A stretch of DNA of 64,000 nucleotides, from contig NZ_JAJLQY010000007.1 of NCBI RefSeq assembly GCF_020991275.1, positions 310,001 through 374,000 of the forward strand. Reading direction: 5' to 3'. Every line of letters starts with the position of its first letter. The stretch's first letter is position 1. Source of the stretch: Actinocorallia sp. API 0066. Its GTDB lineage: Bacteria > Actinomycetota > Actinomycetes > Streptosporangiales > Streptosporangiaceae. This document shows, in pieces, positions 1-64,000 of this stretch. The position numbers were made by a program, and so were the translations under genes. A model generated the notes under the pieces. That model made no database searches and was not told where the DNA came from. It saw only the letters and a program-made list of their open reading frames with translations.

Positions 1-567
1 CACGGCTACTCCACCGGAAGCCTCAACACGATCGCGCGTGAGGCCGACATCGCCAAGGGCTCGCTGTTCCAGTACTTCAGCGACAAGCTGGAGTTCTTCA
101 CCTATGTGGCGGAGGAGACGGCGCGTCGCATCCGGGAGGAGATGGAGCTGGGCATCGCCGCGCTCGACCCGGACCAGTCGTTCACGCACTGGCTCGGCGA
201 CGTCGGCTGCCTGTGGGCCGACTACTTCGCCGCGCACCCGTTGGAGCGTGCCGTCACCGCGGCGATGAACCTGGAGATCGACAACACGGTCCGGACGCTG
301 GTGCGCGGCCCGTCGAACCAGCACTACCGCGAGTCGATCAGCCCGCTGCTGGCCCGCTGGCGCGAGCGCGGCGAGATCCGCGCCGACCTGGACGACGACA
401 CCGCCCTGGCCCTCCTCATGATCGTCCTCCCGCACCTGGCCCTGGCCCCCTACTACGACGGCCTCGACCCGATCCTGGGCCTGCGCGGCAAGTCCCCGGA
501 GGAGCAGTACCCGATCATCCGCACCTTCGTCGCCACCCTGGGCCCCATCTTCGAACCGAAGCACTGA
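1..567 (+). CDS. TetR-family transcriptional regulator, 5' end outside window
   Basis: The reading frame is open from base 1 and stops at 567, so the start lies upstream of the window. The visible N-terminus (HGYSTGSLNTIAREADIAKG followed by SLFQYFSDKLEFF) is the recognition-helix part of a TetR_N helix-turn-helix, with the typical xLFxYFxxKxEL ending. The remaining about 150 residues are helical and hydrophobic, as in TetR ligand-binding domains. Probably only 15-25 N-terminal residues are missing. The ligand and target genes cannot be told from here. The next genes run on the opposite strand, so any regulated partner may lie to the left. Confidence 0.88.
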   Translation, partial: HGYSTGSLNTIAREADIAKGSLFQYFSDKLEFFTYVAEETARRIREEMELGIAALDPDQSFTHWLGDVGCLWADYFAAHPLERAVTAAMNLEIDNTVRTLVRGPSNQHYRESISPLLARWRERGEIRADLDDDTALALLMIVLPHLALAPYYDGLDPILGLRGKSPEEQYPIIRTFVATLGPIFEPKH

Positions 568-579
568 GCCGACGGGCCG

Positions 580-912
580 TCAGGGGAAGCCGAGGGTGCG
601 GCGGAGCATGGCGGTGGTGGCTCGGTCGCCTACGGCGAGGCAGAGGGAGGTGAGTTGCTCGGGGGTGTAGTGGGGGAGGAGGGCGTCCCAGGTGGTGGGG
701 TGGATCATGCGGTCGGTGCAGAGTTGGTCGACGGCCTGGAGGAGGAGGCGGTGGCGGTCGGTGAGGGGGGAGGGTGAGGTGAAGGGGGTGCCTTCGATGG
801 TGTGGGCGGCGCGGCGGACGGCGAGGTCGAGGTCGGTCGGTGGGAGGGCGCGGCGGAGTGCCGCGTCGAAGCGGTGCCAGGGGCGGCGGATGCGGCGGGG
901 CAGCACGGTCAC
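580..912 (-). CDS. Small carboxymuconolactone-decarboxylase-like protein
   Basis: This 110-residue protein is translationally coupled to the upstream fusion gene: its GTG start (912-910) overlaps that gene's TGA as GTGA. Its second half (LLLQAVDQLCTDRMIHPTTW, then ...SLCLAVGDRATTAMLRRTLG) aligns residue by residue with the carboxymuconolactone-decarboxylase-like part of its neighbour (LLRAVDELHEARAISPATLA, then ...ELCLLVGHYEMLAMFLKSAG). The two look like products of a tandem duplication. The C-x-x-H redox motif of AhpD-type members is not visible; a single Cys sits at about residue 91. It may be a regulatory or structural partner of the fusion protein. Function inferred only from this similarity. 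Confidence 0.72.
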   Translation of the reverse strand: MTVLPRRIRRPWHRFDAALRRALPPTDLDLAVRRAAHTIEGTPFTSPSPLTDRHRLLLQAVDQLCTDRMIHPTTWDALLPHYTPEQLTSLCLAVGDRATTAMLRRTLGFP

Positions 913-1910
913 GGCTCTACCTCCACAACGAGGATCTTCGTCAGGCGTAGGAACGGGCGGTAGCGGGCGGGCACGAGGTCGCCAGCGGTCGGCACGTCGG
1001 TGACGCGCGCCCCGCTGATCCGGCGGAGGCGGCCGAGCCGTTCGACGCCGCCGCGTCCGGCGGCGAGCAGGTTGCGGACCCAGTCGACGCGGTCGCCGTA
1101 GGGCAGCGCGACGATCAGGTGACGGCCGTGGCGGAACGCCATGACGGGCGTCCGGTACACCCGGCCCGACTTGCGGCCCCGGTGCACGATGATCGCCCAG
1201 GGCGGCAGGAACGGGGCCCAGCGGGACTGGATCCTGTTGACGTACCGGCGGTTGAGGTCGGGCAGCGACGCCGGGGCGAGCCGGTCGGAGTCGTCGGGGC
1301 GGCGCAGCCAGGACAGCGGCCCGCGCTCCCAGGCGCCCGCCTCGGGGACGGCCCCGGCGGACTTGAGGAACATCGCGAGCATCTCGTAGTGCCCGACGAG
1401 CAGGCACAGTTCGGCGACGCGGCGTTCGTCCAGGAACGTCCGCAGTTCGGCCAGCGTCGCGGGGGAGATCGCGCGCGCCTCGTGCAGCTCGTCCACCGCC
1501 CGCAGCAGGACCCGCTGCGCCGGGCTCAGGCCGGGTGTGTCGGGCCCGGCGGCGATCCGCTCGACGGTCTCGATGGACAGCCCGCCGAGACGGGACAGGA
1601 AGACGTGGTGCCGGAACTCGTACCAGGCGCCGGTGTTCCACGCCGTCCGCAGCGTCACCAGCTCGGTGACGGCCCGGCCGAGGCCCGAGGTGATCACGGC
1701 GCGGCCGAACGGGAGGTAGGCGTGGAAGACGGCGCGGTCGCGGCCGGTCAGGTCGGCGAGCCGGATGCCTCGGGTGCCGAACAGCGGGGCGAGCGCGTGC
1801 ATGGCGAGCCAGGTGCGCGGCCCCAGGTGGCGCAGCCCGCCGGGGCGGATCCGGGGCGGGTCGGCGTGCGCCCAGTGGGGTGCGGCGGCGAGCCTGGTGA
1901 CGGCGTTCAA
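909..1910 (-). CDS. Carboxymuconolactone-decarboxylase domain fused to F420/deazaflavin-dependent nitroreductase domain
   Basis: A 333-residue protein with two parts. Residues about 30-185 resemble the carboxymuconolactone decarboxylase family (GRAVTELVTLRTAWNTGAWY, ...LCLLVGHYEMLAMF). Residues about 215-333 resemble the deazaflavin (F420)-dependent nitroreductase family: VHRGRKSGRVYRTPVMAF, then ALPYGDRVDWVRNLLAAG and PFLRLTKILVVE. That family reduces quinones and nitro-compounds with reduced F420. The start is TTG at 1910, chosen because GGGAGG lies 6-11 bases upstream. It diverges from a TetR gene at 1988, with a 13-bp palindrome between them, so the TetR probably controls it. A detoxification or redox role is inferred. 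Confidence 0.82.
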   Translation of the reverse strand: MNAVTRLAAAPHWAHADPPRIRPGGLRHLGPRTWLAMHALAPLFGTRGIRLADLTGRDRAVFHAYLPFGRAVITSGLGRAVTELVTLRTAWNTGAWYEFRHHVFLSRLGGLSIETVERIAAGPDTPGLSPAQRVLLRAVDELHEARAISPATLAELRTFLDERRVAELCLLVGHYEMLAMFLKSAGAVPEAGAWERGPLSWLRRPDDSDRLAPASLPDLNRRYVNRIQSRWAPFLPPWAIIVHRGRKSGRVYRTPVMAFRHGRHLIVALPYGDRVDWVRNLLAAGRGGVERLGRLRRISGARVTDVPTAGDLVPARYRPFLRLTKILVVEVEP

Positions 1911-1942
1911 TGGGCGCCTCCCGTCCGGTCACAGGTCCTTAC

Positions 1943-1955
1943 ACCGTACTACGGT
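1943..1955. promoter_or_regulatory. Perfect 13-bp palindrome, candidate TetR operator
   Basis: ACCGTA-C-TACGGT is a perfect inverted repeat in the 77-bp gap between the oxidoreductase start (1910, minus strand) and the TetR start (1988, plus strand). Such a site between a TetR gene and its divergent target is the usual autoregulatory arrangement. Binding itself is inferred. Confidence 0.55.
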
Positions 1956-1987
1956 CGGTTCTGCGACAAACCAGTAGCATTGTTGCG

Positions 1988-2587
1988 GTGAAGGCGGAAC
2001 AGCAGCAGCGGGCGGGCGCGCTACCGCCCGCGCCCGACCCCGCCCTCGACCCGTACCTCGACGCCGCCGCGCGGTGTTTCACCCGGTTCGGGGTGGGCCG
2101 CACCTCGGTGCAGGACATCGCCCGCGAGCTGGGCGTCAACCGCACCACGGTCTACCGGCAGGTGGGGAATGTCCGGTCGGCGGCGCTGCTGCTCGTCTCC
2201 CGCGAGGTGGACCGGATCCTGGCGACGCTGCCGGGGCGGATCGCCGGCCTGGACGGGCCCGAGGCCGTCGTCGAGCTGCTCGCGACCGTCATCGAGGAGA
2301 GCCTCGCGCATCCGGTGCTGCAGAAGATGCTGACGGACGAGCGGGACATGATCGGCTCGCTGCTCGCCGGGGAGATCCCACGGCTGTTCACCGAGATCAC
2401 CGACCGGATCGCCCCGCTGCTGCGGCTGCTGGCCGGGGGCGGTGCGATCGCCGACCGCGACCCGGTGGTCGTCGCCGAGTGGCTGACGCGGATCGCGGTC
2501 ACCGTCATGGTGGCCGAGCCGCGCGGGCCGCTGCGCCGGTTCCTCGCCGAGCTGCTGGTGCCCGCGCTGCGGCCGTACGAGCGTTAG
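1988..2587 (+). CDS. TetR-family transcriptional regulator
   Basis: An approximately 199-residue TetR protein. The helix-turn-helix reads ...RCFTRFGVGRTSVQDIAREL followed by GVNRTTVYRQVGNVRSAALL. The frame is open upstream to 1910, but that would overlap the divergent gene and the palindrome at 1943-1955; the GTG at 1988 (VKAEQQQ) leaves the operator free and is preferred. The C-terminal domain is of the unclassified TetR_C type, with no ligand motif. It probably represses itself and the divergent F420-type oxidoreductase. Its stop codon overlaps the stop of the convergent SCP2 gene by four bases. Confidence 0.85.
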   Translation: MKAEQQQRAGALPPAPDPALDPYLDAAARCFTRFGVGRTSVQDIARELGVNRTTVYRQVGNVRSAALLLVSREVDRILATLPGRIAGLDGPEAVVELLATVIEESLAHPVLQKMLTDERDMIGSLLAGEIPRLFTEITDRIAPLLRLLAGGGAIADRDPVVVAEWLTRIAVTVMVAEPRGPLRRFLAELLVPALRPYER

Positions 2588-2985
2588 GCCGTCAGGTCCT
2601 GGATCGTGCGCTGGAAGGCGAGCTGTTCAGGGGTCGGCTCGCCCTGGACCGACACCAGCGCCATCACCTGGGCGGAGTCGCCTTCGATGGTCAGCTCACC
2701 CGACATGATCGACGTGATCACCAGCGACGGGTCGTTCTCCACGTAGAGGCGCTGGGCGACCTCGTAGGGCACCGTGACGGTCGTGGTGGCCGAGTCGTCC
2801 AGGCCGCGCGCGACGACGCCGGAGTTGGTGTGCACCTGCACGTCGCCGTCCGGGCCGCCCTTGACGACGAGGTTGATGAGCAGCCCGTCGAGTTCGGCGG
2901 GCGGGGCGGGCCATGCGGGGCGGAGCGCCTCCACCGCGTCGAGCCAGGCGTTGGACAGGAAGACGTGCTTGGCTTTCCGTGCCAT
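2584..2985 (-). CDS. SCP2 sterol-carrier-domain protein
   Basis: A 133-residue single-domain protein of the SCP2 fold: a beta-rich middle (LLINLVVKGGPDGDVQVHTN), then the TTTVTVPYEVAQRLYVENDP and ...IMSGELTIEGDSAQVMAL segments typical of SCP2 proteins, which bind lipids or acyl-CoA in a hydrophobic tunnel. There is no signal peptide, so it should be cytoplasmic. It lies 15 bases downstream of the degenerate ABC1 gene on the same strand, so the two may be co-transcribed. Its stop overlaps that of the TetR gene. The lipid ligand is unknown; the nearby mce and ABC1 genes make a lipid or steroid role plausible. Confidence 0.8.
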   Translation of the reverse strand: MARKAKHVFLSNAWLDAVEALRPAWPAPPAELDGLLINLVVKGGPDGDVQVHTNSGVVARGLDDSATTTVTVPYEVAQRLYVENDPSLVITSIMSGELTIEGDSAQVMALVSVQGEPTPEQLAFQRTIQDLTA

Positions 2986-3000
2986 CGGATCTCCTCGGTT

Positions 3001-4356
3001 CTAGCCGGCTTCTTCGGCGGTCAGCCGTCGGTTGATCTCGCCGAGACGGGGCAGCAGGGGCAGCAGCGTCTGGACGAACGGGGTGTCCGGGACAACATGC
3101 CGAGTGAGCGCGCGGTAGGTCAAGAGGGCGCGCGCCCAGCCGACCAGCCGGGCCGGGACGCGCAGCCCGTGCCTGGCGGCGAGGCCGGTGAGGACGGGCC
3201 CGGCGGCGTCCCCGGCGCGCAGCAGGCGCAGCGGCGCGAGTTCGGGCGCGGCCCGTAGGTCGGCTTCGAAGGCTGCCCGGTCAGTGGATTCCGGGACGGC
3301 TCCGAGCCGTCCGAGGGCGTCCACCTGGCCCGCGAAGTCGCCGCCGAACAGCGCTGTGACGTAGTCGAGGAAGGCGCGGCGCAGTTGGGGCGCGAGGCGT
3401 CCGGTGGCGGTGCATCCGGCGAGCAGGAACGTCCCGTCAGGCAGCACGAACAGGTGCTCGGGCCGGAGGTCGGCGTGGAAGACCCCGTCCGCGAGCGCCG
3501 CCTCGACCACGAGGGTGAGGAGCGCGGGCAGGACGTCCTTGACGGCCGCGTCAGGCGCTTCGGAGAGGGGTACCGCACCCGGAGGCAGCGTGAACGCGAC
3601 GGCTTCCCGCGCGCTCAGCACGGGTGTGGCGAGCCGCAGCCCGCGCATCCGCTCGCCGAGCAGGTCGGCGAGTTCGGTGGAGTTGTGCGCGTCGTGCCGC
3701 AGGTCGGTCTGTTCGGCGGCCTGCCGGGCGGTCGCGCGCAGCAGCGCCATCGGCCGCACCGAGCGGGCCTGGGGGAGCAGCGCGACGGGCGCGAGGAGGT
3801 TGGCGGCGAGCCTGAGGTCGTCCCGCACCCCCGCCCGCGCGCCCGGCCGCAGCACCCGCAGCAGCACCGGATCGCCGTCCTGGAGCGTGCCCCGGTGCAG
3901 TTGGTGCAGGGGGGAGACGGCCAGGGGCACCGGGTCGAGCGAGGCGACCGCGCCGGTGAAGGCGCGGCTGAGCGCCCGGTGGACCTCGCGGGCCGGGATC
4001 GGCGCGACCGGCGCGGGGGAGTCCCGCAGGAGGTCGGCGAGCACGCCGGGCGTGAGGCCCTCGGCGTCCCGCAGGAGCAGCGCGAGTTCGCCGCCGGACG
4101 GCCCCAGCGCCGTCAGATGCTCGTGGAGCCATCCCGCCGACGCGGCCCGCACCGCGTCCCGGGGATCGCCCGCGAGGCCGTCCAGGGCGGCTCCAGGGAG
4201 GCGGCCGAGGGCCCAGCGGAGCTGGCCGGCGGGCAGGGCGACGGCGTGCCGGGCGAGCCTGCCGAGCGAGGGCGGCCCCGGCGACGCCCAGGCGCGGGCG
4301 CGGGCGGCGAGCCGTTCCTCCCGGAGGTGTCCGTCGGACGGGAAGTCGGGGTCCAT
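3001..4356 (-). CDS. Degenerate ABC1/UbiB-family protein (probable pseudokinase)
   Basis: A 451-residue protein that aligns with the canonical ABC1 kinase encoded divergently at 4457 but has lost key motifs. The nucleotide-binding VVKVQRPG becomes VLLRVLRPG (Lys to Arg). The catalytic-loop HGDVHAGN becomes HADLRPEH (Asp kept, metal-binding Asn lost). The YLDFG motif becomes LLAGC. The KLGQ motif of the family is not recognisable. The overall order and the C-terminal helices are retained. It may be a non-catalytic partner of the neighbouring kinase or a lipid-handling scaffold. No clear Shine-Dalgarno precedes the ATG at 4356; a leaderless transcript is possible. Confidence 0.72.
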   Translation of the reverse strand: MDPDFPSDGHLREERLAARARAWASPGPPSLGRLARHAVALPAGQLRWALGRLPGAALDGLAGDPRDAVRAASAGWLHEHLTALGPSGGELALLLRDAEGLTPGVLADLLRDSPAPVAPIPAREVHRALSRAFTGAVASLDPVPLAVSPLHQLHRGTLQDGDPVLLRVLRPGARAGVRDDLRLAANLLAPVALLPQARSVRPMALLRATARQAAEQTDLRHDAHNSTELADLLGERMRGLRLATPVLSAREAVAFTLPPGAVPLSEAPDAAVKDVLPALLTLVVEAALADGVFHADLRPEHLFVLPDGTFLLAGCTATGRLAPQLRRAFLDYVTALFGGDFAGQVDALGRLGAVPESTDRAAFEADLRAAPELAPLRLLRAGDAAGPVLTGLAARHGLRVPARLVGWARALLTYRALTRHVVPDTPFVQTLLPLLPRLGEINRRLTAEEAG

Positions 4357-4456
4357 GCAGCCGAACCTAAGCCCTCTCCGGAGTGACTTGCAACATATCG
4401 ACGCTTTTGTCGCAGTGAGCTAGCTTGGGCGGTACTTCCCACCCCCGGAGGCATCC

Positions 4457-5830
4457 ATGACGTTCTGTGGCCCGTACACCGACGGTCCCACACCCGCGGA
4501 TCTGGAGATCACGGCGCCACGGCTCGACAGACTGGAGTGGAAGGACCCCGCACGGCTCGCCGTCGTCGTCACCGTGCTGTGGTGGAACACGCTGCGCCAG
4601 GTCGCGCGCTGGGGGGCGCGGCGCGGCGAGAAGGACCTCCGGGACGCCGCCGCGCGCGGCGTCATCGACGCGTTCGAGCGGCTCGGCCCGATGTACGTGA
4701 AGCTCGGCCAGGTCATCGCCTCCTCGCCCGGCCTGTTCCCCAGGCCGCTCGCGGACGCGGCGCTGCGCTGCCTGGACGAGGTCCGGCCGATCGACGGCGC
4801 GAGCGTCCGCCGGATCATCGCCGAGGGCCTGGGCGCCCGCCCCGAGGAGATCTTCGCCGCGTTCGACGACACGCCCCTGTCGGCGGCGTCCGTCGGCCAG
4901 GTCCACGCGTGCCGCCTCCCCGACGGCCGTGACGCCGTGGTCAAGGTGCAGCGGCCCGGCATCACCGAGCTGATGGCGACGGACGTGCGCGTCGCCTACT
5001 TCTTCTCCCGGATCCTGGAGCGGGTCTCCAAGGTGATGCGCTCGGCCAAGCCGACCGCTGTCATCGAGGACCTGCACGCGGTCACCTTCCAGGAGCTGAA
5101 CAGCGCGCTGGAGGCCAGGCGTCAGCACGACTTCAGGGAGCGCATGTACGCGTTCGGCGACAACGAGGGCGTCACCGCGCCCGAGGTCTACTGGGACTAC
5201 TGCGGCCCCCGGGTCATCTGCATGGAGCGCATGTACGGGCGGCCCCTGGACGAGCTGGACGCCTCCGGCATCGAGGGCGTCGACGGCCCCGAACTGCTGC
5301 GCCGGGGCGTCAAGGTGTGGGTGGAGGCCGCGCTCGTGCACGGCGCCTTCCACGGCGACGTCCACGCGGGCAACCTCTGGCTGCTGGACGACGGCCGCAT
5401 GTGCTACCTGGACTTCGGGATCATGGGCGAGCTGCACGGCCCGTGGCAGGAGTTGATGCGCGACATGTTCTACACCGGCATGTTCGACGCCGATTTCCAC
5501 CGGCTCGTCCCGCACTACCGCGACCTGGGGATCATCCCCGAGGGCATCGGCACCGACGCGGAGATCGCGATGCGCCTGGAACTCGTCTTCGGCCCCATCC
5601 TGAGGTCCGGGATGGCCGGGATCAGCGTGGGCCGGACCATCACGATGCTCCTGGACATGGCCAAGCAGTACAACGCGGAATCCCCGCGAGAGCTGATCCT
5701 TATCAGCAAGCAGCTTCTCTACTTCGAGCGCTACTCCACCGCCCTGGCTCCCGACTGGATCCTGTTCGCCGACCGCTCCATCGCGAAGAACGTCTTCCCG
5801 GAGGCGGTCGCGGCGGCCGACCCGGCCTGA
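4457..5830 (+). CDS. ABC1/UbiB (AarF)-family atypical kinase
   Basis: A 457-residue ABC1-family protein with the expected motifs: KLGQ (residues 82-85), SAASVGQVH (142-150, replacing the P-loop), VVKVQRPG with Lys163, HGDVHAGN (299-306) and YLDFG (317-321). ABC1 proteins are protein-kinase-like ATPases linked to isoprenoid-quinone and lipid metabolism; in a menaquinone-using actinomycete the target is unknown. The ATG at 4457 has GGAGG six bases upstream. It shares a 100-bp promoter region with the degenerate ABC1 gene on the other strand. C-terminal membrane helices, common in UbiB, are not obvious. Confidence 0.88.
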   Translation: MTFCGPYTDGPTPADLEITAPRLDRLEWKDPARLAVVVTVLWWNTLRQVARWGARRGEKDLRDAAARGVIDAFERLGPMYVKLGQVIASSPGLFPRPLADAALRCLDEVRPIDGASVRRIIAEGLGARPEEIFAAFDDTPLSAASVGQVHACRLPDGRDAVVKVQRPGITELMATDVRVAYFFSRILERVSKVMRSAKPTAVIEDLHAVTFQELNSALEARRQHDFRERMYAFGDNEGVTAPEVYWDYCGPRVICMERMYGRPLDELDASGIEGVDGPELLRRGVKVWVEAALVHGAFHGDVHAGNLWLLDDGRMCYLDFGIMGELHGPWQELMRDMFYTGMFDADFHRLVPHYRDLGIIPEGIGTDAEIAMRLELVFGPILRSGMAGISVGRTITMLLDMAKQYNAESPRELILISKQLLYFERYSTALAPDWILFADRSIAKNVFPEAVAAADPA

Positions 5831-5849
5831 GCGCGGCGGGCGCGGGCCG

Positions 5850-6500
5850 TCAGTACCAGTGGTTGCGCTGCCAGAAGCCCCACGCCTTGCACGGGTCGCC
5901 GTAGCGGGCGCCGATGTAGGACAGGCCCCAGACGATCTGGGTCGTCGCGTTGGTCTCCCAGTTGGGGCCCGCGCTGGCCATCTTGGAGCCCGGCAGCGCC
6001 TGCGGGATGCCGTAGGCGTCGCTCCAGGGGTTGTCGGCCCGCTCGTTCCAGTTGGACTCCTTGGTCCACAGGATCTTCAGGGCGGGCCAGCACGCCTGCC
6101 AGCCCTTGGCCGCGTTGAGCTTCTCGCCCGCGTCCAGGTTCTGCTCGGCCGTCGGGTTGGGGAGCTTCGCGAGCTTCTCGGCGGCGATCTTCGCGTCGAT
6201 CTTCGCCTTGTTCTTCTTGTACCACTCGGCCTTCTTGCGGGCCGCCTCCTTGGCGCGCTTCTCGGCCAGGTAGGCGCGCTTCTTGGCGGCGGCGACGGCG
6301 TCCGCGACGAGCGGCTCCATGTCGTTGGCCTGGACCAGGCTGAGCGCCTCGGCCGCCGACAGGGTGCCGTCCCCGGCGATGGCGGGCGGGTCGGACTCGC
6401 CGAACTCCAGCTCGACGAGGGCGTAGCCGAGCACGCCCATCGCGGCGAGCGCGATGACGGCGTTGCTGGTGAGGATCCGGCGCGCGACGGAGGGGCTCAT
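5850..6500 (-). CDS. Membrane-anchored lytic transglycosylase-like protein
   Basis: A 216-residue protein with an N-terminal hydrophobic segment (VIALAAMGVLGYALVELEF, residues about 14-32), then a Lys/Ala-rich charged helix (about 70-125) that looks like a coiled-coil or wall-spanning spacer, and a C-terminal lysozyme-like SLT domain. The last contains WTKESNWNERADNPWSDAYG followed by IPQALPGSKM, the actinobacterial transglycosylase signature; the Glu in KESNW is the expected catalytic acid. Family members cleave the glycan strands of peptidoglycan. The ATG at 6500 is the first likely start; no strong Shine-Dalgarno is visible. It is probably exported and lies 3' of an M20 amidohydrolase. Confidence 0.83.
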   Translation of the reverse strand: MSPSVARRILTSNAVIALAAMGVLGYALVELEFGESDPPAIAGDGTLSAAEALSLVQANDMEPLVADAVAAAKKRAYLAEKRAKEAARKKAEWYKKNKAKIDAKIAAEKLAKLPNPTAEQNLDAGEKLNAAKGWQACWPALKILWTKESNWNERADNPWSDAYGIPQALPGSKMASAGPNWETNATTQIVWGLSYIGARYGDPCKAWGFWQRNHWY

Positions 6501-6556
6501 GGACAAGAAGGATGCACGCTCCGGGCCGGTGCCGGAACCAGGAGCGGCGGAAAACT

Positions 6557-7747
6557 CTAGGCGGAGGCCAGCCGACCCAGCGCGAGGGCGGCGTACAGGG
6601 CGCTGCCCCTGGCCAGGACGGAGTCGTCGAACTCGGCGTCCGCGCTGTGGTTTCCGGGCGCGGTGGCCGGGTCGCGGCCGGGCGGGGTGGCGCCCAGCAT
6701 GGCGAGGGCGCCGGGCACGTCGGCCAGCACGAACGAGAAGTCCTCGGACGCCAGGATGGGCTGGGGCGCGTCGAAGTAGCTGTGCTCGCCCAGCAGGGCG
6801 CGGGTGGTGGCGGCGAGCCGTCCGGCCTCGGCGTGGTCGTTGCTGGTGACGGGGTAGTCGATCCGGTAGTCCACGTCCACCTCGACGCCGTGGGCTGCGG
6901 CGAGCCCTGCGAAGACCCGGTGCAGGCCCGTACGCACCCGCTCCTGTGACGCCGTGGAGAACGACCGTACCGTCGCGCTGAAGACGGCGTCGTCGGGGAT
7001 GACGTTGGGGGCGGCGCCCGCGTGGATGCTGCCGACCGTCACCACGACGGGGTCGAGCACGTCGAACTCGCGGGTGACGAACGTCTGGATGGCGCCGACC
7101 ATCGCGCAGGCGGCCGGGATCGGGTCGCGGGCCCGGTGCGGCATGGACGAGTGCCCGCCCTGCCCCCGGACGGTCACCGTCACGGTGTCGGCCGCCGCCA
7201 TGATCGGCCCGCCCCGGCACACCACGAACCCGGACGGCAGGATCGACGACGACACGTGCAGCGCGTACGCGGCGACCGGCTTCTGCCAGGTGGCTTCCAG
7301 CACGCCCTCGTCGATCATGAGCCGGGCCCCGTGGTAGCCCTCCTCGCCCGGCTGGAACATGAGGATGACGCTCCCGGCGAAGTCCTCGGCGGCCAGGAGC
7401 CGGGCCGCGCCGACGAGCATCGCGGTGTGCAGGTCGTGCCCGCACGCGTGCATGACGCCGCGCGTCCGGGAGCGGAACTCCAGGTCGGTGTGCTCGTCCA
7501 GGGGCAGCGCGTCCATGTCGGCGCGCAGCAGGACGGTCGGCCCCGGACGGGAGCCGTGCAGGACGGCCGTGACGGAGGTGAGCGCCCGTCCCGTGGTGAT
7601 CTCCAAGGGGAGGCCGCGCAGCGCGTCGAGCACCTTGTCGCGGGTGGCGGGCAGGTCCAGGCCGGTCTCGGGCTCGGTGTGGATGGCCCGCCGCAGGTCG
7701 GCGAGGTCGTCCTGGAGGGCCGCGGCGTCGGCGAGCGTCACTGTCAC
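6557..7747 (-). CDS. M20-family amidohydrolase (hippurate hydrolase / IAA-amino-acid hydrolase type)
   Basis: A roughly 396-residue metallo-amidohydrolase with the M20D motifs HACGHDLHTAM (metal-binding CGHD), QPGEEGYHGA (catalytic Glu and metal ligand), VRGQGGHSSMPH (dimerisation-domain His) and ASEDFS near the C-terminus. Enzymes of this group remove acyl groups from N-acyl amino acids or related amides in the cytoplasm. The frame is open to 7801; the GTG at 7747 (VTVTLADAA) is preferred because AGAGGG lies about 12 bases upstream and the longer N-terminus is Arg/Gly-rich and not family-like. It is the 5' gene of a possible two-gene unit with the transglycosylase. Confidence 0.87.
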   Translation of the reverse strand: MTVTLADAAALQDDLADLRRAIHTEPETGLDLPATRDKVLDALRGLPLEITTGRALTSVTAVLHGSRPGPTVLLRADMDALPLDEHTDLEFRSRTRGVMHACGHDLHTAMLVGAARLLAAEDFAGSVILMFQPGEEGYHGARLMIDEGVLEATWQKPVAAYALHVSSSILPSGFVVCRGGPIMAAADTVTVTVRGQGGHSSMPHRARDPIPAACAMVGAIQTFVTREFDVLDPVVVTVGSIHAGAAPNVIPDDAVFSATVRSFSTASQERVRTGLHRVFAGLAAAHGVEVDVDYRIDYPVTSNDHAEAGRLAATTRALLGEHSYFDAPQPILASEDFSFVLADVPGALAMLGATPPGRDPATAPGNHSADAEFDDSVLARGSALYAALALGRLASA

Positions 7748-7963
7748 AGACCGATCCAACCCTCTGCCCGGACGTAAGGCAACGCCCGGTAGCCCCCGCA
7801 CGACAGGCCGCGCGGGCCGGAATTCGGGTTCCCCGGCCTATCTGACAACACCTATTCCCAAGTTGGACCGAATGCCAGTAGAGTGCCGCGAGTCCGGCGA
7901 ATGTGACGCACGTCGCTTCCTGGAACGAGCCGTCCACCCGTGGTGCCAAGGGGGTACGAACGC

Positions 7964-8767
7964 ATGGCCGTGCTGCTCCAGCGTGGTCCGGGCCTCCTCG
8001 CCAGACGGGCGCTCGGCCTCCTCGACGAGGCGGGCGAACTGTTCGTCACCCTCCTGGAGGGGCTGCGCCGCACCTGGGACGTCAGGACCTGGTTCGGCGA
8101 GTTCGTCGAGCAGGCGTGGTTCATCGTCCGGGTCACCAGCGTGCCGCTCCTGCTCATCGCGATCCCGCTCGGCGCGACCATCTCGCTCCAGGTCGGCGAC
8201 ATCGCCCGGCAGATCGGCGCGCAGTCCAGCACCGGGGCGCTCGTCGTCGCCGGGATGGTCCGGCAGATCGCGCCGCTCGCCGCCGCGCTGCTCATCTCCG
8301 GCGCGGGAGGCAGCGCCATCACCTCCGACATGGGCGCCCGCCGCATCCGCGACGAGCTGTCCGCGCTCCAGGTGATGGGCATCAACCCCACCCACCGGCT
8401 CGTCACCCCGCGCCTGTGGGCGGCCGCTGTCGTCAGCGTGCTTCTGTGCTCGCTGGTGATCCTCTCCGGGACCGCCGGAGGGTTCTACTTCAACGTCATC
8501 CAGCAGGGCGTCACCGCCGGCGCCTACTTCGACGGGGCGGCCTCGCTCCTCCAGCCGACCGACCTGCTCATCACCCTGTTCAAGGCGTTCGTCTTCGGGC
8601 TCGTCGCCGCCGCCGTCGCCTGCCACATGGGCATGACGTGCGACTACGGGCCCGCCGGGGTCGGCCGGGCCGTCACCCGGGCGACGGTCGCCACGTCGCT
8701 GCTCGTGTTCTTCCTCAACTACGTGCTCGAAACGCTCTACCTCGTCCTCGTCCCACCCAAGATCTAG
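7964..8767 (+). CDS. YrbE/MlaE-family permease, first of mce operon (YrbE-A)
   Basis: An approximately 267-residue integral membrane protein of the MlaE/YrbE family, with about five membrane segments (WFIVRVTSVPLLLIAIPLGA at about 45-65; later ones at about 145, 190 and 240) and the family signature ...ALQVMGINPTHRLVTPRLWA. YrbE-A and YrbE-B form the membrane core of the Mce lipid importer. The ATG at 7964 has AAGGGGG ten bases upstream; an in-frame GTG at 7940 is the alternative. First gene of a nine-gene run to 17084. Confidence 0.93.
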   Translation: MAVLLQRGPGLLARRALGLLDEAGELFVTLLEGLRRTWDVRTWFGEFVEQAWFIVRVTSVPLLLIAIPLGATISLQVGDIARQIGAQSSTGALVVAGMVRQIAPLAAALLISGAGGSAITSDMGARRIRDELSALQVMGINPTHRLVTPRLWAAAVVSVLLCSLVILSGTAGGFYFNVIQQGVTAGAYFDGAASLLQPTDLLITLFKAFVFGLVAAAVACHMGMTCDYGPAGVGRAVTRATVATSLLVFFLNYVLETLYLVLVPPKI

Positions 8768-8779
8768 CGAGGAACCCTC

Positions 8780-9634
8780 TTGGCCGCCATCCTCCCCGGG
8801 CGCAAACTGGGCCAGGCCGTCCAGGATCGGGTGAGCCGGTTGCCCCAGCTCGCCGCGATGCCGATCTTCCTCGGCCGCGTCTGCCACCACCTCGTCGTCG
8901 ACCTCGTCGCCCGGCGCAAGTACGGCAGGACCGTCGTGCGCCACATGAGCGACATGACGATCGGGGTGAACGCCGTCTTCGTCGGCGGCGGCATGGTGTT
9001 CGTCATCTTCGCCATGTCGTTCTTCACCGGCGCGATCGTCGGCGTGCAGGGCTACCCGTCGCTGGAGCGGATCGGTGTCGAGTCCTTCACCGGCCTCATC
9101 TCCAGCTTCACCAACATCCGCGAACTCGGCCCCGTGATCACCGGGATCGCCCTCATCTCCCAGGTCGGCTCCGCCTGCACCGCCGAGATCGGCGCGATGC
9201 GCATCAGCGAGGAGATCGACGCCCTCGAAGTCATGGGCATCAACTCGGTCGCCTATCTGGTGTGCACCAGGATCGCCGCCACCGTCGTCGCGCTGGTGCC
9301 GCTCTACCTGCTCGCGCTGTTCGCGTCGTTCTTCGCCACCCGGTTCATCACCGTGCACTTCTTCGGGATGTCGGCGGGCGTCTACGACTACTACTTCCAC
9401 CTCTACCTGCCGCCGCAGGACGTGTTCTACAGCGTCGTCAAGGTCGTCGTCTTCGCCTTCATCATCATGTTCATCCACTGCTACCGGGGCTACTACGCGG
9501 TCGGCGGGCCGGTCGGGGTGGGCATCGCGGCGGGCCGCGCCATCCGCGAGTCCAGCGTCGCGATCATCCTCGCGAACCTGCTGCTCTCGTACATCTTCTG
9601 GGGACACGGAGGGACGGTGAGCATCACCGGATGA
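8780..9634 (+). CDS. YrbE/MlaE-family permease, second of mce operon (YrbE-B)
   Basis: A 284-residue YrbE/MlaE permease paralogous to the preceding gene, with the same motif (ALEVMGINSVAYLVCTRIAA) and several membrane segments. The start is TTG at 8780: GAGGAA at 8769-8774 gives a five-base spacing and no better start exists. It partners YrbE-A to make the translocation channel. Its TGA overlaps the ATG of the first Mce gene (ATGA), as in other tightly coupled mce operons. Confidence 0.92.
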   Translation: MAAILPGRKLGQAVQDRVSRLPQLAAMPIFLGRVCHHLVVDLVARRKYGRTVVRHMSDMTIGVNAVFVGGGMVFVIFAMSFFTGAIVGVQGYPSLERIGVESFTGLISSFTNIRELGPVITGIALISQVGSACTAEIGAMRISEEIDALEVMGINSVAYLVCTRIAATVVALVPLYLLALFASFFATRFITVHFFGMSAGVYDYYFHLYLPPQDVFYSVVKVVVFAFIIMFIHCYRGYYAVGGPVGVGIAAGRAIRESSVAIILANLLLSYIFWGHGGTVSITG

Positions 9635-10668
9635 GCAGCTCTGACCTCTCACTCTCCCGCGCCTCCCGGCTCAGGTTCGCCGCGATCGGCGGCGGCGTCA
9701 TGGCCGCCGCCGTGCTGGCCGCGGTGACGGCGGCGACCCCCGCCGACCCGCCGTCCCGCGAGTACGTCGCCGTCTTCGACCGCGCCGGGCAGGGCCTGGA
9801 CGACAAGTCGAAGGTCAAGGTGCGCGGCATGCCCGTCGGCGCCGTCCTCGGCGTCTCGCTCGACCCCCGGGGCCGGGCCGTCGTCCGGTTCCGCGTCGAG
9901 AAGTCGGTGCGGCTGCCCGCGTCGGTCTCCGCGTCGGTCGAACCGCTCTCCGTGTTCGGCCCGAAGGACCTCGCCCTCGACCTCGGGCAGGGCGAGGGCG
10001 TCGGGCCCTACCTGCCGGACGGCGCGGCCGTCGCCAGAACGACCGCGCCCGCCGACCTCGCGGACTCCAGCGAGAAGATCACCGCGCTGACCGAGGCGAT
10101 CGACCCCGAGGACCTCGCGACACTCCTGCACACCTTCGCCGCCGCGCTGCGCGGCAACGGAACCAGGCTCAGGGCGACCACCGAGGGCTTCGCGAAGATC
10201 GTGGACACCCTGCACGACGACAGGTCGACCATCGCGCGGACGCTCAGGGACACCGCCGTCGTCACCGACGTCCTCGGCCGGAACGCCGACGCGCTCGGCC
10301 AGATCATCGAGGGCGCCGACGCGCTCGGCGAGGCCCTCACCGCCGACCCCGACGCCTTCGCGACGACCCTCGCGAACACCCGCACCGTCGCGGCCGTCCT
10401 CACCGGCGTCCTCGACAGGCACGGCGGCGACCTCGGCGACCTCGTCGACGCGCTCAGCCGGATCACCCACACCCTCTACCCGAACCAGGACGAACTCGGC
10501 GAGACCGTCGAGGGCCTCAACGAGTTCTTCCGCGGGCTGACGGACATCCTCTACCTGCCAGGACCCAAGGGGACCCGCATGGGCGCGGTCAACATGTACC
10601 TCGGCGGGGGCCCGTGCGAGATCTTCGAAGGCTCCTGCCCGCCCGGCGCGAACGGAGGCCGCCGATGA
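9631..10668 (+). CDS. Mce protein 1 of 6 (MceA position)
   Basis: A 345-residue Mce protein: an N-terminal membrane anchor (about 15-35), one MlaD domain (about 45-120, SREYVAVFDRAGQGLDDKSK...VKVRGMPVGAVLGVSL) and a long helical region that in the family forms the tube guiding lipids across the periplasm. The C-terminus has two cysteines (329 and 336, CEIFEGSC) likely to form a disulfide. At 345 residues it is shorter than mycobacterial MceA proteins, which have a longer tail. ATGA overlap with YrbE-B and with the next gene. Confidence 0.92.
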   Translation: MSSSDLSLSRASRLRFAAIGGGVMAAAVLAAVTAATPADPPSREYVAVFDRAGQGLDDKSKVKVRGMPVGAVLGVSLDPRGRAVVRFRVEKSVRLPASVSASVEPLSVFGPKDLALDLGQGEGVGPYLPDGAAVARTTAPADLADSSEKITALTEAIDPEDLATLLHTFAAALRGNGTRLRATTEGFAKIVDTLHDDRSTIARTLRDTAVVTDVLGRNADALGQIIEGADALGEALTADPDAFATTLANTRTVAAVLTGVLDRHGGDLGDLVDALSRITHTLYPNQDELGETVEGLNEFFRGLTDILYLPGPKGTRMGAVNMYLGGGPCEIFEGSCPPGANGGRR

Positions 10669-11744
10669 CGCGCGGACCCCGGCGCGGCCCGGCACCCGGC
10701 GTGCTGCTGCGGTTCACCGCCTTCGTCGTCGTCGCGGCGCTGCTCACCGGATTCATCTGGGCCCAGATCGCGGGATCGGGGTTCGGCGACCGGTACGAGA
10801 TCAAGGCGTCCTTCGCGGACGTCGGCGGACTCGTCCGTGGCGACCTGGTGAAAGTCGCGGGCGCGCCCGTCGGCAGGGTCAAGACGGTCGAGGTCGTCGC
10901 GGGCCGCGCCCTCGTCACGATGGAGGTCGAACGCGACCTGCGGCTGCCCGCCGACTCCACCGCCGAAGTGCGGTGGCGCAACCTCGTCGGGCAGCGCCTC
11001 GTCTACCTCGTGCCCGGAAACGGCGACGGCCACCTGAAGGACGGCGACACCCTCACCGCCACCAAGGCCGTCGTGGACCTCGGCGAGATCGTCAACTCGC
11101 TCGGCCCGCTCACCGGCGCGCTCGACCCCGACCAGCTCAACAAGATCCTCCAGGCGACCGCGGCGATGCTCGAAGGCAACGGCGAGAACATCAGCCTCAT
11201 GACGACCGGCCTCCAACAGGTCGTCAGCACCCTCGCGCAGCGCAAGGACGCGCTCACGTCCATCCTCGACACCTACTCGACGCTGACCGCCACCGCCGTC
11301 CGGCGCGACGAGCAGATCGCCGGGCTCATCGACGACCTCGTCGCGCTCACCGAGGCGTTCGCCGGCAACAAGGACGTCCTCGCGGCCGCCGCCGTCGAGC
11401 TGGCCCAGGTCAGCGCGGTGCTCGACCAGGTGATCAGCGGAAACCAGCGCGAACTCGACAGGGCCATCGGCAACATCGACACCGTCGTCAGGACGGCGGT
11501 CGGCGACATCGACGCGCTGGAACAGATCCTGCGCGGCCTGCCGGGCGCGTTGCGCACCCTGTTCAGCGCGGTGAGCGGCGGCCACTACCTGCGCATCAAC
11601 CTCGTGTGCCTCGGCCTCAGCCACGGCGAGTGCCCGACGCCGATGCGGCTGCCGGGACCCGGTGGCGGCGGCGGCTCGAAGGAGCTGCTCGAAGGGCAGC
11701 AACGGCTCGTCGATCTTATGGCCCAGCTGACGGGAGGCCGCTGA
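10665..11744 (+). CDS. Mce protein 2 of 6 (MceB position)
   Basis: A 359-residue Mce protein with an N-terminal hydrophobic anchor (LLRFTAFVVVAALLTGFIWA, about 15-34), an MlaD domain (about 40-115, KASFADVGGLVRGDLVKVAG) and helical repeats with hydrophobic heptads. It has a C-terminal cysteine pair (315 and 323, VCLGLSHGEC). The last 35 residues after a Gly run are an extra helix (SKELLEGQQRLVDLMAQLTG). Overlaps both neighbours by four bases and one base. Confidence 0.92.
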   Translation: MTRGPRRGPAPGVLLRFTAFVVVAALLTGFIWAQIAGSGFGDRYEIKASFADVGGLVRGDLVKVAGAPVGRVKTVEVVAGRALVTMEVERDLRLPADSTAEVRWRNLVGQRLVYLVPGNGDGHLKDGDTLTATKAVVDLGEIVNSLGPLTGALDPDQLNKILQATAAMLEGNGENISLMTTGLQQVVSTLAQRKDALTSILDTYSTLTATAVRRDEQIAGLIDDLVALTEAFAGNKDVLAAAAVELAQVSAVLDQVISGNQRELDRAIGNIDTVVRTAVGDIDALEQILRGLPGALRTLFSAVSGGHYLRINLVCLGLSHGECPTPMRLPGPGGGGGSKELLEGQQRLVDLMAQLTGGR

Positions 11745-12820
11745 TGTCCGCACGCGCCAGGATCACCACGGCCGCCACGCGGTTCACGGCGTCCACGCGC
11801 CGGCTGCGGCCGCCGTCGCTGCGCGACGTGAACCGGCGGCTCGTCGCCCTCGTCTCCGTCGGGACGTTCGGCGCGTTCATCGCGTTCGCGTTCCTGTACG
11901 GGCAGCTCGGGCTGTTCCAGGGCGGCTACCACGTCACCGCCGTCTTCGCCGAGACGGGCGGCGTCAAGAAGGGCGACGACGTGCGGCTGGCCGGGGTGCG
12001 GGTCGGCGCGGTCACCGCCGTCACCCCGGACTTCGAGCACGGCTTCGTGCGGATCACCTTCCGGGTGGACTCCGGCATCGACCTCGGCCCGCGGACCCGC
12101 GCCGACGTCCAACTCGCCAACCTCCTCGGCGGCCGGTTCGTCAAGCTCACCGGGCCCGTCCAGGAGCCCTACCTCGCCGACCTGGCCGAGCCACACCGGG
12201 AGATCCCGCGCGAGCGCACCGGGACACCGTTCACCGTCGTGGACGCGCTCAACACGACGACGGGCGGCCTGAGCAGGCTCGACACCGAGTCGATCGGCAG
12301 GATCCTCAAGGAGACCGAGAAGATCAAGACGCCGTCCAAGGAGAACCTGAACAAGCTCCTCACCAACATCACCACACTGAACGCCGCGCTCAACGCGAAG
12401 AGCCCCGAGTTCCGGCAACTCCTCGCCGACTCCGAGAAGCTCACCGGCACGCTCGCCCGCAAGAACGGCGACCTCGTCCGGCTGCTCGAAGCGTCGCGGA
12501 CCCTCATGAAGACGCTCCACGACCACCGGGACGAGCTGGCGTCCACGCTCGGCGACAACGCCGACACCGTCCGGGCCCTCGGCGACGTCGTGGAGAAACG
12601 CGGCAAGGAACTGGACGACCTCCTGCGCCACCTGCACACCCTCACCCAACGGTTGGAGCCCGGCATGGCCGACCTCAACAGCAACCTCGCGCTCCTCGGC
12701 CCGACCTTCGAGGGACTGGCCAACGCGGGGAGCACGGGCAAGGGCCTCGCCGTCATGGCGACCGGGCTCGGCGTCCTCCAGGGCGGCAAGCCGATCCTGC
12801 CGCCCGAGGCACGGCCGTGA
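11744..12820 (+). CDS. Mce protein 3 of 6 (MceC position)
   Basis: A 358-residue Mce protein. A basic N-terminus is followed by a membrane anchor (LVALVSVGTFGAFIAFAFLY, about 29-48), then an MlaD domain (about 58-135, VTAVFAETGGVKKGDDVRLA) and an extended amphipathic helix. Unlike mce proteins 1, 2, 4 and 6 it has no C-terminal cysteine pair. The start overlaps the previous stop as TGATG, and the stop overlaps the next start as GTGA. Confidence 0.92.
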   Translation: MSARARITTAATRFTASTRRLRPPSLRDVNRRLVALVSVGTFGAFIAFAFLYGQLGLFQGGYHVTAVFAETGGVKKGDDVRLAGVRVGAVTAVTPDFEHGFVRITFRVDSGIDLGPRTRADVQLANLLGGRFVKLTGPVQEPYLADLAEPHREIPRERTGTPFTVVDALNTTTGGLSRLDTESIGRILKETEKIKTPSKENLNKLLTNITTLNAALNAKSPEFRQLLADSEKLTGTLARKNGDLVRLLEASRTLMKTLHDHRDELASTLGDNADTVRALGDVVEKRGKELDDLLRHLHTLTQRLEPGMADLNSNLALLGPTFEGLANAGSTGKGLAVMATGLGVLQGGKPILPPEARP

Positions 12821-13830
12821 GGGCCCGGAACGCGGCGCTGGCCGCCGTCCTCCCCCTGCTGCTCACCGCCGGTTGCGCGGCGACGGGCGGCGCGGACACC
12901 CGCCTCACCGTCTACTTCGACCGGGCGACGAGCTTCTACGAGGGGTCGAAGGTCCTCGTCATGGGCGTGGACGTCGGCACCGTCAAAACCGTGCGGATCG
13001 AGGGCGACCGGGTGCGCGTCGAGGCCGTCGTGGACGGTGACGTGCCGCTGCCCGCCGACGTCAGGGCGTCCATCATGCCGATCAACATCGTGGGCGAGCG
13101 CAACCTCGTGCTGTACCCGCCGTACACGCCCGGCAAACCGAAGGCGAAGAACACGCACGTCATCCAGAAGGAGAACACCACGCTCCCGGTCGAGACGGAC
13201 GACGCGCTCGTCGCGTTCTCCGACCTGCTGGAGGCCGTCGACCCCGTGCAGGCCCGCAAGTCCACCGAGCAGACGGCTGCCGCGTTCGAAGGCAACGGCG
13301 CGGCTTTCAACGCCGCGCTCCAGCAGACCGGCGAACTCACCGAGACGCTCGGCGGCCAGACCGACGCGCTGATCGGGCTCGCCGAGAACCTGTCCCAGCT
13401 CGCGGACGTCGTCGAAGGCAAGGAGGACGTGCTCGGCACCATGATCCAGCAGCTCTCGACCGCCACCGAGGCGCTCGCGCGGGAACGCCACGCGATCCGC
13501 GACCTGGTCCGGGGCCTGGTGAAGCTCGTGCGCAGCGGCGACGTCCTGCTGGAGAAGTACGAGGGCACCCTCGCCGACGACATCAGGGTCATCACCCAGG
13601 TGTCGCTCGTGCTCAAGGGCAACAGCGCGGCGCTCGCCCAGCTCGTCGAGTCGCTGCCGGTCGTCGCCCAGGGCCTCCTGACGTCATGGGACCCGAAGAA
13701 GCACGTCGCGAAACTCCAGCTCGCGATCGACCCCTCGCTCCGCCACCTCATGACCCAGCTCGGGCTGCCGGACCGGTGCCTGCTGCCCTCGCCCACCTAC
13801 GCGAACTGCCCGTGGGAGGAAGGACGATGA
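12817..13830 (+). CDS. Mce protein 4 of 6, lipoprotein (MceD position)
   Basis: A 337-residue Mce protein that begins with a lipoprotein signal: MRARNAALAAVLPLLLTAGC, with Cys20 as the acylated residue. This is unusual at the fourth position; in mycobacterial operons only the fifth protein (MceE) is normally a lipoprotein. The MlaD domain follows (RLTVYFDRATSFYEGSKVLV...MGVDVGTVKTVRI). There is a C-terminal Cys pair at 321 and 331 (CLLPSPTYANC). GTG start in a GTGA overlap. Confidence 0.91.
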   Translation: MRARNAALAAVLPLLLTAGCAATGGADTRLTVYFDRATSFYEGSKVLVMGVDVGTVKTVRIEGDRVRVEAVVDGDVPLPADVRASIMPINIVGERNLVLYPPYTPGKPKAKNTHVIQKENTTLPVETDDALVAFSDLLEAVDPVQARKSTEQTAAAFEGNGAAFNAALQQTGELTETLGGQTDALIGLAENLSQLADVVEGKEDVLGTMIQQLSTATEALARERHAIRDLVRGLVKLVRSGDVLLEKYEGTLADDIRVITQVSLVLKGNSAALAQLVESLPVVAQGLLTSWDPKKHVAKLQLAIDPSLRHLMTQLGLPDRCLLPSPTYANCPWEEGR

Positions 13831-14828
13831 GACTCCTCGGCCTTCTCGTCGGCGCCGCCCTCGCCGCCGGATGCGCGCCCGGCACGCTCGGCGCGCCGAC
13901 CGGCGACGTCACGCTCGTCGCCGCCTTCGCCGACGTGCAGAACCTCGTCGCCGGGCACAGCGTGCAGCTCAGCGACATCACGATCGGCAGCGTCGAGCGC
14001 GTCCGCAGGGTCGGCTACCAGGCGGAGGTGCGGTTCTCGATCGAGAACGACTACCGGCTGCCCGCCGGAACCGGCGCCGAGATCGCGCAGACCTCGCTGC
14101 TCGGCGAGAACTACGTGAAACTCCTCCTGCCCGAAGGGTCCGACATGGCGACCGGACCGTTCCTCAAGGACGGCGACCGGATCACCCGCACCAGCGTCGC
14201 CCCCCAGTTCGAACAGGTCGCGGGCAACGCGGGCCGCCTCCTCACCGCGATCAGCGGCGACGACCTCGCCACCGTCGTCAACGAGGCGGCCACCGCGCTC
14301 GACGGCCAGGGGCCGACCCTGAACCGGCTGATCTCCCAGTCGGCGGACCTCGTCGCCGTCTTCGCCGAGCAGCGCGCGGACCTCGGCAAGGCCATCGACC
14401 GGCTCGCCGAACTGGGCGAGACCCTCGCCAAGCACAACAACACCCTCGCGTCCGGCGACATCGCCAGGGCCACCGCGCTCCTGGCACAGAACAAGGGCGA
14501 ACTCCTCGACACGGTCGAGGCGCTCACCGAGACCGCGCGGCGCCTCAACGACAAGGTGTTCGTCGGCAGGGCCGAACGGCTGCGGCTGCTCATCAAGCGG
14601 CTCGACCCGACCCTCGCCACGCTCGGCGAGGGACACCGCGACCTGTCGGCCCTCGTCAAGAGCCTCGCCGGATTCCAGGAGACGTTCCCCAAGTCCATCT
14701 GGGACGGGCAGTTGATCACGTTCGGCGCGATCAGACTCGGCGTCGGCAAGGACGCCGGGGGCGACCACCGGGACGCGCACGAGACGCTGCCGCTGCTCGA
14801 CCAGATCCTCCCGGGAGGCGGGCGATGA
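13827..14828 (+). CDS. Mce protein 5 of 6, lipoprotein (MceE position)
   Basis: A 333-residue Mce lipoprotein (MRLLGLLVGAALAAGC, Cys16 acylated), matching the MceE/LprK position of mycobacterial operons. The MlaD domain covers about residues 30-105 (LVAAFADVQNLVAGHSVQLS...DITIGSVERVR), followed by a helical tube region. No C-terminal cysteine pair. ATGA overlaps at both ends indicate strict co-translation. Confidence 0.92.
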   Translation: MRLLGLLVGAALAAGCAPGTLGAPTGDVTLVAAFADVQNLVAGHSVQLSDITIGSVERVRRVGYQAEVRFSIENDYRLPAGTGAEIAQTSLLGENYVKLLLPEGSDMATGPFLKDGDRITRTSVAPQFEQVAGNAGRLLTAISGDDLATVVNEAATALDGQGPTLNRLISQSADLVAVFAEQRADLGKAIDRLAELGETLAKHNNTLASGDIARATALLAQNKGELLDTVEALTETARRLNDKVFVGRAERLRLLIKRLDPTLATLGEGHRDLSALVKSLAGFQETFPKSIWDGQLITFGAIRLGVGKDAGGDHRDAHETLPLLDQILPGGGR

Positions 14829-16123
14829 ACGGACGGCGCGTCCAGCTGAACGTCGCGGTCTTCGCGACACTGACCGTGGCGCTCACGGCCTGGGCGCTGA
14901 CGAACGTCGTCAGGTTCGACTTCGTCGAGCGCCCCTACACGATCACTGCGGAGTTCAGCGCCTCACCCGGGCTCAACGAAGGCTTCGAGGTCGCCTACCT
15001 CGGCGTCCGCGTCGGCAAGATCAGGTCGCTGCGGCTCGACGCGCCGCGGCACCGGGTCGTCACCGAACTGGCCATCGACCGGGGCGTGCGGATCCCGTCC
15101 GCGCTGACCGCCGCCGCGGGCCGCAAGTCCGCGGTCGGCGAGCCGTACGTGAGCCTCGCGCCCCGCCCCGGCGCCGACCTCGACGACCACATCCGTCCCG
15201 GCGGCGTCATCCCGCAGGAGCACACCTCCGTCCCCATCGCCTACGGCGACCTGTTCGCGCGGCTGGTGGAGGGACTGGAGGAGACGGACCCCGCGTCCAC
15301 CAGGATCCTGCTCCGCGAGATGGCCGAGGGCTTCGAGGGCCGCGCCGACTCCATCCGCCAGATCATCGACGGCGCGGACTCGATCAGCACCGCGTTCGCC
15401 GGACGGACCGAACTGATCGACGGGCTCGTCGCCGACCTGTCCGTGCTCAGCGGCACGCTCGCCCGCAACTCCGGCGCGCTCGGCGACGGCATCGGCCACA
15501 GCGCGGCCCTGCTCGGCCCGCTCGCCGACCTGCGCGCCGAACTCGCCGAACTGCTGGAACGCTCGCCCGGGTTCAGCACCCGGCTCGCCGGACTCACCGT
15601 CAGGACCCAGCCCTACGTCGGCTGCGGGTTCGAGGGGCTCGCGGCGGGCTTCGGCGCGATCGCCACCCCGGAGTCGCTCGCCGGAATCCGGGGGACCCTC
15701 ACCCGGGCGGCGCCGCTCATCGCCGCGCTCAAGGACATCATCCAGGTGTCGCCGGAGGGGTCGAGCATCAACATGAAGGCGGCGATATCGGTGACGGGCA
15801 CGGCGCCGCTACAGTACAAGACGCCGCGTCCGATCCCCTCCGTCCCGGACATCCCCTCCTGTTCCGACGGAGCCGACCCGTTCAAGTCCCAGCCGACCGC
15901 GACGAAGCCCGACCGGAACGGCCAGGGCGCCCCGGCGCCGTCCGCGTCCGCCGCGCCGCCGTCCCCCGGCGTGACGACGACGGCGGTGGCCCGTCCCGCC
16001 GCCGGGAACACGGCGGGCGGACCTCCCGGCTGGCTCGTCTGGCTGCCGCCGGTGCTGGCCTTGGCCGTCCTCGCCCGGGTCGCCGCCCGCTCCCTCCCCG
16101 TCGTCCTCCGCCGTCGCCGCTGA
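14825..16123 (+). CDS. Mce protein 6 of 6 (MceF position) with C-terminal membrane helix
   Basis: A 432-residue Mce protein: N-terminal anchor (about 8-26), MlaD domain (about 38-115), helical region, two C-terminal-half cysteines (YVGC and IPSC), then a Pro/Ala/Thr-rich linker of about 60 residues and a second hydrophobic segment (PGWLVWLPPVLALAVLARVA) ending in a basic tail. MceF proteins often end in a long disordered tail; a terminal membrane helix is less usual and would tether both ends of the tube. This is the last Mce gene, 16 bases before the mas gene. Confidence 0.9.
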   Translation: MNGRRVQLNVAVFATLTVALTAWALTNVVRFDFVERPYTITAEFSASPGLNEGFEVAYLGVRVGKIRSLRLDAPRHRVVTELAIDRGVRIPSALTAAAGRKSAVGEPYVSLAPRPGADLDDHIRPGGVIPQEHTSVPIAYGDLFARLVEGLEETDPASTRILLREMAEGFEGRADSIRQIIDGADSISTAFAGRTELIDGLVADLSVLSGTLARNSGALGDGIGHSAALLGPLADLRAELAELLERSPGFSTRLAGLTVRTQPYVGCGFEGLAAGFGAIATPESLAGIRGTLTRAAPLIAALKDIIQVSPEGSSINMKAAISVTGTAPLQYKTPRPIPSVPDIPSCSDGADPFKSQPTATKPDRNGQGAPAPSASAAPPSPGVTTTAVARPAAGNTAGGPPGWLVWLPPVLALAVLARVAARSLPVVLRRRR

Positions 16124-16139
16124 CCCCGCAGGAGCCCCC

Positions 16140-17084
16140 ATGACCACCCCGAAGAAGCCCGTCCGCCGCGTCCGCGTCATCGAGATCGTCGACGAGGACG
16201 GCACCGACCTGGACGAGGCGACCCTCAACTCCCTCATCGCCGCCGCCGACGCTTCCGCCGACGTCGCGGACGGGTCCGAGGACGGCGACGCCGCGGACGA
16301 GAGGGCTTCCGGCAAGGCGGCCGAGTCCACGGCCCCGGCCGAGGACGCCGCCGATGACGGAGACACTGACACCGTCAAGGGCGGCGCCCGCGAGGCGTCC
16401 GACGAGACGGCCGGGACCGGAGACGACACGTCGGACGAGAAGACGGACCGGGCGGCGCGCGAGCTTGCCAAGGGCGGTTCCACGGGCGGCCGCGCCGGGT
16501 CGGCGGTCCGGGCGGCGGGACGGCTCGTGCCGGGGCTCGTCGCCGCCGTGGTGGTGCTGGCCGTGCTCGCCGTCGTCGGGCTGGTCCAGTGGCGGTCGGC
16601 GGCGGGGGAGGAGGCCGAGCGGCGCGATCTGGTCGCGCGGGTGTCGGCGTTCGGCGACGTCATGGCGACGTTCTCCTACCGGGACGTCGAGTCGGCGCAC
16701 GAGAAGACCCTCGCGTTCCTCACCGGCGACGCCAGGGCCGAACGGGAGAAACTCGACCTGAAGGCGTTCGGCGACCGGCTCGCCGAGCAGAAGGCCGACC
16801 TGAGGTCCAAGTCCTACGCGGTGTACGTCGGCCGGGTAGACGGGAACCTCGCCAGCGCCGTCCTGGTGTTCGACCTGTCCATCGAGGCGCCCGCGCTCAG
16901 CCAGTCCCAGACGATCGGCAAGAGCCACCTCACCCTCGGCCTCATCAAGGTGGACGGCACCTGGATGATCTCGTCCATGACGCCCGCGGGCAGCGAGGAC
17001 AGCGCCGCCTCGTCCGTCCCCGGCGTCGGCACCCCCGCCCCCGCCGACACCCCGACCGCGAAGCCGACCGACAAGAAGGAGTGA
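16140..17084 (+). CDS. Mce-associated membrane protein (Mas)
   Basis: A 314-residue protein with a disordered acidic N-terminus (residues 1-115, Asp/Glu/Ala/Thr-rich), one membrane helix (LVPGLVAAVVVLAVLAVVGL, about 124-143) and an extracellular NTF2-like C-terminal domain (VSAFGDVMATFSYRDVESAH ... TWMISSMTPAGSED), the layout of actinobacterial Mas proteins, which stabilise Mce complexes. It begins 16 bases after mceF and ends the operon. A short Pro/Thr tail closes the protein. Confidence 0.88.
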   Translation: MTTPKKPVRRVRVIEIVDEDGTDLDEATLNSLIAAADASADVADGSEDGDAADERASGKAAESTAPAEDAADDGDTDTVKGGAREASDETAGTGDDTSDEKTDRAARELAKGGSTGGRAGSAVRAAGRLVPGLVAAVVVLAVLAVVGLVQWRSAAGEEAERRDLVARVSAFGDVMATFSYRDVESAHEKTLAFLTGDARAEREKLDLKAFGDRLAEQKADLRSKSYAVYVGRVDGNLASAVLVFDLSIEAPALSQSQTIGKSHLTLGLIKVDGTWMISSMTPAGSEDSAASSVPGVGTPAPADTPTAKPTDKKE

Positions 17085-17167
17085 CGGGGCGTTCGGGCCC
17101 GCCCGGAGGGCCGATATCGGTCGTCCGGGCACTGTCAACCGGGAGTGGCGTGCACGACAATGGGCGG

Positions 17168-17623
17168 ATGGACAGCGGGGACGACGCGCTGATCCGGGAG
17201 TTCGGGCTGCTGCTCAGCGCCGCCTCCCGGCTGGAGCGGATCGCGGGCCGGGCGTTCGAGCGCCGCGTGGGGATCTCGCACGTCATGTTCGAGGTGCTGC
17301 TACGGCTCGACGAGGGCTGCGTCTCGATGAGCCACATGGCCAAGGACATGATCCTCACCAGCGGCGGCATGACCCGCCTCATCGACCGGATGGAACGCGC
17401 GGGCCTCCTCACCCGCCACACCTCCGAAACCGACCGCCGCGTCCAGAAAGCCTCACTCACCGCCAAGGGCCGCGAAACCCTGACCCTGGCCCGCGCCGTC
17501 CACACCGAGACGCTCCGCGAGTTCTTCGCCGCCCCCCTCACCCCCACCGACCGCGCCACCCTCCAGGCCCTCCTGGAACGCCTCGAATCCCGAGGCCGCC
17601 AGGAACTCCCCTCCCTCGGCTGA
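17168..17623 (+). CDS. MarR-family transcriptional regulator
   Basis: An approximately 151-residue MarR protein: a winged helix with the recognition helix MILTSGGMTRLIDRMERAGL and a wing containing TSETDRRVQKASLTAKGRET. Start choice: ATG 17168 gives a family-length protein; the in-frame GTG at 17150, with GGGAG four bases before it, is a credible alternative. It follows the mce operon by 83 bases, so it may control it, or the TauD gene that converges on it. A strong shared terminator follows. Confidence 0.87.
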   Translation: MDSGDDALIREFGLLLSAASRLERIAGRAFERRVGISHVMFEVLLRLDEGCVSMSHMAKDMILTSGGMTRLIDRMERAGLLTRHTSETDRRVQKASLTAKGRETLTLARAVHTETLREFFAAPLTPTDRATLQALLERLESRGRQELPSLG

Positions 17624-17628
17624 ACGGT

Positions 17629-17666
17629 GACGGGCAGGGCGGCCGGGGTGGGGCGCCCTGCCCGTC
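17629..17666. terminator. Bidirectional terminator between MarR and TauD genes
   Basis: Perfect 13-bp inverted repeat GACGGGCAGGGCG / CGCCCTGCCCGTC with a 12-base loop, placed between two convergent stop codons. There is no strong U-tract, as is common for actinomycete terminators. Confidence 0.8.
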
Positions 17667-17685
17667 GAACATCAATTCACCACCG

Positions 17686-18582
17686 TCACAGGTAGCGGGC
17701 CGCGTTGGGTTCGGCGGGGGCGTCCGCGCCGGTGACGCCGTTGGGGCCCTTCGGGACGCCGTCGTCGATGGACTCGGGGGCGTTGATGGTGACCCGGTGC
17801 ATTTTGCGGCGCTCGGTGTAGTCCGCCACGGCGTAGTGCTGGGTGGGCCGGTTGTCCCAGAACGCGAGGGTGCCGACGCGCCAGTTCAGCCGTACCTGGA
17901 ACTGCGGGTCGCGCACGGCGTCGAACAGCAGCGGCAGGATCGCCTCGTTCTCGCGGCGCGACAGCCCGATGAGCCGCGTGACGGAGCTGCGGTTGACGTA
18001 CAGGGCCTTGCGTCCCGTCTCCGGGTGCACCCGCACCACCGGGTGGACGACCGGCGGGTTCTTCTCCTGGAGTTCGCGCAGGTCCATCCGGTGGCCCTTG
18101 TCGATGGCCTTCGTGACGGACATCGTCAGGTCGTGCTCGGCGTACAGTTCGTCGCACAGCCGCCGCAGCCACGGCGCGAGCGACTCGTACACGAGGTACA
18201 TGTTGGCCCACTGTGTGTCGCCGCCGACCTCGGGCAGGATCACCGCGCGCAGCAGCGACCCCATCGGCGGCGTCCGCATGAACGTGTTGTCGCTGTGCCA
18301 CTGGTCGCCGCCCTCGCCCTTGGGGTCGGTCTGGTCGAGCACGTGCACGGGCGACCCGCTGGTGTCCATCGGAGGCAGGTTCGCCGTCCCGAACTGCCGC
18401 GCGAACGCCACATGCTGCTCGTCGGTGATGTGCTGGTCCCGGAAGAACAGCACCCCGTGGTCCAGCAGCCCGGTCCTGATCACCTGAATCCGCTCGGCGT
18501 CCAACGCCTCCCGCAGATCAACCCCCGTCACCTCCGCCCCGATGTTCCGCGTCACCTTCCGAAATTCGATCATGTCCCTCAA
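17686..18582 (-). CDS. TauD/TfdA-family Fe(II)/2-oxoglutarate dioxygenase
   Basis: An approximately 298-residue enzyme with the metal-binding HxD motif (GDQWHSDNTF), the distal His (NRPTQHYAVADY) and a 2-oxoglutarate-binding Arg (RRKMHRVTI), as in taurine dioxygenase and related enzymes. The reaction couples 2-oxoglutarate decarboxylation to substrate hydroxylation; the substrate (sulfonate, aryloxy acid or other) is not determined. Start: TTG 18582 has AGGAGG four bases upstream; ATG 18573 (MIEFRKVTRN) is the conventional alternative but sits 13 bases from that site. A 25-bp palindrome overlaps the ribosome-binding region. Confidence 0.87.
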   Translation of the reverse strand: MRDMIEFRKVTRNIGAEVTGVDLREALDAERIQVIRTGLLDHGVLFFRDQHITDEQHVAFARQFGTANLPPMDTSGSPVHVLDQTDPKGEGGDQWHSDNTFMRTPPMGSLLRAVILPEVGGDTQWANMYLVYESLAPWLRRLCDELYAEHDLTMSVTKAIDKGHRMDLRELQEKNPPVVHPVVRVHPETGRKALYVNRSSVTRLIGLSRRENEAILPLLFDAVRDPQFQVRLNWRVGTLAFWDNRPTQHYAVADYTERRKMHRVTINAPESIDDGVPKGPNGVTGADAPAEPNAARYL

Positions 18583-18589
18583 CCACCCT

Positions 18590-18614
18590 CCTAGCGAAAC
18601 AAGCAACCGCTAGG
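18590..18614. promoter_or_regulatory. Inverted repeat overlapping the TauD ribosome-binding site
   Basis: CCTAGCG, an 11-base spacer, then CGCTAGG. The left arm overlaps the complement of the AGGAGG used by the TauD gene. It could be a repressor operator in the 5' region or an RNA hairpin that hides the ribosome-binding site. Function inferred. Confidence 0.4.
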
Positions 18615-18664
18615 TTAAATGTACTCCACACACATTCCCCCAACCACCCCCAAATCCGCACACG

Positions 18665-18702
18665 GCGACGGCCAGGTCCCGGGGTCCGGGCCTGGCCGTC
18701 GC
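18665..18702 (-). terminator. Hairpin terminator downstream of rpsD
   Basis: Perfect 12-bp inverted repeat GCGACGGCCAGG / CCTGGCCGTCGC with a 14-base loop, 38 bases beyond the rpsD stop codon on its transcribed strand. It separates rpsD from the TauD gene, which is read in the same direction. Confidence 0.75.
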
Positions 18703-18739
18703 TTGTGTGGCTTTCGCGGCTCGCGCGATCGGGTTTTGG

Positions 18740-19348
18740 TTATCGGCTGTAGAACTCCACCACCTGCTGTTCGTCGCACACCACGGGGATCTCGCGGCGT
18801 TCGGGGAGGCGCTCCAGCCGGGCGACGAGGGCGTCGGTCCGGACGTCCAGGTACGGGGCCGGGACGGCGGGCGTGAACCCGCCCTGGGCCGCCGTCTGGA
18901 ACGGGAGCATGGACTTGCTGCGCTCGGAGACGCTGATCCAGTCGCCGGGGCGCAGCCGGTAGGACGGACGGTCGACCCGCTTGCCGTTCACCAGGATGTG
19001 CCGGTGCACGACGAACTGGCGGGCCTGGTAGATCGTCCGCGCGAACCCGGCGCGCAGCACCATCGCGTCGAGACGGCGCTCCAGGTCGACGACCAGCGCC
19101 TCGCCGGTCTTGCCCTCGACCTTGCGGGCGCGCTCGAAGGCGAGCTTGAGCTGCGCCTCACGGATGTTGTACTGCGCCCGCAGCCGCTGCTTCTCCAACA
19201 GCTGGTCCTTGTAGGGCGAATCCTTCTTGCGGCTGCGTCCATGCACACCAGGCGGGTAGGGACGGGCTTCGAAGTACTTGACGCACTTCGGCGTGAGCGG
19301 AACGCCCAGAGCCCGGGAGAGCTTCGCCTTGGGGCGGGGGTTGTTCAA
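18740..19348 (-). CDS. rpsD: 30S ribosomal protein S4, zinc-independent form
   Basis: A 202-residue S4 protein: N-terminal S4 domain with [20 protein letters not shown] and [19 protein letters not shown], then the S4 RNA-binding motif ([20 protein letters not shown], ...[13 protein letters not shown]). S4 nucleates 30S assembly and binds 16S rRNA. It lacks the N-terminal four-cysteine zinc site of C+ S4 forms; only single Cys residues remain. The start is TTG 19348, fixed by AAGGAGGG three bases upstream. It stands alone, not in an rpsM-rpsK-rpoA operon, and its promoter carries an iron box. Whether a second S4 exists elsewhere cannot be seen here. Confidence 0.95.
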
Positions 19349-19379
19349 AATCCCTCCTTCGTGATTAGGTTGCCCTAAC

Positions 19380-19398
19380 TAAGGCTAGCCTAACCTAA
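19380..19398. promoter_or_regulatory. IdeR/DtxR-type iron box in the rpsD/DUF2470 divergent promoter
   Basis: The 19 bases from 19380 match the IdeR consensus TTAGGTTAGSCTAACCTAA at 17 of 19 positions on the direct reading. A second, weaker copy starts at 19365 (TTAGGTTGCCCTAACTAA) and overlaps it, giving a tandem arrangement as in strong IdeR targets. It lies between the TTG starts of rpsD (19348) and the DUF2470 gene (19410). Iron-dependent repression is the predicted effect; which direction responds is unknown. Confidence 0.75.
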
Positions 19399-19409
19399 TG
19401 GAGTACGTC

Positions 19410-20186
19410 TTGAGCAGCAAGGGTCCCAGCGCGGCGGAACGGGCGCGCACCATCGCCTACGGCGTGGCCGGGGCCACGCTCGCGGTCCTCGGCCTCGACG
19501 AGGAACTGACCGTCGCCGCGCACGTTACCGGAGAGGACGGCGTTCCGCTCCTGCTCATGCCGACCGCGTCCGATCTGGTACGCGCGCTCCGCCGGGAACC
19601 CGACCTGCCCGCCACCCTCCGCGCCACCGACCTCACCCCCGTCCCGCTCGCCGACCGCGTCCGCGGCACCGTCTGGCTGCACGGCTGGGTCAGCGAGGTC
19701 CCGCTGGACCGCCGCCGCGAGGCAGCCATCCGCATCTCCCGCCTCCACCCGCGCTCCGACCTCCTCGACATCGGCGCCCGCATCCCCGCCGAACAGGAAT
19801 GGACGGTGCTCTGCCTCGACGTCGCCGAAGCCGACGTGGACGACGTGTGGGGCGACGAGACCATCGAAGCCGAGGACTACGCGGCCGCCCGGCCCGACCC
19901 GTTCGTCGCCGTCGAGCCCGGCATGGTCGCGCACCTGGACTCCCACCACCGGCCCGAACTCGTCGGGCTGTTCCGCGCCCGGTTCGGCCAGGTCTCGCCG
20001 CAGCCGATCGTCAGGGCCGTCGGCCTCGACAGGTTCGGCCTGCGGGTGCGGTGCACGCCGCCGCCGTCCGGCGGGCCCGCCCCGTTCGACGTCAGGTTCG
20101 ACTTCCCCGAGCCCGTCACCGACCTGCCCGGCATGCGCTGCGCCTACCGCACCATGTTCTCCTACGTCCGCGGCACCGCCGCCTGA
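19410..20186 (+). CDS. DUF2470 domain protein, predicted iron-regulated
   Basis: An approximately 258-residue protein. Residues about 5-140 resemble a split-barrel pyridoxamine-oxidase-like region. The C-terminus (MVAHLDSHHRPELVGLFRAR ... FGLRVRC ... FDVRFDFPEPVTD) is a DUF2470 domain, found in HugZ-type haem-utilisation proteins and related to haem handling. Start choice: TTG 19410 has GGAG at 19400-19403 with six-base spacing and leaves the iron box upstream; ATG 19398 would sit at the edge of that box with no ribosome-binding site unless leaderless. A role in iron or haem homeostasis is inferred from domain and operator together. Confidence 0.78.
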   Translation: MSSKGPSAAERARTIAYGVAGATLAVLGLDEELTVAAHVTGEDGVPLLLMPTASDLVRALRREPDLPATLRATDLTPVPLADRVRGTVWLHGWVSEVPLDRRREAAIRISRLHPRSDLLDIGARIPAEQEWTVLCLDVAEADVDDVWGDETIEAEDYAAARPDPFVAVEPGMVAHLDSHHRPELVGLFRARFGQVSPQPIVRAVGLDRFGLRVRCTPPPSGGPAPFDVRFDFPEPVTDLPGMRCAYRTMFSYVRGTAA

Positions 20187-20219
20187 CGCCCCCCGCCCGC
20201 ACGGGCCCCTGGACGCGGC

Positions 20220-20252
20220 GAAGCCGCCCTCCGGCGCGGTGAGGGCGGCTTC
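20220..20252. terminator. Bidirectional terminator between convergent genes
   Basis: Perfect 12-bp inverted repeat GAAGCCGCCCTC / GAGGGCGGCTTC with a nine-base loop, between the DUF2470 stop and the stop of the secreted protein on the other strand. Confidence 0.82.
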
Positions 20253-20289
20253 GTCGTCTCGTGCGGCGCGCTACAGGTGGTGCTGCGGG

Positions 20290-20874
20290 TCAGCGGCGCC
20301 CGTCGTGGTTTTCGATCCGGAACGACATGACGCGGCCGTCGATCTCCCTGATGCCCTGGTAGCAGGCGCTGCCACGGACGATGACGTTCTCGCTCGCGAG
20401 GATCGTGGCGTTGACCCTGTCGCCCTTGTACCGGCCGCTGACGATCTTGGCGTCCTTGAGCCGGAGGTTCGCGAGGGTGCCCTCGAACCTGCCGTGCTTG
20501 ATCCGGGAGACGCCCCTGCCGTCGTCCCAGCGGATGAAGCCCTCGGCGTGGCCCGCGCGCACGATGCCGCTCGCGGTGGTCCGCGAGTCGCACGACGCCT
20601 TCGCCTTGGCCCTCAGGTGCAGCGTCCCGCTGGTGACGGACGGGCGCACGTGCGTGATGCAGGTACCGAGGTCGAGTTCGCCGCGGAGGTGCACCTGGCG
20701 GGCCTGCCCGTCGCGCACGCCCGGATAGGCGCGCAGCTCGGCACCGCCGCCTCCGCACGCCACCTTGGTCCCCTCGACGCCCGCCGCGGCCTCCCCGGCC
20801 GAGGCGACACCCCCGATCCCCACCGCCAGCGCCAACCCGCTCCCCGCCAGCATCGCCTTCACCCGAGAATCCAT
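20290..20874 (-). CDS. Secreted hypothetical protein
   Basis: A 194-residue protein with a clear Sec signal peptide (MDSRVKAMLAGSGLALAVGI, cleavage probably after ASAGEAAA). The mature part is beta-rich, with several Lys/Arg-Gly alternations (LHLRAKAKASCDSRTTASG, IVSGRYKGDRVNATILASEN) and four spaced cysteines that could pair outside the cell. I do not recognise the family. Start 20874 is preferred to upstream ATGs because AAGGGGG lies five bases before it. It stands alone, facing a terminator shared with the DUF2470 gene. Confidence 0.72.
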   Translation of the reverse strand: MDSRVKAMLAGSGLALAVGIGGVASAGEAAAGVEGTKVACGGGGAELRAYPGVRDGQARQVHLRGELDLGTCITHVRPSVTSGTLHLRAKAKASCDSRTTASGIVRAGHAEGFIRWDDGRGVSRIKHGRFEGTLANLRLKDAKIVSGRYKGDRVNATILASENVIVRGSACYQGIREIDGRVMSFRIENHDGRR

Positions 20875-21156
20875 CGAGTCCCCCTTCATCCGACTCCGAG
20901 ACCGCCCCCCGCGACCCCAACCCACCACTACCCTCCAAGATCAGCCCGCCCCCTCCCCCCACCCCAATTCCTCCCCAACAACTCCCCACCAACAGAACCA
21001 GTCCCGCCCACACGGGCCCGGTGAGGCCGAAAACCGAGCGCCCGCCAAGAACCCGCTGACCCTCGCCGGACACCAACCGACGTACCGCCGCGCGCGCCCG
21101 CCCTTGGATCGCAACCCCTCGGCGGGCGCGAGCCGACGCCCGGCCTTCGGCGAACG
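20875..21156. other. Gene-free spacer, C-rich
   Basis: About 280 bases between the start of the secreted-protein gene and the stop of the XRE gene, both on the minus strand. It should contain the promoter of the secreted protein. The plus strand is very C-rich with short CCACC runs; I see no hairpin, tRNA or open frame with a ribosome-binding site. Confidence 0.5.
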
Positions 21157-21453
21157 CTAGGCGACGTGTGCCTCCAACGTGACGACGAGTTCCGCGTCCA
21201 GCGCGCGGGCGACCCGTTCCAGCACCCCGATCGTCGGCACCCCTGCCCCGCCCGCCTCCAGCCGCGACAGCGCCGACCGCGTCATCCCCGCCCGCGCCGC
21301 CACCTCCGCCTGCGAGAGCCCAAGCCCGTCACGCCGCTCCCGCACCGCACGTCCCAGCTCATGGGCGCGCCGCGCCACCGCGTACCCCTCGGCCACTGCC
21401 GCGCCGTCCCGATCGCCGCCCCGCCGCCACCCGTAGTGCTCACTCACCGCCAC
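21157..21453 (-). CDS. XRE-family helix-turn-helix protein (antitoxin-like)
   Basis: A 98-residue protein with a Cro/C1-type helix-turn-helix (LGLSQAEVAARAGMTRSALS followed by RLEAGGAGVPTIGVLERVAR) and a short C-terminal strand (ALDAELVVTLEAHVA) like those of HigA/HipB-like antitoxins. The GTG start at 21453 overlaps the end of the upstream DUF6247 gene by 14 bases, so the two are translationally coupled. The Arg-rich stretch near residues 10-45 has no assigned role. Likely a DNA-binding partner or autoregulator of the pair. Confidence 0.78.
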   Translation of the reverse strand: MAVSEHYGWRRGGDRDGAAVAEGYAVARRAHELGRAVRERRDGLGLSQAEVAARAGMTRSALSRLEAGGAGVPTIGVLERVARALDAELVVTLEAHVA

Positions 21454-21844
21454 CCAGCTCCCTTTCCGTCGCCTTCGTCATGTCGTCGTCCGCCGGTCGG
21501 AGCCGTGCGCGGGCCTCTCCGTGCGGGTGCTCCGGAGGCGGGGCCAGGAGGCGGCTGAGGACCGTACCGGCGTCGACGGTCGGCACCGCCTCGCCGCGGA
21601 GCAGCGCCTCGGACTGGCGGCGTGCGGTGCGGTGGGCTTCGGGGTTCAGGGAGAAGACGGCGATACGCCACCAGGTCTCGATGAAGTCGTGCGGCGGGGT
21701 CGCGCCCCGGGCGTCGGATGCCCGGTTCGTGACGCGCCGTAGTCCGGCGTCGAACTCCGCGAGATCCTCTGGAAGGAGGGCGGCGCGGATCGACGTGGCC
21801 TCCTTTGTTGGGGGCGCGGGGTCCGGGGGTGCGGCTGTGCTCAT
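21440..21844 (-). CDS. DUF6247-family protein
   Basis: A 134-residue protein that matches the actinobacterial DUF6247 pattern: SIRAALLPEDLAEFDAGLRR, a helical middle with DFIETWWRIAVFSLNPEAHR, and SEALLRGEAVPTVDAGTVLS. DUF6247 proteins are small, of unknown function, and commonly sit beside toxin-antitoxin-like or helix-turn-helix genes. Here it is coupled to an XRE protein (14-base overlap). A toxin-antitoxin or regulator role is only a suggestion; no nuclease or kinase motif is visible. Confidence 0.65.
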   Translation of the reverse strand: MSTAAPPDPAPPTKEATSIRAALLPEDLAEFDAGLRRVTNRASDARGATPPHDFIETWWRIAVFSLNPEAHRTARRQSEALLRGEAVPTVDAGTVLSRLLAPPPEHPHGEARARLRPADDDMTKATERELGGGE

Positions 21845-21913
21845 GGTGGTGACTCTAGGGGGTGGTGGCGTTACGCGGGGCCAGGTTGGGGGAGTTGGTC
21901 GGGCACTGGGGGG

Positions 21914-23092
21914 TTAGAGGGTGTTGAGGGTGGTTTGGAGGTCGGTCCAGAGGTCTTCGGGGTGTTCGATGCCTACGGCCAGGCGGATGGTGCCTTCGGT
22001 GAAGCCGGCGGCGGTGAGGGCGGCGGGGGAGTACATGCGGTGGGAGGTGCTGGCGGGGTGGATGGCGAGGGTTTTGGCTTCGCCAAGGGAGGCGGTGAGG
22101 GAGATGAGGCGGGTGGACTCGATGAAGCGTTGGCCGGCGGGGCGGGCGCCCTTGAGGTCGAAGGCGAGGACGCCGCCTGCGCCGCCGGTGAACTGGTGGT
22201 GGGCGAGCTTGTGGTCGGGGTGGGTGGGCAGGCCCGGGTAGGAGACGGACGCGACGGCCGGGTGGGAGGAGAGGCGTTCGGCCAGGTACTGGGCGTTGGC
22301 GCTGTGCCGCTCCACGCGCAGGCCCAGGGTCGTCAGGCCGCGCAGGAGGAGGAAGGCGGCGAAGGGGTCGAGGGTGGGGCCGGTCTCGATAACCTCCTCC
22401 CAGATGCGGCGCTCGTCCTCGGGCGAGGAGGTGACGATGACGCCCGCCAGCACGTCACCGTGCCCGCACAGGTACTTGGTCGCCGAGTGCACGACGATGT
22501 CAGCGCCGAACTCCAGGGGGCGGCACAGCAGCGGCGTCGCGAAGGTGTTGTCCACGACCTTCTTCACGGTGGCCGGGACGGCGGCGAACAGCGCGCCGAA
22601 GTCGGGGATCCGCGTCGTCGGGTTGGCGATGGTCTCCAGGTAGAGGATCTTCGTTGTCGGGCGGACGGCCGCGGCCACCTCCGCCGGGTCGTCGCCGGAG
22701 ACGTACGTCACCTCGACGCCCCATTTGTCCTTGAGCGTCTCCAGGGTGCCGTAGGTGCCGCCGTACAGGCAGGTCTGCGCGACGACGTGGTCGCCGGAGC
22801 GCAGCAGGCCCTTCAGCACCGCGTTGATGGCGGCCATCCCGGACGCCGTCGCCAGGGCGCCCGTCCCGCCCTCCAGATCGGCGAGGGCGAGTTCGAAGGA
22901 CCGGACCGTGGGGTTGCCGAGGCGGCTGTAGAACGGGGGCTGTCCGGGGCCGTCGAACGCCGCCGCCATGCCGTCCGCGCTGTCGAACGCGAACAGGTGG
23001 CTCTGGTAGATCGGCATGCCCAGCGGGGTGCTGCCGGTGGGGGTGACGATCGGCGTGTGGATGGCTCGGGTCTCGGGACGAAGCTCGCTCAT
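21914..23092 (-). CDS. Cystathionine gamma-lyase / methionine gamma-lyase-family PLP enzyme
   Basis: An approximately 392-residue PLP enzyme of the Cys/Met metabolism family. Key features: YSRLGNPTVRSFE, the cofactor-stacking LYGGTYGTL segment, DNTFATPLL, and the PLP-binding lysine in VVHSATKYLCGHGD. Family members cleave or form C-S bonds in cystathionine, methionine or O-acylhomoserine; the exact reaction cannot be assigned from motifs. Start: ATG 23092 (MSELRPETRAIH) is the family-like N-terminus; a TTG at 23125 extends it without support. Cytoplasmic, probably a single-gene unit. Confidence 0.87.
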   Translation of the reverse strand: MSELRPETRAIHTPIVTPTGSTPLGMPIYQSHLFAFDSADGMAAAFDGPGQPPFYSRLGNPTVRSFELALADLEGGTGALATASGMAAINAVLKGLLRSGDHVVAQTCLYGGTYGTLETLKDKWGVEVTYVSGDDPAEVAAAVRPTTKILYLETIANPTTRIPDFGALFAAVPATVKKVVDNTFATPLLCRPLEFGADIVVHSATKYLCGHGDVLAGVIVTSSPEDERRIWEEVIETGPTLDPFAAFLLLRGLTTLGLRVERHSANAQYLAERLSSHPAVASVSYPGLPTHPDHKLAHHQFTGGAGGVLAFDLKGARPAGQRFIESTRLISLTASLGEAKTLAIHPASTSHRMYSPAALTAAGFTEGTIRLAVGIEHPEDLWTDLQTTLNTL

Positions 23093-23150
23093 GCCCTCAA
23101 GTCTGACCCCCGATGACCAGGGCAAACAGTGCCAATCCCGAAGAAGTGGC

Positions 23151-23927
23151 CTATTCCTCCACGCGCCGCGCCTCGCGGGCCGCCTTGCGCGCCGCGCGCT
23201 CGACCCGCTCGGCCGCGTCGAGCTCGGCGGCGCGCTCCGGGGTCGGCGCGGTGCCGCCGCGGTGCGCGGGCTGCCACCACTGGCCGGTGCCGTCCTCGGG
23301 GTAGGTGCTCTCGGCCTTGTCGACGAGCTCCTGCATCCGGGCGCGCAGCTCCTTGGTCACCTGGTCGTAGTCGTCGCCGCGCTTGGGGTGCATCGGCTCG
23401 CCCACGAGGATGGTGATGTGGGTGCCGCGCTGCCACAGCTTGCGCTTGCGGCCCTTGGTCCACAGCCGCTGGGTGCCCCACAGGGCGACCGGGACAAGCG
23501 GGACCTTCGCGGCGACGGCCATCCGCACCGCCCCGTTCTTGATCTCCTTGACGGTGAAGGACTGGCTGATCGTCGCCTCGGCGAAGACCCCGATGACCTC
23601 GCCCTCCTTGAGCGCCTTGAGCGCCGCGATGTAGGACGAGGCACCGTTGTCCCGGTCGACGGGGATGTGCTTCATGCCGCGCATGAGCGGACCCGCGACC
23701 TTGCTGTCGAAGACCTCCTTCTTCGCCATGAAGCGCACCAGCCGCTTGGCCGGGTGGGCGCCCAGCCCGGTGAAGATGAAGTCCAGGTAGGAGATGTGGT
23801 TGCTGGAGATCACCGCTCCGCCGGTCGCCGGGATGTTCTCGTGGCCCTCGACCCTGATCTTCAGGCCGAGCACCTTGAACATGACCTTCGCGGCGCCGAT
23901 CACCGGCGGGTACACGATCTCACTCAT
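23151..23927 (-). CDS. PlsC-type 1-acylglycerol-3-phosphate acyltransferase
   Basis: A 258-residue acyltransferase with the HX4D catalytic motif (SSNHISYLDFIF) and the second block in a variant form (VFAEATISQSF in place of FPEGTRS), followed by KVPLVPVALWGTQ and the glycerol-phosphate-binding region. PlsC enzymes transfer an acyl group to lysophosphatidate or similar lipids at the membrane. The C-terminal 50 residues are charged and Ala/Arg-rich. ATG 23927 is used; the longer TTG start at 23936 is less likely. The nearby WS/DGAT gene also handles acyl groups. Confidence 0.88.
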   Translation of the reverse strand: MSEIVYPPVIGAAKVMFKVLGLKIRVEGHENIPATGGAVISSNHISYLDFIFTGLGAHPAKRLVRFMAKKEVFDSKVAGPLMRGMKHIPVDRDNGASSYIAALKALKEGEVIGVFAEATISQSFTVKEIKNGAVRMAVAAKVPLVPVALWGTQRLWTKGRKRKLWQRGTHITILVGEPMHPKRGDDYDQVTKELRARMQELVDKAESTYPEDGTGQWWQPAHRGGTAPTPERAAELDAAERVERAARKAAREARRVEE

Positions 23928-24006
23928 GCTGAGCAACCTAACCTACGACGTCGTGGCCGCCGAAACGGCGGGGAGCACAAAAGCCGCTTCCGAGTTTTGC
24001 AGGGTG

Positions 24007-25425
24007 TCACCTTGCGTCGGCGTTGGCCCGGGCGGTCTCCTCTGACGGGACGGGCGCGGGGGCGTCGGGACGCGGCTCCAGCTCCGGCGGGTCGACGGGC
24101 AGCGGCCGGTTCCGCGCCGCCAGGACGCGCCGCGCCATCGCCGGACGGAACAGCGAGAACGGCTCGGCGCCCAGCCCCAGCACGTCGATGAGCTGCCCGG
24201 CGACGACGGGGTCGCTGTTGGCGGCGCGCACCGCGAGGTCCACGGCCCGGTTGAGCGCCTTGGTGTGCGGCCGGACGGGCGGGCCCTGCGTCTCGGCGTA
24301 GCGCCTGTCCTCGCCGGTGGAGATGAGCCAGGCGCCGCTTCCGGCCTTCTTGGCGCGCTGCTGGAACCAGCGGGTGGAGCGGCCCTCGCCGAGCATCCTG
24401 TCGAGCTGGAGGGCGCTGCGCGCGGCGACGGTCATGCCCTGGCCGTAGATCGGGTTGAACGCGCAGACGGAGTCGCCGGTCGCGACGAACCCGGCGGGCC
24501 AGTCCCGCATCCGCTCGTAGTGCCTGCGGTGCCCGGCGGTGCGCCGGTAGGAGTGGATGGGCGTGAGCGGCTCGGCGTTCTTGATCGCGTCGTACAGGAC
24601 GGGGTGGCGGAGGCCGCGCGCGTAGTCGAGGAACCCGTCGTCGGTGGTGGGCGGGTAGTCGCGTCCGGCGCCGCTGAGGCTGCAGATCCAGGTGCCGTCC
24701 TCCTGGGGGAACAGCCCGCCCGTCCGCCGGTGGGTGGGGGCTCCGGCCTGGAGGTAGAGGGCCTTCCAGCCGGGGTCGAAGCCTTCGGGGACGGCGAAGC
24801 GCCGGGTGGCGTAGCCGAGGAGCGGGTCGATCCGGGTCTCGGCGGGGAAGGGGCGGCCGAGTTTGGCCAGCCATTCCGGCGCGCGGGAGGTGCGCCCGGT
24901 GGCGTCCACGACGAGGTCGGCTTCCAGGACTTCGCCCGTGCCTTGTGTGCCGCGTTCACGGAGCCGTACTCCGGTGACCGTCCTACGGTCGGACGTGGCG
25001 GTCAGTTCGGTGACCTCCACTCCGGTCCGCACGGTGAGCCGTTCTTCCGCGAACAGCCTTTCCCGGACGACGTGGTCGAGCATGCCGCGGCTGAAGGTGA
25101 GGAGCCTGCTTACGTCGTCGAACCTGCGTCGCCAGCCTTGCGGGGTGAGCCAGAGGAGGTCGCCGGGCAGCTTGAGGTCGGGCACGCCGCGCTCGACGAA
25201 CTCCCGCTCCAGGCCGGGGAAGAGCCCGTCGAGGACGCCGAGCCCGTAGTTCCACAGGACGTGCAGATGTCTCCCCTGCGGCACTCCCGCCCGGTCTTGC
25301 GGGGAGTCAGGGTAGGTGTCGCGTTCCAGAAGGGTGACCCGGGGGAAGTGGGTGGTGAGGATCCGGGCGGCGAGCAGCCCCGCCATGCTCCCGCCGATCA
25401 CGACCGCGTGTTCACGTGCCTGCAT
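24007..25425 (-). CDS. FAD-dependent monooxygenase/reductase
   Basis: A 472-residue flavoprotein with an N-terminal Rossmann dinucleotide motif (VVIGGSMAGLLAARIL followed by LLERD), a DATGR segment (LVVDATGRTSRAP) and the second FAD-binding block (GFVATGDSVCAFNPIYGQGM), as in p-hydroxybenzoate-hydroxylase-like and geranylgeranyl-reductase-like enzymes. Substrate unknown. ATG 25425 gives the family-like N-terminus. No Shine-Dalgarno precedes it, but a TACCAT hexamer lies 13 bases upstream, so a very short leader is possible. It diverges from the TenA/PqqC-like gene. Confidence 0.82.
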   Translation of the reverse strand: MQAREHAVVIGGSMAGLLAARILTTHFPRVTLLERDTYPDSPQDRAGVPQGRHLHVLWNYGLGVLDGLFPGLEREFVERGVPDLKLPGDLLWLTPQGWRRRFDDVSRLLTFSRGMLDHVVRERLFAEERLTVRTGVEVTELTATSDRRTVTGVRLRERGTQGTGEVLEADLVVDATGRTSRAPEWLAKLGRPFPAETRIDPLLGYATRRFAVPEGFDPGWKALYLQAGAPTHRRTGGLFPQEDGTWICSLSGAGRDYPPTTDDGFLDYARGLRHPVLYDAIKNAEPLTPIHSYRRTAGHRRHYERMRDWPAGFVATGDSVCAFNPIYGQGMTVAARSALQLDRMLGEGRSTRWFQQRAKKAGSGAWLISTGEDRRYAETQGPPVRPHTKALNRAVDLAVRAANSDPVVAGQLIDVLGLGAEPFSLFRPAMARRVLAARNRPLPVDPPELEPRPDAPAPVPSEETARANADAR

Positions 25426-25500
25426 GGTGTGATTTTTGATGGTATCGCGCGGCGGCGCCACCCGAATCGCAGTCCAATTTGTCCATTCAGGATGATCCAC

Positions 25501-25527
25501 AAATAAGGTGACAAAGATCTCTTATTT
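25501..25527. promoter_or_regulatory. AT-rich inverted repeat in divergent promoter
   Basis: AAATAAG, 13 bases, CTTATTT: a perfect 7-bp inverted repeat in a markedly AT-rich 166-bp gap between the flavoprotein and TenA/PqqC-like starts. A candidate operator; no regulator gene is adjacent. Confidence 0.35.
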
Positions 25528-25591
25528 ACAGATATATGGATCAAAGCGAATAGTGGCAGGGTCATGCACCCGGGCATGGAGGGGAGTCACC

Positions 25592-26353
25592 ATGACCGTC
25601 ACCGCGGAGACCGGGGCGCTTACGCGCCCGCCCTCGCGAACCCAGCACCACCGCACCGTCAAGCGCGAACTGTCCGAGACGCCGCACCCGGCGTGGGTCG
25701 AGGAGATGATCGCCGACCTGAAGCCGGACTGGGACGGCGTCCTCGCCTCGCCCGTCTTCGCCGGCACCGTCACCGGCGGGGTTTCGGACGAGACGTGGAA
25801 GGCCGTCGTCAAGGAGTTCTTCTGCGTCGTCGAGGCGTTCCCGAAGTACATGGGCGTCTACCTCGGCCGCACCACCTACGGCAAGCACCCCGGCGACCTG
25901 CTCGCCAGGGACTGGCTCATCGGCAACATCCGCACCGAGGCCCTGCACGCCCAGTGGTTCATCGACTGGGGCGTCTCGCTGGGCCTCACCGAGGACGAGA
26001 TCATCGACCACCGGCCCGGCCCGGAGGTGGCGTCCCTGTACGAGTTCCTCTGGTCGGTCTCCTACCGGGGCTCGCTGGCGGAGGCGTTCGGGGCCGTCAA
26101 CTACGCCATCGAGGGCACGACGGGCGACTGGACCGAGGCCGTCATGCCCGCCTTCAAGGAGCGCCTCGGCGAGGACAAGCGCGGGCTGATGTGGCTCGCC
26201 GAGCACGCCGAGTACGACGACGCGCACCCGCGCGAAGCCCTGGAGCTCATCAAGCTCACCGTCAGGGACGAGGACGACAGGGCGGCCGCCAAGGAGGCGA
26301 CGCGCCGTTCGCTTGAGCTGTTCCGCCGAGCCTTCGACGCCTGCCTGCGCTGA
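25592..26353 (+). CDS. TenA/PqqC-like iron-containing redox-enzyme-family protein
   Basis: A 253-residue all-helical protein of the haem-oxygenase-like fold. The spaced Glu/His residues expected to bind metal in this group are visible: FFCVVEAFPKYMGVYL, NIRTEALHAQWFIDWG and HAEYDDAHPREALELIK. Relatives include TenA (thiamine salvage), PqqC and the diiron enzyme CADD; the exact activity is open. ATG 25592 is chosen because GAGGGGAG lies a few bases upstream; the frame upstream to 25508 lacks support. It shares a promoter region with the divergent flavoprotein. Confidence 0.78.
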   Translation: MTVTAETGALTRPPSRTQHHRTVKRELSETPHPAWVEEMIADLKPDWDGVLASPVFAGTVTGGVSDETWKAVVKEFFCVVEAFPKYMGVYLGRTTYGKHPGDLLARDWLIGNIRTEALHAQWFIDWGVSLGLTEDEIIDHRPGPEVASLYEFLWSVSYRGSLAEAFGAVNYAIEGTTGDWTEAVMPAFKERLGEDKRGLMWLAEHAEYDDAHPREALELIKLTVRDEDDRAAAKEATRRSLELFRRAFDACLR

Positions 26354-26548
26354 AGAAGGCGACCCGTTCGGCCATGGCGGTGTTCCGGCCCGTCCGAATG
26401 TCAGCGTCATGGCCGAATGCGGTCGGTATGTCCGCACGACCGCAAGTTAAGTCCTGGTTATTAATCTGTGACCTCGGTTGACCGGCCTCCCCGGACGGCA
26501 TAGCTGTAAGGAAAGCGCGCAGGGCGAACAGGACGGGGACGTGACGTG

Positions 26549-27994
26549 ATGGGCCAGCTGACCGCGGTGGACGCCAGCTTCCTGAACATCGAAGGAGACC
26601 GCACCCAGGCCCACATCGGAGGTCTGGGCATCGTCGACACCACGCTCTGCCCCGGCGGCAGGCTCACCCGCGCCGACATGGTCGAGCTGGTCCGGGAGCG
26701 GGCGCACCTGGCCCGCCCGCTCCACCGGCGCCTCGCCCAGGTGCCCTTCGGCCTCGACCTCCCGTACTGGGAGGACGACCCCGACTTCGACCCCGAGCGC
26801 CACGTCCACGAGGTCGCGCTGCCCTACCCCGGCGACGACCGCCAGCTCGGCATCGAGGTCGCCCGCATCCACGAACGCCCCCTGGACCGCCGCCGCCCGC
26901 TGTGGGAGCTGTTCCTCATCCAGGGCCTCGAAGGCGGGCGCGCCGCCATCTACTGCAAGGTGCACCACGCCTGCGTCGACGGCGTGCTGGCCGCCGAGAC
27001 CCTCGCCGCGCTCCTCGACCTCCAGCCCGAGGGCATGACCCCGCCGCCGTTCACCGGCGAGCCCCTCACCAGCCCCGGCCTGCTGCCGATGCTCACCAAG
27101 GGCGCCCGGAACGTCGCGCTGCACCCGGTCCGCTCCGCCGAGGCCATCGCCAGGACCGTCCCCTACCTCGACCAGTTCCCGCTGCTCGGCGCGGTGCCCG
27201 GCGTCCCCGAGGTCTCCCGGACGCTGCGCGGCCTGCTCGGCAGGGACAACCCGGCGCCGTCCGAGCTCGGCACCGCGCCCCGCACCCCGTTCAACGCGCC
27301 CATCTCCCAGCACCGGTCGTTCGCGTTCGGCTCGCTGCCGCTGGAGGACGTCAAGGAGGTGCGGCGGGCGCTCGGCGTCTCGGTCAACGACGTGGTGATG
27401 GCGATGTGCACCGGCGCGCTCCGCCAGTGGCTGATCGACCACGACGCGCTGCCCGACCAGCCGCTCGTCGCCGTCGTCCCGGTCTCGCTGCGGCGCAAGC
27501 ACGGCCGCACCGACGGCAACGCGCTGTCGGCGATGTTCGCGCCGCTGCCCGTCCAGATCGACGACCCTGAAGACCGCTTCTACGCGGTGCGCGGCGCGAT
27601 GCGCGGGGTCAAGCGCCGGTTCGCGGCCTCCTCCGGCACCTGGTTCGAGGGGCTGACGGGGCTGCTGCCGCCCGCCGTCGCCGGGATGGCCACCAAACTC
27701 GTCATGCAGGTCGCGCCGGCCCTCAACCCGGTCAACCTCCTGGTGTCGAACGTGCCGGGGCCGCAGCAGCCGCTGTACGCGCGCGGAGCGCGGGTCCTGG
27801 CGTACTACCCGGCGTCCGTCATCAGCGACGCGACGGGCGGCGTCAACATCACCGTCTTCTCCTACGACGGCAACCTCGACATCGGCATCGTCGCCTGCCC
27901 CGACCTCGTGCCGGACGCCTGGAACCTCGTCGACTACCTGCGGGACTCGCTGAACGAGCTGCTCAAGCTGACCCGCGCGACGGCCGACGTCTGA
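26549..27994 (+). CDS. Wax ester synthase / diacylglycerol acyltransferase (WS/DGAT)
   Basis: A 481-residue WS/DGAT enzyme with the catalytic HHxxxDG motif HHACVDG at 139-145 (KVHHACVDGVLAAE), a PLDRRRPLWE segment, SVNDVVMAMCTGALRQWL in the middle, and VSNVPGPQQPLY in the C-terminal domain. The family uses acyl-CoA to make triacylglycerol or wax ester at the membrane. ATG 26549 and GTG 26546 are adjacent possible starts. A TTGACC hexamer at 26478 with TAGCTG 17 bases downstream may be its promoter. It fits with the PlsC gene in making storage lipid. Confidence 0.92.
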   Translation: MGQLTAVDASFLNIEGDRTQAHIGGLGIVDTTLCPGGRLTRADMVELVRERAHLARPLHRRLAQVPFGLDLPYWEDDPDFDPERHVHEVALPYPGDDRQLGIEVARIHERPLDRRRPLWELFLIQGLEGGRAAIYCKVHHACVDGVLAAETLAALLDLQPEGMTPPPFTGEPLTSPGLLPMLTKGARNVALHPVRSAEAIARTVPYLDQFPLLGAVPGVPEVSRTLRGLLGRDNPAPSELGTAPRTPFNAPISQHRSFAFGSLPLEDVKEVRRALGVSVNDVVMAMCTGALRQWLIDHDALPDQPLVAVVPVSLRRKHGRTDGNALSAMFAPLPVQIDDPEDRFYAVRGAMRGVKRRFAASSGTWFEGLTGLLPPAVAGMATKLVMQVAPALNPVNLLVSNVPGPQQPLYARGARVLAYYPASVISDATGGVNITVFSYDGNLDIGIVACPDLVPDAWNLVDYLRDSLNELLKLTRATADV

Positions 27995-28006
27995 GGCGGC
28001 GGAGCG

Positions 28007-28681
28007 TCAGGGCAGGCGCCAGTCCACGGGCGCGCCGCCCTGCTGCTCCAGCGCCGCGTTGGCGCGGCTGAAGGGGCGGGAGCCGAAGAAGCCCCGGTCG
28101 GCCGACATCGGGCTCGGGTGGGCCGAGGCGATGCACGGGTAGCCGTCCAGCATCGGGCGGAGCGTCTGGGCGTCCCGGCCCCACAGGATCGCCACTAGCG
28201 GGGTGCGGCGCTCAACCAGCGCCCGGATCGCCTGCTCGGTGACCTTCTCCCAGCCCTTGCCCCGGTGCGCGGCCGGCTTGCGCGGCTGCACCGTGAGCGA
28301 CCTGTTGAGTAGGAGGACGCCCTGCCTCGTCCACGGCGTGAGGTCGCCGTTGGCCGGGCCCGGTAGGCCGAGGTCCTGCATGTACTCGGTGTAGATGTTG
28401 ATGAGGCTCGGCGGGAGCGGCCACACGTCGGGCGCGACGGCGAAGCTGAGGCCCACGGCGTGCCCCGGCGTCGGGTACGGGTCCTGCCCCACGATGAGCA
28501 CCCTCACGTCCGCGAAGGGCTGCTGGAACGCGCGCAGCACGTTCTGCCCCGCCGGGAGGTAGGTGCGGCCCGCGGCGAGCTCGCCGCGCAGGAAGTCGCC
28601 CATGGCGGCGATGTCGGACTCGACGGGGGCGAGGGCCTTCGCCCAGCCCTCCTCGACGATCTCGGTCAGCGGACGTGCCAT
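28007..28681 (-). CDS. ung: Uracil-DNA glycosylase, family 1
   Basis: A 224-residue UDG with the water-activating motif [10 protein letters not shown] (Asp67), [10 protein letters not shown] in the uracil-recognition region, and the DNA-intercalating loop HPSPMSA (His188). It removes uracil from DNA at the start of base-excision repair. ATG 28681 has no strong ribosome-binding site nearby. It ends 13 bases from the convergent WS/DGAT stop, with no clear hairpin between them. Upstream on the same strand is the D-aminoacylase gene, 47 bases away. Confidence 0.95.
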
Positions 28682-28728
28682 GGCACCGCAGCCTAACGAG
28701 CCCGGAGGCGCGGCGCGTCCGGTTCGTC

Positions 28729-30264
28729 TCAGCGCAGGACGCGGCCTCGGCGTTCGCCGGTGAACTTCCCGTCGTCGACGACGACGGCGCCCTCCAGGAC
28801 GACATAGGGGATGCCCGTCGGCTGGACGTCGGGTTCGGTGTAGGTGCCGGGGTGGCCTACCGTCTCGGGGTCGAAGCACGTGATGTCGGCGTAGGCCCCC
28901 GGGAGGAGGACGCCGCGTCCGGTGAGGCCGAAGGGCAGGGCGTTCGCTGACGTCATCTTCCGGACGGCCTCCTCCCACGGCACCAGGGCGGCGTCCCTGA
29001 CGTAGGCGCCCAGGAAGTGCGGGAAGCAGCCCCAGGTACGGGGGTGCTCCAGGCCGGTCGGCATGCCGTTGTCCGAGCCGATGCCCAGCAGCGGATCGGC
29101 CAGCAGCTTCCGGACGTCCGGCTCGGCCATCATGGTGATCACCATGGTGGCGGCCGGGTCGGCGGCGATGAGGGCGCAGGCCGTCGCGAACGGGTCGGCT
29201 TCTGCGGCGACGGCGGCGAGGGTGCGGCCGACGACGGACATGTCGGCATGGGTGGTGATGAGGACGCCCTCGGGTGTGGTGTCCCGCCAGAGGCCGGTGC
29301 CCTTCAGTGGGACGGGGTCCTCGGCGGCTCGTCTGAGGGGCTCGATGTCCCCGGCGAGCCTTGCGCGGAGGGCGTCGAGGCCGCCTTCCAGCGACGCCGG
29401 GGGCAGCAGGGCCGAGAGGGCGGTGCCCCCGGCCAGGTAGGGGTAGACGTCGCCGCGCACGTCGAGGCCCTCGGCACGGGCGGCGCGCAGCCTTTCCAGG
29501 AGCATCCCGGCGCGGCCGTGGTTGCGCGGCCCCGCCGTCTTGCAGTGCGACACCTGAAGGGCGACCCTTGCCCGGCGCGCTATCTCGATCGCCTCGTCCA
29601 GGGCGTCGGACAGGCCCGCGCCCTCGTCGCGCATGTGCGTCGTGTACGGCCTGCCGTACCGGTGGGCGACCTTCGCCAGGGCCACCAGTTCGTCCGTGCC
29701 GCCGAAGGAGCCCGGGGGGTAGATGAGGCCGCTGGACAGGCCGCGGGCGCCCGCCTCGAACGCCTCGGCGGCCAGCGCGCACATCTCCGCGACGGCGGCC
29801 TCGGAGACGTCCGGCTCCCACCCGGCGGCGGCCAGGCGCAGCGTGGAGTGGCCGACGAGCGTCGCCATGTGGTTGGTCGGACCCGCCGCCTCCATCGCCG
29901 CCAGGTACTCCGCGAACGTGCCCGGCGTGACGGGAGCGCCCGCGTAGCCCGACATCGTCTCCGCGTCGCGCGCCAGCACCGGCGCGAAGGAGAAGCCACA
30001 GTTCCCGTTGACCTCCGTCGTCACGCCCTGGAGCAGCTTGAAGGGCTGTGCCTCCGGGAGCGCGGGGACGAGGTCGGAGTGGCAGTGCGGGTCCACAAAA
30101 CCGGGCGCGACGGCCAGGCCCGCGACGTCCAGGACCCGGCGCGCCGGGCCCACGTCGGCGCCGAGCGCGGCGACCCGGCCGCCGGAGACCGCGACGTCGG
30201 CGCGGACCGGCGGCGACCCCAGCCCGTCGTGGACGGCGCCGCCGCGCAGAACGAGATCGTGCAT
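28729..30264 (-). CDS. N-acyl-D-amino-acid deacylase (D-aminoacylase) family amidohydrolase
   Basis: A 511-residue amidohydrolase-superfamily enzyme: metal-binding FVDPHCHSD near residue 60, [10 protein letters not shown], the HMRDEG block, [10 protein letters not shown] with metal-binding Cys/His, and [10 protein letters not shown]-aminoacylases hydrolyse N-acyl-D-amino acids to free D-amino acids. ATG 30264 lacks a Shine-Dalgarno, but a TACAGT hexamer eight bases upstream suggests a leaderless mRNA. It diverges from the serine hydrolase-M20-GNAT-racemase genes, and together they suggest D-amino-acid metabolism. Dihydroorotase-like or other acyl-substrate specificity cannot be excluded. Confidence 0.85.
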
Positions 30265-30315
30265 GAGCGATCACTGTAGAGATTCACAAGGCGGGACGCG
30301 CGGGAGGAGGTGACA

Positions 30316-30333
30316 AATCCTTTCGTAAGGATT
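30316..30333. promoter_or_regulatory. Inverted repeat in the D-aminoacylase/serine-hydrolase promoter
   Basis: AATCCTT-TCGT-AAGGATT, a perfect 7-bp inverted repeat in the 159-bp divergent promoter, about 90 bases before the serine hydrolase start and 50 bases before the D-aminoacylase start. Candidate operator for coordinate control; no cognate regulator gene is adjacent. Confidence 0.42.
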
Positions 30334-30423
30334 GTGAACATTGCCGATGAGGCGGACGATCCGGGCGGGCTAAGGTGCGTCTCCCGCGCGGTAGCGGCCG
30401 CGTGACTGCAGGAAGGAGCCCGG

Positions 30424-31749
30424 GTGGACTGGGGTGGACGGCTCGCCGAACTCGCCGCGGCGCACGGGGTGCCCGGCGCGTCCCTGGCGATCCGGCGGGG
30501 CGGCGCGACCGAGGCGCACGCGACGGGGGTGCTCAGCACCGCGACCGGCGTCCCCGTGACGCCCGGCACGCTCTTCCAGATCGGATCCGTCACCAAGGTG
30601 TGGACGGCGACGCAGATCATGTTGCTCGCCGAACGGGACGAACTGGACATCGACGCGCCGGTGCGGGAGGCGCTGCCCGAGTTCGCCGTGGCCGATCCGG
30701 GGGTGTCCGCCACGGTGACACTTAGGCATCTGCTCAGCCATACGTCCGGGATAGATGGTGACCTCTTCCTGGACACGGGGCGGGGCGACGACTGCCTGGA
30801 ACGGTACGTCGCCGCCTGTGCGGAGCTGGGGCAGTTGCACGCGCCGGGCGAGACGCAGTCCTACGTGAACGCCGCCTACAGCGTCATGGGGCGGATCATC
30901 GAGAAGCGCACCGGGCTCGTCTGGGACAGGGCGCTCAGGGAGATGCTCGTGGAGCCCCTCGGCCTCACGGACGTGTGCACACTGCCGGAAGAGGCGCTGC
31001 TCAGGCGGACGGCCGTAGGGCACCTCGGCAAGGGCGACGAACTGCACCCGACGCCGGTGTGGGGGCTGATGCGCTCGATCGGCCCGGCCGGGCTGATCTG
31101 CGCGACGGCCTCCGACACCGCCGCGTTCGGCGCGTCCCACCTGGCGGGCGGGCTGCTCAAGCCGGAGTCGCTCGCCGCGATGCGGACGCCGCAGGTCACG
31201 GTGCCCAACCCGCACGGGCTCGGCACCCACTGGGGCCTCGGCTGGATCCTCGACACCTGGGACGGCCACGACGTCCTGTGGCACGCGGGCAGCACCATTG
31301 GACAGAACGCGGCCCTGTGGGTGGTGCCTTCCGCTGACCTCGTCGTCGCGCTGCTGACGAACGGCGGCCATGACGGGGCCCTGGCGAACGACCTCTCGCG
31401 GGAGATCTTCGCCGAACTGGCGGGGATCGCCGTACGGCCGCCCCTGGAGCCGCCCGCCTCACCGCCGTCCCTCGATCTGTCGGCTTACGCGGGCCTGTAT
31501 GAACGCAGGCACGTCCGCACGACACTGACGCTGGGGGAACGCGGCCTCCACGCCCGCGTCGAGGTGACGACACCGGAGCTGGCCGACCTCGGCGAACCGC
31601 TCGAACTCGATCTGGTCGCGGTCGACGACAGCACGTTCGTCGGCGTCGCGGAAGGGAATCCCGGCAAGGTGCCTTTTGTGTTCCACACCCTCCCCGACGG
31701 CTCTCGGCACCTCCACTACAGCGCCAGGACAAACCCCCGTGTCCACTGA
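30424..31749 (+). CDS. Serine hydrolase of the beta-lactamase / D-aminopeptidase family (S12)
   Basis: A 441-residue class-C-beta-lactamase-like serine hydrolase: SxxK nucleophile motif SVTK (Ser55, Lys58), YxN motif (Tyr147-Val-Asn149) and HAG in WHAGSTIGQN as the third motif. The C-terminal about 100 residues form an extra beta-rich domain. Members include D-Ala-D-Ala carboxypeptidases, esterases and D-aminopeptidases. There is no signal peptide, so a cytoplasmic D-amino-peptide or ester hydrolase is likelier than a beta-lactamase. GTG 30424 is supported by GGAAGGAG upstream. It overlaps the M20 gene by 11 bases. Confidence 0.87.
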   Translation: MDWGGRLAELAAAHGVPGASLAIRRGGATEAHATGVLSTATGVPVTPGTLFQIGSVTKVWTATQIMLLAERDELDIDAPVREALPEFAVADPGVSATVTLRHLLSHTSGIDGDLFLDTGRGDDCLERYVAACAELGQLHAPGETQSYVNAAYSVMGRIIEKRTGLVWDRALREMLVEPLGLTDVCTLPEEALLRRTAVGHLGKGDELHPTPVWGLMRSIGPAGLICATASDTAAFGASHLAGGLLKPESLAAMRTPQVTVPNPHGLGTHWGLGWILDTWDGHDVLWHAGSTIGQNAALWVVPSADLVVALLTNGGHDGALANDLSREIFAELAGIAVRPPLEPPASPPSLDLSAYAGLYERRHVRTTLTLGERGLHARVEVTTPELADLGEPLELDLVAVDDSTFVGVAEGNPGKVPFVFHTLPDGSRHLHYSARTNPRVH

Positions 31750-32821
31750 ACACTTCGACCGGGCCGCGATGACCGCGGACCTCGCGTCCCTGGTGGAGGC
31801 CGAGTCGCCCAGCGGCGACACCGCCGCCCTCGCCGCCTGCCGCGACCGCGTCGCCGACCTCGGCGCCCGGCTCCTCGCCACCGAACCCGCCGTGCTCGGC
31901 GAACACCTGCGCTGGGGGCCGGAACGGCCCAGGGTGCTGCTGCTCGGCCACTACGACACCGTCTGGCCGGTCGGGACACTCGCCCGCTGGCCGTTCACCG
32001 TCACCGGCCACCGCGCGACGGGCCCCGGCTGCTTCGACATGAAAGCCGGAATCGTCCAGCTCTTCCATGCTTTGTCCGTCCTGCCCTCTCTGGAGGGGAT
32101 CGGGGTGCTCGTCACGTCCGACGAGGAGACCGGCTCGGAGACCTCCCGCGACCTCATCGAGGACACCGCTTCGGAGGCCGCCGCCGTCCTCGTGGCCGAA
32201 CCGAGCGCTGACGGCGCGCTCAAGACGTCGCGCAAGGGCCTGGCCCGCTACGAGATGGCCATCGTCGGCAAGGCCGCCCACACCGGCCTGGACCCCGAAC
32301 GCGGCGTCAACGCGGCGCTGGAGCTCGCCCACCAGATCCAGGCCGTCGCCGGGCTCGCCGCGCCCAGCCGGGGCACCACGGTGACGCCGTCGGTCTGCCG
32401 GGCGGGCACCACGGTCAACACGGTGCCCGCCGACGCGAGCCTCGCGGTGGACGTGCGCGCCTTCGACGCCGCCGAACTGGAACGGATCGACCGGTGGATG
32501 CGCTTCCGGCGTCCCGTCCTGCCCGGCGCCCGCCTTGAGGTGCGGGCCGGGCCCCGGCGTGGACCGCTCCCGCGCTCGGCGTCCTTCGGGCTGTTCCAGC
32601 GGGCCGCCGGGGCCGCCGCCGACCTCGGCATGCCCACCCTGCGCGAGGCGGCTGTGGGCGGCGGCTCTGACGGCAACCTCACGGCGTCGCTGGGTGTGCC
32701 CACCCTGGACGGGCTCGGAGCCGTCGGAGGAGGGGCGCACGCTGAGGGCGAATGGGTGGATCTGCGGACACTGCCGGAGCGGGCGGCTCTGCTTGCGGAG
32801 CTCCTCGCTCGCCTGCATTGA
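31739..32821 (+). CDS. M20-family metallohydrolase (carboxypeptidase / N-acyl-amino-acid hydrolase)
   Basis: A 360-residue M20 enzyme with metal ligands His71-x-Asp73 (LGHYDTVWPVGT), Asp100 (GCFDMKAG), the catalytic Glu pair at 129-130 (TSDEETGSE), and a C-terminal metal His in GGGAHAEGEWV. GTG 31739 is preferred: the frame extends to 31676, but that lies inside the upstream gene, and the 11-base overlap is typical of this operon. By context it is a candidate desuccinylase/deacylase acting on N-acyl-L-amino acids, downstream of the racemase in the proposed pathway. A glutamate carboxypeptidase-like role is the alternative. Confidence 0.87.
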   Translation: MSTEHFDRAAMTADLASLVEAESPSGDTAALAACRDRVADLGARLLATEPAVLGEHLRWGPERPRVLLLGHYDTVWPVGTLARWPFTVTGHRATGPGCFDMKAGIVQLFHALSVLPSLEGIGVLVTSDEETGSETSRDLIEDTASEAAAVLVAEPSADGALKTSRKGLARYEMAIVGKAAHTGLDPERGVNAALELAHQIQAVAGLAAPSRGTTVTPSVCRAGTTVNTVPADASLAVDVRAFDAAELERIDRWMRFRRPVLPGARLEVRAGPRRGPLPRSASFGLFQRAAGAAADLGMPTLREAAVGGGSDGNLTASLGVPTLDGLGAVGGGAHAEGEWVDLRTLPERAALLAELLARLH

Positions 32822-32934
32822 CGGCGTCGGCGGCTCGGGTTGGCGGATCGGTTGGCGGATCGGACCAAAAGACGGGCTCGCGGTTGGCGGGCCCGACGAT
32901 GAGTGCGGCGTCCCGGCGCGGGCAGGCTTGTTCC

Positions 32935-33690
32935 GTGAGCGACATCGAGGTGCGCGAACCGCACGACCCCCGCGAGCACCAGGCGGCAGCCGGGCTCATG
33001 ACCGAGGTGTGGGGCCAGCCCCTGGCCGAACCGGGCCTGCTGACCGCCCTCGCGCACTCAGGCAACTACGTGGCCTGCGCCTACCGGGACGGCGCGCTGG
33101 TAGGCGTCGCGCTCGGCTTCCGGACCGCCGACAACGCGCTGCACTCGCACGCCACCGCCATCCGGTCCGACCTGCGCGGGCGCGGCGTCGGCAGGCTGCT
33201 GAAGTTCCACCAGCGGGACTGGGCGCTCTCCCGGGGCATCGAGGCGATCGTGTGGACGTACGACCCTCTCGTCCGGCGTAACGCGCACTTCAACCTGCAC
33301 GTGCTGGGCGCCCGCGTCGAGGAGTACCTGCCGGACTTCTACGGGGCCATGCGGGACAGGCTCAACGGTGGGGCCCCTTCCGACCGGCTGCTTGTGCGGT
33401 GGGCCCTGGACGCGCCCATCCCGCCCGTCCCGGAGACCAGGACGGCGGAGGCATTGGGGGCGCGCGTCCTTCTGGAGCCCGGAGCGGAGCACCCTACCGA
33501 CGAGCCTTACGAGGGGCGTCTCCTCGTCGCGGTCCCCGCCGACATCGAGGTGATGCGCGAGGCGTCACGCCGGGCCGCCCTGCGCGCGCGGTACGCGGTG
33601 CGCGCCGCCCTCGCGCCCGCGCTCGCCGCCGGGATGCGGATCACCGGCATCACCCGCGACGGCTACTACCTGCTGGAGGAGACCCGATGA
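32935..33690 (+). CDS. GNAT-family N-acyltransferase next to enolase-superfamily racemase
   Basis: A 251-residue protein with a GNAT fold in its first half: acetyl-CoA loop in IRSDLRGRGVGRLLKFHQRD and the strand YVACAYRDGALVGVALGFRT. A C-terminal domain of about 100 residues follows. Start: GTG 32935 (VSDIEVREP); an in-frame ATG at 32899 would add 12 residues with no better support. Its stop overlaps the racemase start (ATGA). In Geobacillus a GNAT enzyme that N-succinylates D-amino acids is encoded beside an N-succinylamino-acid racemase; this gene is a good candidate for the same role, by context only. Confidence 0.8.
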   Translation: MSDIEVREPHDPREHQAAAGLMTEVWGQPLAEPGLLTALAHSGNYVACAYRDGALVGVALGFRTADNALHSHATAIRSDLRGRGVGRLLKFHQRDWALSRGIEAIVWTYDPLVRRNAHFNLHVLGARVEEYLPDFYGAMRDRLNGGAPSDRLLVRWALDAPIPPVPETRTAEALGARVLLEPGAEHPTDEPYEGRLLVAVPADIEVMREASRRAALRARYAVRAALAPALAAGMRITGITRDGYYLLEETR

Positions 33691-34808
33691 AGCTCGAAGG
33701 CGTCGAACTGCGCTGGATCGAGATCCCCCTCGTCGCGCCCTTCCGCACCTCCTTCGGCACGGAGACACGCCGCTCGGTGCTGCTCGTCCGGGCCGTCACC
33801 GGGGACGGCGAGGGGTGGGGCGAGTGCGTGGCGATGAGCGAACCGGTGTACTCCGCCGAGTACGTGGACGGGGCGGCGCACGTCATCCGGTCGTTCCTCG
33901 TGCCGAAGCTGACCGCCGACACCGACCCGTGGCGGGCGGAACAGGCGTTCCGGCCGATCCACGGGCATCCGATGGCGAAGGCCGCCGTCGGGGCCGCGAT
34001 CCTGGACGCGTGGCTGCGGGAGCGCTCCACCTCGTTCGGTGAGTTCCTGGGCGCCGTCCGGCCTTCCGTCGCCGCCGGGGTCTCCGTAGGGATCATGGAT
34101 TCGATCCCGGCGCTCCTGGACGCCGTCGAGGGGTACCTGGAGGAGGGCTACCAGCGGATCAAGCTGAAGATCGAGCCGGGCTGGGATCTTGAGCCGGTGC
34201 GCGCCGTGCGTGAGCGACACCCGGACATTCTCCTCCAAACGGACGCCAACACCGCCTACACGCTGGCCGACGCCCGCCACCTGGCGAAGCTCGACGCCTT
34301 CGACCTGCTCCTCATCGAACAGCCGCTCCCCGAGGACGACATCGCGGGGCACGCCGCCCTGGCCCGTCTCGTGCGGACCCCGATCTGCCTGGACGAGTCC
34401 ATCACCTCCGCCTCGGTGGCCGCCGACGCCATCACCCGAGGCGCCACCTCCATCATCAACATCAAGCCCGGCCGGGTGGGCGGCCTCCTCGAAGCCCGCC
34501 GGGTCCACGACGTCTGCGCCGCCCACGGCGTCCCCGTCTGGTGCGGGGGCATGCTCGAAACCGGCATCGGCCGAGCCGCCAACGTGGCCCTGGCCGCCCT
34601 CCCGAACTTCACCCTCCCGGGCGACACCTCCGCCTCCTCCCGCTACTACACCACCGACATCACCCCACCCTTCACCCTCCACAACGGCACACTCCCCGTC
34701 CCCACCGCCCCCGGCCTGGGCGTCACCCCCACCCCCACCACCCTCCAACCCCTCACCACCAGAACCGAATACCTCCCCATCCCCTCCCAAACCACCCGCC
34801 CCCTCTAA
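33687..34808 (+). CDS. o-Succinylbenzoate synthase / N-succinylamino acid racemase, enolase superfamily
   Basis: A 373-residue MLE-subgroup enolase-superfamily enzyme with all expected active-site residues: the KxK pair Lys159/Lys161 (QRIKLKIEPG), metal ligands Asp186 (TDAN), Glu211 (IEQP) and Asp236 (LDES), and Lys260 in NIKPGRVGG. Such enzymes are OSBS (menaquinone synthesis), N-succinylamino-acid racemase, or both. No other men gene is nearby, whereas a GNAT and an M20 hydrolase are, which favours the racemase. The last about 50 residues are Thr/Pro-rich. The menC name is withheld because the activity is not decidable from sequence alone. Confidence 0.87.
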   Translation: MKLEGVELRWIEIPLVAPFRTSFGTETRRSVLLVRAVTGDGEGWGECVAMSEPVYSAEYVDGAAHVIRSFLVPKLTADTDPWRAEQAFRPIHGHPMAKAAVGAAILDAWLRERSTSFGEFLGAVRPSVAAGVSVGIMDSIPALLDAVEGYLEEGYQRIKLKIEPGWDLEPVRAVRERHPDILLQTDANTAYTLADARHLAKLDAFDLLLIEQPLPEDDIAGHAALARLVRTPICLDESITSASVAADAITRGATSIINIKPGRVGGLLEARRVHDVCAAHGVPVWCGGMLETGIGRAANVALAALPNFTLPGDTSASSRYYTTDITPPFTLHNGTLPVPTAPGLGVTPTPTTLQPLTTRTEYLPIPSQTTRPL

Positions 34809-34863
34809 CCCCTCACGCCCAGGCAAGCCCCCCTGTATCACCAGCGGTTTCACCGGCCTCCCG

Positions 34864-35355
34864 TCACTGATAGGCCGTGCTGAACCCCGCGACAAACGTG
34901 ATGACACTCGTCACGACGCCGTAGCCAAGTGCCGCCCTAAGCGGAATGAGATCCCCCGCCGCAAGGGTCCCGTCCGGATCGGTACGCCGGTACACGACAT
35001 AGATAAGCCACGGATACCCGAGCGCGAAAGCCCCCGTCCCCGCTATCAGCCCGACCGCCCGGTACCGCCCGTCCGCCTGCTCCTTGACCGCCTCCTCCAC
35101 CTCCACCCTGATCCTCGCCGCCTGCGCCCCCATTTCCGCCGCCACCAGCGGTTCGTCCTCCCGCACCTCCCGAGCCCGAGCCTCCAACGCCAACGCATAC
35201 CCCCGCTGCGCCCGCTGCAGATCCGCCACCCCCGCCGGCGCCCGCAACTCAAACAACGCATGCCGATCCAACGCGAACCCAATAATCAAAAAATAAACAA
35301 CCGTCCCCCACCCCAACACCCTCAACACCACCTCACGCCGCCCCACCGCATCCAT
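34864..35355 (-). CDS. Hypothetical membrane protein with about three helices
   Basis: A 163-residue protein with hydrophobic segments at about 10-28 (VVLRVLGWGTVVYFLIIGFA), 100-122 (AVGLIAGTGAFALGYPWLIY) and 140-160, separated by an Ala/Glu/Arg-rich helical region (about 45-95) that may be a coiled coil. No family recognised. The start ATG at 35355 lies within an overlapping Gly-rich minus-strand frame (35333-35536) that I do not accept as a gene. Confidence 0.6.
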   Translation of the reverse strand: MDAVGRREVVLRVLGWGTVVYFLIIGFALDRHALFELRAPAGVADLQRAQRGYALALEARAREVREDEPLVAAEMGAQAARIRVEVEEAVKEQADGRYRAVGLIAGTGAFALGYPWLIYVVYRRTDPDGTLAAGDLIPLRAALGYGVVTSVITFVAGFSTAYQ

Positions 35356-35540
35356 CCCCCACCCCCGTCCCCCTCACACCCAGCTCCCGGACCCACTCCC
35401 AACCCTCCACAAACAACCCCCCAAACACAACACCCAAACCCCCCAACCCCACCCCAACATCCACCAACGACCGACCCGTTCCCCTTGCCCGACCGGGTCC
35501 TGGCCGACTCCGAGCGGGTGCATGGGTGTCGACCATCCCG

Positions 35541-36134
35541 TCACTCGGACGCTGCGGGCGAATCCGGAGCGGACGAGGCGGGATGGGGGAGGGGGAGGAC
35601 GAGGACGGTGAAGGTGGGGGCGTGGGGGAGGTCGGGTTTGAGGTGGGCTACCGGGTGCCAGCCCCAGCGGAGGTAGGTGGCGTAGGCGGGGTTGGTGGGG
35701 CGGGCTAGGAGGGTGGCGCGTTGTTCGGGGCGGGGGTGGAGGAGTTCGTTGTGGAGGGCGTGGGCGATGCCCTGGCCGGTCCAGGCGCGGCGGACCATGA
35801 GTTCGGAGAGGGCGAAGGTGCGGGTGCCGGTTTCGGTGGTGAAGCCGGGTTCGGGTTCGGTGACGAGGCCGTCCCACCAGGCGGTGTTCGGGGGGAGGGG
35901 CCAGCCCCAGGTCTGGCCGACGACTTCGGTGCCGTGGAGGGCGAAGACGAGGTCGAAGTCGGGCCTTTGGGTGTAGGCGTCGAAGCGGCGCATGAACGCG
36001 TCGCCGGCGCGGAACGGGTCGGTGAGGGTGTCGGCGTAGGCGTCGGCGTGGACGTCCCGGACGGTGTCTCGGCGCGCGCGGGCCTCGTCGGCGTTGAGGC
36101 GCTGGAACGTCAGGGCTGGCGTCATACGGCCCAT
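35541..36134 (-). CDS. GNAT-family N-acetyltransferase
   Basis: A 197-residue GNAT protein: LSELMVRRAWTGQGIAHALH contains the acetyl-CoA-binding QGIA segment, and AYATYLRWGWHPVAH is the typical C-terminal Y-x-x-x-GW region. Substrate unknown; relatives act on amines of small molecules or peptides. ATG 36134 or 36125 (MTPALTF) may be used; neither has a clear ribosome-binding site. It follows the XRE regulator gene by two bases on the same strand, so it is probably translated from the regulator's transcript. Confidence 0.82.
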   Translation of the reverse strand: MGRMTPALTFQRLNADEARARRDTVRDVHADAYADTLTDPFRAGDAFMRRFDAYTQRPDFDLVFALHGTEVVGQTWGWPLPPNTAWWDGLVTEPEPGFTTETGTRTFALSELMVRRAWTGQGIAHALHNELLHPRPEQRATLLARPTNPAYATYLRWGWHPVAHLKPDLPHAPTFTVLVLPLPHPASSAPDSPAASE

Positions 36135-36136
36135 TG

Positions 36137-37579
36137 TTACGCGGTCAACGCCGGGAAGGTTTGCACGGCGGCGTCGTAGCGCGCGGTAAACTCCTCGTCC
36201 TCGGTACTGGTGCGCAGCGGGGCGAGGGTGCGCAGGACGCGGGCCGAGCGGAGCGAGCCAGCGGGCGCGGACAGGACCTGGAGCCCCTGCTTGACGGCTC
36301 CGGTGACGTCGCCTGCGGAGCAGAGGGCACCGGCGAGGCAGGCTCGGTACACGGCGAGGTCACGAGGTGAGCGCCGGTCGTCTGCCAGGACGTCGAGGTA
36401 GAGGTTGACGGACCGGTCTGAGCCGCCGAGGGCTTCTGCGCCGAGGGCTTGGTAGCCGGTGACCTCAGAGTGGGTCACGAATCGCGTCCAGGGTGGGTGG
36501 TCGCCTTGTTCGCGGTCGAGTTCGCGGCGGGCGAGGCCGATGGCTTGGCCGAAGGCGATGCGATCGCCGAGGCGGGCGTGTGCGAGGGCTTGGCGGAGCG
36601 CGATGAGGGCGTGCAGGGAGGATGACGCCTCGTGGCGGGCGGCACGGGCGGCCCGGTCGGCGAACCGCAGTGCCGCACGGGCGTGCCCCCGCTGTCCGTC
36701 CACGGCGGCGAGGTGGGTGGACTGCTGAGCCAGGTTGACGGCGACATGGATCTGGATGGAGGGGACGTCCGAGGCGGCGGCGAGCTGGTCGGCCTGTTCG
36801 TAGAGGCCGCGGGCCAGCCCCTGGTTGTCAGCGTCGTAGGCGAGCCAGCCGCTGACAATAGCGAGGTCAGCGGTGACGGTGAGGAGTTCGCGGCCTGTCC
36901 GCTCGTTGTAGTCGCTCTCGTCGAGCATCGCGCGGGCGCGCCGGTAGATGGAGATCGACTCGCCGAGGACTCCCGCGCCTCCGGCGGAGGCGTCGGTGCC
37001 ACGCAACCGGTCCAGGCAGGTGTGCAGGTAGCGCAGATGGCCGCGGTCCACACGCGGCGGCGGAGGCAGCACGGCGGCCACGGTGGTGCCGAGGGCGGCC
37101 TGGCCGAAGTGACGTCGCTTCACGTCTTCGTCCTCCCCTCCCCAGAACATCCGGGCGTCGTCTTCATCCTGCCCGCTTGGGGTGGCATCGGCACGTCCCA
37201 GGACCAGGGGGATGAGCGTTTCCCGGGGCATGCCCAGGGCGTCGGCGAGGTTCAGGATCTCGCTGATGTCGTAGGCGGTACGCCGCTCACCGCGCTCGAC
37301 CTTGGTGACGACGGACTGGGACCAGCCGACGACCTCGCCGAACTCCAGTTGGGACATCGCGCACGCGCCCCGGACGATGGCGACCACGGCGGCCATGTCC
37401 GCGCGGGCGAGCGCTCCGCGCAGCGGAGCCGAGTCCCACAGCCAGGTCGGTGCCGGGCCTTGCCGGTGGGCGCGGGCGGCGGTGAGGCAGACGGCGCATA
37501 GCGGGTCCGGGTTGTAGCGCGACAGCTGCGTGTACCGGCAAGCCGGGCAGAGCCTCCGCCCCTTGACCGTGCCGCCCAT
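36137..37579 (-). CDS. XRE-family regulator with N-terminal zinc ribbon and helical-repeat domain
   Basis: A 480-residue regulator. Cys11/Cys14 (CPAC) and Cys28/Cys31 (CAVC) form a likely zinc ribbon. Residues about 60-130 are a Cro/C1-type helix-turn-helix (MSQLEFGEVVGWSQSVVTKV, ERGERRTAYDISEIL). From about 180 on, Ala-rich helical hairpins look like TPR repeats (LAQQSTHLAAVDGQRGHARA). It diverges from the seven-gene operon at 37786, with a perfect 21-bp palindrome in the gap, and is its likely regulator. ATG 37579 is supported by GGAGGG seven bases upstream. Ligand unknown. Confidence 0.85.
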   Translation of the reverse strand: MGGTVKGRRLCPACRYTQLSRYNPDPLCAVCLTAARAHRQGPAPTWLWDSAPLRGALARADMAAVVAIVRGACAMSQLEFGEVVGWSQSVVTKVERGERRTAYDISEILNLADALGMPRETLIPLVLGRADATPSGQDEDDARMFWGGEDEDVKRRHFGQAALGTTVAAVLPPPPRVDRGHLRYLHTCLDRLRGTDASAGGAGVLGESISIYRRARAMLDESDYNERTGRELLTVTADLAIVSGWLAYDADNQGLARGLYEQADQLAAASDVPSIQIHVAVNLAQQSTHLAAVDGQRGHARAALRFADRAARAARHEASSSLHALIALRQALAHARLGDRIAFGQAIGLARRELDREQGDHPPWTRFVTHSEVTGYQALGAEALGGSDRSVNLYLDVLADDRRSPRDLAVYRACLAGALCSAGDVTGAVKQGLQVLSAPAGSLRSARVLRTLAPLRTSTEDEEFTARYDAAVQTFPALTA

Positions 37580-37679
37580 CTGCCACCCTCCGCAAGCACG
37601 TTTCCCTTTGACGCACGGGTCCGGTCCAGAGGTCTGATGATCAGCCCCGAACCACACCGTAACCGCAATCCCACCTGGC

Positions 37680-37700
37680 GTTAGGCCAATGTGGCCTAAC
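37680..37700. promoter_or_regulatory. Perfect 21-bp palindrome, candidate operator of the 37.8-44.7 kb operon
   Basis: GTTAGGCCA-ATG-TGGCCTAAC: two perfect 9-bp arms with a three-base centre. It lies in the 206-bp gap between the regulator start (37579, minus) and the glycosyltransferase start (37786, plus), and is the strongest symmetric site in the window. A TATGAC hexamer at 37716-37721 could be the -10 of the operon promoter, which would place the palindrome near -35. Binding by the XRE protein is inferred. Confidence 0.65.
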
Positions 37701-37785
37701 CGTTGGTTACCGCCCTATGACGGATCGGCGTTGGGTGTCGGGACGGGAACCGCGAACCTCCTGGAGGAGAAGGAGGTGAAGCGTG

Positions 37786-38787
37786 ATGGCCGACGAACGA
37801 TCGACGGTGCGGGCTGGCCGTCCGATGACGTCCGTGGTGGTCAGTGTCCGTGGGTGGAACCGCGAGCGGTTGCCGGAGCTGTTGGGGGCGCTTGGTGGAC
37901 AGACGGTCGCGGCAGAGCGGATGGAAGTGGTGGTCGTGGACAACGACCCGCCTCCTGCCGGGCGCGTGGGCGCGATTGTCCACTCCCGGCCGTGGCCGTT
38001 CGCGGTGCGGGTGCTCCGGGAGCCGCGAGCCGGGTTGAGCGCGGGCAAGAACCGGGGGATCGCGGCGGCGCGCGGCGAGTACGTGGCGTTCGTCGATCCG
38101 GACGTTCTGCCCGATCCGGAATGGCTGGCGGCGCTGACCGACGCGATCGAGACGGAGGGCGTTTTCGCGGTCGGCGGCCGGACGACGGCCGTCTACCCGG
38201 AGGGCGTCCGGTTCCTGTCGCCGGTGCTGGCCGAGTGCCACGGTGCGGTCCGGTGGCCGTCGCACCGGGCCCCGGCGACGTGGCCGTTCTGGGTGACGGG
38301 CTGCAACCTGGTCTTCCATCGGGAGACGGCTCTGAAGATCGGCCTTCTGCGCACCGACCTGGGACGGCGCGGACGGTGGATGGGCGACTGCGAGGACCTG
38401 GAGTTCCTCGACCGGGCACGGCAGCGCGGGCACACCGTCCTCGTCGAGCCGTCCGCGCACGCCGTCCACCCGATCTACCGGGACGAGACCACGCTCGCCT
38501 ACTACCTGCGGCAGGGCGTCGGCCACGGCGTCAGCCTGGCCCGGATGCACACCAGCGTCCACGTGGAGCCCGCCGCGATCCGGGCCGGGCGGCGGGACGT
38601 GGTGGACGCGCTCGGCCGACTGATCGGCGCGTGGGGCTTCACCAGCCCCACCGACGCCGTCGCCGGGCTGCGCGACCTCGTCCGCATCGCCGCCTACCGG
38701 GCTGAGAAGACACGGCTGCGCCTGACCGGTCGCCGCCTGCTGCCCACCCGACCGATGACCGACCCGACCGAGGAGAAGCACCCGTGA
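37786..38787 (+). CDS. GT2-family glycosyltransferase
   Basis: An approximately 333-residue GT-A glycosyltransferase: VVVSVRGWNRERLPELLGAL at the N-terminus, VVVDNDPPP, SAGKNRGIAAARGEYVAFVD followed by PDV (the DxD-equivalent), WVTGCNLVFHRETALKIG, and the acceptor-loop acid MGDCEDLEFLDRA. It transfers a sugar from an NDP-sugar; donor and acceptor unknown. ATG 37786 has AGGAGG nine bases upstream; GTG 37783 is also possible. First gene of a seven-gene operon, joined to the next by GTGA. Confidence 0.87.
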   Translation: MADERSTVRAGRPMTSVVVSVRGWNRERLPELLGALGGQTVAAERMEVVVVDNDPPPAGRVGAIVHSRPWPFAVRVLREPRAGLSAGKNRGIAAARGEYVAFVDPDVLPDPEWLAALTDAIETEGVFAVGGRTTAVYPEGVRFLSPVLAECHGAVRWPSHRAPATWPFWVTGCNLVFHRETALKIGLLRTDLGRRGRWMGDCEDLEFLDRARQRGHTVLVEPSAHAVHPIYRDETTLAYYLRQGVGHGVSLARMHTSVHVEPAAIRAGRRDVVDALGRLIGAWGFTSPTDAVAGLRDLVRIAAYRAEKTRLRLTGRRLLPTRPMTDPTEEKHP

Positions 38788-40013
38788 TCGTCTCCGCTGT
38801 GAACGGATTCCCCCAGCCCGAGCTGGAGCTGGTCGAGCGGAAAGGTGCCGGCCATCCCGACACGCTCGCCGACGGTGTCGCCGAAGCGGTCTCCCGTGCC
38901 TACAGCGCTTACTGCCTCGACCACTTCGGCGCGATCCTGCACCACAACACCGACAAGACAGCGCTGCTAGGCGGCGCGGCGGAGGTCGCGTTCGGCGGAG
39001 GGCGGCTGACGGCCCCGATCCAGGTGCTGGTGAACGGTCGGCTCACCCCGGCCCTCGGCGACCACCGCATCCCCGTCGAGGAGCTCGTGGACGACGCCGT
39101 CCGGGAGTTCCTCGGCCACGCCCTGCCGCTGCTGGACGTCGGGCGGGACGTCGAGGTGCGACGGCGGATCAGCACCGCGTCCAGCCCCGGGGCCGTCCAC
39201 GGCGAGACCGACAGGCAGCGGGCGGGCCGCCGGTTCTGGTTCGCGCCCCGCTCGATCGACGACCTGGCCGAGCGGCACCGGATGTTCGCCAACGACACCA
39301 GCGCCGGGGTCGGCTACGCGCCCCTCGGCGTGGCCGAACGGTTCGTGATCGGGGTCGAGCGGCGGCTGACGTCGCCGGGCTTCGTGGAGGCGCACCCGTA
39401 CTTCGGGACTGACGTGAAGCTCATGGCCGCCCGCGTCGGCGACCGGGTCAGCCTGACCTGCTGCGTCCCGCAGATCGCCGCGCACACGCCCGACCTGGAG
39501 ACGTACATCGAGCGCCGCGTCCTGGTGCGCCGCGCCGTCGCCGAGCTGGCGGCGGAGCTGGCCCCCGGCCACCGGGTGACGGTCGCCGTGAACACCCGCG
39601 ACGACGAGGCGCGGCGCGAGCTGTACCTGACGGTGACGGGGTCGAGCATCGAGTCCGGGGACGAGGGCGTCGTGGGCCGCGGCAACCGAGCCAACGGGCT
39701 CATCTCGATGTTCCGGCCCTGGTCGGCGGAGGGCGTGTCGGGCAAGAACCCCGTCTACCACGTCGGGAAGCTCTACAACCTCGCGGCGCAGCGGGCCGCC
39801 GAGCACCTGCACCACCTCACCGGACGGTCCTGGGTGCTCGCGCTGGTCTCCCAGGCCGGGCGCGACCTTGAGGACCCCTGGCAGGTGCTCGCGCAGGCGT
39901 CGGGCACCGGCGCCGTGGACACCGCGCTGGTGCGCGAGGTCGTCTCCGGCGTCATGGGCGAGCTGGACGTGCTGCGTGCGGAGCTGCTCGCCGGGAAGCT
40001 GGCCACCGCATGA
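38784..40013 (+). CDS. Archaeal-type S-adenosylmethionine synthetase
   Basis: A 409-residue methionine adenosyltransferase of the archaeal family (PF01941-type), not the bacterial MetK family. Motifs: ERKGAGHPDTLADGVAEAV (18-36), HHNTDK (53-58), FGGG (70-73), ANDTSAGVGYAPL (169-181), GTDVKLM (208-214), GRGNRANGLI (298-307) and GKNPVYHVGK (320-329). It makes SAM from ATP and methionine in the cytoplasm. It is rare in bacteria and sits inside a biosynthetic operon, suggesting a dedicated SAM supply or a SAM-like analogue. GTG start with AGGAGAA upstream, overlapping the GT2 stop. Confidence 0.9.
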   Translation: MIVSAVNGFPQPELELVERKGAGHPDTLADGVAEAVSRAYSAYCLDHFGAILHHNTDKTALLGGAAEVAFGGGRLTAPIQVLVNGRLTPALGDHRIPVEELVDDAVREFLGHALPLLDVGRDVEVRRRISTASSPGAVHGETDRQRAGRRFWFAPRSIDDLAERHRMFANDTSAGVGYAPLGVAERFVIGVERRLTSPGFVEAHPYFGTDVKLMAARVGDRVSLTCCVPQIAAHTPDLETYIERRVLVRRAVAELAAELAPGHRVTVAVNTRDDEARRELYLTVTGSSIESGDEGVVGRGNRANGLISMFRPWSAEGVSGKNPVYHVGKLYNLAAQRAAEHLHHLTGRSWVLALVSQAGRDLEDPWQVLAQASGTGAVDTALVREVVSGVMGELDVLRAELLAGKLATA

Positions 40014-40858
40014 GCGCGTTCACGCCGTGCCTCAACCCGGCGACGCTCTCCGGCCTCGCTCTTCCCGACTTCCTGGAAGCGGCGGCGTCGGCTGGCTTCA
40101 CCTCCGTGGAGGTGCCGGTGCAGCAGGTCGTCGCGCATGGCCCCGGCCGCGTCGCCGACCTGCTCGCGGGGCTGGGGCTGAGCGTGGCGGCGGCGTCGGG
40201 CCTCCTGCCCGCCGGGCCCGTGCTGCCGCATCCGGTCCTCGTCGAGGACTACGCGGACGCGCTGACGGGCTTGCCCGAACGGCTTGAGGCGATGCGGACG
40301 ATCGGTTGCCCGGTCGCCACGATCGTCGTCAACCCGCGCTCCCTTTTGGCGCGGGACGCCGCGCTTTCGACCGCCGCGGCACGGTTGCGCGCCCTGGCCC
40401 GGGTCGCGGGGGAGTACGGCGTGACGGTGGCGGCCGAGGCGGTCGGCGTCCAACGCGGCCTGCCCGCCGAACTCGACGGGCCGCATCCGGTCGTCACGAC
40501 GCTGCCCGAGCTCGCCGGGCTGCTGGAGCGCACGCCCGGTGTCGTCGCGTGCGTCGACTCCTTTCACTGGGCGGCCACCGGCGCTGATCCGGTCGCGGTC
40601 GCGGGGCTCACGATCGGGCACGTCCAGATCGCCGACACGCCGCCTGGGCCCCGGCACCTGTGGAGCGACGGGCAGCGGCTGTTCCCCGGTGACGGCGGTC
40701 TGCCCTGGATCGAGTTCGCGGGAGCGCTCGCCGTCGCGGGATATCGGGGTCCGCTTTCGGTCGAGCTGTTCAACCCCGCCTTGCGGGCGCTGTCCGAGGA
40801 CGAGATCTGTCGGCGTGCCCTCCACGGCACCCGGACGTGCTGGAAGGAGACGTCATGA
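40010..40858 (+). CDS. Sugar-phosphate isomerase/epimerase-like TIM-barrel protein
   Basis: A 282-residue protein of the xylose-isomerase-like AP-endonuclease 2 superfamily (relatives include IolE/IolI): AAASAGFTSVEVPVQQVV, VAAEAVGVQRGLPAELDG (metal-type Glu), VVACVDSFHWAATG (Asp/His), IGHVQIADTPPG (His-x-Gln-x-x-Asp) and LSVELFNPAL (Glu). This pattern of acids and His at strand ends fits divalent-metal isomerases, epimerases or dehydratases of sugars and inositols. Substrate unknown. It overlaps its neighbours by ATGA at both ends, between the SAM synthetase and an inositol-dehydrogenase-like gene, which suggests a cyclitol or keto-sugar intermediate. Confidence 0.85.
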   Translation: MSAFTPCLNPATLSGLALPDFLEAAASAGFTSVEVPVQQVVAHGPGRVADLLAGLGLSVAAASGLLPAGPVLPHPVLVEDYADALTGLPERLEAMRTIGCPVATIVVNPRSLLARDAALSTAAARLRALARVAGEYGVTVAAEAVGVQRGLPAELDGPHPVVTTLPELAGLLERTPGVVACVDSFHWAATGADPVAVAGLTIGHVQIADTPPGPRHLWSDGQRLFPGDGGLPWIEFAGALAVAGYRGPLSVELFNPALRALSEDEICRRALHGTRTCWKETS

Positions 40859-41811
40859 GGCCCCACAGGATCGCGGTGGCCGGTTGCGGGGCGGCGGCGT
40901 TCGGCCTGCACCTGCCCGTGCTCACCGCCTCGCCCGCCTGGACGGTGACGGCGGTCCTCGACCGGCACACCGCGCGCGCCCACGCGGCGGCCGGGCGGTT
41001 CGGCGTCCCGGCCGTCGCGCACACCCTGCCCGAGCTGCTGGACGGCGCGGACATGATCGCCGTGACGACGGGCGTCCACCACACCCTCATCGAGGAGGCC
41101 GTCAAAGCGGGCACGCACGTGTTCACCGAAAAGCCCGTCACCCTGGACCCCGCGTACTCCGCACGACTGCACGCGCAGGCCAGGGACGCGGGGGTACTGC
41201 TGGAGGTCGGGACGGTCCGCCTCTACGACCCGGCCGTGCGCGCGCTGCGAGACAGACTGCTTTCGCCGAACGGAGGCTGGCTCGTCAAGGCGGATGGTGT
41301 GGACGCCGCCGCCCGCGCTCACATCCTCCCTGACGGGTTCGCGACCTACACCTTCGCCGACGACCCTCCCCAACCCGTTCCCGACGGCCTGGAGCCGCAC
41401 CAGGAGGAGGCGTTGAAGGTGCTTCTTTGGGAGGGATACCACCAGCTCACGGCGCTTCTCGCCGTCGTTGGGAGCGTCTACCCGGCCGCGTGCGCGATCG
41501 GTCCCGACCGGGCCGTCCACGCCACCGCGACCGACGACCACGGGCAGCCCTACACGATCGTCGTCGCCCGGCCCGGGGGCGGCGTGTTCGTTGAGTCGTT
41601 CCACCTGACCGGTGACGACTCCGCCGCCGACCTGTCCTGGCCCGCGCCGTACAGCGGACCGCCCGACCCCTTCGCCGCGATGTGGGGCGCGATCGCCGAC
41701 GCGCTCGACAGCGGTGTTCCCACGGGCAGCGCCGCGTTCGCCCAGCGGGTCGAAGAACTCGCCCTCGGCCTCGCCCGCACCGCCACATCTCTCGGGAGCA
41801 CTCATGGCTGA
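40855..41811 (+). CDS. Gfo/Idh/MocA-family NAD(P)-dependent oxidoreductase
   Basis: A 318-residue dehydrogenase: Rossmann motif VAGCGAAAFGLHL, DRHTARAHAAAGRFGVP, and the nicotinamide-side EKPVTL motif (THVFTEKPVTLDP). The C-terminal substrate domain starts at about 120. Family members oxidise or reduce sugars and inositols, for example myo-inositol 2-dehydrogenase. Substrate unknown. Coupled by ATGA to the isomerase gene, consistent with sequential steps on one carbohydrate; its stop is overlapped eight bases by the kinase start. Confidence 0.86.
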   Translation: MRPHRIAVAGCGAAAFGLHLPVLTASPAWTVTAVLDRHTARAHAAAGRFGVPAVAHTLPELLDGADMIAVTTGVHHTLIEEAVKAGTHVFTEKPVTLDPAYSARLHAQARDAGVLLEVGTVRLYDPAVRALRDRLLSPNGGWLVKADGVDAAARAHILPDGFATYTFADDPPQPVPDGLEPHQEEALKVLLWEGYHQLTALLAVVGSVYPAACAIGPDRAVHATATDDHGQPYTIVVARPGGGVFVESFHLTGDDSAADLSWPAPYSGPPDPFAAMWGAIADALDSGVPTGSAAFAQRVEELALGLARTATSLGSTHG

Positions 41812-42646
41812 CCCCGTCATCGCCGCCTTCGACGGGCCGCCGGGGGCGGGGAAGACGTCCCTGATCGCCCGTCTCGCCACCGCGCACGGGGACGCGGCGG
41901 TGTGGTTCGCCGAGCCCAACCACCTCCTGGCGACGCCGCGTACGGACGACGGCGTGTCCCGCTGGTTCCTCGACCACGAGGCCGCCAAGGCACGGAGCAT
42001 CCGTGCGCTGGCCGACGACCCGGCTACCGGACTCATCATGGCGGACCGCAACCATCTCGGAGCCTTGGCCTACTGCTACGCCCACGACGGAGGAACCGTC
42101 CCGAGGGGCACCCTCCCCTTCACCGAGGCGCTGGCGTACTACATGCGTCACGTCCTCCGGCAGCAGCCCGAACGGCTCAGGACCGTCGTCCTCCTGGTCA
42201 GCCCGTCCGTCAGCCTCGCCCGACGTGGCGGAACCCCCGAACGCGCCCTGTGGCGACAATGGTACGACCCCGCCCTACTCGACCGCCTGCACGCCTTCTA
42301 CCGCGACATCGCGCCTGGCCTGTGCCCCAACCGCCCGCTCGTCATCGACACCGACGCGCTCACCCTGGACCAGGTCCACGCGCACGTGGCGGCCCACCTC
42401 GCCGCCGCGGGACTGCCGGACCCCCGGGCGTGGCCGCCGCTCCCCGCCCGGCCGCTGCTCGGCGGCGTGTTCACCGACGCCTACGCGCGGCTGGGCGGCC
42501 TGGAGACACTCGGGCATCCCGTCACGGGGCCGCTGGCGTGGCGCGGCGGCCTCGTCCAGATCTGCCAGCTCGCCACCCTGCACCGGGGCCCAGACGGGCC
42601 CGCCGGGCTGTGGCGTCCGGACGCGCCCCTGGAGACGCTGCGATGA
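41804..42646 (+). CDS. P-loop kinase of the thymidylate-kinase-like class
   Basis: A 280-residue protein with Walker A GPPGAGKTS (residues 11-19), DRNH after a hydrophobic strand (GLIMADRNHLGALAY) in the position of the nucleoside-kinase DRS/DRY motif, and LVSPSVSLARRGG as the arginine lid. A C-terminal extension of about 100 residues (PLLGGVFTDAYARLGGLETL onward) has no known match. It probably phosphorylates a small molecule made by the operon; the acceptor is unknown. ATG 41804 is supported by CGGGAG upstream. Confidence 0.8.
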   Translation: MADPVIAAFDGPPGAGKTSLIARLATAHGDAAVWFAEPNHLLATPRTDDGVSRWFLDHEAAKARSIRALADDPATGLIMADRNHLGALAYCYAHDGGTVPRGTLPFTEALAYYMRHVLRQQPERLRTVVLLVSPSVSLARRGGTPERALWRQWYDPALLDRLHAFYRDIAPGLCPNRPLVIDTDALTLDQVHAHVAAHLAAAGLPDPRAWPPLPARPLLGGVFTDAYARLGGLETLGHPVTGPLAWRGGLVQICQLATLHRGPDGPAGLWRPDAPLETLR

Positions 42647-44247
42647 CCGCCGTCGTCGGCATCAACCTCGGCCACGACGGCGGCGCGGCGCTCGTCACCT
42701 CGGACGGTGTCGTCGCGATCGGCGAGGAGCGGCTCAACCGGGCCCGGTACAGCCCCGGTTGGGAATCGGCCTTGCTGTACTGCCTACGTGCCGCCGGGCT
42801 CACCCTGGACGGCATCGACCTCGTCGCGGTCAGCGGCCTGGGCCACACGCTCCCCGATCCTGAGCGGGTCGGGCTGCATCACCTCGCACCGGTGCCCGTC
42901 CTTGCCGTGGACCACCACCTCGCCCACGCCTACACCGCGTACTGCCTTGGCCCGGCCGAGGAGGCGACCGTCCTGGTCGTCGACGGCGCGGCCAACGGGG
43001 GCGACACCGAGACGTACTATGCCGCGACGCCCGACGGCATTCACCGTCTCGGGGGCAACCCGCCGCACCGGCCACGTGCCGCCGGGATCGGCGCCACCTA
43101 CGAGGCGTTCACCAACTGGCTCGGCTGGCACGAGCAGGAAGCCGGGAAAACGATGGCGCTCGCCGCCTACGGCGACCCGCACGCCTACCCCGAGCCGCTG
43201 TTCGAGGTCGCCGGGAGCGCCGTGCGGGGACGGTTGACCGCGACGCACGGCCGTGGCGTCGCCGAGTTGTCGCTGGCCACAGGGTGGGACTTCGGGCCTT
43301 TCGGCAGCCGGGGCGGTGATCCGCGCGGCATCGACGCCGCCGCCTATCTCCAGGCGCAGACCGAGGCGGCGCTGTGCTCGCTCGTCCTGGGCGTCGTCGC
43401 CGAGACGGGGCTGCCCGACCTGTGCTTCGCCGGGGGCGTCGCGCTGAACTGTGTGGCCGCCGACCGCGTCCGTCGGCTGCCGGGCGTCGCCTCCTACTTC
43501 GCACCGCCGCCCGCGAGCGACCGCGGCCAGGCGCTCGGCTGTGCCCTGTGGGCCTGGCACCGCCTCACCGGCGAGCTGCCCCGCCGTCCCCTGGCCGCCG
43601 ACTCCTTCGGCCGTTCTTACCGCGACGCCGAGATCGAGGCGGCGTTGCGCCGCGATCCGCGTTCCGGCCTTGTCGAACGCCGCCATGCCCCGTTCGTGTG
43701 GCGGCGGGAAAGCTCCATCGCCGTCACGGCGGCCCAACTCGTCGCTGACGGGAGGCTCGTCGGCTGGCTCCAGGGCGGCAGCGAGCTCGGGCCGCGCGCG
43801 CTCGGGCGGCGCAGCATCCTCGCCGACCCGCGCGGTCGTGCCGCCGCCGACGCGCTCAACACCCGCGTCAAACACCGCGAACCCTTCCGGCCGTTCGCGC
43901 CCGCCGTCCTGGCCGACCACGCCGCCGACTGGTTCGACCTCGACGTCCCCTCACCCTTCATGCTCCTCGCCCCACCCGCCCTCCCCTACCTGTCCGCCGG
44001 CATCTCCGGCGTCCTGCACATCGACGGCACCGCCCGCGTCCAGACCGTCGAGCATGACCAGCCGCTTGCCGCCGTCCTCGCTGAGTTCCAGCGGCTCACC
44101 GGCGTCCCGCTCGTCCTCAACACCAGCTTCAACGACCGTGAACCCATCGTAGAAACGCCCGCCCACGCGCTGGCCACCTTTCAGGACACCGACCTGGACG
44201 CGTTGTGCCTGGGCCCCTACCTCGTGGAGAAGCCGCACCTACCATGA
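42643..44247 (+). CDS. O-carbamoyltransferase of the NodU/CmcH/TobZ family
   Basis: A 534-residue carbamoyltransferase with the family motifs GINLGHDGGAAL (6-17), DHHLAHAYTAY (90-100), EAGKTMALAAYG (166-177), GGVALNC (264-270), and in the C-terminal YrdC-like domain GSELGPRALGRRSILADPRG, HREPFRPFAPAV and NTSFNDREPIVETPAHA. The reaction uses carbamoyl phosphate and ATP to carbamoylate a hydroxyl group, usually on a sugar of a natural product (nodulation factor, tobramycin, cephamycin). This is the strongest sign that the operon makes a carbamoylated product. ATGA overlaps at both ends. Confidence 0.92.
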   Translation: MTAVVGINLGHDGGAALVTSDGVVAIGEERLNRARYSPGWESALLYCLRAAGLTLDGIDLVAVSGLGHTLPDPERVGLHHLAPVPVLAVDHHLAHAYTAYCLGPAEEATVLVVDGAANGGDTETYYAATPDGIHRLGGNPPHRPRAAGIGATYEAFTNWLGWHEQEAGKTMALAAYGDPHAYPEPLFEVAGSAVRGRLTATHGRGVAELSLATGWDFGPFGSRGGDPRGIDAAAYLQAQTEAALCSLVLGVVAETGLPDLCFAGGVALNCVAADRVRRLPGVASYFAPPPASDRGQALGCALWAWHRLTGELPRRPLAADSFGRSYRDAEIEAALRRDPRSGLVERRHAPFVWRRESSIAVTAAQLVADGRLVGWLQGGSELGPRALGRRSILADPRGRAAADALNTRVKHREPFRPFAPAVLADHAADWFDLDVPSPFMLLAPPALPYLSAGISGVLHIDGTARVQTVEHDQPLAAVLAEFQRLTGVPLVLNTSFNDREPIVETPAHALATFQDTDLDALCLGPYLVEKPHLP

Positions 44248-44714
44248 GTCCCATGATCACGCCGCCCACTCGGGAAGCCGCCCGCGCCATCCTCCTGGAC
44301 CCCGACAACCGGGTCCTGCTGCTGCGCTACGAGGAGAACGGCGGCTTCTGGGCCACGCCCGGAGGCTCCCTGGAACCCGGCGAAACCCACAAGGCAGCCC
44401 TCCTCCGCGAACTCCGGGAGGAACTCGGCATCACCACGCTCGAACCGGGCCCCGAACTCGCCACCCGCACCACGACCCACCCCGTCGGTGGCCACCTCAC
44501 CCGGCAGGTCGAACGCTACTTCGTCGCCCGCACCACCCCCGCCGACCTCCACCCGGAACACGCCACCCACCCCGACAACATCCAAACCCACCACTGGTGG
44601 ACCATCCCCGAACTGGTCACCTCCACCGAGACCATCTACCCCGGCGAGCTCGCCGACCTCATCCACACGTACCTCCACACCGGCCCCCCAAGCCAGCCCG
44701 CGCCCCTCACCTGA
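44244..44714 (+). CDS. NUDIX hydrolase
   Basis: A 156-residue NUDIX protein with a complete box: GGSLEPGETHKAALLRELRE followed by ELGI (the GX5EX7REUXEEXGU pattern, with one conservative change). It hydrolyses a nucleoside diphosphate linked to X; in an operon with a glycosyltransferase and kinase it may act on an NDP-sugar or clean up a side product. It overlaps the carbamoyltransferase stop (ATGA). The Pro-rich C-terminus (GPPSQPAPLT) is poorly conserved. Last gene of the operon. Confidence 0.85.
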   Translation: MSPMITPPTREAARAILLDPDNRVLLLRYEENGGFWATPGGSLEPGETHKAALLRELREELGITTLEPGPELATRTTTHPVGGHLTRQVERYFVARTTPADLHPEHATHPDNIQTHHWWTIPELVTSTETIYPGELADLIHTYLHTGPPSQPAPLT

Positions 44715-44794
44715 CGGACCCCGAGAACCGACGTCGCGGGGCTTCCGAACCCCACCTGGACGTGGGGGTGGTGGGGGGATCGTACGGTTGGGGG

Positions 44795-46399
44795 ATGGTT
44801 ACTGGGTTGGCGAGGGTGTTGGAGGGGCTTGGGGCGACGGTTGTGGGGTTTGCGGCTTTGCCGGGGGGTGGGGGGAGTGGGGTGTCTGGGGTGCATATTC
44901 ATGATCCGTTGGAGCCGGTGGGGGATGTGGCGCCGGGGGCGTTGGTGTTGGGGGTGGGGGTTGAGGGGGGAGAGGGGGAGGTTGCTGGGCTGTTGGGGGA
45001 GCTGGGGCGGTGTGGGGCCGCTGGGTTGATGGTGAAGGTGGCGGGGGAGCCGGGGGAGTGGGTGCGGGGGGTGGTGGAACGGACGGGGGTGGCGTTGTTG
45101 GGGCTGACCCGGGCGGCGTCGTGGGCGCAGATCGCGGCGTTGGTGCGGTCGGTGTTGGGGGAGGGGGAGGCGGGTGGAGGTGAGGGGGAAGGGGATTTGT
45201 TCGCGGTGGCGAATGCGGTGTGCGCGTTGCTTGACGCGCCGGTGACGATCGAGGACAGGTCGTCGCGGGTGCTTGCCTATTCGGTTAGGCAGGAGGAGGC
45301 GGACGAGTTCAGGGTGGAGACGATCCTTGGACGGCGGGTGCCGGATCGGTTCGTGAGGCTCTATGAGGAGATCGGGTTCTTCAGGAGGCTGTATCAGAGC
45401 CGGGAACCCGTCTACCTGGACGTTCCGGGCATGCTGCCTCGGGTGGCCGTCGCCGTCCGGGCGGGGGACGAGATCCTCGGGTCGATGTGGGCGGCCGTCC
45501 GGGAGCCGTTGACGGAGCAGCGTGAGGCGGCGTTCGTCGACGCGGCGAAGATCGTGGCGTTGCACCTGTTGCGGCAGCGGGCCGGCGCGGACGTCCAGCG
45601 GCGGCTCAGGGCGGACCTGCTCGCCACCGTGCTGACGCGCGGTGAGCACGCCGCCGAGGCCGCCGCCCGGCTGGACCTCGCGACGAACCGGGTGTGCGTG
45701 CTCGCCGCGCAGCTCGGCGGCGCCGACGAGACCCGCACGGCCCGCGCCGAGAGCGATCGGCAGCGGTTCTGTGACGCGCTCGCCCTGCACGTCGGCGCGA
45801 TCCACCCGAGGGCCGCCGCCGCGCAGGTGGGAAACGTCGCCTACGCGGTGCTGCCGCTCGTGGGCGCGCAGTCCCGGGCCGTCCAGGTCGCCGAGGACTT
45901 CCTCGCCCGGGTCGGCGACAGGCACGCGGCGAACATCGGCGTCGGGCGGCTCGCCAGGTCGCTCGGCGAGATCGCCCGCTCCCGCGCCGACGCCGACCGC
46001 GCGTTGCGGGTGCTGCGGGAACGCGGCGTGACGGGCCGCGCCGTGCACTTCCACGACGTGCACTTCGATTCGCTGTTGCTTCAGCTCGGTGACCTCGTGG
46101 CCGAACAGGACCAGCCGCCCACAGGCCCCTACCAGCGGCTGCTCAGACACGACCGGGAGAACGGCAGCGACCTCGTAGGCACCCTCGCCGCCTATCTGGA
46201 CGCGTTCGGCAACGTCAACGACGCGGCGGCCGCCGTCCAGGTGCACCCGAACACCTTCCGCTACCGGCTGCGCCGCCTCTGCGAGATCTCGGGCCTCGAC
46301 CTCGCCGACCCCGGCGCGCGGCTCGCCGCCATGCTCCAGCTACGGCTGTACGGATCGACAAGCGGGCCCGCGCGGCTCGTCAGATCCGACGATGACTGA
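44795..46399 (+). CDS. PucR-family transcriptional regulator
   Basis: An approximately 534-residue PucR regulator: an N-terminal PucR domain (ARVLEGLGATVVGFAAL, ...GLMVKVAGEPGEW), a GAF-like middle (LFAVANAVCALLDAPVTIED) and a C-terminal helix-turn-helix (NVNDAAAAVQVHPNTFRYRL followed by RRLCEISG). ATG 44795 is used; GTG 44762 would add 11 residues. The first 400 bases are extremely G-rich with many GGGG runs, unlike the rest of the gene. It lies directly upstream of the oligopeptide-type ABC operon and probably regulates it. Confidence 0.86.
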   Translation: MVTGLARVLEGLGATVVGFAALPGGGGSGVSGVHIHDPLEPVGDVAPGALVLGVGVEGGEGEVAGLLGELGRCGAAGLMVKVAGEPGEWVRGVVERTGVALLGLTRAASWAQIAALVRSVLGEGEAGGGEGEGDLFAVANAVCALLDAPVTIEDRSSRVLAYSVRQEEADEFRVETILGRRVPDRFVRLYEEIGFFRRLYQSREPVYLDVPGMLPRVAVAVRAGDEILGSMWAAVREPLTEQREAAFVDAAKIVALHLLRQRAGADVQRRLRADLLATVLTRGEHAAEAAARLDLATNRVCVLAAQLGGADETRTARAESDRQRFCDALALHVGAIHPRAAAAQVGNVAYAVLPLVGAQSRAVQVAEDFLARVGDRHAANIGVGRLARSLGEIARSRADADRALRVLRERGVTGRAVHFHDVHFDSLLLQLGDLVAEQDQPPTGPYQRLLRHDRENGSDLVGTLAAYLDAFGNVNDAAAAVQVHPNTFRYRLRRLCEISGLDLADPGARLAAMLQLRLYGSTSGPARLVRSDDD

Positions 46400-46454
46400 C
46401 CGGCCACCCGTTCGCGAACCTTGGTGATCTCCGCATACCCCCCAGGAGACCCCC

Positions 46455-48032
46455 ATGAGAAAACCCCTGGCCGTCGCGTTGGCGCTGGCCCTCGCCGCCA
46501 CCGGGTGCGGCGGCGACGAGGGCGCGGCGCCCGAGGTCGTCAACGGCGGCACGTTCACGTTCGCGCTGTCGGCCGATCCGGGCGCGCTCGAACCGGCTTC
46601 GGCGGCGCTCGGCGTCACGAACACCACGCTCGGCTTCGCCTACGACACGCTCGTCCACTCCGACGCGGACGGGCGGATCGTCTCCGGGCTCGCCGAACGC
46701 TGGGCGGCCACCGCGAACCAGGTCGTCTTCACGCTGCGTAAGGGCGTCACGTGTGCGGACGGCTCTGCTGTGACGGCCAAGACGGTGGCCGATTCGATGA
46801 ACTACCTATCGGACCCGAAGAACAAGGCTGTTCTTCTCGGCGTCCTTATCCCGGCCGGGATGACCGCCACCCCGGACGACGCGGCCGGCACCGTCACGCT
46901 CACCACCAAGGAGCCGAACCCGTTTCTGGTGGAGTCGATGACGGCGGTGTCCGTCGTGTGCGGGAAGGGGCTCGCCGACAGGAGCGTCCTCCAGACGGGG
47001 ACGTCAGGCTCCGGGCCCTACGAACTCACCGAGGCCGTCTCGGGGGACCACTACACGTTCAAGGTCCGGAAGGACTACGCCTGGGGGCCGGGTGGTGCGG
47101 GGATCGTCGACGGCATGCCGGAGACGGTCGTGCTGAAGATCGTCAAGGACGAGTCGACGGCGGCGAACCTCCTCACCACGGGTGGGTTGACGGCCGGGCA
47201 GTTCACCGGGCCGGACCGGGCGCGGGTCAAGGCGATTCCGGGCATCCGGGAGGGTTCGGCGCCCGACGGGATCGGCGAGTTCTTCTTCCACCAGGGCGCG
47301 GGCAAGCCGGGCGCGTCGCCTGAACTGCGCAAGGCGCTTGTGCAGGTGCTGAACCTGGACGAACTGCGCAAGATCGCGTCCGGCGGCAACGGCGTCCCGG
47401 CGACCCACCTGACGTCCCTCGCGCCCGACCCGTGCCGTGGCGACGCCGTCACCGGGAACCTGCCCGCGCACGACGCCCCAGCGGCCGCTGGGGCCCTCGA
47501 CGCGGCGGGCTGGGCTCCGGGCCCGGACGGGATCCGCGCGAAGGACGGGAAGCGGCTCAAGCTCAGGATCGCCTACCAGACGTCGGCGGGCCCGTCGGTC
47601 CAGGCGGGCATGGAGTTCGTCGCGCAGAAGTGGAAGGACCTCGGCGTCGAGACCGAACTCGTCGGAGCCGCAGACGCCGCTTACGCCGACTCGCTCTTCA
47701 AGAACGGCGACTGGGACATGGCGTGGGTGCCGCTCGGCCTGAGCCTGCCGACGCAGCTCGTCGGGTACCTGTCGGGGCCCGGCGTGGACAAGGGCGGGTC
47801 GAACTTCGCGAGCCTCAACAACGCCGACTATGTGCGCCTTTCCGGCGAAGCGGCGCGGAGCGTCGGCGCGGCCGGGTGCGACACCTGGATCGCCGCGCAG
47901 GCGGCGCTGGTCAGGAACGCCGACGTCGTCCCGGTCGTGCTGCCCACCCAACTCGTGGCGGCCAGGGACGCGACGGTCGAGGTGATCGGCGGGGTCGTGC
48001 GGCCGACGTCGATCCGGATGCTCGCGCGGTGA
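46455..48032 (+). CDS. Extracellular solute-binding lipoprotein, family 5 (peptide/nickel type)
   Basis: A 525-residue SBP5 protein with a lipoprotein signal (MRKPLAVALALALAATGCGG, Cys18 acylated) and the SBP5 core: FALSADPGALEPASAALGVT, AYDTLVHSDADGRIVSGLAE RW..., FTLRKGVTCADGSAVTAKTV and ...SGPYELTEAVSGDHYTFKVR. It captures a peptide, amine or similar solute outside the cell and delivers it to the permease. RBS GGAG is six bases upstream. Its stop overlaps the first permease start (GTGA). Confidence 0.9.
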   Translation: MRKPLAVALALALAATGCGGDEGAAPEVVNGGTFTFALSADPGALEPASAALGVTNTTLGFAYDTLVHSDADGRIVSGLAERWAATANQVVFTLRKGVTCADGSAVTAKTVADSMNYLSDPKNKAVLLGVLIPAGMTATPDDAAGTVTLTTKEPNPFLVESMTAVSVVCGKGLADRSVLQTGTSGSGPYELTEAVSGDHYTFKVRKDYAWGPGGAGIVDGMPETVVLKIVKDESTAANLLTTGGLTAGQFTGPDRARVKAIPGIREGSAPDGIGEFFFHQGAGKPGASPELRKALVQVLNLDELRKIASGGNGVPATHLTSLAPDPCRGDAVTGNLPAHDAPAAAGALDAAGWAPGPDGIRAKDGKRLKLRIAYQTSAGPSVQAGMEFVAQKWKDLGVETELVGAADAAYADSLFKNGDWDMAWVPLGLSLPTQLVGYLSGPGVDKGGSNFASLNNADYVRLSGEAARSVGAAGCDTWIAAQAALVRNADVVPVVLPTQLVAARDATVEVIGGVVRPTSIRMLAR

Positions 48033-48964
48033 GCCGGGGGCGGCGCGCGGGCCGGTTCGTGCTCTCTCTGGGCGGGGTGGTGGTGGCGTCCTTCGCCATG
48101 CTCCACCTCATTCCGGGCGATCCGGTCCGCGCCGCCCTCGGCCCCACCGCGCCGCGCGAGGCGGTCGAGCGGCGCCGGGCGGAACTGGGGCTCGACCGGC
48201 CCCTGCTCGACCAGTTCCTCGCGTACGTGGGCGGCGTGTTCAGGGGCGACCTCGGGGAGTCGTTCCTGTCACGCCGTCCCGCCGCCGAGATCGTGGCGGA
48301 CCGGCTACCGGCGACGGTGCAGCTCGTTGTGGCGACGATGCTGCTGGCGTTGGCCGTGGCCGTCCCACTGGGGATGTGGGTGGCGGCGCGCACCGAGAAC
48401 GGCCGTGGCCGCCGCACCGACCTGGCGTTCACGACGACGACAGGCGCCCTGTCGGTCATCCCGGAGTTCCTTCTGGCCGTCGGGATGGTCGCCGTACTGG
48501 GCGTCACCCTGGGGTGGTTGCCTGTCGCGGGCAAGGACGGGGCGGCCTCGTTCGTCATGCCCGTGCTCGCGTTGGCGGCCGGGCCCACCGCGCTGCTGGC
48601 ACGGCTCGTACGGGTGGAGACGCTACGGGAACTCGGCTCCGACTACGTACGGCTCGCTCGTGCCAAACGGCTGCCTACACACCGCGTGTACTTCCGGCAC
48701 CTCCTGCCCAACACGCTGACGGCCACCTTGACGACCGGAGGGCTGCTGCTCTGCTCACTGCTGGGCGGCTCCGTCGTCATCGAGTACGTCTTCCAGTGGC
48801 CGGGCCTGGGAGGCGCGACCGTGGACGCCATCGTCAACAAGGACTACGCGCTCGCGCAGGCGGCGGTGCTGGTTTACGGGACGGTCTCGCTGACCGTCCT
48901 GCTCGCGGTGGACGTCGCGCTCGGGCTGCTCGACCCGCGCTCGGCCCTGCGGAGCCGCGGATGA
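48029..48964 (+). CDS. ABC transporter permease, DppB/OppB type
   Basis: A 311-residue permease with six predicted membrane helices. It includes the N-terminal HLIPGDPVRAALGP segment and the cytoplasmic EAA loop VETLRELGSDYVRLARAKRL followed by PTHRVYFRHLLPN, which contacts the ATPase. GTG 48029 overlaps the SBP stop as GTGA. It forms a heterodimeric channel with the permease half of the next, fused gene. Confidence 0.9.
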   Translation: MSRGRRAGRFVLSLGGVVVASFAMLHLIPGDPVRAALGPTAPREAVERRRAELGLDRPLLDQFLAYVGGVFRGDLGESFLSRRPAAEIVADRLPATVQLVVATMLLALAVAVPLGMWVAARTENGRGRRTDLAFTTTTGALSVIPEFLLAVGMVAVLGVTLGWLPVAGKDGAASFVMPVLALAAGPTALLARLVRVETLRELGSDYVRLARAKRLPTHRVYFRHLLPNTLTATLTTGGLLLCSLLGGSVVIEYVFQWPGLGGATVDAIVNKDYALAQAAVLVYGTVSLTVLLAVDVALGLLDPRSALRSRG

Positions 48965-50769
48965 GGACGCTCTCGGCCCGCGTGGGTCTGGCGCTGGTAG
49001 CCGTCACCCTTGTGCTCGCCGTGGTGGGGCCGTGGGTGTGGGGCGAGGAGGCGGTGCGGTTCGATCCGCTGCACACCCTGGAGGGACACAGCTCCGCGCA
49101 CTGGCTCGGGACCGACGACGGCGGGCGCGACATGCTCGCCAGGACGCTCGCCGCCACCCGGCTCAGCGTGTGGCTCGCCTTCCTGGCGACCCTCATCGGG
49201 GCCTGCCTTGGCGTGACTCTGGGCGCGTTGCCCTCCGTGCTCGGACCTCGGGGGGCTCGGGCCGTGACGGCTGTCATCAACGGGCTTGTGGCCATCCCGG
49301 TGCTGCTGTTGGCGATGTTCGCCGCACTGGTCGCGGGCACGGGCACGACGGGGGCCGTCGTGGGGATCGGCGTGGCCTCCGCACCCGGGCTCGCGCGTCT
49401 GACGCGGACTTTGGCGGCCGGGGTGGAGGGCGCCGACTACGTCCTGGCCGCCCGGATGCTCGGCACGGGACGGCTCCGGGTGCTGACCCGGCACGTCCTC
49501 CCGAACATCGCGGAACCGCTCATCCTGTCCGTCACCGCGTCGCTCGGCTACGCGCTGCTCGGGCTCGCGACCCTTTCGCTGCTCGGCCTGGGCGTGCGGC
49601 CTCCGGAGTACGACTGGGGACGGCTCCTGCACGACGCGCTCCCACGGGTGTACGTCGATCCCGAGGTGATCGCCGGGCCCGCGCTCGCCGTCGCGGTCGC
49701 GGGGATCGGGTTCACCCTTGTCGGGGAGTCCCTGGCCCGCGCCGCCGCGCGGGCCCCTGTGCCGCCCGGCGACGGGGAGGAGGCTGACGTTCCCCTTGGG
49801 CGGTCTCCCCGTCCCGGGCCTTCCGGCGCCCTCCTTGAGGTGCGGGATCTGACCGTCTCCTTCGGCGGGGTGACGCCCGTGCGAGGTGTGTCGTTCGGCG
49901 TCGCGCCGGGGGAGGTCGTCGGGATCGTCGGCGAGTCGGGGAGCGGGAAGAGCCTGACGGCGCTCGCCGTGGGCGGGCTCGTGCCTTACCCGGGACGGGT
50001 GCGGGGCTCCGTCCTGCTGGAGGGTCGGCCGCTGCTGTCGCTTTCGCGGTCGGAGCTGGGGACGCGGTTGGCGATGGTCTTCCAGGACCCGATGGCGGCG
50101 CTCAACCCGGCGCTCCGGGTCGGGCCGCAGCTCGCCGAGACCGGGACCGTCCACCTCGGCCTCACGCGGCGCTCAGCGCTCGCCAGAGCCGTCGCGCGGC
50201 TGGAGCGGACCGGGGTGCCGGGCGCGCGGGCCCGCGCCCACCCGCACGAGCTGAGCGGCGGCATGCGGCAGCGCGCCGTCATCGCGATGGGCCTCATGGG
50301 CGACCCGCGGCTCATCGTCGCCGACGAGCCCACGACGGCGCTGGACGCCACCGTGCAGCGCCGCGTCCTCGATCTGCTCGCCGAGATCAACGCCGCTTCC
50401 GGGACCGCCGCGCTGCTCATCTCGCACGACATCGCCGTCGTCTCCAGCAGGTGCTCGCGGGTGCTCGTGATGTACGCGGGGCGCATCGTGGAGGAACTGC
50501 CGTCCGACGCGCTGCGCTCGGCGCGTCATCCCTACACGCGTGCCCTGGTGGCGTCCGTCCCGACGCTCGACACGGACCGCGCGGAGCCGCTCGCGACCAT
50601 CCCGGGCGCCCAGCCCGCGCCGTCGGACGTTCCTGCTGGCTGTGCCTTCGCCCCCCGCTGCGCTCGGGCGACCTCGCTTTGCACGACCGCCCTCCCCGCT
50701 TTCGAAAGCGGCGTCGCCTGCCACCATCCCCACGAGGAGCGGCCTCGCGCGGGGGAGGAGGAGTGGTGA
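48961..50769 (+). CDS. Fused ABC permease (DppC/OppC type) plus ATPase (DppD/OppD type)
   Basis: A 602-residue fusion. Residues 1 to about 265 are an OppC-type permease ([20 protein letters not shown] and an EAA loop around [20 protein letters not shown]). After a Pro/Arg linker, residues about 290-602 form an OppD-type ATPase: Walker [24 protein letters not shown] signature, Walker [17 protein letters not shown], and the C-terminal oligopeptide-type Cys motif ([15 protein letters not shown]) that can bind a 4Fe-4S cluster or zinc. Normally these are two genes. No stop or frameshift separates them. Confidence 0.9.
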
Positions 50770-51470
50770 AGGACGACGGCGGCCTGCGGGTGTCGGGGAT
50801 GCGGGTGCGGTACGGGGACCTCACGGCCGTGGACGGCGTGTCGTTCACGATCGGGAAGGGGGAGATCCTCGGGCTCGTCGGGGAGTCCGGGTCGGGGAAG
50901 TCGAGCGTGGGGCGGGCGCTGGCCGGGCTCGTCCCTTACGAGGGCGACGTGACGGGGGCGGGGCCGACGCAGATGGTGTTCCAGGACCCGTACGGGTCGC
51001 TCAACCCCAGGCTGCGGATCGGGGACGCCGTCGCCGAAGGGCTCGGAAGGGGCGGCACGCGGGCGGTGCGCAAGGCGGAGGGGCTGAGATTGCTCGGGCT
51101 CGTCGGGCTGGACGAGGGGGTCGCCGGGCGGTACCCGCGTGAGCTGTCCGGCGGGCAGCGGCAGCGGGTCGCGCTCGCGCGCGCGCTCGGGGCGCGGCCC
51201 TCCCTGCTCATCGCCGACGAGATCACCTCCGCGCTCGACGTCTCCGTGCAGGGCGCCGTGCTCAACCTCGTCCGCGAACTGAGGGGACGGCTGGGGCTCT
51301 CGGTGCTGTTCGTCTCGCACGACCTGGCCGTCGTGAGGTACGTGTGCGACGCGGTCGCGGTGATGCGCGAGGGGCGGATCGTGGAGTCCGGGACCGTCGA
51401 ACACGTCACCGAACATCCGGGGCACGAGTACACAAAAGCCCTGCTAGACGCGGTACCGCGACTGCGGTAG
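50766..51470 (+). CDS. ABC transporter ATPase, DppF/OppF type, short
   Basis: A 234-residue ATPase with Walker A GESGSGKS, signature [15 protein letters not shown], Walker [17 protein letters not shown] and switch HD (LFVSHDLAV). It ends right after the catalytic core and lacks the C-terminal oligopeptide extension usual in OppF (about 80 residues shorter), whereas the fused partner keeps it. GTGA overlap with the fusion gene. Last gene of the transporter operon. Confidence 0.88.
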
Positions 51471-51490
51471 TCGAACATATGTGCTATGAT
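51471..51490 (+). promoter_or_regulatory. SOS-box-like site overlapping a possible -10 of the WYL gene
   Basis: TCGAACATATGTGCTA (51471-51486) matches the actinobacterial LexA half-site pattern TCGAAC-N4-GTTCGA at 10 of 12 positions. TATGAT at 51485-51490 resembles a -10 box and would place transcription start at the ATG (51497), giving a leaderless mRNA. Both calls are tentative. Confidence 0.33.
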
Positions 51491-51496
51491 TTTCGC

Positions 51497-51991
51497 ATGG
51501 ACACGATGACGCTCCCGGGGCTGGACGACACAGCTCTCGGGCACGTGGAACGCCTCACTCTGTCCGCCGATGAGATCTCCGCTCTCGCGCTTTCCCTGGC
51601 GCACCTCGGCGCGGGTCCCCAGGCCGCCACCGCGCGGCGCGCGCTCGCCCACCTGGCCGAGCGCGGCGGCCCCGACCTCGCCGTCCTGCTCACCCCGCTC
51701 GACCCCGACACGGCACGCCGCGCCCGCGTCCTCGCCCAGGCCATCACCGAGCGCCGCGTCGTGCGGCTGCACTACGCCGACGAACGGAACCGCGTCTCGC
51801 ACCGCGAGGTCGAGCCCGTCACCACGCTCGTCCATCGCGACCACTGGTATCTCGTCGGCTGGTGCCGCCTCCGCCGGGGCGTCCGCGCCTTCCGCCTCGA
51901 CCGCGTCCTCGCCGTCGAACCCACCGAACTCCCCGCCCACCCCCACCGCCCCGACCGCTACCTCCCCTTCCAGGGCAAACAAGCCGCCTGA
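51497..51991 (+). CDS. WYL-domain protein lacking an N-terminal DNA-binding domain
   Basis: A 164-residue protein whose C-terminal half is a WYL domain: QAITERRVVRLHYADERNRV ... REVEPVTTLVHRDHWYLVGW CRLR, with the WYL triad in HWYLVGW and FRLDRV. WYL domains bind ligands (including nucleic acids) and usually sit behind a helix-turn-helix, as in PafB/PafC. Here residues 1-85 are a helical region without a recognisable helix-turn-helix, so it is probably truncated or a sensor partner. ATG 51497 is likely; no ribosome-binding site is seen. Confidence 0.72.
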   Translation: MDTMTLPGLDDTALGHVERLTLSADEISALALSLAHLGAGPQAATARRALAHLAERGGPDLAVLLTPLDPDTARRARVLAQAITERRVVRLHYADERNRVSHREVEPVTTLVHRDHWYLVGWCRLRRGVRAFRLDRVLAVEPTELPAHPHRPDRYLPFQGKQAA

Positions 51992-52106
51992 CCCGCCCAC
52001 CCCAGAGCCGCCGGACGGCGTCGGCCGCACTCCCCCCGCGCCCGCCGTCCGGCGCCCCACCCGCCGCTGGCCTGTTGTGGCCAGGGGCCTGGGGTGATCT
52101 TGGGGG

Positions 52107-53849
52107 ATGTGCATCATGGGGGCGGTGAAGCCTCTGGTGGCGGGGGACCCCCGGGCGGTCGGCAGGTACCGGCTCGTCGCGCGCCTCGGGGCGGGCGGCA
52201 TGGGCGAGGTGTTCCTCGGGTACTCGCCCGGCGGCCGCGCCGTCGCGGTCAAGCTCATCCACGCCGCGCACGCCGCCGATCCGGAGTTCCGGCGCCGTTT
52301 CCGGCTGGAGGTCGAGGCGGCCCGCAAGGTCGGCGGGTTCCATACCGCGCCCGTCGTGGACGCCGACCCCGACCCGCCCGACGGCACCCCCTGGATGGTG
52401 ACGTCCTACGTCCGTGGCCCGTCGCTCGCCGACGTGCTGCGCGACCACGGCCCCCTCCCCGCCCGCACCCTGCGTGTGCTCGGGGCGGGCCTCGCCGAGG
52501 CGCTGGAGGCGATCCACGCGGCCGGGCTCATCCACCGCGACCTGAAGCCGTCGAACATCCTCCTCGCCGACGACGGCCCCCGCGTCATCGACTTCGGCAT
52601 CGCGAGAGCCGTGGACGCCTCAGGCGCGACGGTCAAGGCGGGCACCGCAGGGTTCATGTCCCCGGAACTCCTCGTAGGGGACCCGCTCACCCCCGCCAGC
52701 GACGTCTTCGCCCTCGGCCTGGTCCTGGCGCACGCGTCCGGCGTCAAGCCCTACGGCGAAGGCCCCGCCCAGGCCCTCAACTACCGGGTCGTCCACCAAG
52801 ATCCGGACCTGACCGGCCTCGACCCCGAACTCGGCGGCCTCGTGCGCGCCTGCCTGTCCCGCGATCCCGCCCCGCGCCCGACCCCGACCCACCTCCTCGA
52901 CCTTCTGGCAGGTCCCCTGCCAGAAGGCTGGCTCCCCCCTCCCGTCACCACGATGCTCGCCGCCTACACCCCACCCGCCGCCCCGACCTCGAACCACGCC
53001 CCGGACCCGGCAGCCAACCCGCCCCGGCCACAGCACCTCCCCGACACCCGGGGACCCGCCCCCGAACAGACCGCTCTGGCCGGGCCGCTGTCGCACCGGA
53101 CAGCGGGACCGCGCAGCCTGACCCGAGAGCCGGGGGTCGGACGGCCGGACGAGGCGGCGGGAGCGCACGGGCGGGATCGGGGCCCGTGGGACGGGGCGGC
53201 GGGATCTCGGAACCGGGGGCCGGGCGCCGCGCTGCGGGACGAGGCGGCGGGCGGACAGGGCCGGGCCTGGGAGCAGGGGGCGGGAAGGCTGGACGGGACA
53301 GCGGGGTCACGGGGCCTGGGAGCGGCGGGGCGGCTTCCGGTTTATCGGGGGCGGATCCGGGTGGGGGCGTTGTTCACGAGTCGGTTCGACGTGTCGCATG
53401 GGGTGGCGGCCGTCAGCGGAGGGTTCGCCTTGCTCGCGTTCCAGGGGGAGGTGTTCCGGGCTCAGGCGATCTTCCTCTCGGTGTGCGTCGCGGCGACGAT
53501 CTTCTCCGTGGTGCAGTTGCTGGCGTCGCTGGTGGAGCTGGCGATGCCGCGCCGGGTGGAGATCGGGCCCGAGGGCGTCTCGGTGCGGATGGGGATGCGG
53601 CACGCCGACTACACGGCGTCGGAGGTGGGCGCCCTGAAGGTGGCTCCTACCGGCCGTCGTGGGCGTCGCGCGCTGCTCCTGTGGCGCGAGACGGGCCCGT
53701 CCGCCGTGCCCGCGCCGCGCGCCCCGAACTACGGCACGGGTCCGCGCCGGCCGCCCTGGCGGGACCGCCGCACCGGATGGATCAGGCTGTGCTACCTCGA
53801 CCAGCTCGTCACACCCCCACCCTTCGAACTCATGGAGGAACCCGCGTGA
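52107..53849 (+). CDS. Membrane-anchored Ser/Thr protein kinase
   Basis: A 580-residue Hanks-type kinase: GAGGMGEV glycine loop (28-35), VAVK with Lys49, HRDLKPSN (143-150) with catalytic Asp145, and IDFG (161-164). A Gly/Arg/Ala-rich linker (about 300-395) precedes two hydrophobic segments (VAAVSGGFALLAFQG and ...IFLSVCVAATIFSVVQLLAS) and a cytoplasmic C-terminal beta-rich region of about 90 residues. No PASTA repeats, so it is not a PknB-type wall sensor. ATG 52107 or 52116. Its stop overlaps a tiny membrane-peptide gene (GTGA). Confidence 0.9.
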   Translation: MCIMGAVKPLVAGDPRAVGRYRLVARLGAGGMGEVFLGYSPGGRAVAVKLIHAAHAADPEFRRRFRLEVEAARKVGGFHTAPVVDADPDPPDGTPWMVTSYVRGPSLADVLRDHGPLPARTLRVLGAGLAEALEAIHAAGLIHRDLKPSNILLADDGPRVIDFGIARAVDASGATVKAGTAGFMSPELLVGDPLTPASDVFALGLVLAHASGVKPYGEGPAQALNYRVVHQDPDLTGLDPELGGLVRACLSRDPAPRPTPTHLLDLLAGPLPEGWLPPPVTTMLAAYTPPAAPTSNHAPDPAANPPRPQHLPDTRGPAPEQTALAGPLSHRTAGPRSLTREPGVGRPDEAAGAHGRDRGPWDGAAGSRNRGPGAALRDEAAGGQGRAWEQGAGRLDGTAGSRGLGAAGRLPVYRGRIRVGALFTSRFDVSHGVAAVSGGFALLAFQGEVFRAQAIFLSVCVAATIFSVVQLLASLVELAMPRRVEIGPEGVSVRMGMRHADYTASEVGALKVAPTGRRGRRALLLWRETGPSAVPAPRAPNYGTGPRRPPWRDRRTGWIRLCYLDQLVTPPPFELMEEPA

Positions 53850-53944
53850 GCATCACCATCTTCGCGCTCTTCCCGGCCGTGCTCACCGTCGTCGTGCTGG
53901 CGGTGTACTACGCCGTCAGGCTCGCCGGGCGGAACCGTGACTGA
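53846..53944 (+). CDS. 32-residue membrane peptide coupled to the Ser/Thr kinase
   Basis: GTG at 53846 overlaps the kinase TGA as GTGA and opens a 32-residue frame to the TGA at 53942-53944: one hydrophobic helix (ITIFALFPAVLTVVVLAVYY) followed by a basic tail (RLAGRNRD). The tight overlap with the kinase and the helix-plus-basic-tail layout argue for a real small protein. Function unknown; it may associate with the kinase in the membrane. Confidence 0.62.
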   Translation: MSITIFALFPAVLTVVVLAVYYAVRLAGRNRD

Positions 53945-53987
53945 CCTCCGTCCGCGTGGGGCGTGACGGGTGCGGCAGGATGGGGGG

Positions 53988-54668
53988 ATGGAGCTGCTGC
54001 GTGGGTCGCGGGTCGTCGTGACAGGGCGGACCGGAGGGTTCAGCACCGGGCCGTACGACAGCCGGAACCTCGGGGCGAACGTGGGCGACGTGCCGTTGGC
54101 GGTGGCGCGGAACCGGGCGCTGACGGTCACCGAGGCGGGCGCCGACGGGGCGGTCTTCATGCGGCAGGTGCACGGGGTGAACGTCGAGTACGTGAGCGGG
54201 CCGCACGACGGGGTGCCGGACACCGACGCCGTTTTCACCGACCGTCCGGGGCTCGCCCTGGCCGCGCTCGGGGCGGACTGCCCTGCGGTCGTCGTCTCCG
54301 GTCCCGGCTGGACGGGCGCGGCGCACGCGGGGCGGGCCGGAACCCTGAACGGGGTGGTACCGGCGCTCGTGAACGCGCTGCGCAAGGCGGGCGCCACAGA
54401 GCTGACCGCGTTCATCGGCCCCGGCATCTGTGGACGCTGCTACGAGGTGCCGGAGGCGATGCACGCGGACGCCCCCGAGGTCATGCGGGCGACCACCCGC
54501 TGGGGCACGCCGGGCCTCGACCTCCGCGCCGCCCTCACCGCCCAGCTCGTCGACCTGGGCGTCCCGCCGACCCACGACGACCGCTGCACCCTCGAAACCC
54601 CCGAGCTCTACTCCTACCGCCGCGCCCCCCGAACCGGCCGCCACGCCGTCCTCACCCACCTCCCCTGA
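53988..54668 (+). CDS. Laccase-domain protein (YfiH/YlmD family, multicopper-like polyphenol oxidoreductase domain)
   Basis: A 226-residue Cu-oxidase-4-domain protein of the YfiH family: VVVTGRTGGFSTGPYDSRN, FMRQVHGVNVEYV (metal His), ADCPAVVVSG (metal Cys) and AAHAGRAGTLNGVV (metal His). The family has purine-nucleoside phosphorylase/adenosine deaminase activity in some members and copper- or zinc-binding sites. In actinomycetes it usually follows ftsZ; here it does not, so it is a second or displaced copy. ATG 53988 has GGGGG directly upstream. Confidence 0.87.
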   Translation: MELLRGSRVVVTGRTGGFSTGPYDSRNLGANVGDVPLAVARNRALTVTEAGADGAVFMRQVHGVNVEYVSGPHDGVPDTDAVFTDRPGLALAALGADCPAVVVSGPGWTGAAHAGRAGTLNGVVPALVNALRKAGATELTAFIGPGICGRCYEVPEAMHADAPEVMRATTRWGTPGLDLRAALTAQLVDLGVPPTHDDRCTLETPELYSYRRAPRTGRHAVLTHLP

Positions 54669-54861
54669 CCCACCCCACCCATGACGGCGCCGATGCTTCG
54701 GCGTCGCGCGTGACGCCGCGGGCCCGCACCCACCCACGCTGGCCGCCCGCTCTGCCCGTGATGGGCCGCTCCGGCGCGGCGCTGCGGGCGGCGCCTCCGG
54801 GCTGCGTGCGGGTGACGTCGCCGGGCCGGAGCGGGGCGGTGGGGGTCTTAGGGTTGGGGGG

Positions 54862-55710
54862 ATGAGGGGTGGGGAGAGGCCGCGGGCCGGGCGGTTCACG
54901 ATCGGGCAGGGGGAGGCCGAGGTCCTCAGGGACGCGGACCGGGACGGCGGGTGGGTGATCCTCGTGGACGGGGTGCCGCAGTCGTACCTCGACGTGGACG
55001 ATCCGACGTATCTGGATTTTGAGTACATGCGGTTGTTGGGGGATGTCGTCGACCATCTCGGGGTGGGGGACGAGGCGCTGGACGTGGCGCACGTGGGCGG
55101 GGCGGGGTGCACGCTGGCGCGGTACGTCGCGGCGACCCGGCCGGGCTCGCGGCAGGTGGTCTTCGAGCTCGACGGGGCGCTGGTGCAGTTGGTAAGGGAG
55201 AACTTCCCGTTGCGCCAGGTGCGGGGGTTGAAGGTGCGGGTAGGAGACGGTCGAGCCGGGATCGCCGGGCTGCCCGCCGCCTCCGACGATCTTGTGGTGC
55301 TCGACGCGTTCGCCGGGGCCACGGTGCCGTTCCCGCTCGTCACCGCCGAGTTCACGCGGGACGTCGCCCGGGTGCTGCGCGACGACGGCGTGTACCTGGT
55401 GAACCTCGCCGACGCCGGGCGGCTCGCCTTCGCCCGGCGGTTCGCCGCGACGGTGCGGAGCGTGTTCCCGCACGCGCTCCTCATGGGCGAGCCCGGGGTG
55501 CTGCGCGGCCGCCGCTACGGCAACCTGATCGTCGCCGCGTCACGGGAGCCGCTGCCCGTCGCGTCGCTCACCCGGATCAGCGCGGGCAAGCCGATCCCCG
55601 CCCGCTGCCTCGACACCGACGAGGTGGACCGCTTCGCCTCCGGCCACCCGCCCCTGCACGACGGCGACGCCTTCACCCCGCCCACCCCACCCGACTCCGT
55701 CTTCACCTGA
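54862..55710 (+). CDS. Spermidine-synthase-like methyltransferase-fold protein
   Basis: A 282-residue protein with a spermidine-synthase-like Rossmann core: DVAHVGGAGCTLARYVAATR (binding loop), VVFELDGALVQLVRENFPL (acidic strand end), VRVGDGRAGIAGLPA and DLVVLDAFAGATVPFPLVTA. The proton-shuttle Asp/Tyr set of true spermidine synthases is only partly kept (DPTYLDFEYMRLLGDVV). It may be an aminopropyltransferase-like or methyltransferase enzyme. Preceding gene about 190 bases upstream; a terminator follows. Confidence 0.75.
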   Translation: MRGGERPRAGRFTIGQGEAEVLRDADRDGGWVILVDGVPQSYLDVDDPTYLDFEYMRLLGDVVDHLGVGDEALDVAHVGGAGCTLARYVAATRPGSRQVVFELDGALVQLVRENFPLRQVRGLKVRVGDGRAGIAGLPAASDDLVVLDAFAGATVPFPLVTAEFTRDVARVLRDDGVYLVNLADAGRLAFARRFAATVRSVFPHALLMGEPGVLRGRRYGNLIVAASREPLPVASLTRISAGKPIPARCLDTDEVDRFASGHPPLHDGDAFTPPTPPDSVFT

Positions 55711-55730
55711 CCAAGCCCCAAGAAAAGGGG

Positions 55731-55772
55731 GCGCCCCCTTCCCCGAGATCTCTGCGGGAGGGAAGGGGGCGC
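55731..55772. terminator. Bidirectional terminator between spermidine-synthase-like and PhoX genes
   Basis: Perfect 13-bp inverted repeat GCGCCCCCTTCCC / GGGAAGGGGGCGC with TTTT following on the plus strand and AAAA on the other side (TTTT when read from the minus strand), so it can terminate transcription both ways. Confidence 0.88.
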
Positions 55773-55785
55773 TTTTCCGAGGGGG

Positions 55786-57687
55786 TCAGGTGCCGATCTT
55801 GCCGCCGTCCTTCTTGGTGACGACGACGGTGGCGGAGCGGGGGCGGCCGGACGGGTCGAAGTCCGGCCAGTTGGAGACGACGCGGGGGTTGGCCGGGGTG
55901 GGGGCGCCCCAGGCGGCGGAGACCTCGCCCGGGTGCTGGACGTTGACGAACATCGAGCGGCCGTCGGCGGAGAAGGTGAGGCCGGTGACCTCGGCGCCGC
56001 GCGGCACGGTCAGGAACCGCTTGATCTCCTTCGTCTTCGGGTCGGCGGCCAGCATCGCGCAGTTGCCGATGTTGTCGTAGCCACGGGACGCGAGGGTCTG
56101 CGACGAGTTGGAGATGTCCGTCTGGATCCACAGGCGGCCGTCGTGGTCGAAGCCGATGCCGTCGGGGGAGCCGAAGATGGCGTCGGGGCCGAGCTTGACG
56201 GTCGGGTCGTAGGCCGGGTCGCCCGCGAGCACAAAGACGTCCCAGGTGAAGGCGAGCGCGGTGTTGTCGCCGTGCTTCTCCCGCCACCGCAGGATGTGCC
56301 CGTACGGGTTGGGGGTGCGCGGGTTGGCCTTGCCGCCGTTGCCGGCGCCGTTGGTGAGCGTCAGGTAGACGTCCTTGTTGCCGGGGTTGACCGCGACCCA
56401 CTCGGGCCGGTCCAGCTTGGTCGCGCCAACGGCGTCGGCGGCGGACCGGGTGCGGATGAGGACGTCCGCCTGGTCCTTCCAGCCGTTCTGCTTGGTGAGC
56501 GGGCCCTTGCCGAACTTGAGGGGCAGCCACACGCCGGTGCCGTCGTCGTTGAACTTGGCGACGTACAGGGTGCCGTGGTCGAGGGGGCTCTGGCCGAGTG
56601 CCTTGCGCAGCCGCCACGGCTTGTCGCCGACGAACTTGTAGACGTACTCGCCGTCCTGGTCGTCGCCGGTGTAGAGGACAACACGGCCGTGCGACTCGGT
56701 GACGGCGGCGTTCTCGTGCTTGATGCGGCCGAGCGCCGTCCGCTTCACCGGGGTGGCCTTCGGGTTGAACGGGTCGATCTCGACGATCCACCCGAACCGG
56801 TTGACCTCGTGGGGGTTCTTGGCGACGTCCCAACGCGCGTCGGCGGTGTGCCACCGGTATCCGGACGCCGCGGCGACGCCGTAGCGCGCTTCTTCGGTGT
56901 TCGGCTTCCAGGACGTGTCTTCGGTGCCGAAGTACCCGTTGAAGTTCTCTTCGCAGGTGACGTACGTGCCCCACGGGGTGTAGCCGCTGGAGCAGTTGTT
57001 GATGGTGCCGAGCGCGGGGTTCTTGGCGCGCAGCAGCGGGTGGCTGCCCTTGACCGGCCCGGAGAAGGTGACGGGCGTGTCGGCCGTGATGCGGCGGTTG
57101 TACCGGGAGTCGACGAGCTCCCACTTGCCGTGCTTGCCCTGCTGGACCTTGACGACGCTGACGCCGTGGCCCGCGACGGCCTTGTCGACCTTCTCCTTGG
57201 TGATGACGGCGTCGCCGTCCTTGTAGTGGAGTGTCGTGTCGACGTACTCGTGGTTGACGGCGAGCAGGCCGGAGGTCTTCGACAGCGGGAACAGGTGCAT
57301 GCCGTCGTGGTGGGCGCCGATCTGCTGGCGCTGCTCGGCGGCGGTGTTGGAGGCGTCCTTCTTGAACTTCGGGCCCTTGCTGCTGATGGGCGTGCCCCAC
57401 GGGATGAGGACCTGGGCGGTGTAGCCCTCGGGGACGCGCACCCTGTCGTCGGTGCTGGGCGCGATCGCCTTGAAGCCGAGCAGCTTCTTGGCGTGGTGGC
57501 CGTGCTTGGTGCGCTCGGGCGCGGCGGCGGCGGCGCCGGCGAGGCCGGTGGTCATGAAGCCGGCGGCGGCGACGACGGTGCCGCCCTTGATGAGGCCGCG
57601 GCGCGACAGGACGTCACGGATGTGGCCGTTGTCCGACGGGTTGGACGGGACGTCGTCCGGGTCGACGTCGGCGTTGACGCGCGTCAT
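55786..57687 (-). CDS. PhoX-family alkaline phosphatase, Tat-exported
   Basis: A 633-residue PhoX protein: twin-arginine signal (SRRGLIKGGTVVAAAGFMTT, about residues 28-47), NHEYVDTTL, a metal-site Cys/Glu block NNCSSGYTPWGTYVTCEEN FNGYFG..., ALGRIKHENAAV and DGIGFDHDGRLWIQTD. PhoX enzymes are Ca/Fe-dependent phosphomonoesterases secreted for phosphate scavenging. ATG 57687 has GAGGAA seven bases upstream. It is divergent from the serpin gene at 57772. No PhoB/PHO box was confidently identified. Confidence 0.9.
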   Translation of the reverse strand: MTRVNADVDPDDVPSNPSDNGHIRDVLSRRGLIKGGTVVAAAGFMTTGLAGAAAAAPERTKHGHHAKKLLGFKAIAPSTDDRVRVPEGYTAQVLIPWGTPISSKGPKFKKDASNTAAEQRQQIGAHHDGMHLFPLSKTSGLLAVNHEYVDTTLHYKDGDAVITKEKVDKAVAGHGVSVVKVQQGKHGKWELVDSRYNRRITADTPVTFSGPVKGSHPLLRAKNPALGTINNCSSGYTPWGTYVTCEENFNGYFGTEDTSWKPNTEEARYGVAAASGYRWHTADARWDVAKNPHEVNRFGWIVEIDPFNPKATPVKRTALGRIKHENAAVTESHGRVVLYTGDDQDGEYVYKFVGDKPWRLRKALGQSPLDHGTLYVAKFNDDGTGVWLPLKFGKGPLTKQNGWKDQADVLIRTRSAADAVGATKLDRPEWVAVNPGNKDVYLTLTNGAGNGGKANPRTPNPYGHILRWREKHGDNTALAFTWDVFVLAGDPAYDPTVKLGPDAIFGSPDGIGFDHDGRLWIQTDISNSSQTLASRGYDNIGNCAMLAADPKTKEIKRFLTVPRGAEVTGLTFSADGRSMFVNVQHPGEVSAAWGAPTPANPRVVSNWPDFDPSGRPRSATVVVTKKDGGKIGT

Positions 57688-57771
57688 TCGGATGTTCCTC
57701 GTGTTCTCGGTGGGACGGGGTGTTCGCGCTGCGAGCCTTTCCCGATGGAACGGCCAGAAGGGAAAAAGAGC

Positions 57772-59070
57772 ATGAACAGGGACGGAATCGCCGCGCAAAA
57801 CCGCCGTGTGGTCCGCGCTGCAACGCGGCACCGCCCTCCGGCCGTCTCCAGGGGCATGAGGATCTTCGGAACCGTCGCGGCGCTGGGCGCGCTCGCCCTG
57901 CTCGCCGCCACAGGAGGGTGTGCCGACGCGCACGCCGAGGAACAGCGGGGCACCGACCTCGGCGTGACGGCGGGCGACCCGGCGCCGCTGGTCAGGGGTG
58001 ATCTGGAGTTCGGGCTGTCCCTCCTGGACGCCTGGTGCGCCGACGACCCCGCCGCGAACGTCGTGTTCTCGCCGTCGAGCCTGTCCAGCGGGCTCGGCAT
58101 GGCGGCGCTGGGCGCGAAGGGCGCGACCCGCGCGGAGTTGGCGAAGGCGCTCGGCTGGCCCGCCGACCCGCTGGCCGCCCTCCGGGCGCGGACGAACCTG
58201 CTGCGCGGCCTGCCCGGCGTCAAGGTGAGCGACCGGATCTGGCGGGACGCGGCGGAGCCCACCGAACAGGACTATCTGGACCGTCTTGTCACCGCCTACC
58301 GGGCCGGGATCATGACGCTTCCGCTGCTCACCGAGCCGGAGGAGTCGCGCAGGACGATCAACGACACCATCGAGGACGAGACGAACGGCCTGGTCAAGGA
58401 CCTCATCCCCGAGGGCGGGCTCAACCGGATCGGCTGGGTGCTGACCGACGCCGTCCACTTCAAGGCCGACTGGCGGTCCCCGTTCAAGCCGGAGAACACC
58501 GCGCCCGCCCCGTTCGCCGCGGCTTCCGGCGCGGAGGTGCGGGCCGAGTACCTGAACCAGGCGGGCTCCTTCGGGTACGGCACCGCGCAAGGCTGGACGG
58601 CGGTACGGCTTCCGTACACGGGCGGCACCCTTTCGATGGTCGCCCTCCTCCCGGACGGTGACGGCAAGGACTGCGCCCCGCCTACGGCGTCCGTCCTACG
58701 CGGCATCGAACTGCGTGAAGAGAGGGTCGAGGTGTCCCTCCCGAAGGTGGACCTTTCCACAAAGGCCGAACTGAGCGACATGCTCGCCGCGGCCGGTATG
58801 CCCGAGCCGTTCGCCGACCGCGCCGACTTCTCCGGAATCGGGCCCAGCGCCGGAAAGATCGGGTTCGTCCAGCACGCCGCGACCCTGCGGCTCGACGAGA
58901 AGGGCACCGAGGCCGCGGCCGCGACTGCGGTGGGCGTGGAGGCCACGTCGGCGGCCCCGGAAGAGGCGAAAAAGGTAGTCTTCGACCGCCCCTACCTCCT
59001 GCTGCTGCGCGACGAGGCCACCGGCCAGCCGCTCTTCCTCGCGCGGGTGGCCGACCCCACACGCCCCTGA
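57772..59070 (+). CDS. Secreted serpin (serine protease inhibitor)
   Basis: A 432-residue bacterial serpin. Signal segment MRIFGTVAALGALALLAATG begins at residue 29, so ATG 57856 is an alternative start; ATG 57772 has AAGGGA upstream. The serpin domain starts at about 70: NVVFSPSSLSSGLGMAALGA, ...WVLTDAVHFKADWRSPFKPE, and the inhibitory hinge EKGTEAAAATAVGV, which marks an active inhibitor. Counting from the hinge, P1-P1' would be Thr-Ser, suggesting elastase-like targets. It may protect the surface from proteases or control a host or own enzyme. Diverges from phoX. Confidence 0.9.
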   Translation: MNRDGIAAQNRRVVRAATRHRPPAVSRGMRIFGTVAALGALALLAATGGCADAHAEEQRGTDLGVTAGDPAPLVRGDLEFGLSLLDAWCADDPAANVVFSPSSLSSGLGMAALGAKGATRAELAKALGWPADPLAALRARTNLLRGLPGVKVSDRIWRDAAEPTEQDYLDRLVTAYRAGIMTLPLLTEPEESRRTINDTIEDETNGLVKDLIPEGGLNRIGWVLTDAVHFKADWRSPFKPENTAPAPFAAASGAEVRAEYLNQAGSFGYGTAQGWTAVRLPYTGGTLSMVALLPDGDGKDCAPPTASVLRGIELREERVEVSLPKVDLSTKAELSDMLAAAGMPEPFADRADFSGIGPSAGKIGFVQHAATLRLDEKGTEAAAATAVGVEATSAAPEEAKKVVFDRPYLLLLRDEATGQPLFLARVADPTRP

Positions 59071-59651
59071 CCCCGCCGCGCGGGACGCGGGAGCGGCTCG
59101 GCGTCCCGGCGGGGGGCCTGGCGTGGCGGCACGCCTGGCTGATCCCGTTCTCGCTGCTGCTCGGCCAGGCCACCCACCTCGTCTGGGACGGCTTCACGCA
59201 CTGGACGGGCCCGTTCGTCGAGCTGTGGCCGGTGCTGCGCGAGGACTTCGGCCCGCTCCGGTACTACCGCTGGGGCCAGTACGGCTCGGGCGTCCTGGGC
59301 GGCCTGGCCGTCGCGGTCTGGCTGGCGCGGTGGCTCCGCCGGGCCCCGCGCCGCCCGGAACCGGGCCTGCCCTGGCCCCTGATGTCCCTGGTCGTCCTCG
59401 TGACGACGGCCGCCGCGGCCCTCGGGGTGCGGCACGCCACCACGAGGGACATCCCGGACGCCTCCTACCACCTGTTCAGGTACGCCGTCACGGACGCGAT
59501 GGTGGCGGCGTCAGCCTCCCTGCTCGCTTACGCGCTCCTGTACTGGGCGTTCGTGGGCGTCCGGAAGGCCGTGCCCGGGGGCCAGGTCATCACCCCGGTT
59601 CCTGAGACGACACAATCGGGGCATGACGAACCTCTCGCGCCGTCTCGTTGA
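59070..59651 (+). pseudogene. Truncated DUF4184-family membrane protein remnant
   Basis: From about 59070 the frame reads TPPRGTRERLGVPAGGLAWR then HAWLIPFSLLLGQATHLVWD, GFTHWTGPFV..., matching the C-terminal half of DUF4184 proteins (the ATHLVWDGFTH motif), followed by three more membrane helices. No ATG, GTG or TTG opens the frame before GTG 59232, which would cut through the motif, and the N-terminal half lies where the serpin ends. It is best read as a remnant with the 5' part deleted. The 3' end overlaps the next gene by 29 bases. Confidence 0.55.
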
Positions 59652-60297
59652 CCTCAGCCACCCGGTCGTCTCCGGCATGGTGACGGTGCCGGGCCTGGCC
59701 GGCCCCGAGATCAGCGACCACGTGACGCACGCGGAGTCCCGCGCGAGGTACGCGCCCGGCACGGAGTTCCACTTCGCCAGGGTGAGCCTGCTCGGCAACA
59801 CCGGCACCTACCTGGACGCGCCCCTGCACCGCTTTGAGGGCGGCACCGATCTGGCGGGCCTGCCGCTGGCGTCCTTCGCCGACCTGGACGGCCTCCTGAT
59901 CCGGGCCGAAGGGCGTCAGGAGATCGACGTGGACGCCTTCGCCTCCCATGACGTCGCGGGCAAGGCCGTCCTGGTGCACACGGGGTTCTCCCGGCACTGG
60001 GGCACGGACGCCTACCTTTCCGGCGAACACCCGTATCTCACCGCCGAGGCCGCCGCCCACCTCGTCCGGAACGGCGCCGCCCTGCTGGGCGTGGACTCCC
60101 AGAACGTCGACTCGATGAAGGGCGGCGAGCGCCCTGTGCACACCGCCCTGCTGGGCGCGGGCATCCCGATCGTCGAGCACATGACGGGCCTCGCCGCCCT
60201 GCCCGACGACGGCTTCCGCCTCCACGCGGCGCCGCCCGCCCTCGTCGGCGTCGGGACGTTCACCGTGCGGGCCTACGCGGTCGTGGAAGCCCGCTGA
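59623..60297 (+). CDS. Cyclase / kynurenine-formamidase-family protein with altered metal motif
   Basis: A 224-residue cyclase-family protein: LVDLSHPVVSGM at the N-terminus, LLGNTGTYLDAPLHRF at the position of the HxGTHxDxPxH zinc motif, and GVDSQNVDSMKGGERPVHTA near the end. The first His of the motif is Asn and the second is Tyr; the Asp and last His remain. Similar NTGTYLD variants form a subgroup whose activity is uncertain. A hydrolase or cyclase acting on amide or lactone bonds is possible. Starts within the DUF4184 remnant. Confidence 0.75.
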   Translation: MTNLSRRLVDLSHPVVSGMVTVPGLAGPEISDHVTHAESRARYAPGTEFHFARVSLLGNTGTYLDAPLHRFEGGTDLAGLPLASFADLDGLLIRAEGRQEIDVDAFASHDVAGKAVLVHTGFSRHWGTDAYLSGEHPYLTAEAAAHLVRNGAALLGVDSQNVDSMKGGERPVHTALLGAGIPIVEHMTGLAALPDDGFRLHAAPPALVGVGTFTVRAYAVVEAR

Positions 60298-60337
60298 GCG
60301 CCCGGAACTGTCATTACCCCCAAGTAGCCTGGGGTGT

Positions 60338-61075
60338 GTGAGCACCGACGGGAACAATCTCTTCCGGGTGGTCCCCGGGCCGCCGAAGCTGGCGCTGCCC
60401 GGGTTGCTGCCCGTCTACGAGCTGTACGTGCGGGCGGGCGCCGAGCTGCTGGAGCAGCCGGGCCCGCTGGAGGCCGAGCTGTGGCTTTCGGCCCAGTTGG
60501 GCGAGCTGAGCCAGGCCGCGCCTGATCGAGAGGCGCTGGGCAAGGCGCAGAGCGATCTCATCAAGGTGCTGCGTAGGGCGGGCACACCGGGCGCGCGCGC
60601 CTTCCTCGCCGTGTTCGCCGCCGTCGGCCCGCACGAGCACCGGGCGGCCGCCGCCAAGGCCGTCGGCGAGCTGCGCGGCCCGCTGCTCCCCCCGCTGCCC
60701 TCCTGGGCCGACGACGCGGGCAAGGCCATCGCCGTGGACGCCTGCTCGATCCAGGATGGAACGCTCGACCGGCTGCAGTACGTGGTCGAGTACCGCTATC
60801 CGGACGGTTCCGGACACCACGGGCTTTCGGTGTCCCTGTCCGCCGGGCTGCCCGTCCAGATCGTCGTGATCGGCGACATGATGGGCATGCGCTCGGAGCT
60901 GCGCAAGGTGCTGGAGGAGGGCGAGGTCGTCGTCTCGGCGCTGCCGCTGCCCATCGCCGCGGGCATCCTGCGCCCCGCCTTCGGCGAGCTCGCCACGGTG
61001 CCGCACGCGGAGCTGACGGGGCCGTTCCACGCGAACCTCCTGTTCGCCGAGCACCGCCTGTCCCTGCTGTCCTGA
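60338..61075 (+). CDS. Hypothetical protein
   Basis: A 245-residue protein, GTG start at 60338. It is Leu/Ala-rich with a helical first half (LPGLLPVYELYVRAGAELLE, ...KAQSDLIKVLRRAGTPGARA), then a beta-rich stretch (DGTLDRLQYVVEYRYPDGSG followed by HHGLSVSLSAGLPVQIVVIG). No signal peptide or membrane helix. I do not recognise the family. It is followed by a hairpin and an intergenic region of about 290 bases. Confidence 0.6.
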   Translation: MSTDGNNLFRVVPGPPKLALPGLLPVYELYVRAGAELLEQPGPLEAELWLSAQLGELSQAAPDREALGKAQSDLIKVLRRAGTPGARAFLAVFAAVGPHEHRAAAAKAVGELRGPLLPPLPSWADDAGKAIAVDACSIQDGTLDRLQYVVEYRYPDGSGHHGLSVSLSAGLPVQIVVIGDMMGMRSELRKVLEEGEVVVSALPLPIAAGILRPAFGELATVPHAELTGPFHANLLFAEHRLSLLS

Positions 61076-61091
61076 GCGGCCCGGATGACGC

Positions 61092-61128
61092 CGCGGGCCC
61101 TCGCGAACGCGCCCGGTGATGGCCCGCG
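61092..61128 (+). terminator. Terminator-like hairpin
   Basis: CGCGGGCC / GGCCCGCG, an 8-bp perfect stem with a 21-base loop followed by TTATTTCGG, 17 bases after the hypothetical gene's stop. The remaining intergenic sequence to 61349 shows no other structure I can support. Confidence 0.5.
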
Positions 61129-61362
61129 CGTTATTTCGGTAGATCTTCGCGGGCATTTTTCCGCGCCGCCCCCGGCTATTTCGGTAAAACCTCGGCCGAT
61201 GCGGGCACGCCGCCGGGACGTGCCTGGTCAACGCGTCAAAGATCGGGAGCCGCGCATCCTTTACCCTGGTCATGGAATAGTCACCGAAGAGTCCGGGGTT
61301 GGACATTGTGCGGCCCGCGAATGGGTCGGTCTCCACCGGTCAGTGGTCCAGGAGGTCCTTTC

Positions 61363-61863
61363 ATGGAAACCGCGATACAGATGGTCTGCCTCGAGTGCGA
61401 CACCCCCCTCGACTTCAGCGAGGACTGGGCGAACGGAGAGCTCGCCGGCATCCGGTTCGAGCACCCGGCGCGCCCGGACGCCGTCTGGGATCACGACCCC
61501 CTGCCCGCGCTCGCCGACCTCAGCGAGCCGATGAGCCCGTCCTGTGACTGCTGCGGCATCGGGTCCCCCCGGCCCGAGGGTTTTGTCAACGTCTGGACGA
61601 TCGCCCCCGACCGGCCCGTCACCCTGCGCGTCGGCGACCGCACCTACCACTACTCGACTCCCTGGCGGGTGTGCGCGGCGTGTTCGGCGGCGATCGCCGA
61701 GGACGACCTGAGGCTTTTGCTGGCGCGTAACGTCGAGCACAACTCGGCGCTGGAGAAGGTCACCCCCGCGCAGCGCGAGATGGGCCTCGCCCTCACCCGT
61801 GAGCTGCTGCTGTCGTTCCTCGCCGCGCGTCCCCGGCTGCGCAGCGCGGAACCGCAGATGTAA
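61363..61863 (+). CDS. Hypothetical zinc-ribbon-like protein
   Basis: A 166-residue protein with spaced cysteines that look like metal ligands: C9-x-x-C12 (MVCLECDTPL), a CDCCGIGSP cluster in the middle and CAACSAA at about 105. The C-terminus is helical (QREMGLALTRELLLSFLAAR). ATG 61363 has AGGAGG seven bases upstream; a longer frame from 61306 lacks this. No family recognised; a nucleic-acid or metal-handling role is possible. Lies 188 bases upstream of citrate synthase. Confidence 0.65.
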   Translation: METAIQMVCLECDTPLDFSEDWANGELAGIRFEHPARPDAVWDHDPLPALADLSEPMSPSCDCCGIGSPRPEGFVNVWTIAPDRPVTLRVGDRTYHYSTPWRVCAACSAAIAEDDLRLLLARNVEHNSALEKVTPAQREMGLALTRELLLSFLAARPRLRSAEPQM

Positions 61864-62051
61864 GAAGGACGTTACGTCCCTGTGAAGTAGGTCACCCGGC
61901 CCGCGTTGTGGTGCCGAGCGATGGTCGGTTTACGCTTCCGCAGGGAATCCCGTCCGGACCGGCCATCCACGGTCACGCGGCAGACTGGGAGTCCTCGCAG
62001 GACGGGTCCGACCAGACGGACACCGACGGATAACGGGAGAGCGGGAGAACA

Positions 62052-63323
<1,272 letters not shown>

Positions 63324-63340
63324 CGCCGCCCTCAGGACCC

Positions 63341-63378
63341 CCGAGGCCCGTCTCCCCACGTGGGGGGGCGGGCCTCGG
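63341..63378 (+). terminator. Terminator of gltA
   Basis: CCGAGGCCCG / CGGGCCTCGG, a perfect 10-bp stem enclosing CCCCACGTGGGG, itself a 12-bp palindrome. It lies 17 bases after the gltA stop. One of the strongest hairpins in the window. Confidence 0.85.
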
Positions 63379-63585
63379 CCAATGTCCGGGGTCCGCGCGT
63401 CTGGACGGCCTGTGGCGGGTGTCAGGCGGCGCCGGGGGGCCGCCGGGGTGATTTCGTGTGCCGGACGGGGTGTGTCTGGCCGGATGCGGCCGTCTGGGGC
63501 GTCTGGGACGGTGCGTGTCCCGTGGGGGCTCCGAGTGCCCGGATGTGACCCGCGTCCTAAATCCCCAGTAATCAAGTAGGAAATG
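63379..63585. other. Gene-free G-rich stretch
   Basis: About 200 bases, rich in GGGG runs on the plus strand, between the gltA terminator and a possible TTGACT promoter element. I see no open frame with a ribosome-binding site, no tRNA and no riboswitch fold that I can name. Confidence 0.45.
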
Positions 63586-63614
63586 TTGACTTGTCGGAAC
63601 GCGGCTGCTTCAGT
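63586..63614 (+). promoter_or_regulatory. Possible promoter of the leader-peptide/SBP transcript
   Basis: TTGACT at 63586-63591 with a 17-base spacer to TTCAGT at 63609-63614. That spacing would put the start of transcription close to the leader-peptide ATG at 63622. The -10 match is weak. Confidence 0.35.
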
Positions 63615-63621
63615 GGAACCC

Positions 63622-63690
63622 ATGAGCGTAAGCCTGACCCGGCGTCTGCACGTGGACCTGGGGCGCGTTCTCAGCGCCCAGTGTCAGTGA
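63622..63690 (+). CDS. Putative leader peptide upstream of sulfonate-type ABC importer
   Basis: A 22-residue frame, MSVSLTRRLHVDLGRVLSAQ then CQ and TGA. The RRLHVDLxRVxSAxC pattern is the conserved actinobacterial putative leader peptide found before sulfur-assimilation and sulfonate-transport genes; the codon for the near-terminal Cys is thought to sense cysteine supply. It ends 59 bases before the SBP gene. Regulatory function is inferred from family, not shown here. Confidence 0.75.
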   Translation: MSVSLTRRLHVDLGRVLSAQCQ

Positions 63691-63749
63691 TCACAAGCGA
63701 TCCGTCATTCCCCCACCCCCCGCCAGACCCCCTTTTCAAGGAAAGACCC

Positions 63750-64000
63750 ATGTTCAAGCTCAGACACCTCGTGCCCGCCGTCGCCCTGCTCGCCACCACC
63801 GCACTGTCCGCCTGCGGCTCCTCCGACGCCGGCTCCGGCGCGGAGAACGGCGTCACCACGCTCAAGTACCAGGGCCAGGTCGGCTCGGTCACCCCCGCCG
63901 AACTCGCCGCGGAACTCGGCTACCTCCCGAACATCAAGCTGGAGTGGGTCGGCAACACCATCTCCGGCCCGCAGGACATCCAGTCCGTCGCCACCGGCCA
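63750..64000 (+). CDS. Sulfonate/nitrate/taurine-type ABC substrate-binding lipoprotein, 3' end outside window
   Basis: The first 83 residues are visible: a lipoprotein signal (MFKLRHLVPAVALLATTALS then AC, Cys22 acylated) and the start of a periplasmic-binding-protein domain (TTLKYQGQVGSVTPAELAAE LGYLPNIKLEWVG...). The LKYQG and AELGY...IKLEWVG pattern matches SsuA/TauA/NrtA-type proteins. AAGGAAAG lies six bases upstream of ATG 63750. The gene continues beyond the window; the transporter permease and ATPase should follow. The upstream leader peptide supports a sulfur substrate. Confidence 0.8.
   Translation, partial: MFKLRHLVPAVALLATTALSACGSSDAGSGAENGVTTLKYQGQVGSVTPAELAAELGYLPNIKLEWVGNTISGPQDIQSVATG

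Follow-up and report, generated by a model that had tools for sequence, protein, structure and literature searches.

A Conserved Seven-Gene Block with an Archaeal-Type Methionine Adenosyltransferase in Actinocorallia: A Possible Cassette for an Adenosine-Derived Small Molecule

Why would a bacterium that already has a normal MetK keep a second methionine adenosyltransferase (MAT), of archaeal type, inside an operon of sugar enzymes, a kinase and a carbamoyltransferase, and what would such an operon make? The question is raised by a stretch of 64,000 nucleotides from Actinocorallia sp. API 0066 (contig NZ_JAJLQY010000007.1, positions 310,001 to 374,000), here called the window, to which all coordinates refer. 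The answer that we favour, tentatively, is that the operon may be a complete, horizontally moving cassette for an adenosine-derived small molecule, perhaps a carbamoylated, glycosylated nucleoside, in which the MAT would adenosylate a methionine-like amino acid.

Organization of the Locus

The block comprises seven genes on the + strand, each product of which has a Pfam match above the cut-off. It begins with a GT2 glycosyltransferase (37786..38787, PF00535) and the MAT (38784..40013, PF01941), followed by a xylose-isomerase-like TIM barrel of the sugar isomerase/epimerase kind (40010..40858; AP_endonuc_2, PF01261), a Gfo/Idh/MocA dehydrogenase (40855..41811; GFO_IDH_MocA, PF01408) and a P-loop kinase (41804..42646; AAA_28). 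A NodU/TobZ-type O-carbamoyltransferase (42643..44247; Carbam_trans_N and Carbam_trans_C, PF02543 and PF16861) and a NUDIX hydrolase (44244..44714, PF00293) close the block. Read from their starts and stops, the genes overlap at the six junctions by 4, 4, 4, 8, 4 and 4 bases, so that the seven overlapping one-strand genes of the preliminary description stand, as does its remark that the block itself encodes no methyltransferase. Its further statement that no pathway with this gene set has been described agrees with the literature searched, in which no described pathway or characterised cluster of this composition was found.

Conservation of the Block

Thirteen genomes from at least four families share the seven genes in this order, and two of these genomes carry the block on linear Streptomyces plasmids. 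Searches of the window's family for the block-type MAT, the kinase and the carbamoyltransferase each drew 200 genomes (the listed genomes agree, and the draws are taken as identical), and all three proteins were present in the same 7 of 200. Chance synteny is ruled out by this shared order and co-occurrence. The block is thus a conserved unit scattered among soil bacteria, and its conservation in relatives, which had been put forward as a check, is borne out.

In these comparisons, genes in the loci were called with a GC3-based ORF caller, and two pairs of loci that represent the same record (L061 and L080, L066 and L108) were each counted once as a genome. Incomplete copies were also found. 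The 17.3 kb locus of Streptomyces viridiviolaceus (L064) holds only the GT2, the MAT and a fragment of the TIM barrel, and its match to L065 stops inside the TIM barrel gene; in G541 the block is split over two contigs; L082 starts inside the GT2 gene at a contig end, and the GT2 match of L109 starts at residue 70. Compared with the nearest relative, the seven genes show dN/dS values (Nei-Gojobori) of 0.14-0.52, the least constrained being those for the NUDIX hydrolase (0.52) and the kinase (0.42). Beyond the seven, only regulators recur in the block loci compared and, in three of them, a second Gfo/Idh/MocA gene; no recurrent SAM-using gene was found in the flanks of these loci, which are short in several of them.

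The Methionine Adenosyltransferase

The MAT of the window matches PF01941, the archaeal MAT family, with 357.4 bits against a cut-off of 27, while the single MetK match of the genome (PF02773) lies on another contig. These two observations rule out that the block MAT is the vertical MetK, and the enzyme had rightly been described as archaeal-type. In the phylogenetic tree, calculated after removal of the short L058 and of an engineered Methanocaldococcus jannaschii (Mj) chain, the operon-type MATs fall on one side of a branch with support 100/98, although the program warned that long branches meet and that the outgroup does not form one side of a branch. Two sequences, L027 and L067, branch beside the operon-type clade on long branches. 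The block MAT belongs to a clade made up mostly of MATs from operons and set apart from the archaeal reference enzymes; the placement suggested earlier as a check puts it with these operon MATs and not with vertical actinobacterial MetK.

Roles in the archaeal enzymes have been assigned to His30, Asp198, Tyr268, Asp280, Asn158, His59 and Asn61 (P. furiosus, Pf, numbering), Asp141 contacts the adenine amino group, and the only residue that the excerpts of these reports name in contact with the methionine side chain is Leu145 of T. kodakarensis, equivalent to Pf Leu142 (PMC3853416, PMC8727953). All 14 block rows of the residue alignment, where L066 and L108 stand as two rows for one genome, retain the first seven residues, and so do the MATs of the SerRS-type operons described below. 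The block MAT therefore shares with the enzymes of M. jannaschii, P. furiosus, S. solfataricus and T. kodakarensis the catalytic His, the ribose Asp, the adenine-stacking Tyr and the residues that bind the amino and carboxylate groups of methionine. It differs from them in that it is operon-borne beside a normal MetK, has a longer loop and has Ala or Ser in place of Ile346.

In the column of Pf Ile346 (Mj Ile351), all 26 natural reference rows have Ile, and none of the 34 rows from actinobacteria in the operon-type clade does. Among the 14 block rows the residue is Ser in 12 and Ala in 2, the MAT of the window being one of these two, and in the sister types it is Thr in 6 of 7 SerRS-type rows and Asn in all 7 GluRS-type rows with a residue at this position. 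Two MATs on plasmids, both placed outside the operon-type clade, retain Ile (27 plasmid records had a MAT match, of which 8 were examined). For this alignment L001 and L028 were dropped, L027 and L067 were counted as reference rows, and the housekeeping status of the reference rows L005-L028 was assumed. We take Ile346 to be part of the methionine pocket, as its counterpart presumably is in the engineered M. jannaschii MAT (PDB 7p82), which we understand to be an L147A/I351A variant that accepts bulky S-alkyl methionines. The MAT of the window naturally has the Ala of that variant at the Ile351 position; unlike the variant, it is not engineered and has a long insert in its loop, and most of its block relatives have Ser there.

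The gating loop of these enzymes acts on the MAT dimer. In the block MAT it is 18-21 residues longer than in the archaeal-type enzymes and holds a WFxPR motif. The two columns that adjoin this insert, where the alignment is unsure, show Leu or Ile at Leu142 and Ser or Thr at Asp141 in all 14 block rows. An AlphaFold model of the MAT based on seven sequences, of which six are from the block clade and one is from A. pelletieri, reached a mean pLDDT of 52 and was set aside.

The Other Enzymes of the Block

The kinase keeps its P-loop in the block loci. Its predicted model (mean pLDDT 73) superimposes over residues 5-205 on thymidylate kinase 4s35_B (Z 19.1, rmsd 2.9 over 177 residues). The fold matches are headed by thymidylate and deoxynucleoside kinases and also include shikimate kinase, and the sole match of the sequence search was a cytidylate kinase (E 0.0022). 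By predicted fold and P-loop the protein resembles the thymidylate/deoxynucleoside kinase superfamily, an assignment that does not fix its substrate. No family was assigned by Pfam to its conserved C-terminal extension, and the fold matches cover residues 1-206 only.

The carbamoyltransferase has both Carbam_trans domains and the HxxxH metal motif, and HHLxH and GPRALG motifs are present in 12 of 12 loci holding the gene. In its domains and key motifs it is akin to the NodU, TobZ, NovN and GdmN O-carbamoyltransferases; its PDB relatives are novobiocin carbamoyltransferase, TobZ and GdmN, although it is not clearly nearer to any one solved member (183-194 bits each). The remaining enzymes also keep their characteristic motifs: DPD and ED in the GT2 of the block loci examined, except for the first motif of the contig-cut L082 gene; DxFHW and SVELFNP in the TIM barrel (13 of 13 loci with an intact gene); EKP in the Gfo/Idh/MocA protein (13 of 13 holding the gene); and the Nudix box in the NUDIX hydrolase (12 of 12).

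Sister Operons and Duplicated Aminoacyl-tRNA Synthetases

Sister MATs are found in other small operons, and in two kinds of these a SerRS or GluRS gene is present as a duplicate. The SerRS gene is duplicated in all 6 SerRS-operon genomes searched (7 loci are known) vs 0 of 19 others, and gltX in all 6 GluRS-operon genomes searched (8 loci known) vs 1 of 19 others; one SerRS-operon genome (G525) has a second gltX too. One of the SerRS-operon MATs nests within the clade of the block MAT. Nucleotide phosphatase genes adjoin sister MATs, another operon kind includes SAM-using radical-SAM and methyltransferase genes, and a Parageobacillus MAT operon includes a myo-inositol-1-phosphate synthase gene. 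In the seven-gene block of the window Pfam finds no aminoacyl-tRNA synthetase, and each of the 10 block genomes searched has a single SerRS and, apart from that of the window, a single gltX; the second gltX of the window's genome belongs with its other MAT operon.

Proposed Pathway and Alternative Readings

In the proposed scheme the MAT would be the committing enzyme, attaching adenosyl from ATP to the sulfur (or another nucleophile) of a methionine-like amino acid of greater bulk or polarity than methionine itself, and would not serve bulk SAM production. The Gfo/Idh/MocA dehydrogenase and the TIM barrel would then remodel the sugar part by oxidation and isomerisation, and a kinase of nucleoside or nucleotide type would phosphorylate it; NodU might add a carbamoyl group and the GT2 a sugar, and the NUDIX hydrolase may remove a nucleotide or pyrophosphate group. 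This scheme is suggested by the conserved order and co-occurrence of the block beside a separate MetK, by the clade-typical replacement of Ile346 while catalytic residues are kept and two plasmid MATs from outside the clade still have Ile, by the separation of the operon-type MATs in the tree, with a block-clade MAT in a SerRS operon, and by the kinase fold together with the synthetase duplicates that track two sister operon types. Several observations speak against it. With Leu or Ile at 142 the hydrophobic contact with methionine may persist, and a methionine pocket could be re-formed by the insert; with Ser/Thr in the Asp141 column the ATP side may have changed in part; and the block has no synthetase, its NUDIX and kinase genes are the least constrained, shikimate kinase is among the fold matches, and one kind of sister operon holds genes that use SAM.

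The preliminary description had left two options for the MAT. The replaced Ile and the longer loop lend some support to the one in which it acts on a modified substrate. The other, that it produces ordinary SAM, perhaps without feedback control, for a SAM-using step of the pathway encoded elsewhere while the rest of the block yields a carbamoylated sugar, remains a rival that we consider somewhat unlikely. The preserved catalytic and amino-acid-backbone residues, Leu/Ile at 142 and the sister operon with SAM-using genes speak for it; against it stand a genome that already has MetK, a block that encodes no SAM user, compared flanks in which none recurs, and the replacement of Ile346 throughout the operon-type clade. 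The product suggested earlier, a phosphorylated, carbamoylated sugar or inositol-like cyclitol to which the MAT adds adenosyl or serves a side step, is possible in view of the resemblance of the TIM barrel and the dehydrogenase to inositol and sugar enzymes and of the Parageobacillus synthase, and yet unlikely. The thymidylate-kinase-like fold, which fixes no substrate, and the synthetases and phosphatases beside sister MATs make a nucleoside the likelier product, and in the family sample the block-type MAT is always accompanied by the other genes of the block.

A variant of the adenosyl reading names a target: the product would inhibit by mimicking an aminoacyl adenylate. The SerRS and gltX duplicates argue for it, and albomycin and ascamycin, nucleoside antibiotics whose clusters include an extra aminoacyl-tRNA synthetase, are precedents; the albomycin cluster also holds a carbamoyltransferase and a deoxycytidine-kinase homologue, and no MAT is mentioned among its genes in the excerpts of these reports (PMC9032320, PMC12945691). 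Since the block itself lacks a duplicate synthetase, and in the sister operons the synthetase may merely provide aminoacyl-tRNA or an adenylate, we regard this variant as improbable.

The adenosyl reading can be extended, doubtfully, to the whole group. Operon-type PF01941 proteins would be adenosylating 'core synthases' rather than SAM synthetases, joining the adenosyl group of ATP to various non-methionine amino acids or nucleophiles, and would define a class of adenosyl natural products that has gone unrecognised, with members in actinobacteria, an endosymbiont of the Rickettsiales and a thermophilic bacillus; some branches would make a product that poisons SerRS or GluRS, and their operons would carry a protected copy. 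If true, natural product synthesis has repeatedly borrowed the opening reaction of SAM biosynthesis to form a bond, altering the amino-acid side of the site and sparing the catalytic core, and nature would offer enzymes for SAM analogues that are obtained today by engineering. PF01941 with a residue other than Ile at 346 would then be a search handle for uncharacterised actinobacterial metabolites, and the target hypothesis can be tested directly through the recurrent duplicates of SerRS and GluRS.

The Divergent Regulator

Upstream of the block, an XRE/NsdA-family regulator is encoded on the - strand (36137..37657, with a likelier start at 37579). It matches HTH_31, passes the NsdA-family regulator model (NsdA_fam_reg) and has two CxxC pairs at its N-terminus, as expected of the divergent zinc-ribbon XRE regulator described beforehand. 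Of the 14 block loci with upstream DNA, 12 have a gene of regulator type divergently placed ahead of the block, none being called in L063 and L081. Between regulator and operon, a repeat scan detected a perfect inverted repeat, GTTAGGCCA-ATG-TGGCCTAAC (37680..37700), which is a candidate operator. The scan, which covers perfect repeats only, detected no perfect copy in the 13 other upstream regions; reading by eye, an imperfect copy was seen at the same place in L059, from the same genus.

The operon and its surroundings

Seven plus-strand genes (37786-44714), with successive overlaps of 4, 4, 4, 8, 4, and 4 bases, make up the operon claimed in the preliminary description, and for all of them Pfam returned the families named there: GT2, archaeal-type methionine adenosyltransferase (MAT, PF01941), TIM barrel (TIM), Gfo/Idh/MocA (GFO), P-loop kinase, NodU-type carbamoyltransferase, and NUDIX. 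The divergent XRE regulator described there is also present; it lies upstream and has been assigned to the NsdA family. Between this regulator and the operon lies a perfect 9-3-9 inverted repeat (37680-37700), a candidate operator, and an imperfect copy was spotted by eye at the equivalent place in the same-genus locus L059. Pfam places a PucR-type regulator on the 3' side, as well as a family-5 solute-binding protein; neither has a tblastn match above 50 bits in the block loci compared. A minus-strand gene (21914-23092), separated from the operon by about 15 kb on the upstream side, resembles by eye a transsulfuration-type PLP enzyme, with no sign of linkage.

Conservation of the block as a unit

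All seven genes have been found in identical order and strand in 13 genomes. These are the genome of the window, L059, Streptosporangium canum (L061), a Micromonosporaceae MAG (L063), Streptomyces sp. CB01373 (L065), Frankia canadensis (L066), the genomes G477, G499 (GT2 cut by the contig end), G542, G642 (GT2 match starting only at residue 70), and G752, and Streptomyces sp. NBC_01334 and NBC_00015, where the block is located on linear plasmids. In a fourteenth genome (G541), the block genes are spread over two contigs. The window's genome has the same family code as G603, and the block record of G603 is identical with the one from S. canum. Apart from regulators and a second Gfo/Idh/MocA gene, inserted ahead of the kinase in three loci (Pfam run on one), no recurring extra genes were observed in the block loci compared. 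Of 200 family genomes, 7 contain the block-type MAT (identity of at least 67%), 7 the kinase (E no higher than 1e-8), and 7 the carbamoyltransferase (E no higher than 1e-110), and these are the same seven throughout. In the class sample, the block is present in 4 of 394 genomes.

Between the window and L059, dN/dS values are 0.24 for GT2, 0.24 for MAT, 0.25 for TIM, 0.30 for GFO, 0.42 for the kinase, 0.14 for NodU, and 0.52 for NUDIX, and all seven genes are thus under purifying selection. Because the block is absent from one of the two sampled same-genus relatives and resides on plasmids in other hosts, its distribution is patchy and it is probably mobile. A broken copy exists in S. viridiviolaceus (L064:11191-15535), in which homology ends within the TIM gene; some 3 kb beyond that point, an ORF resembles a transposase by eye.

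A MAT with a proposed change on its amino-acid side

The residue roles used here, in Pyrococcus numbering, are those given in PMC3853416 and PMC8727953. With respect to these, all 14 block rows keep the catalytic His30, the carboxylate-binding His59, Asn61, and Asn158, the ribose- and amino-binding Asp198 and Asp280, and the adenine-stacking Tyr268. According to the same papers, position 141 of the archaeal MATs touches the amino group of adenine and position 142 the side chain of methionine; the block MATs align Ser/Thr at 141 and Leu/Ile at 142, an alignment that is unsure beside an insert. Compared with the archaeal chains, their gating loop region has 18-21 additional residues, and in every block row this region includes a WFxPR motif.

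All 26 natural reference rows, of which 24 are bacterial loci and two archaeal chains, have Ile at position 346, and the block MATs have Ala or Ser there. Within the operon-type clade, to which the block MATs belong, none of the 34 actinobacterial rows having the residue shows Ile: Thr appears in six of seven SerRS-type rows, the GluRS type has Asn, and His, Lys, Asn, or Thr are found elsewhere. Outside this clade, the MATs encoded on Cupriavidus and Methylocystis plasmids retain Ile. The chain sequences of the Methanocaldococcus jannaschii MAT entries 7p83 and 7p82 differ (Ile/Ala) at the equivalent position, Ile351. The latter is an engineered variant accepting bulky S-alkyl methionines; its Ile-to-Ala change falls where the block MATs have Ala or Ser. 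In this variant, Leu147 is reportedly also replaced by Ala. As judged from the alignment, the block MAT appears to have kept an intact catalytic core and to have been re-tooled on its amino-acid side, although the inserted loop could re-form a methionine pocket.

Maximum-likelihood analysis of 68 PF01941 proteins, with the gating loop and position 346 left out, gave a tree in which a branch with support 100/98 sets 40 operon-type MATs on one side, and 16 block MATs group with one other row at 100/100. The MAT of an Actinomadura pelletieri SerRS operon nests inside the block clade, beside S. canum (99/97), and therefore one MAT type serves the block and the SerRS operon alike.

Sister operons of operon-type MATs

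Several other small gene sets contain an operon-type MAT as well. The first, represented by L105:9017-15219, encodes by Pfam a MAT, an APH-like kinase, a histidine phosphatase, SerRS, GT4, and one protein without family; MAT, SerRS, and several other members are found in L062, L084, L086, L102, L104, L105, and L106. In the second, a GluRS-related gene accompanies the MAT in all eight loci of that branch (L060, L069, L071, L072, L074, L075, L076, and L107; Pfam on L107), most with a sulfatase-fold gene, and L060 and L076 with radical SAM and further genes.

One of these GluRS operons belongs to the window's own genome, where L060 (contig C3:83747-84817) is a second operon-type MAT gene. Its neighbourhood includes radical SAM, FkbM methyltransferase, a weak Methyltransf_25 match, PhyH, and the second gltX, and in its product the residues described in those sources as carboxylate-binding, His59 and Asn61, are replaced by Asn and Trp.

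The remaining sets are more diverse. L085 combines TIM barrel, two APH kinases, SDR, and a class-III aminotransferase. Plasmid pPCS148 of Candidatus Megaera polyxenophila, a Rickettsiales endosymbiont, carries (L115, 4980-16434; annotation) MAT, TIM barrel, NUDIX, four oxidoreductases, thymidylate kinase, and bisphosphate nucleotidase, with GFO and kinase 27% and 26% identical to those of the window. Two Streptomyces plasmids hold TIM, GFO, MAT, two genes without family, and an F420-ligase-like gene, and a Parageobacillus caldoxylosilyticus plasmid (L120, 5856-16173) holds MAT, myo-inositol-1-phosphate synthase, HAD, SDR, and SurE nucleotidase, together with an aminotransferase-like stretch, seen by eye, whose frame is broken by stops.

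SerRS is duplicated in 6/6 SerRS-operon genomes searched, the operon gene being the second copy in each, versus 0/19 others; gltX is duplicated in 6/6 GluRS-operon genomes searched versus 1/19 others. An extra aminoacyl-tRNA synthetase copy is a feature shared with the albomycin and ascamycin clusters, where it is assigned to seryl or alanyl supply and self-resistance (PMC9032320, PMC12945691).

Searches of open-licence PMC full text returned no description of this gene set, nor of PF01941 enzymes in natural product clusters; the enzyme families are each known, and it is their combination and the residue change that lack a description in that literature. As the comparison rests on literature, the block may yet match a characterised cluster.

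Predicted product

The structure predicted for the kinase (mean pLDDT 73) is similar to thymidylate kinases over residues 5-205 (Z 19); Foldseek also lists deoxynucleoside kinases, with shikimate kinase lower. The conserved C-terminal extension of the kinase (42452-42646), with a GG..LG.P.T motif, has no family match.

Dedicated SAM supply is a rival role for the block MAT; it would agree with the retained catalytic residues, and it has to be set against the substitution at position 346 and the one normal MetK of this genome (7.0 Mb, 44 contigs). For the product, a carbamoylated sugar or cyclitol competes with a nucleoside, to which the thymidylate-kinase-like fold may point more. The simplest product, conjectural like the order of steps, would be an adenosine-derived nucleoside, sugar-modified, carbamoylated, and glycosylated, given that an ATP-handling MAT, a nucleotide-kinase-like enzyme, and NUDIX come together in the block, and that nucleotide phosphatases appear in the related operons.
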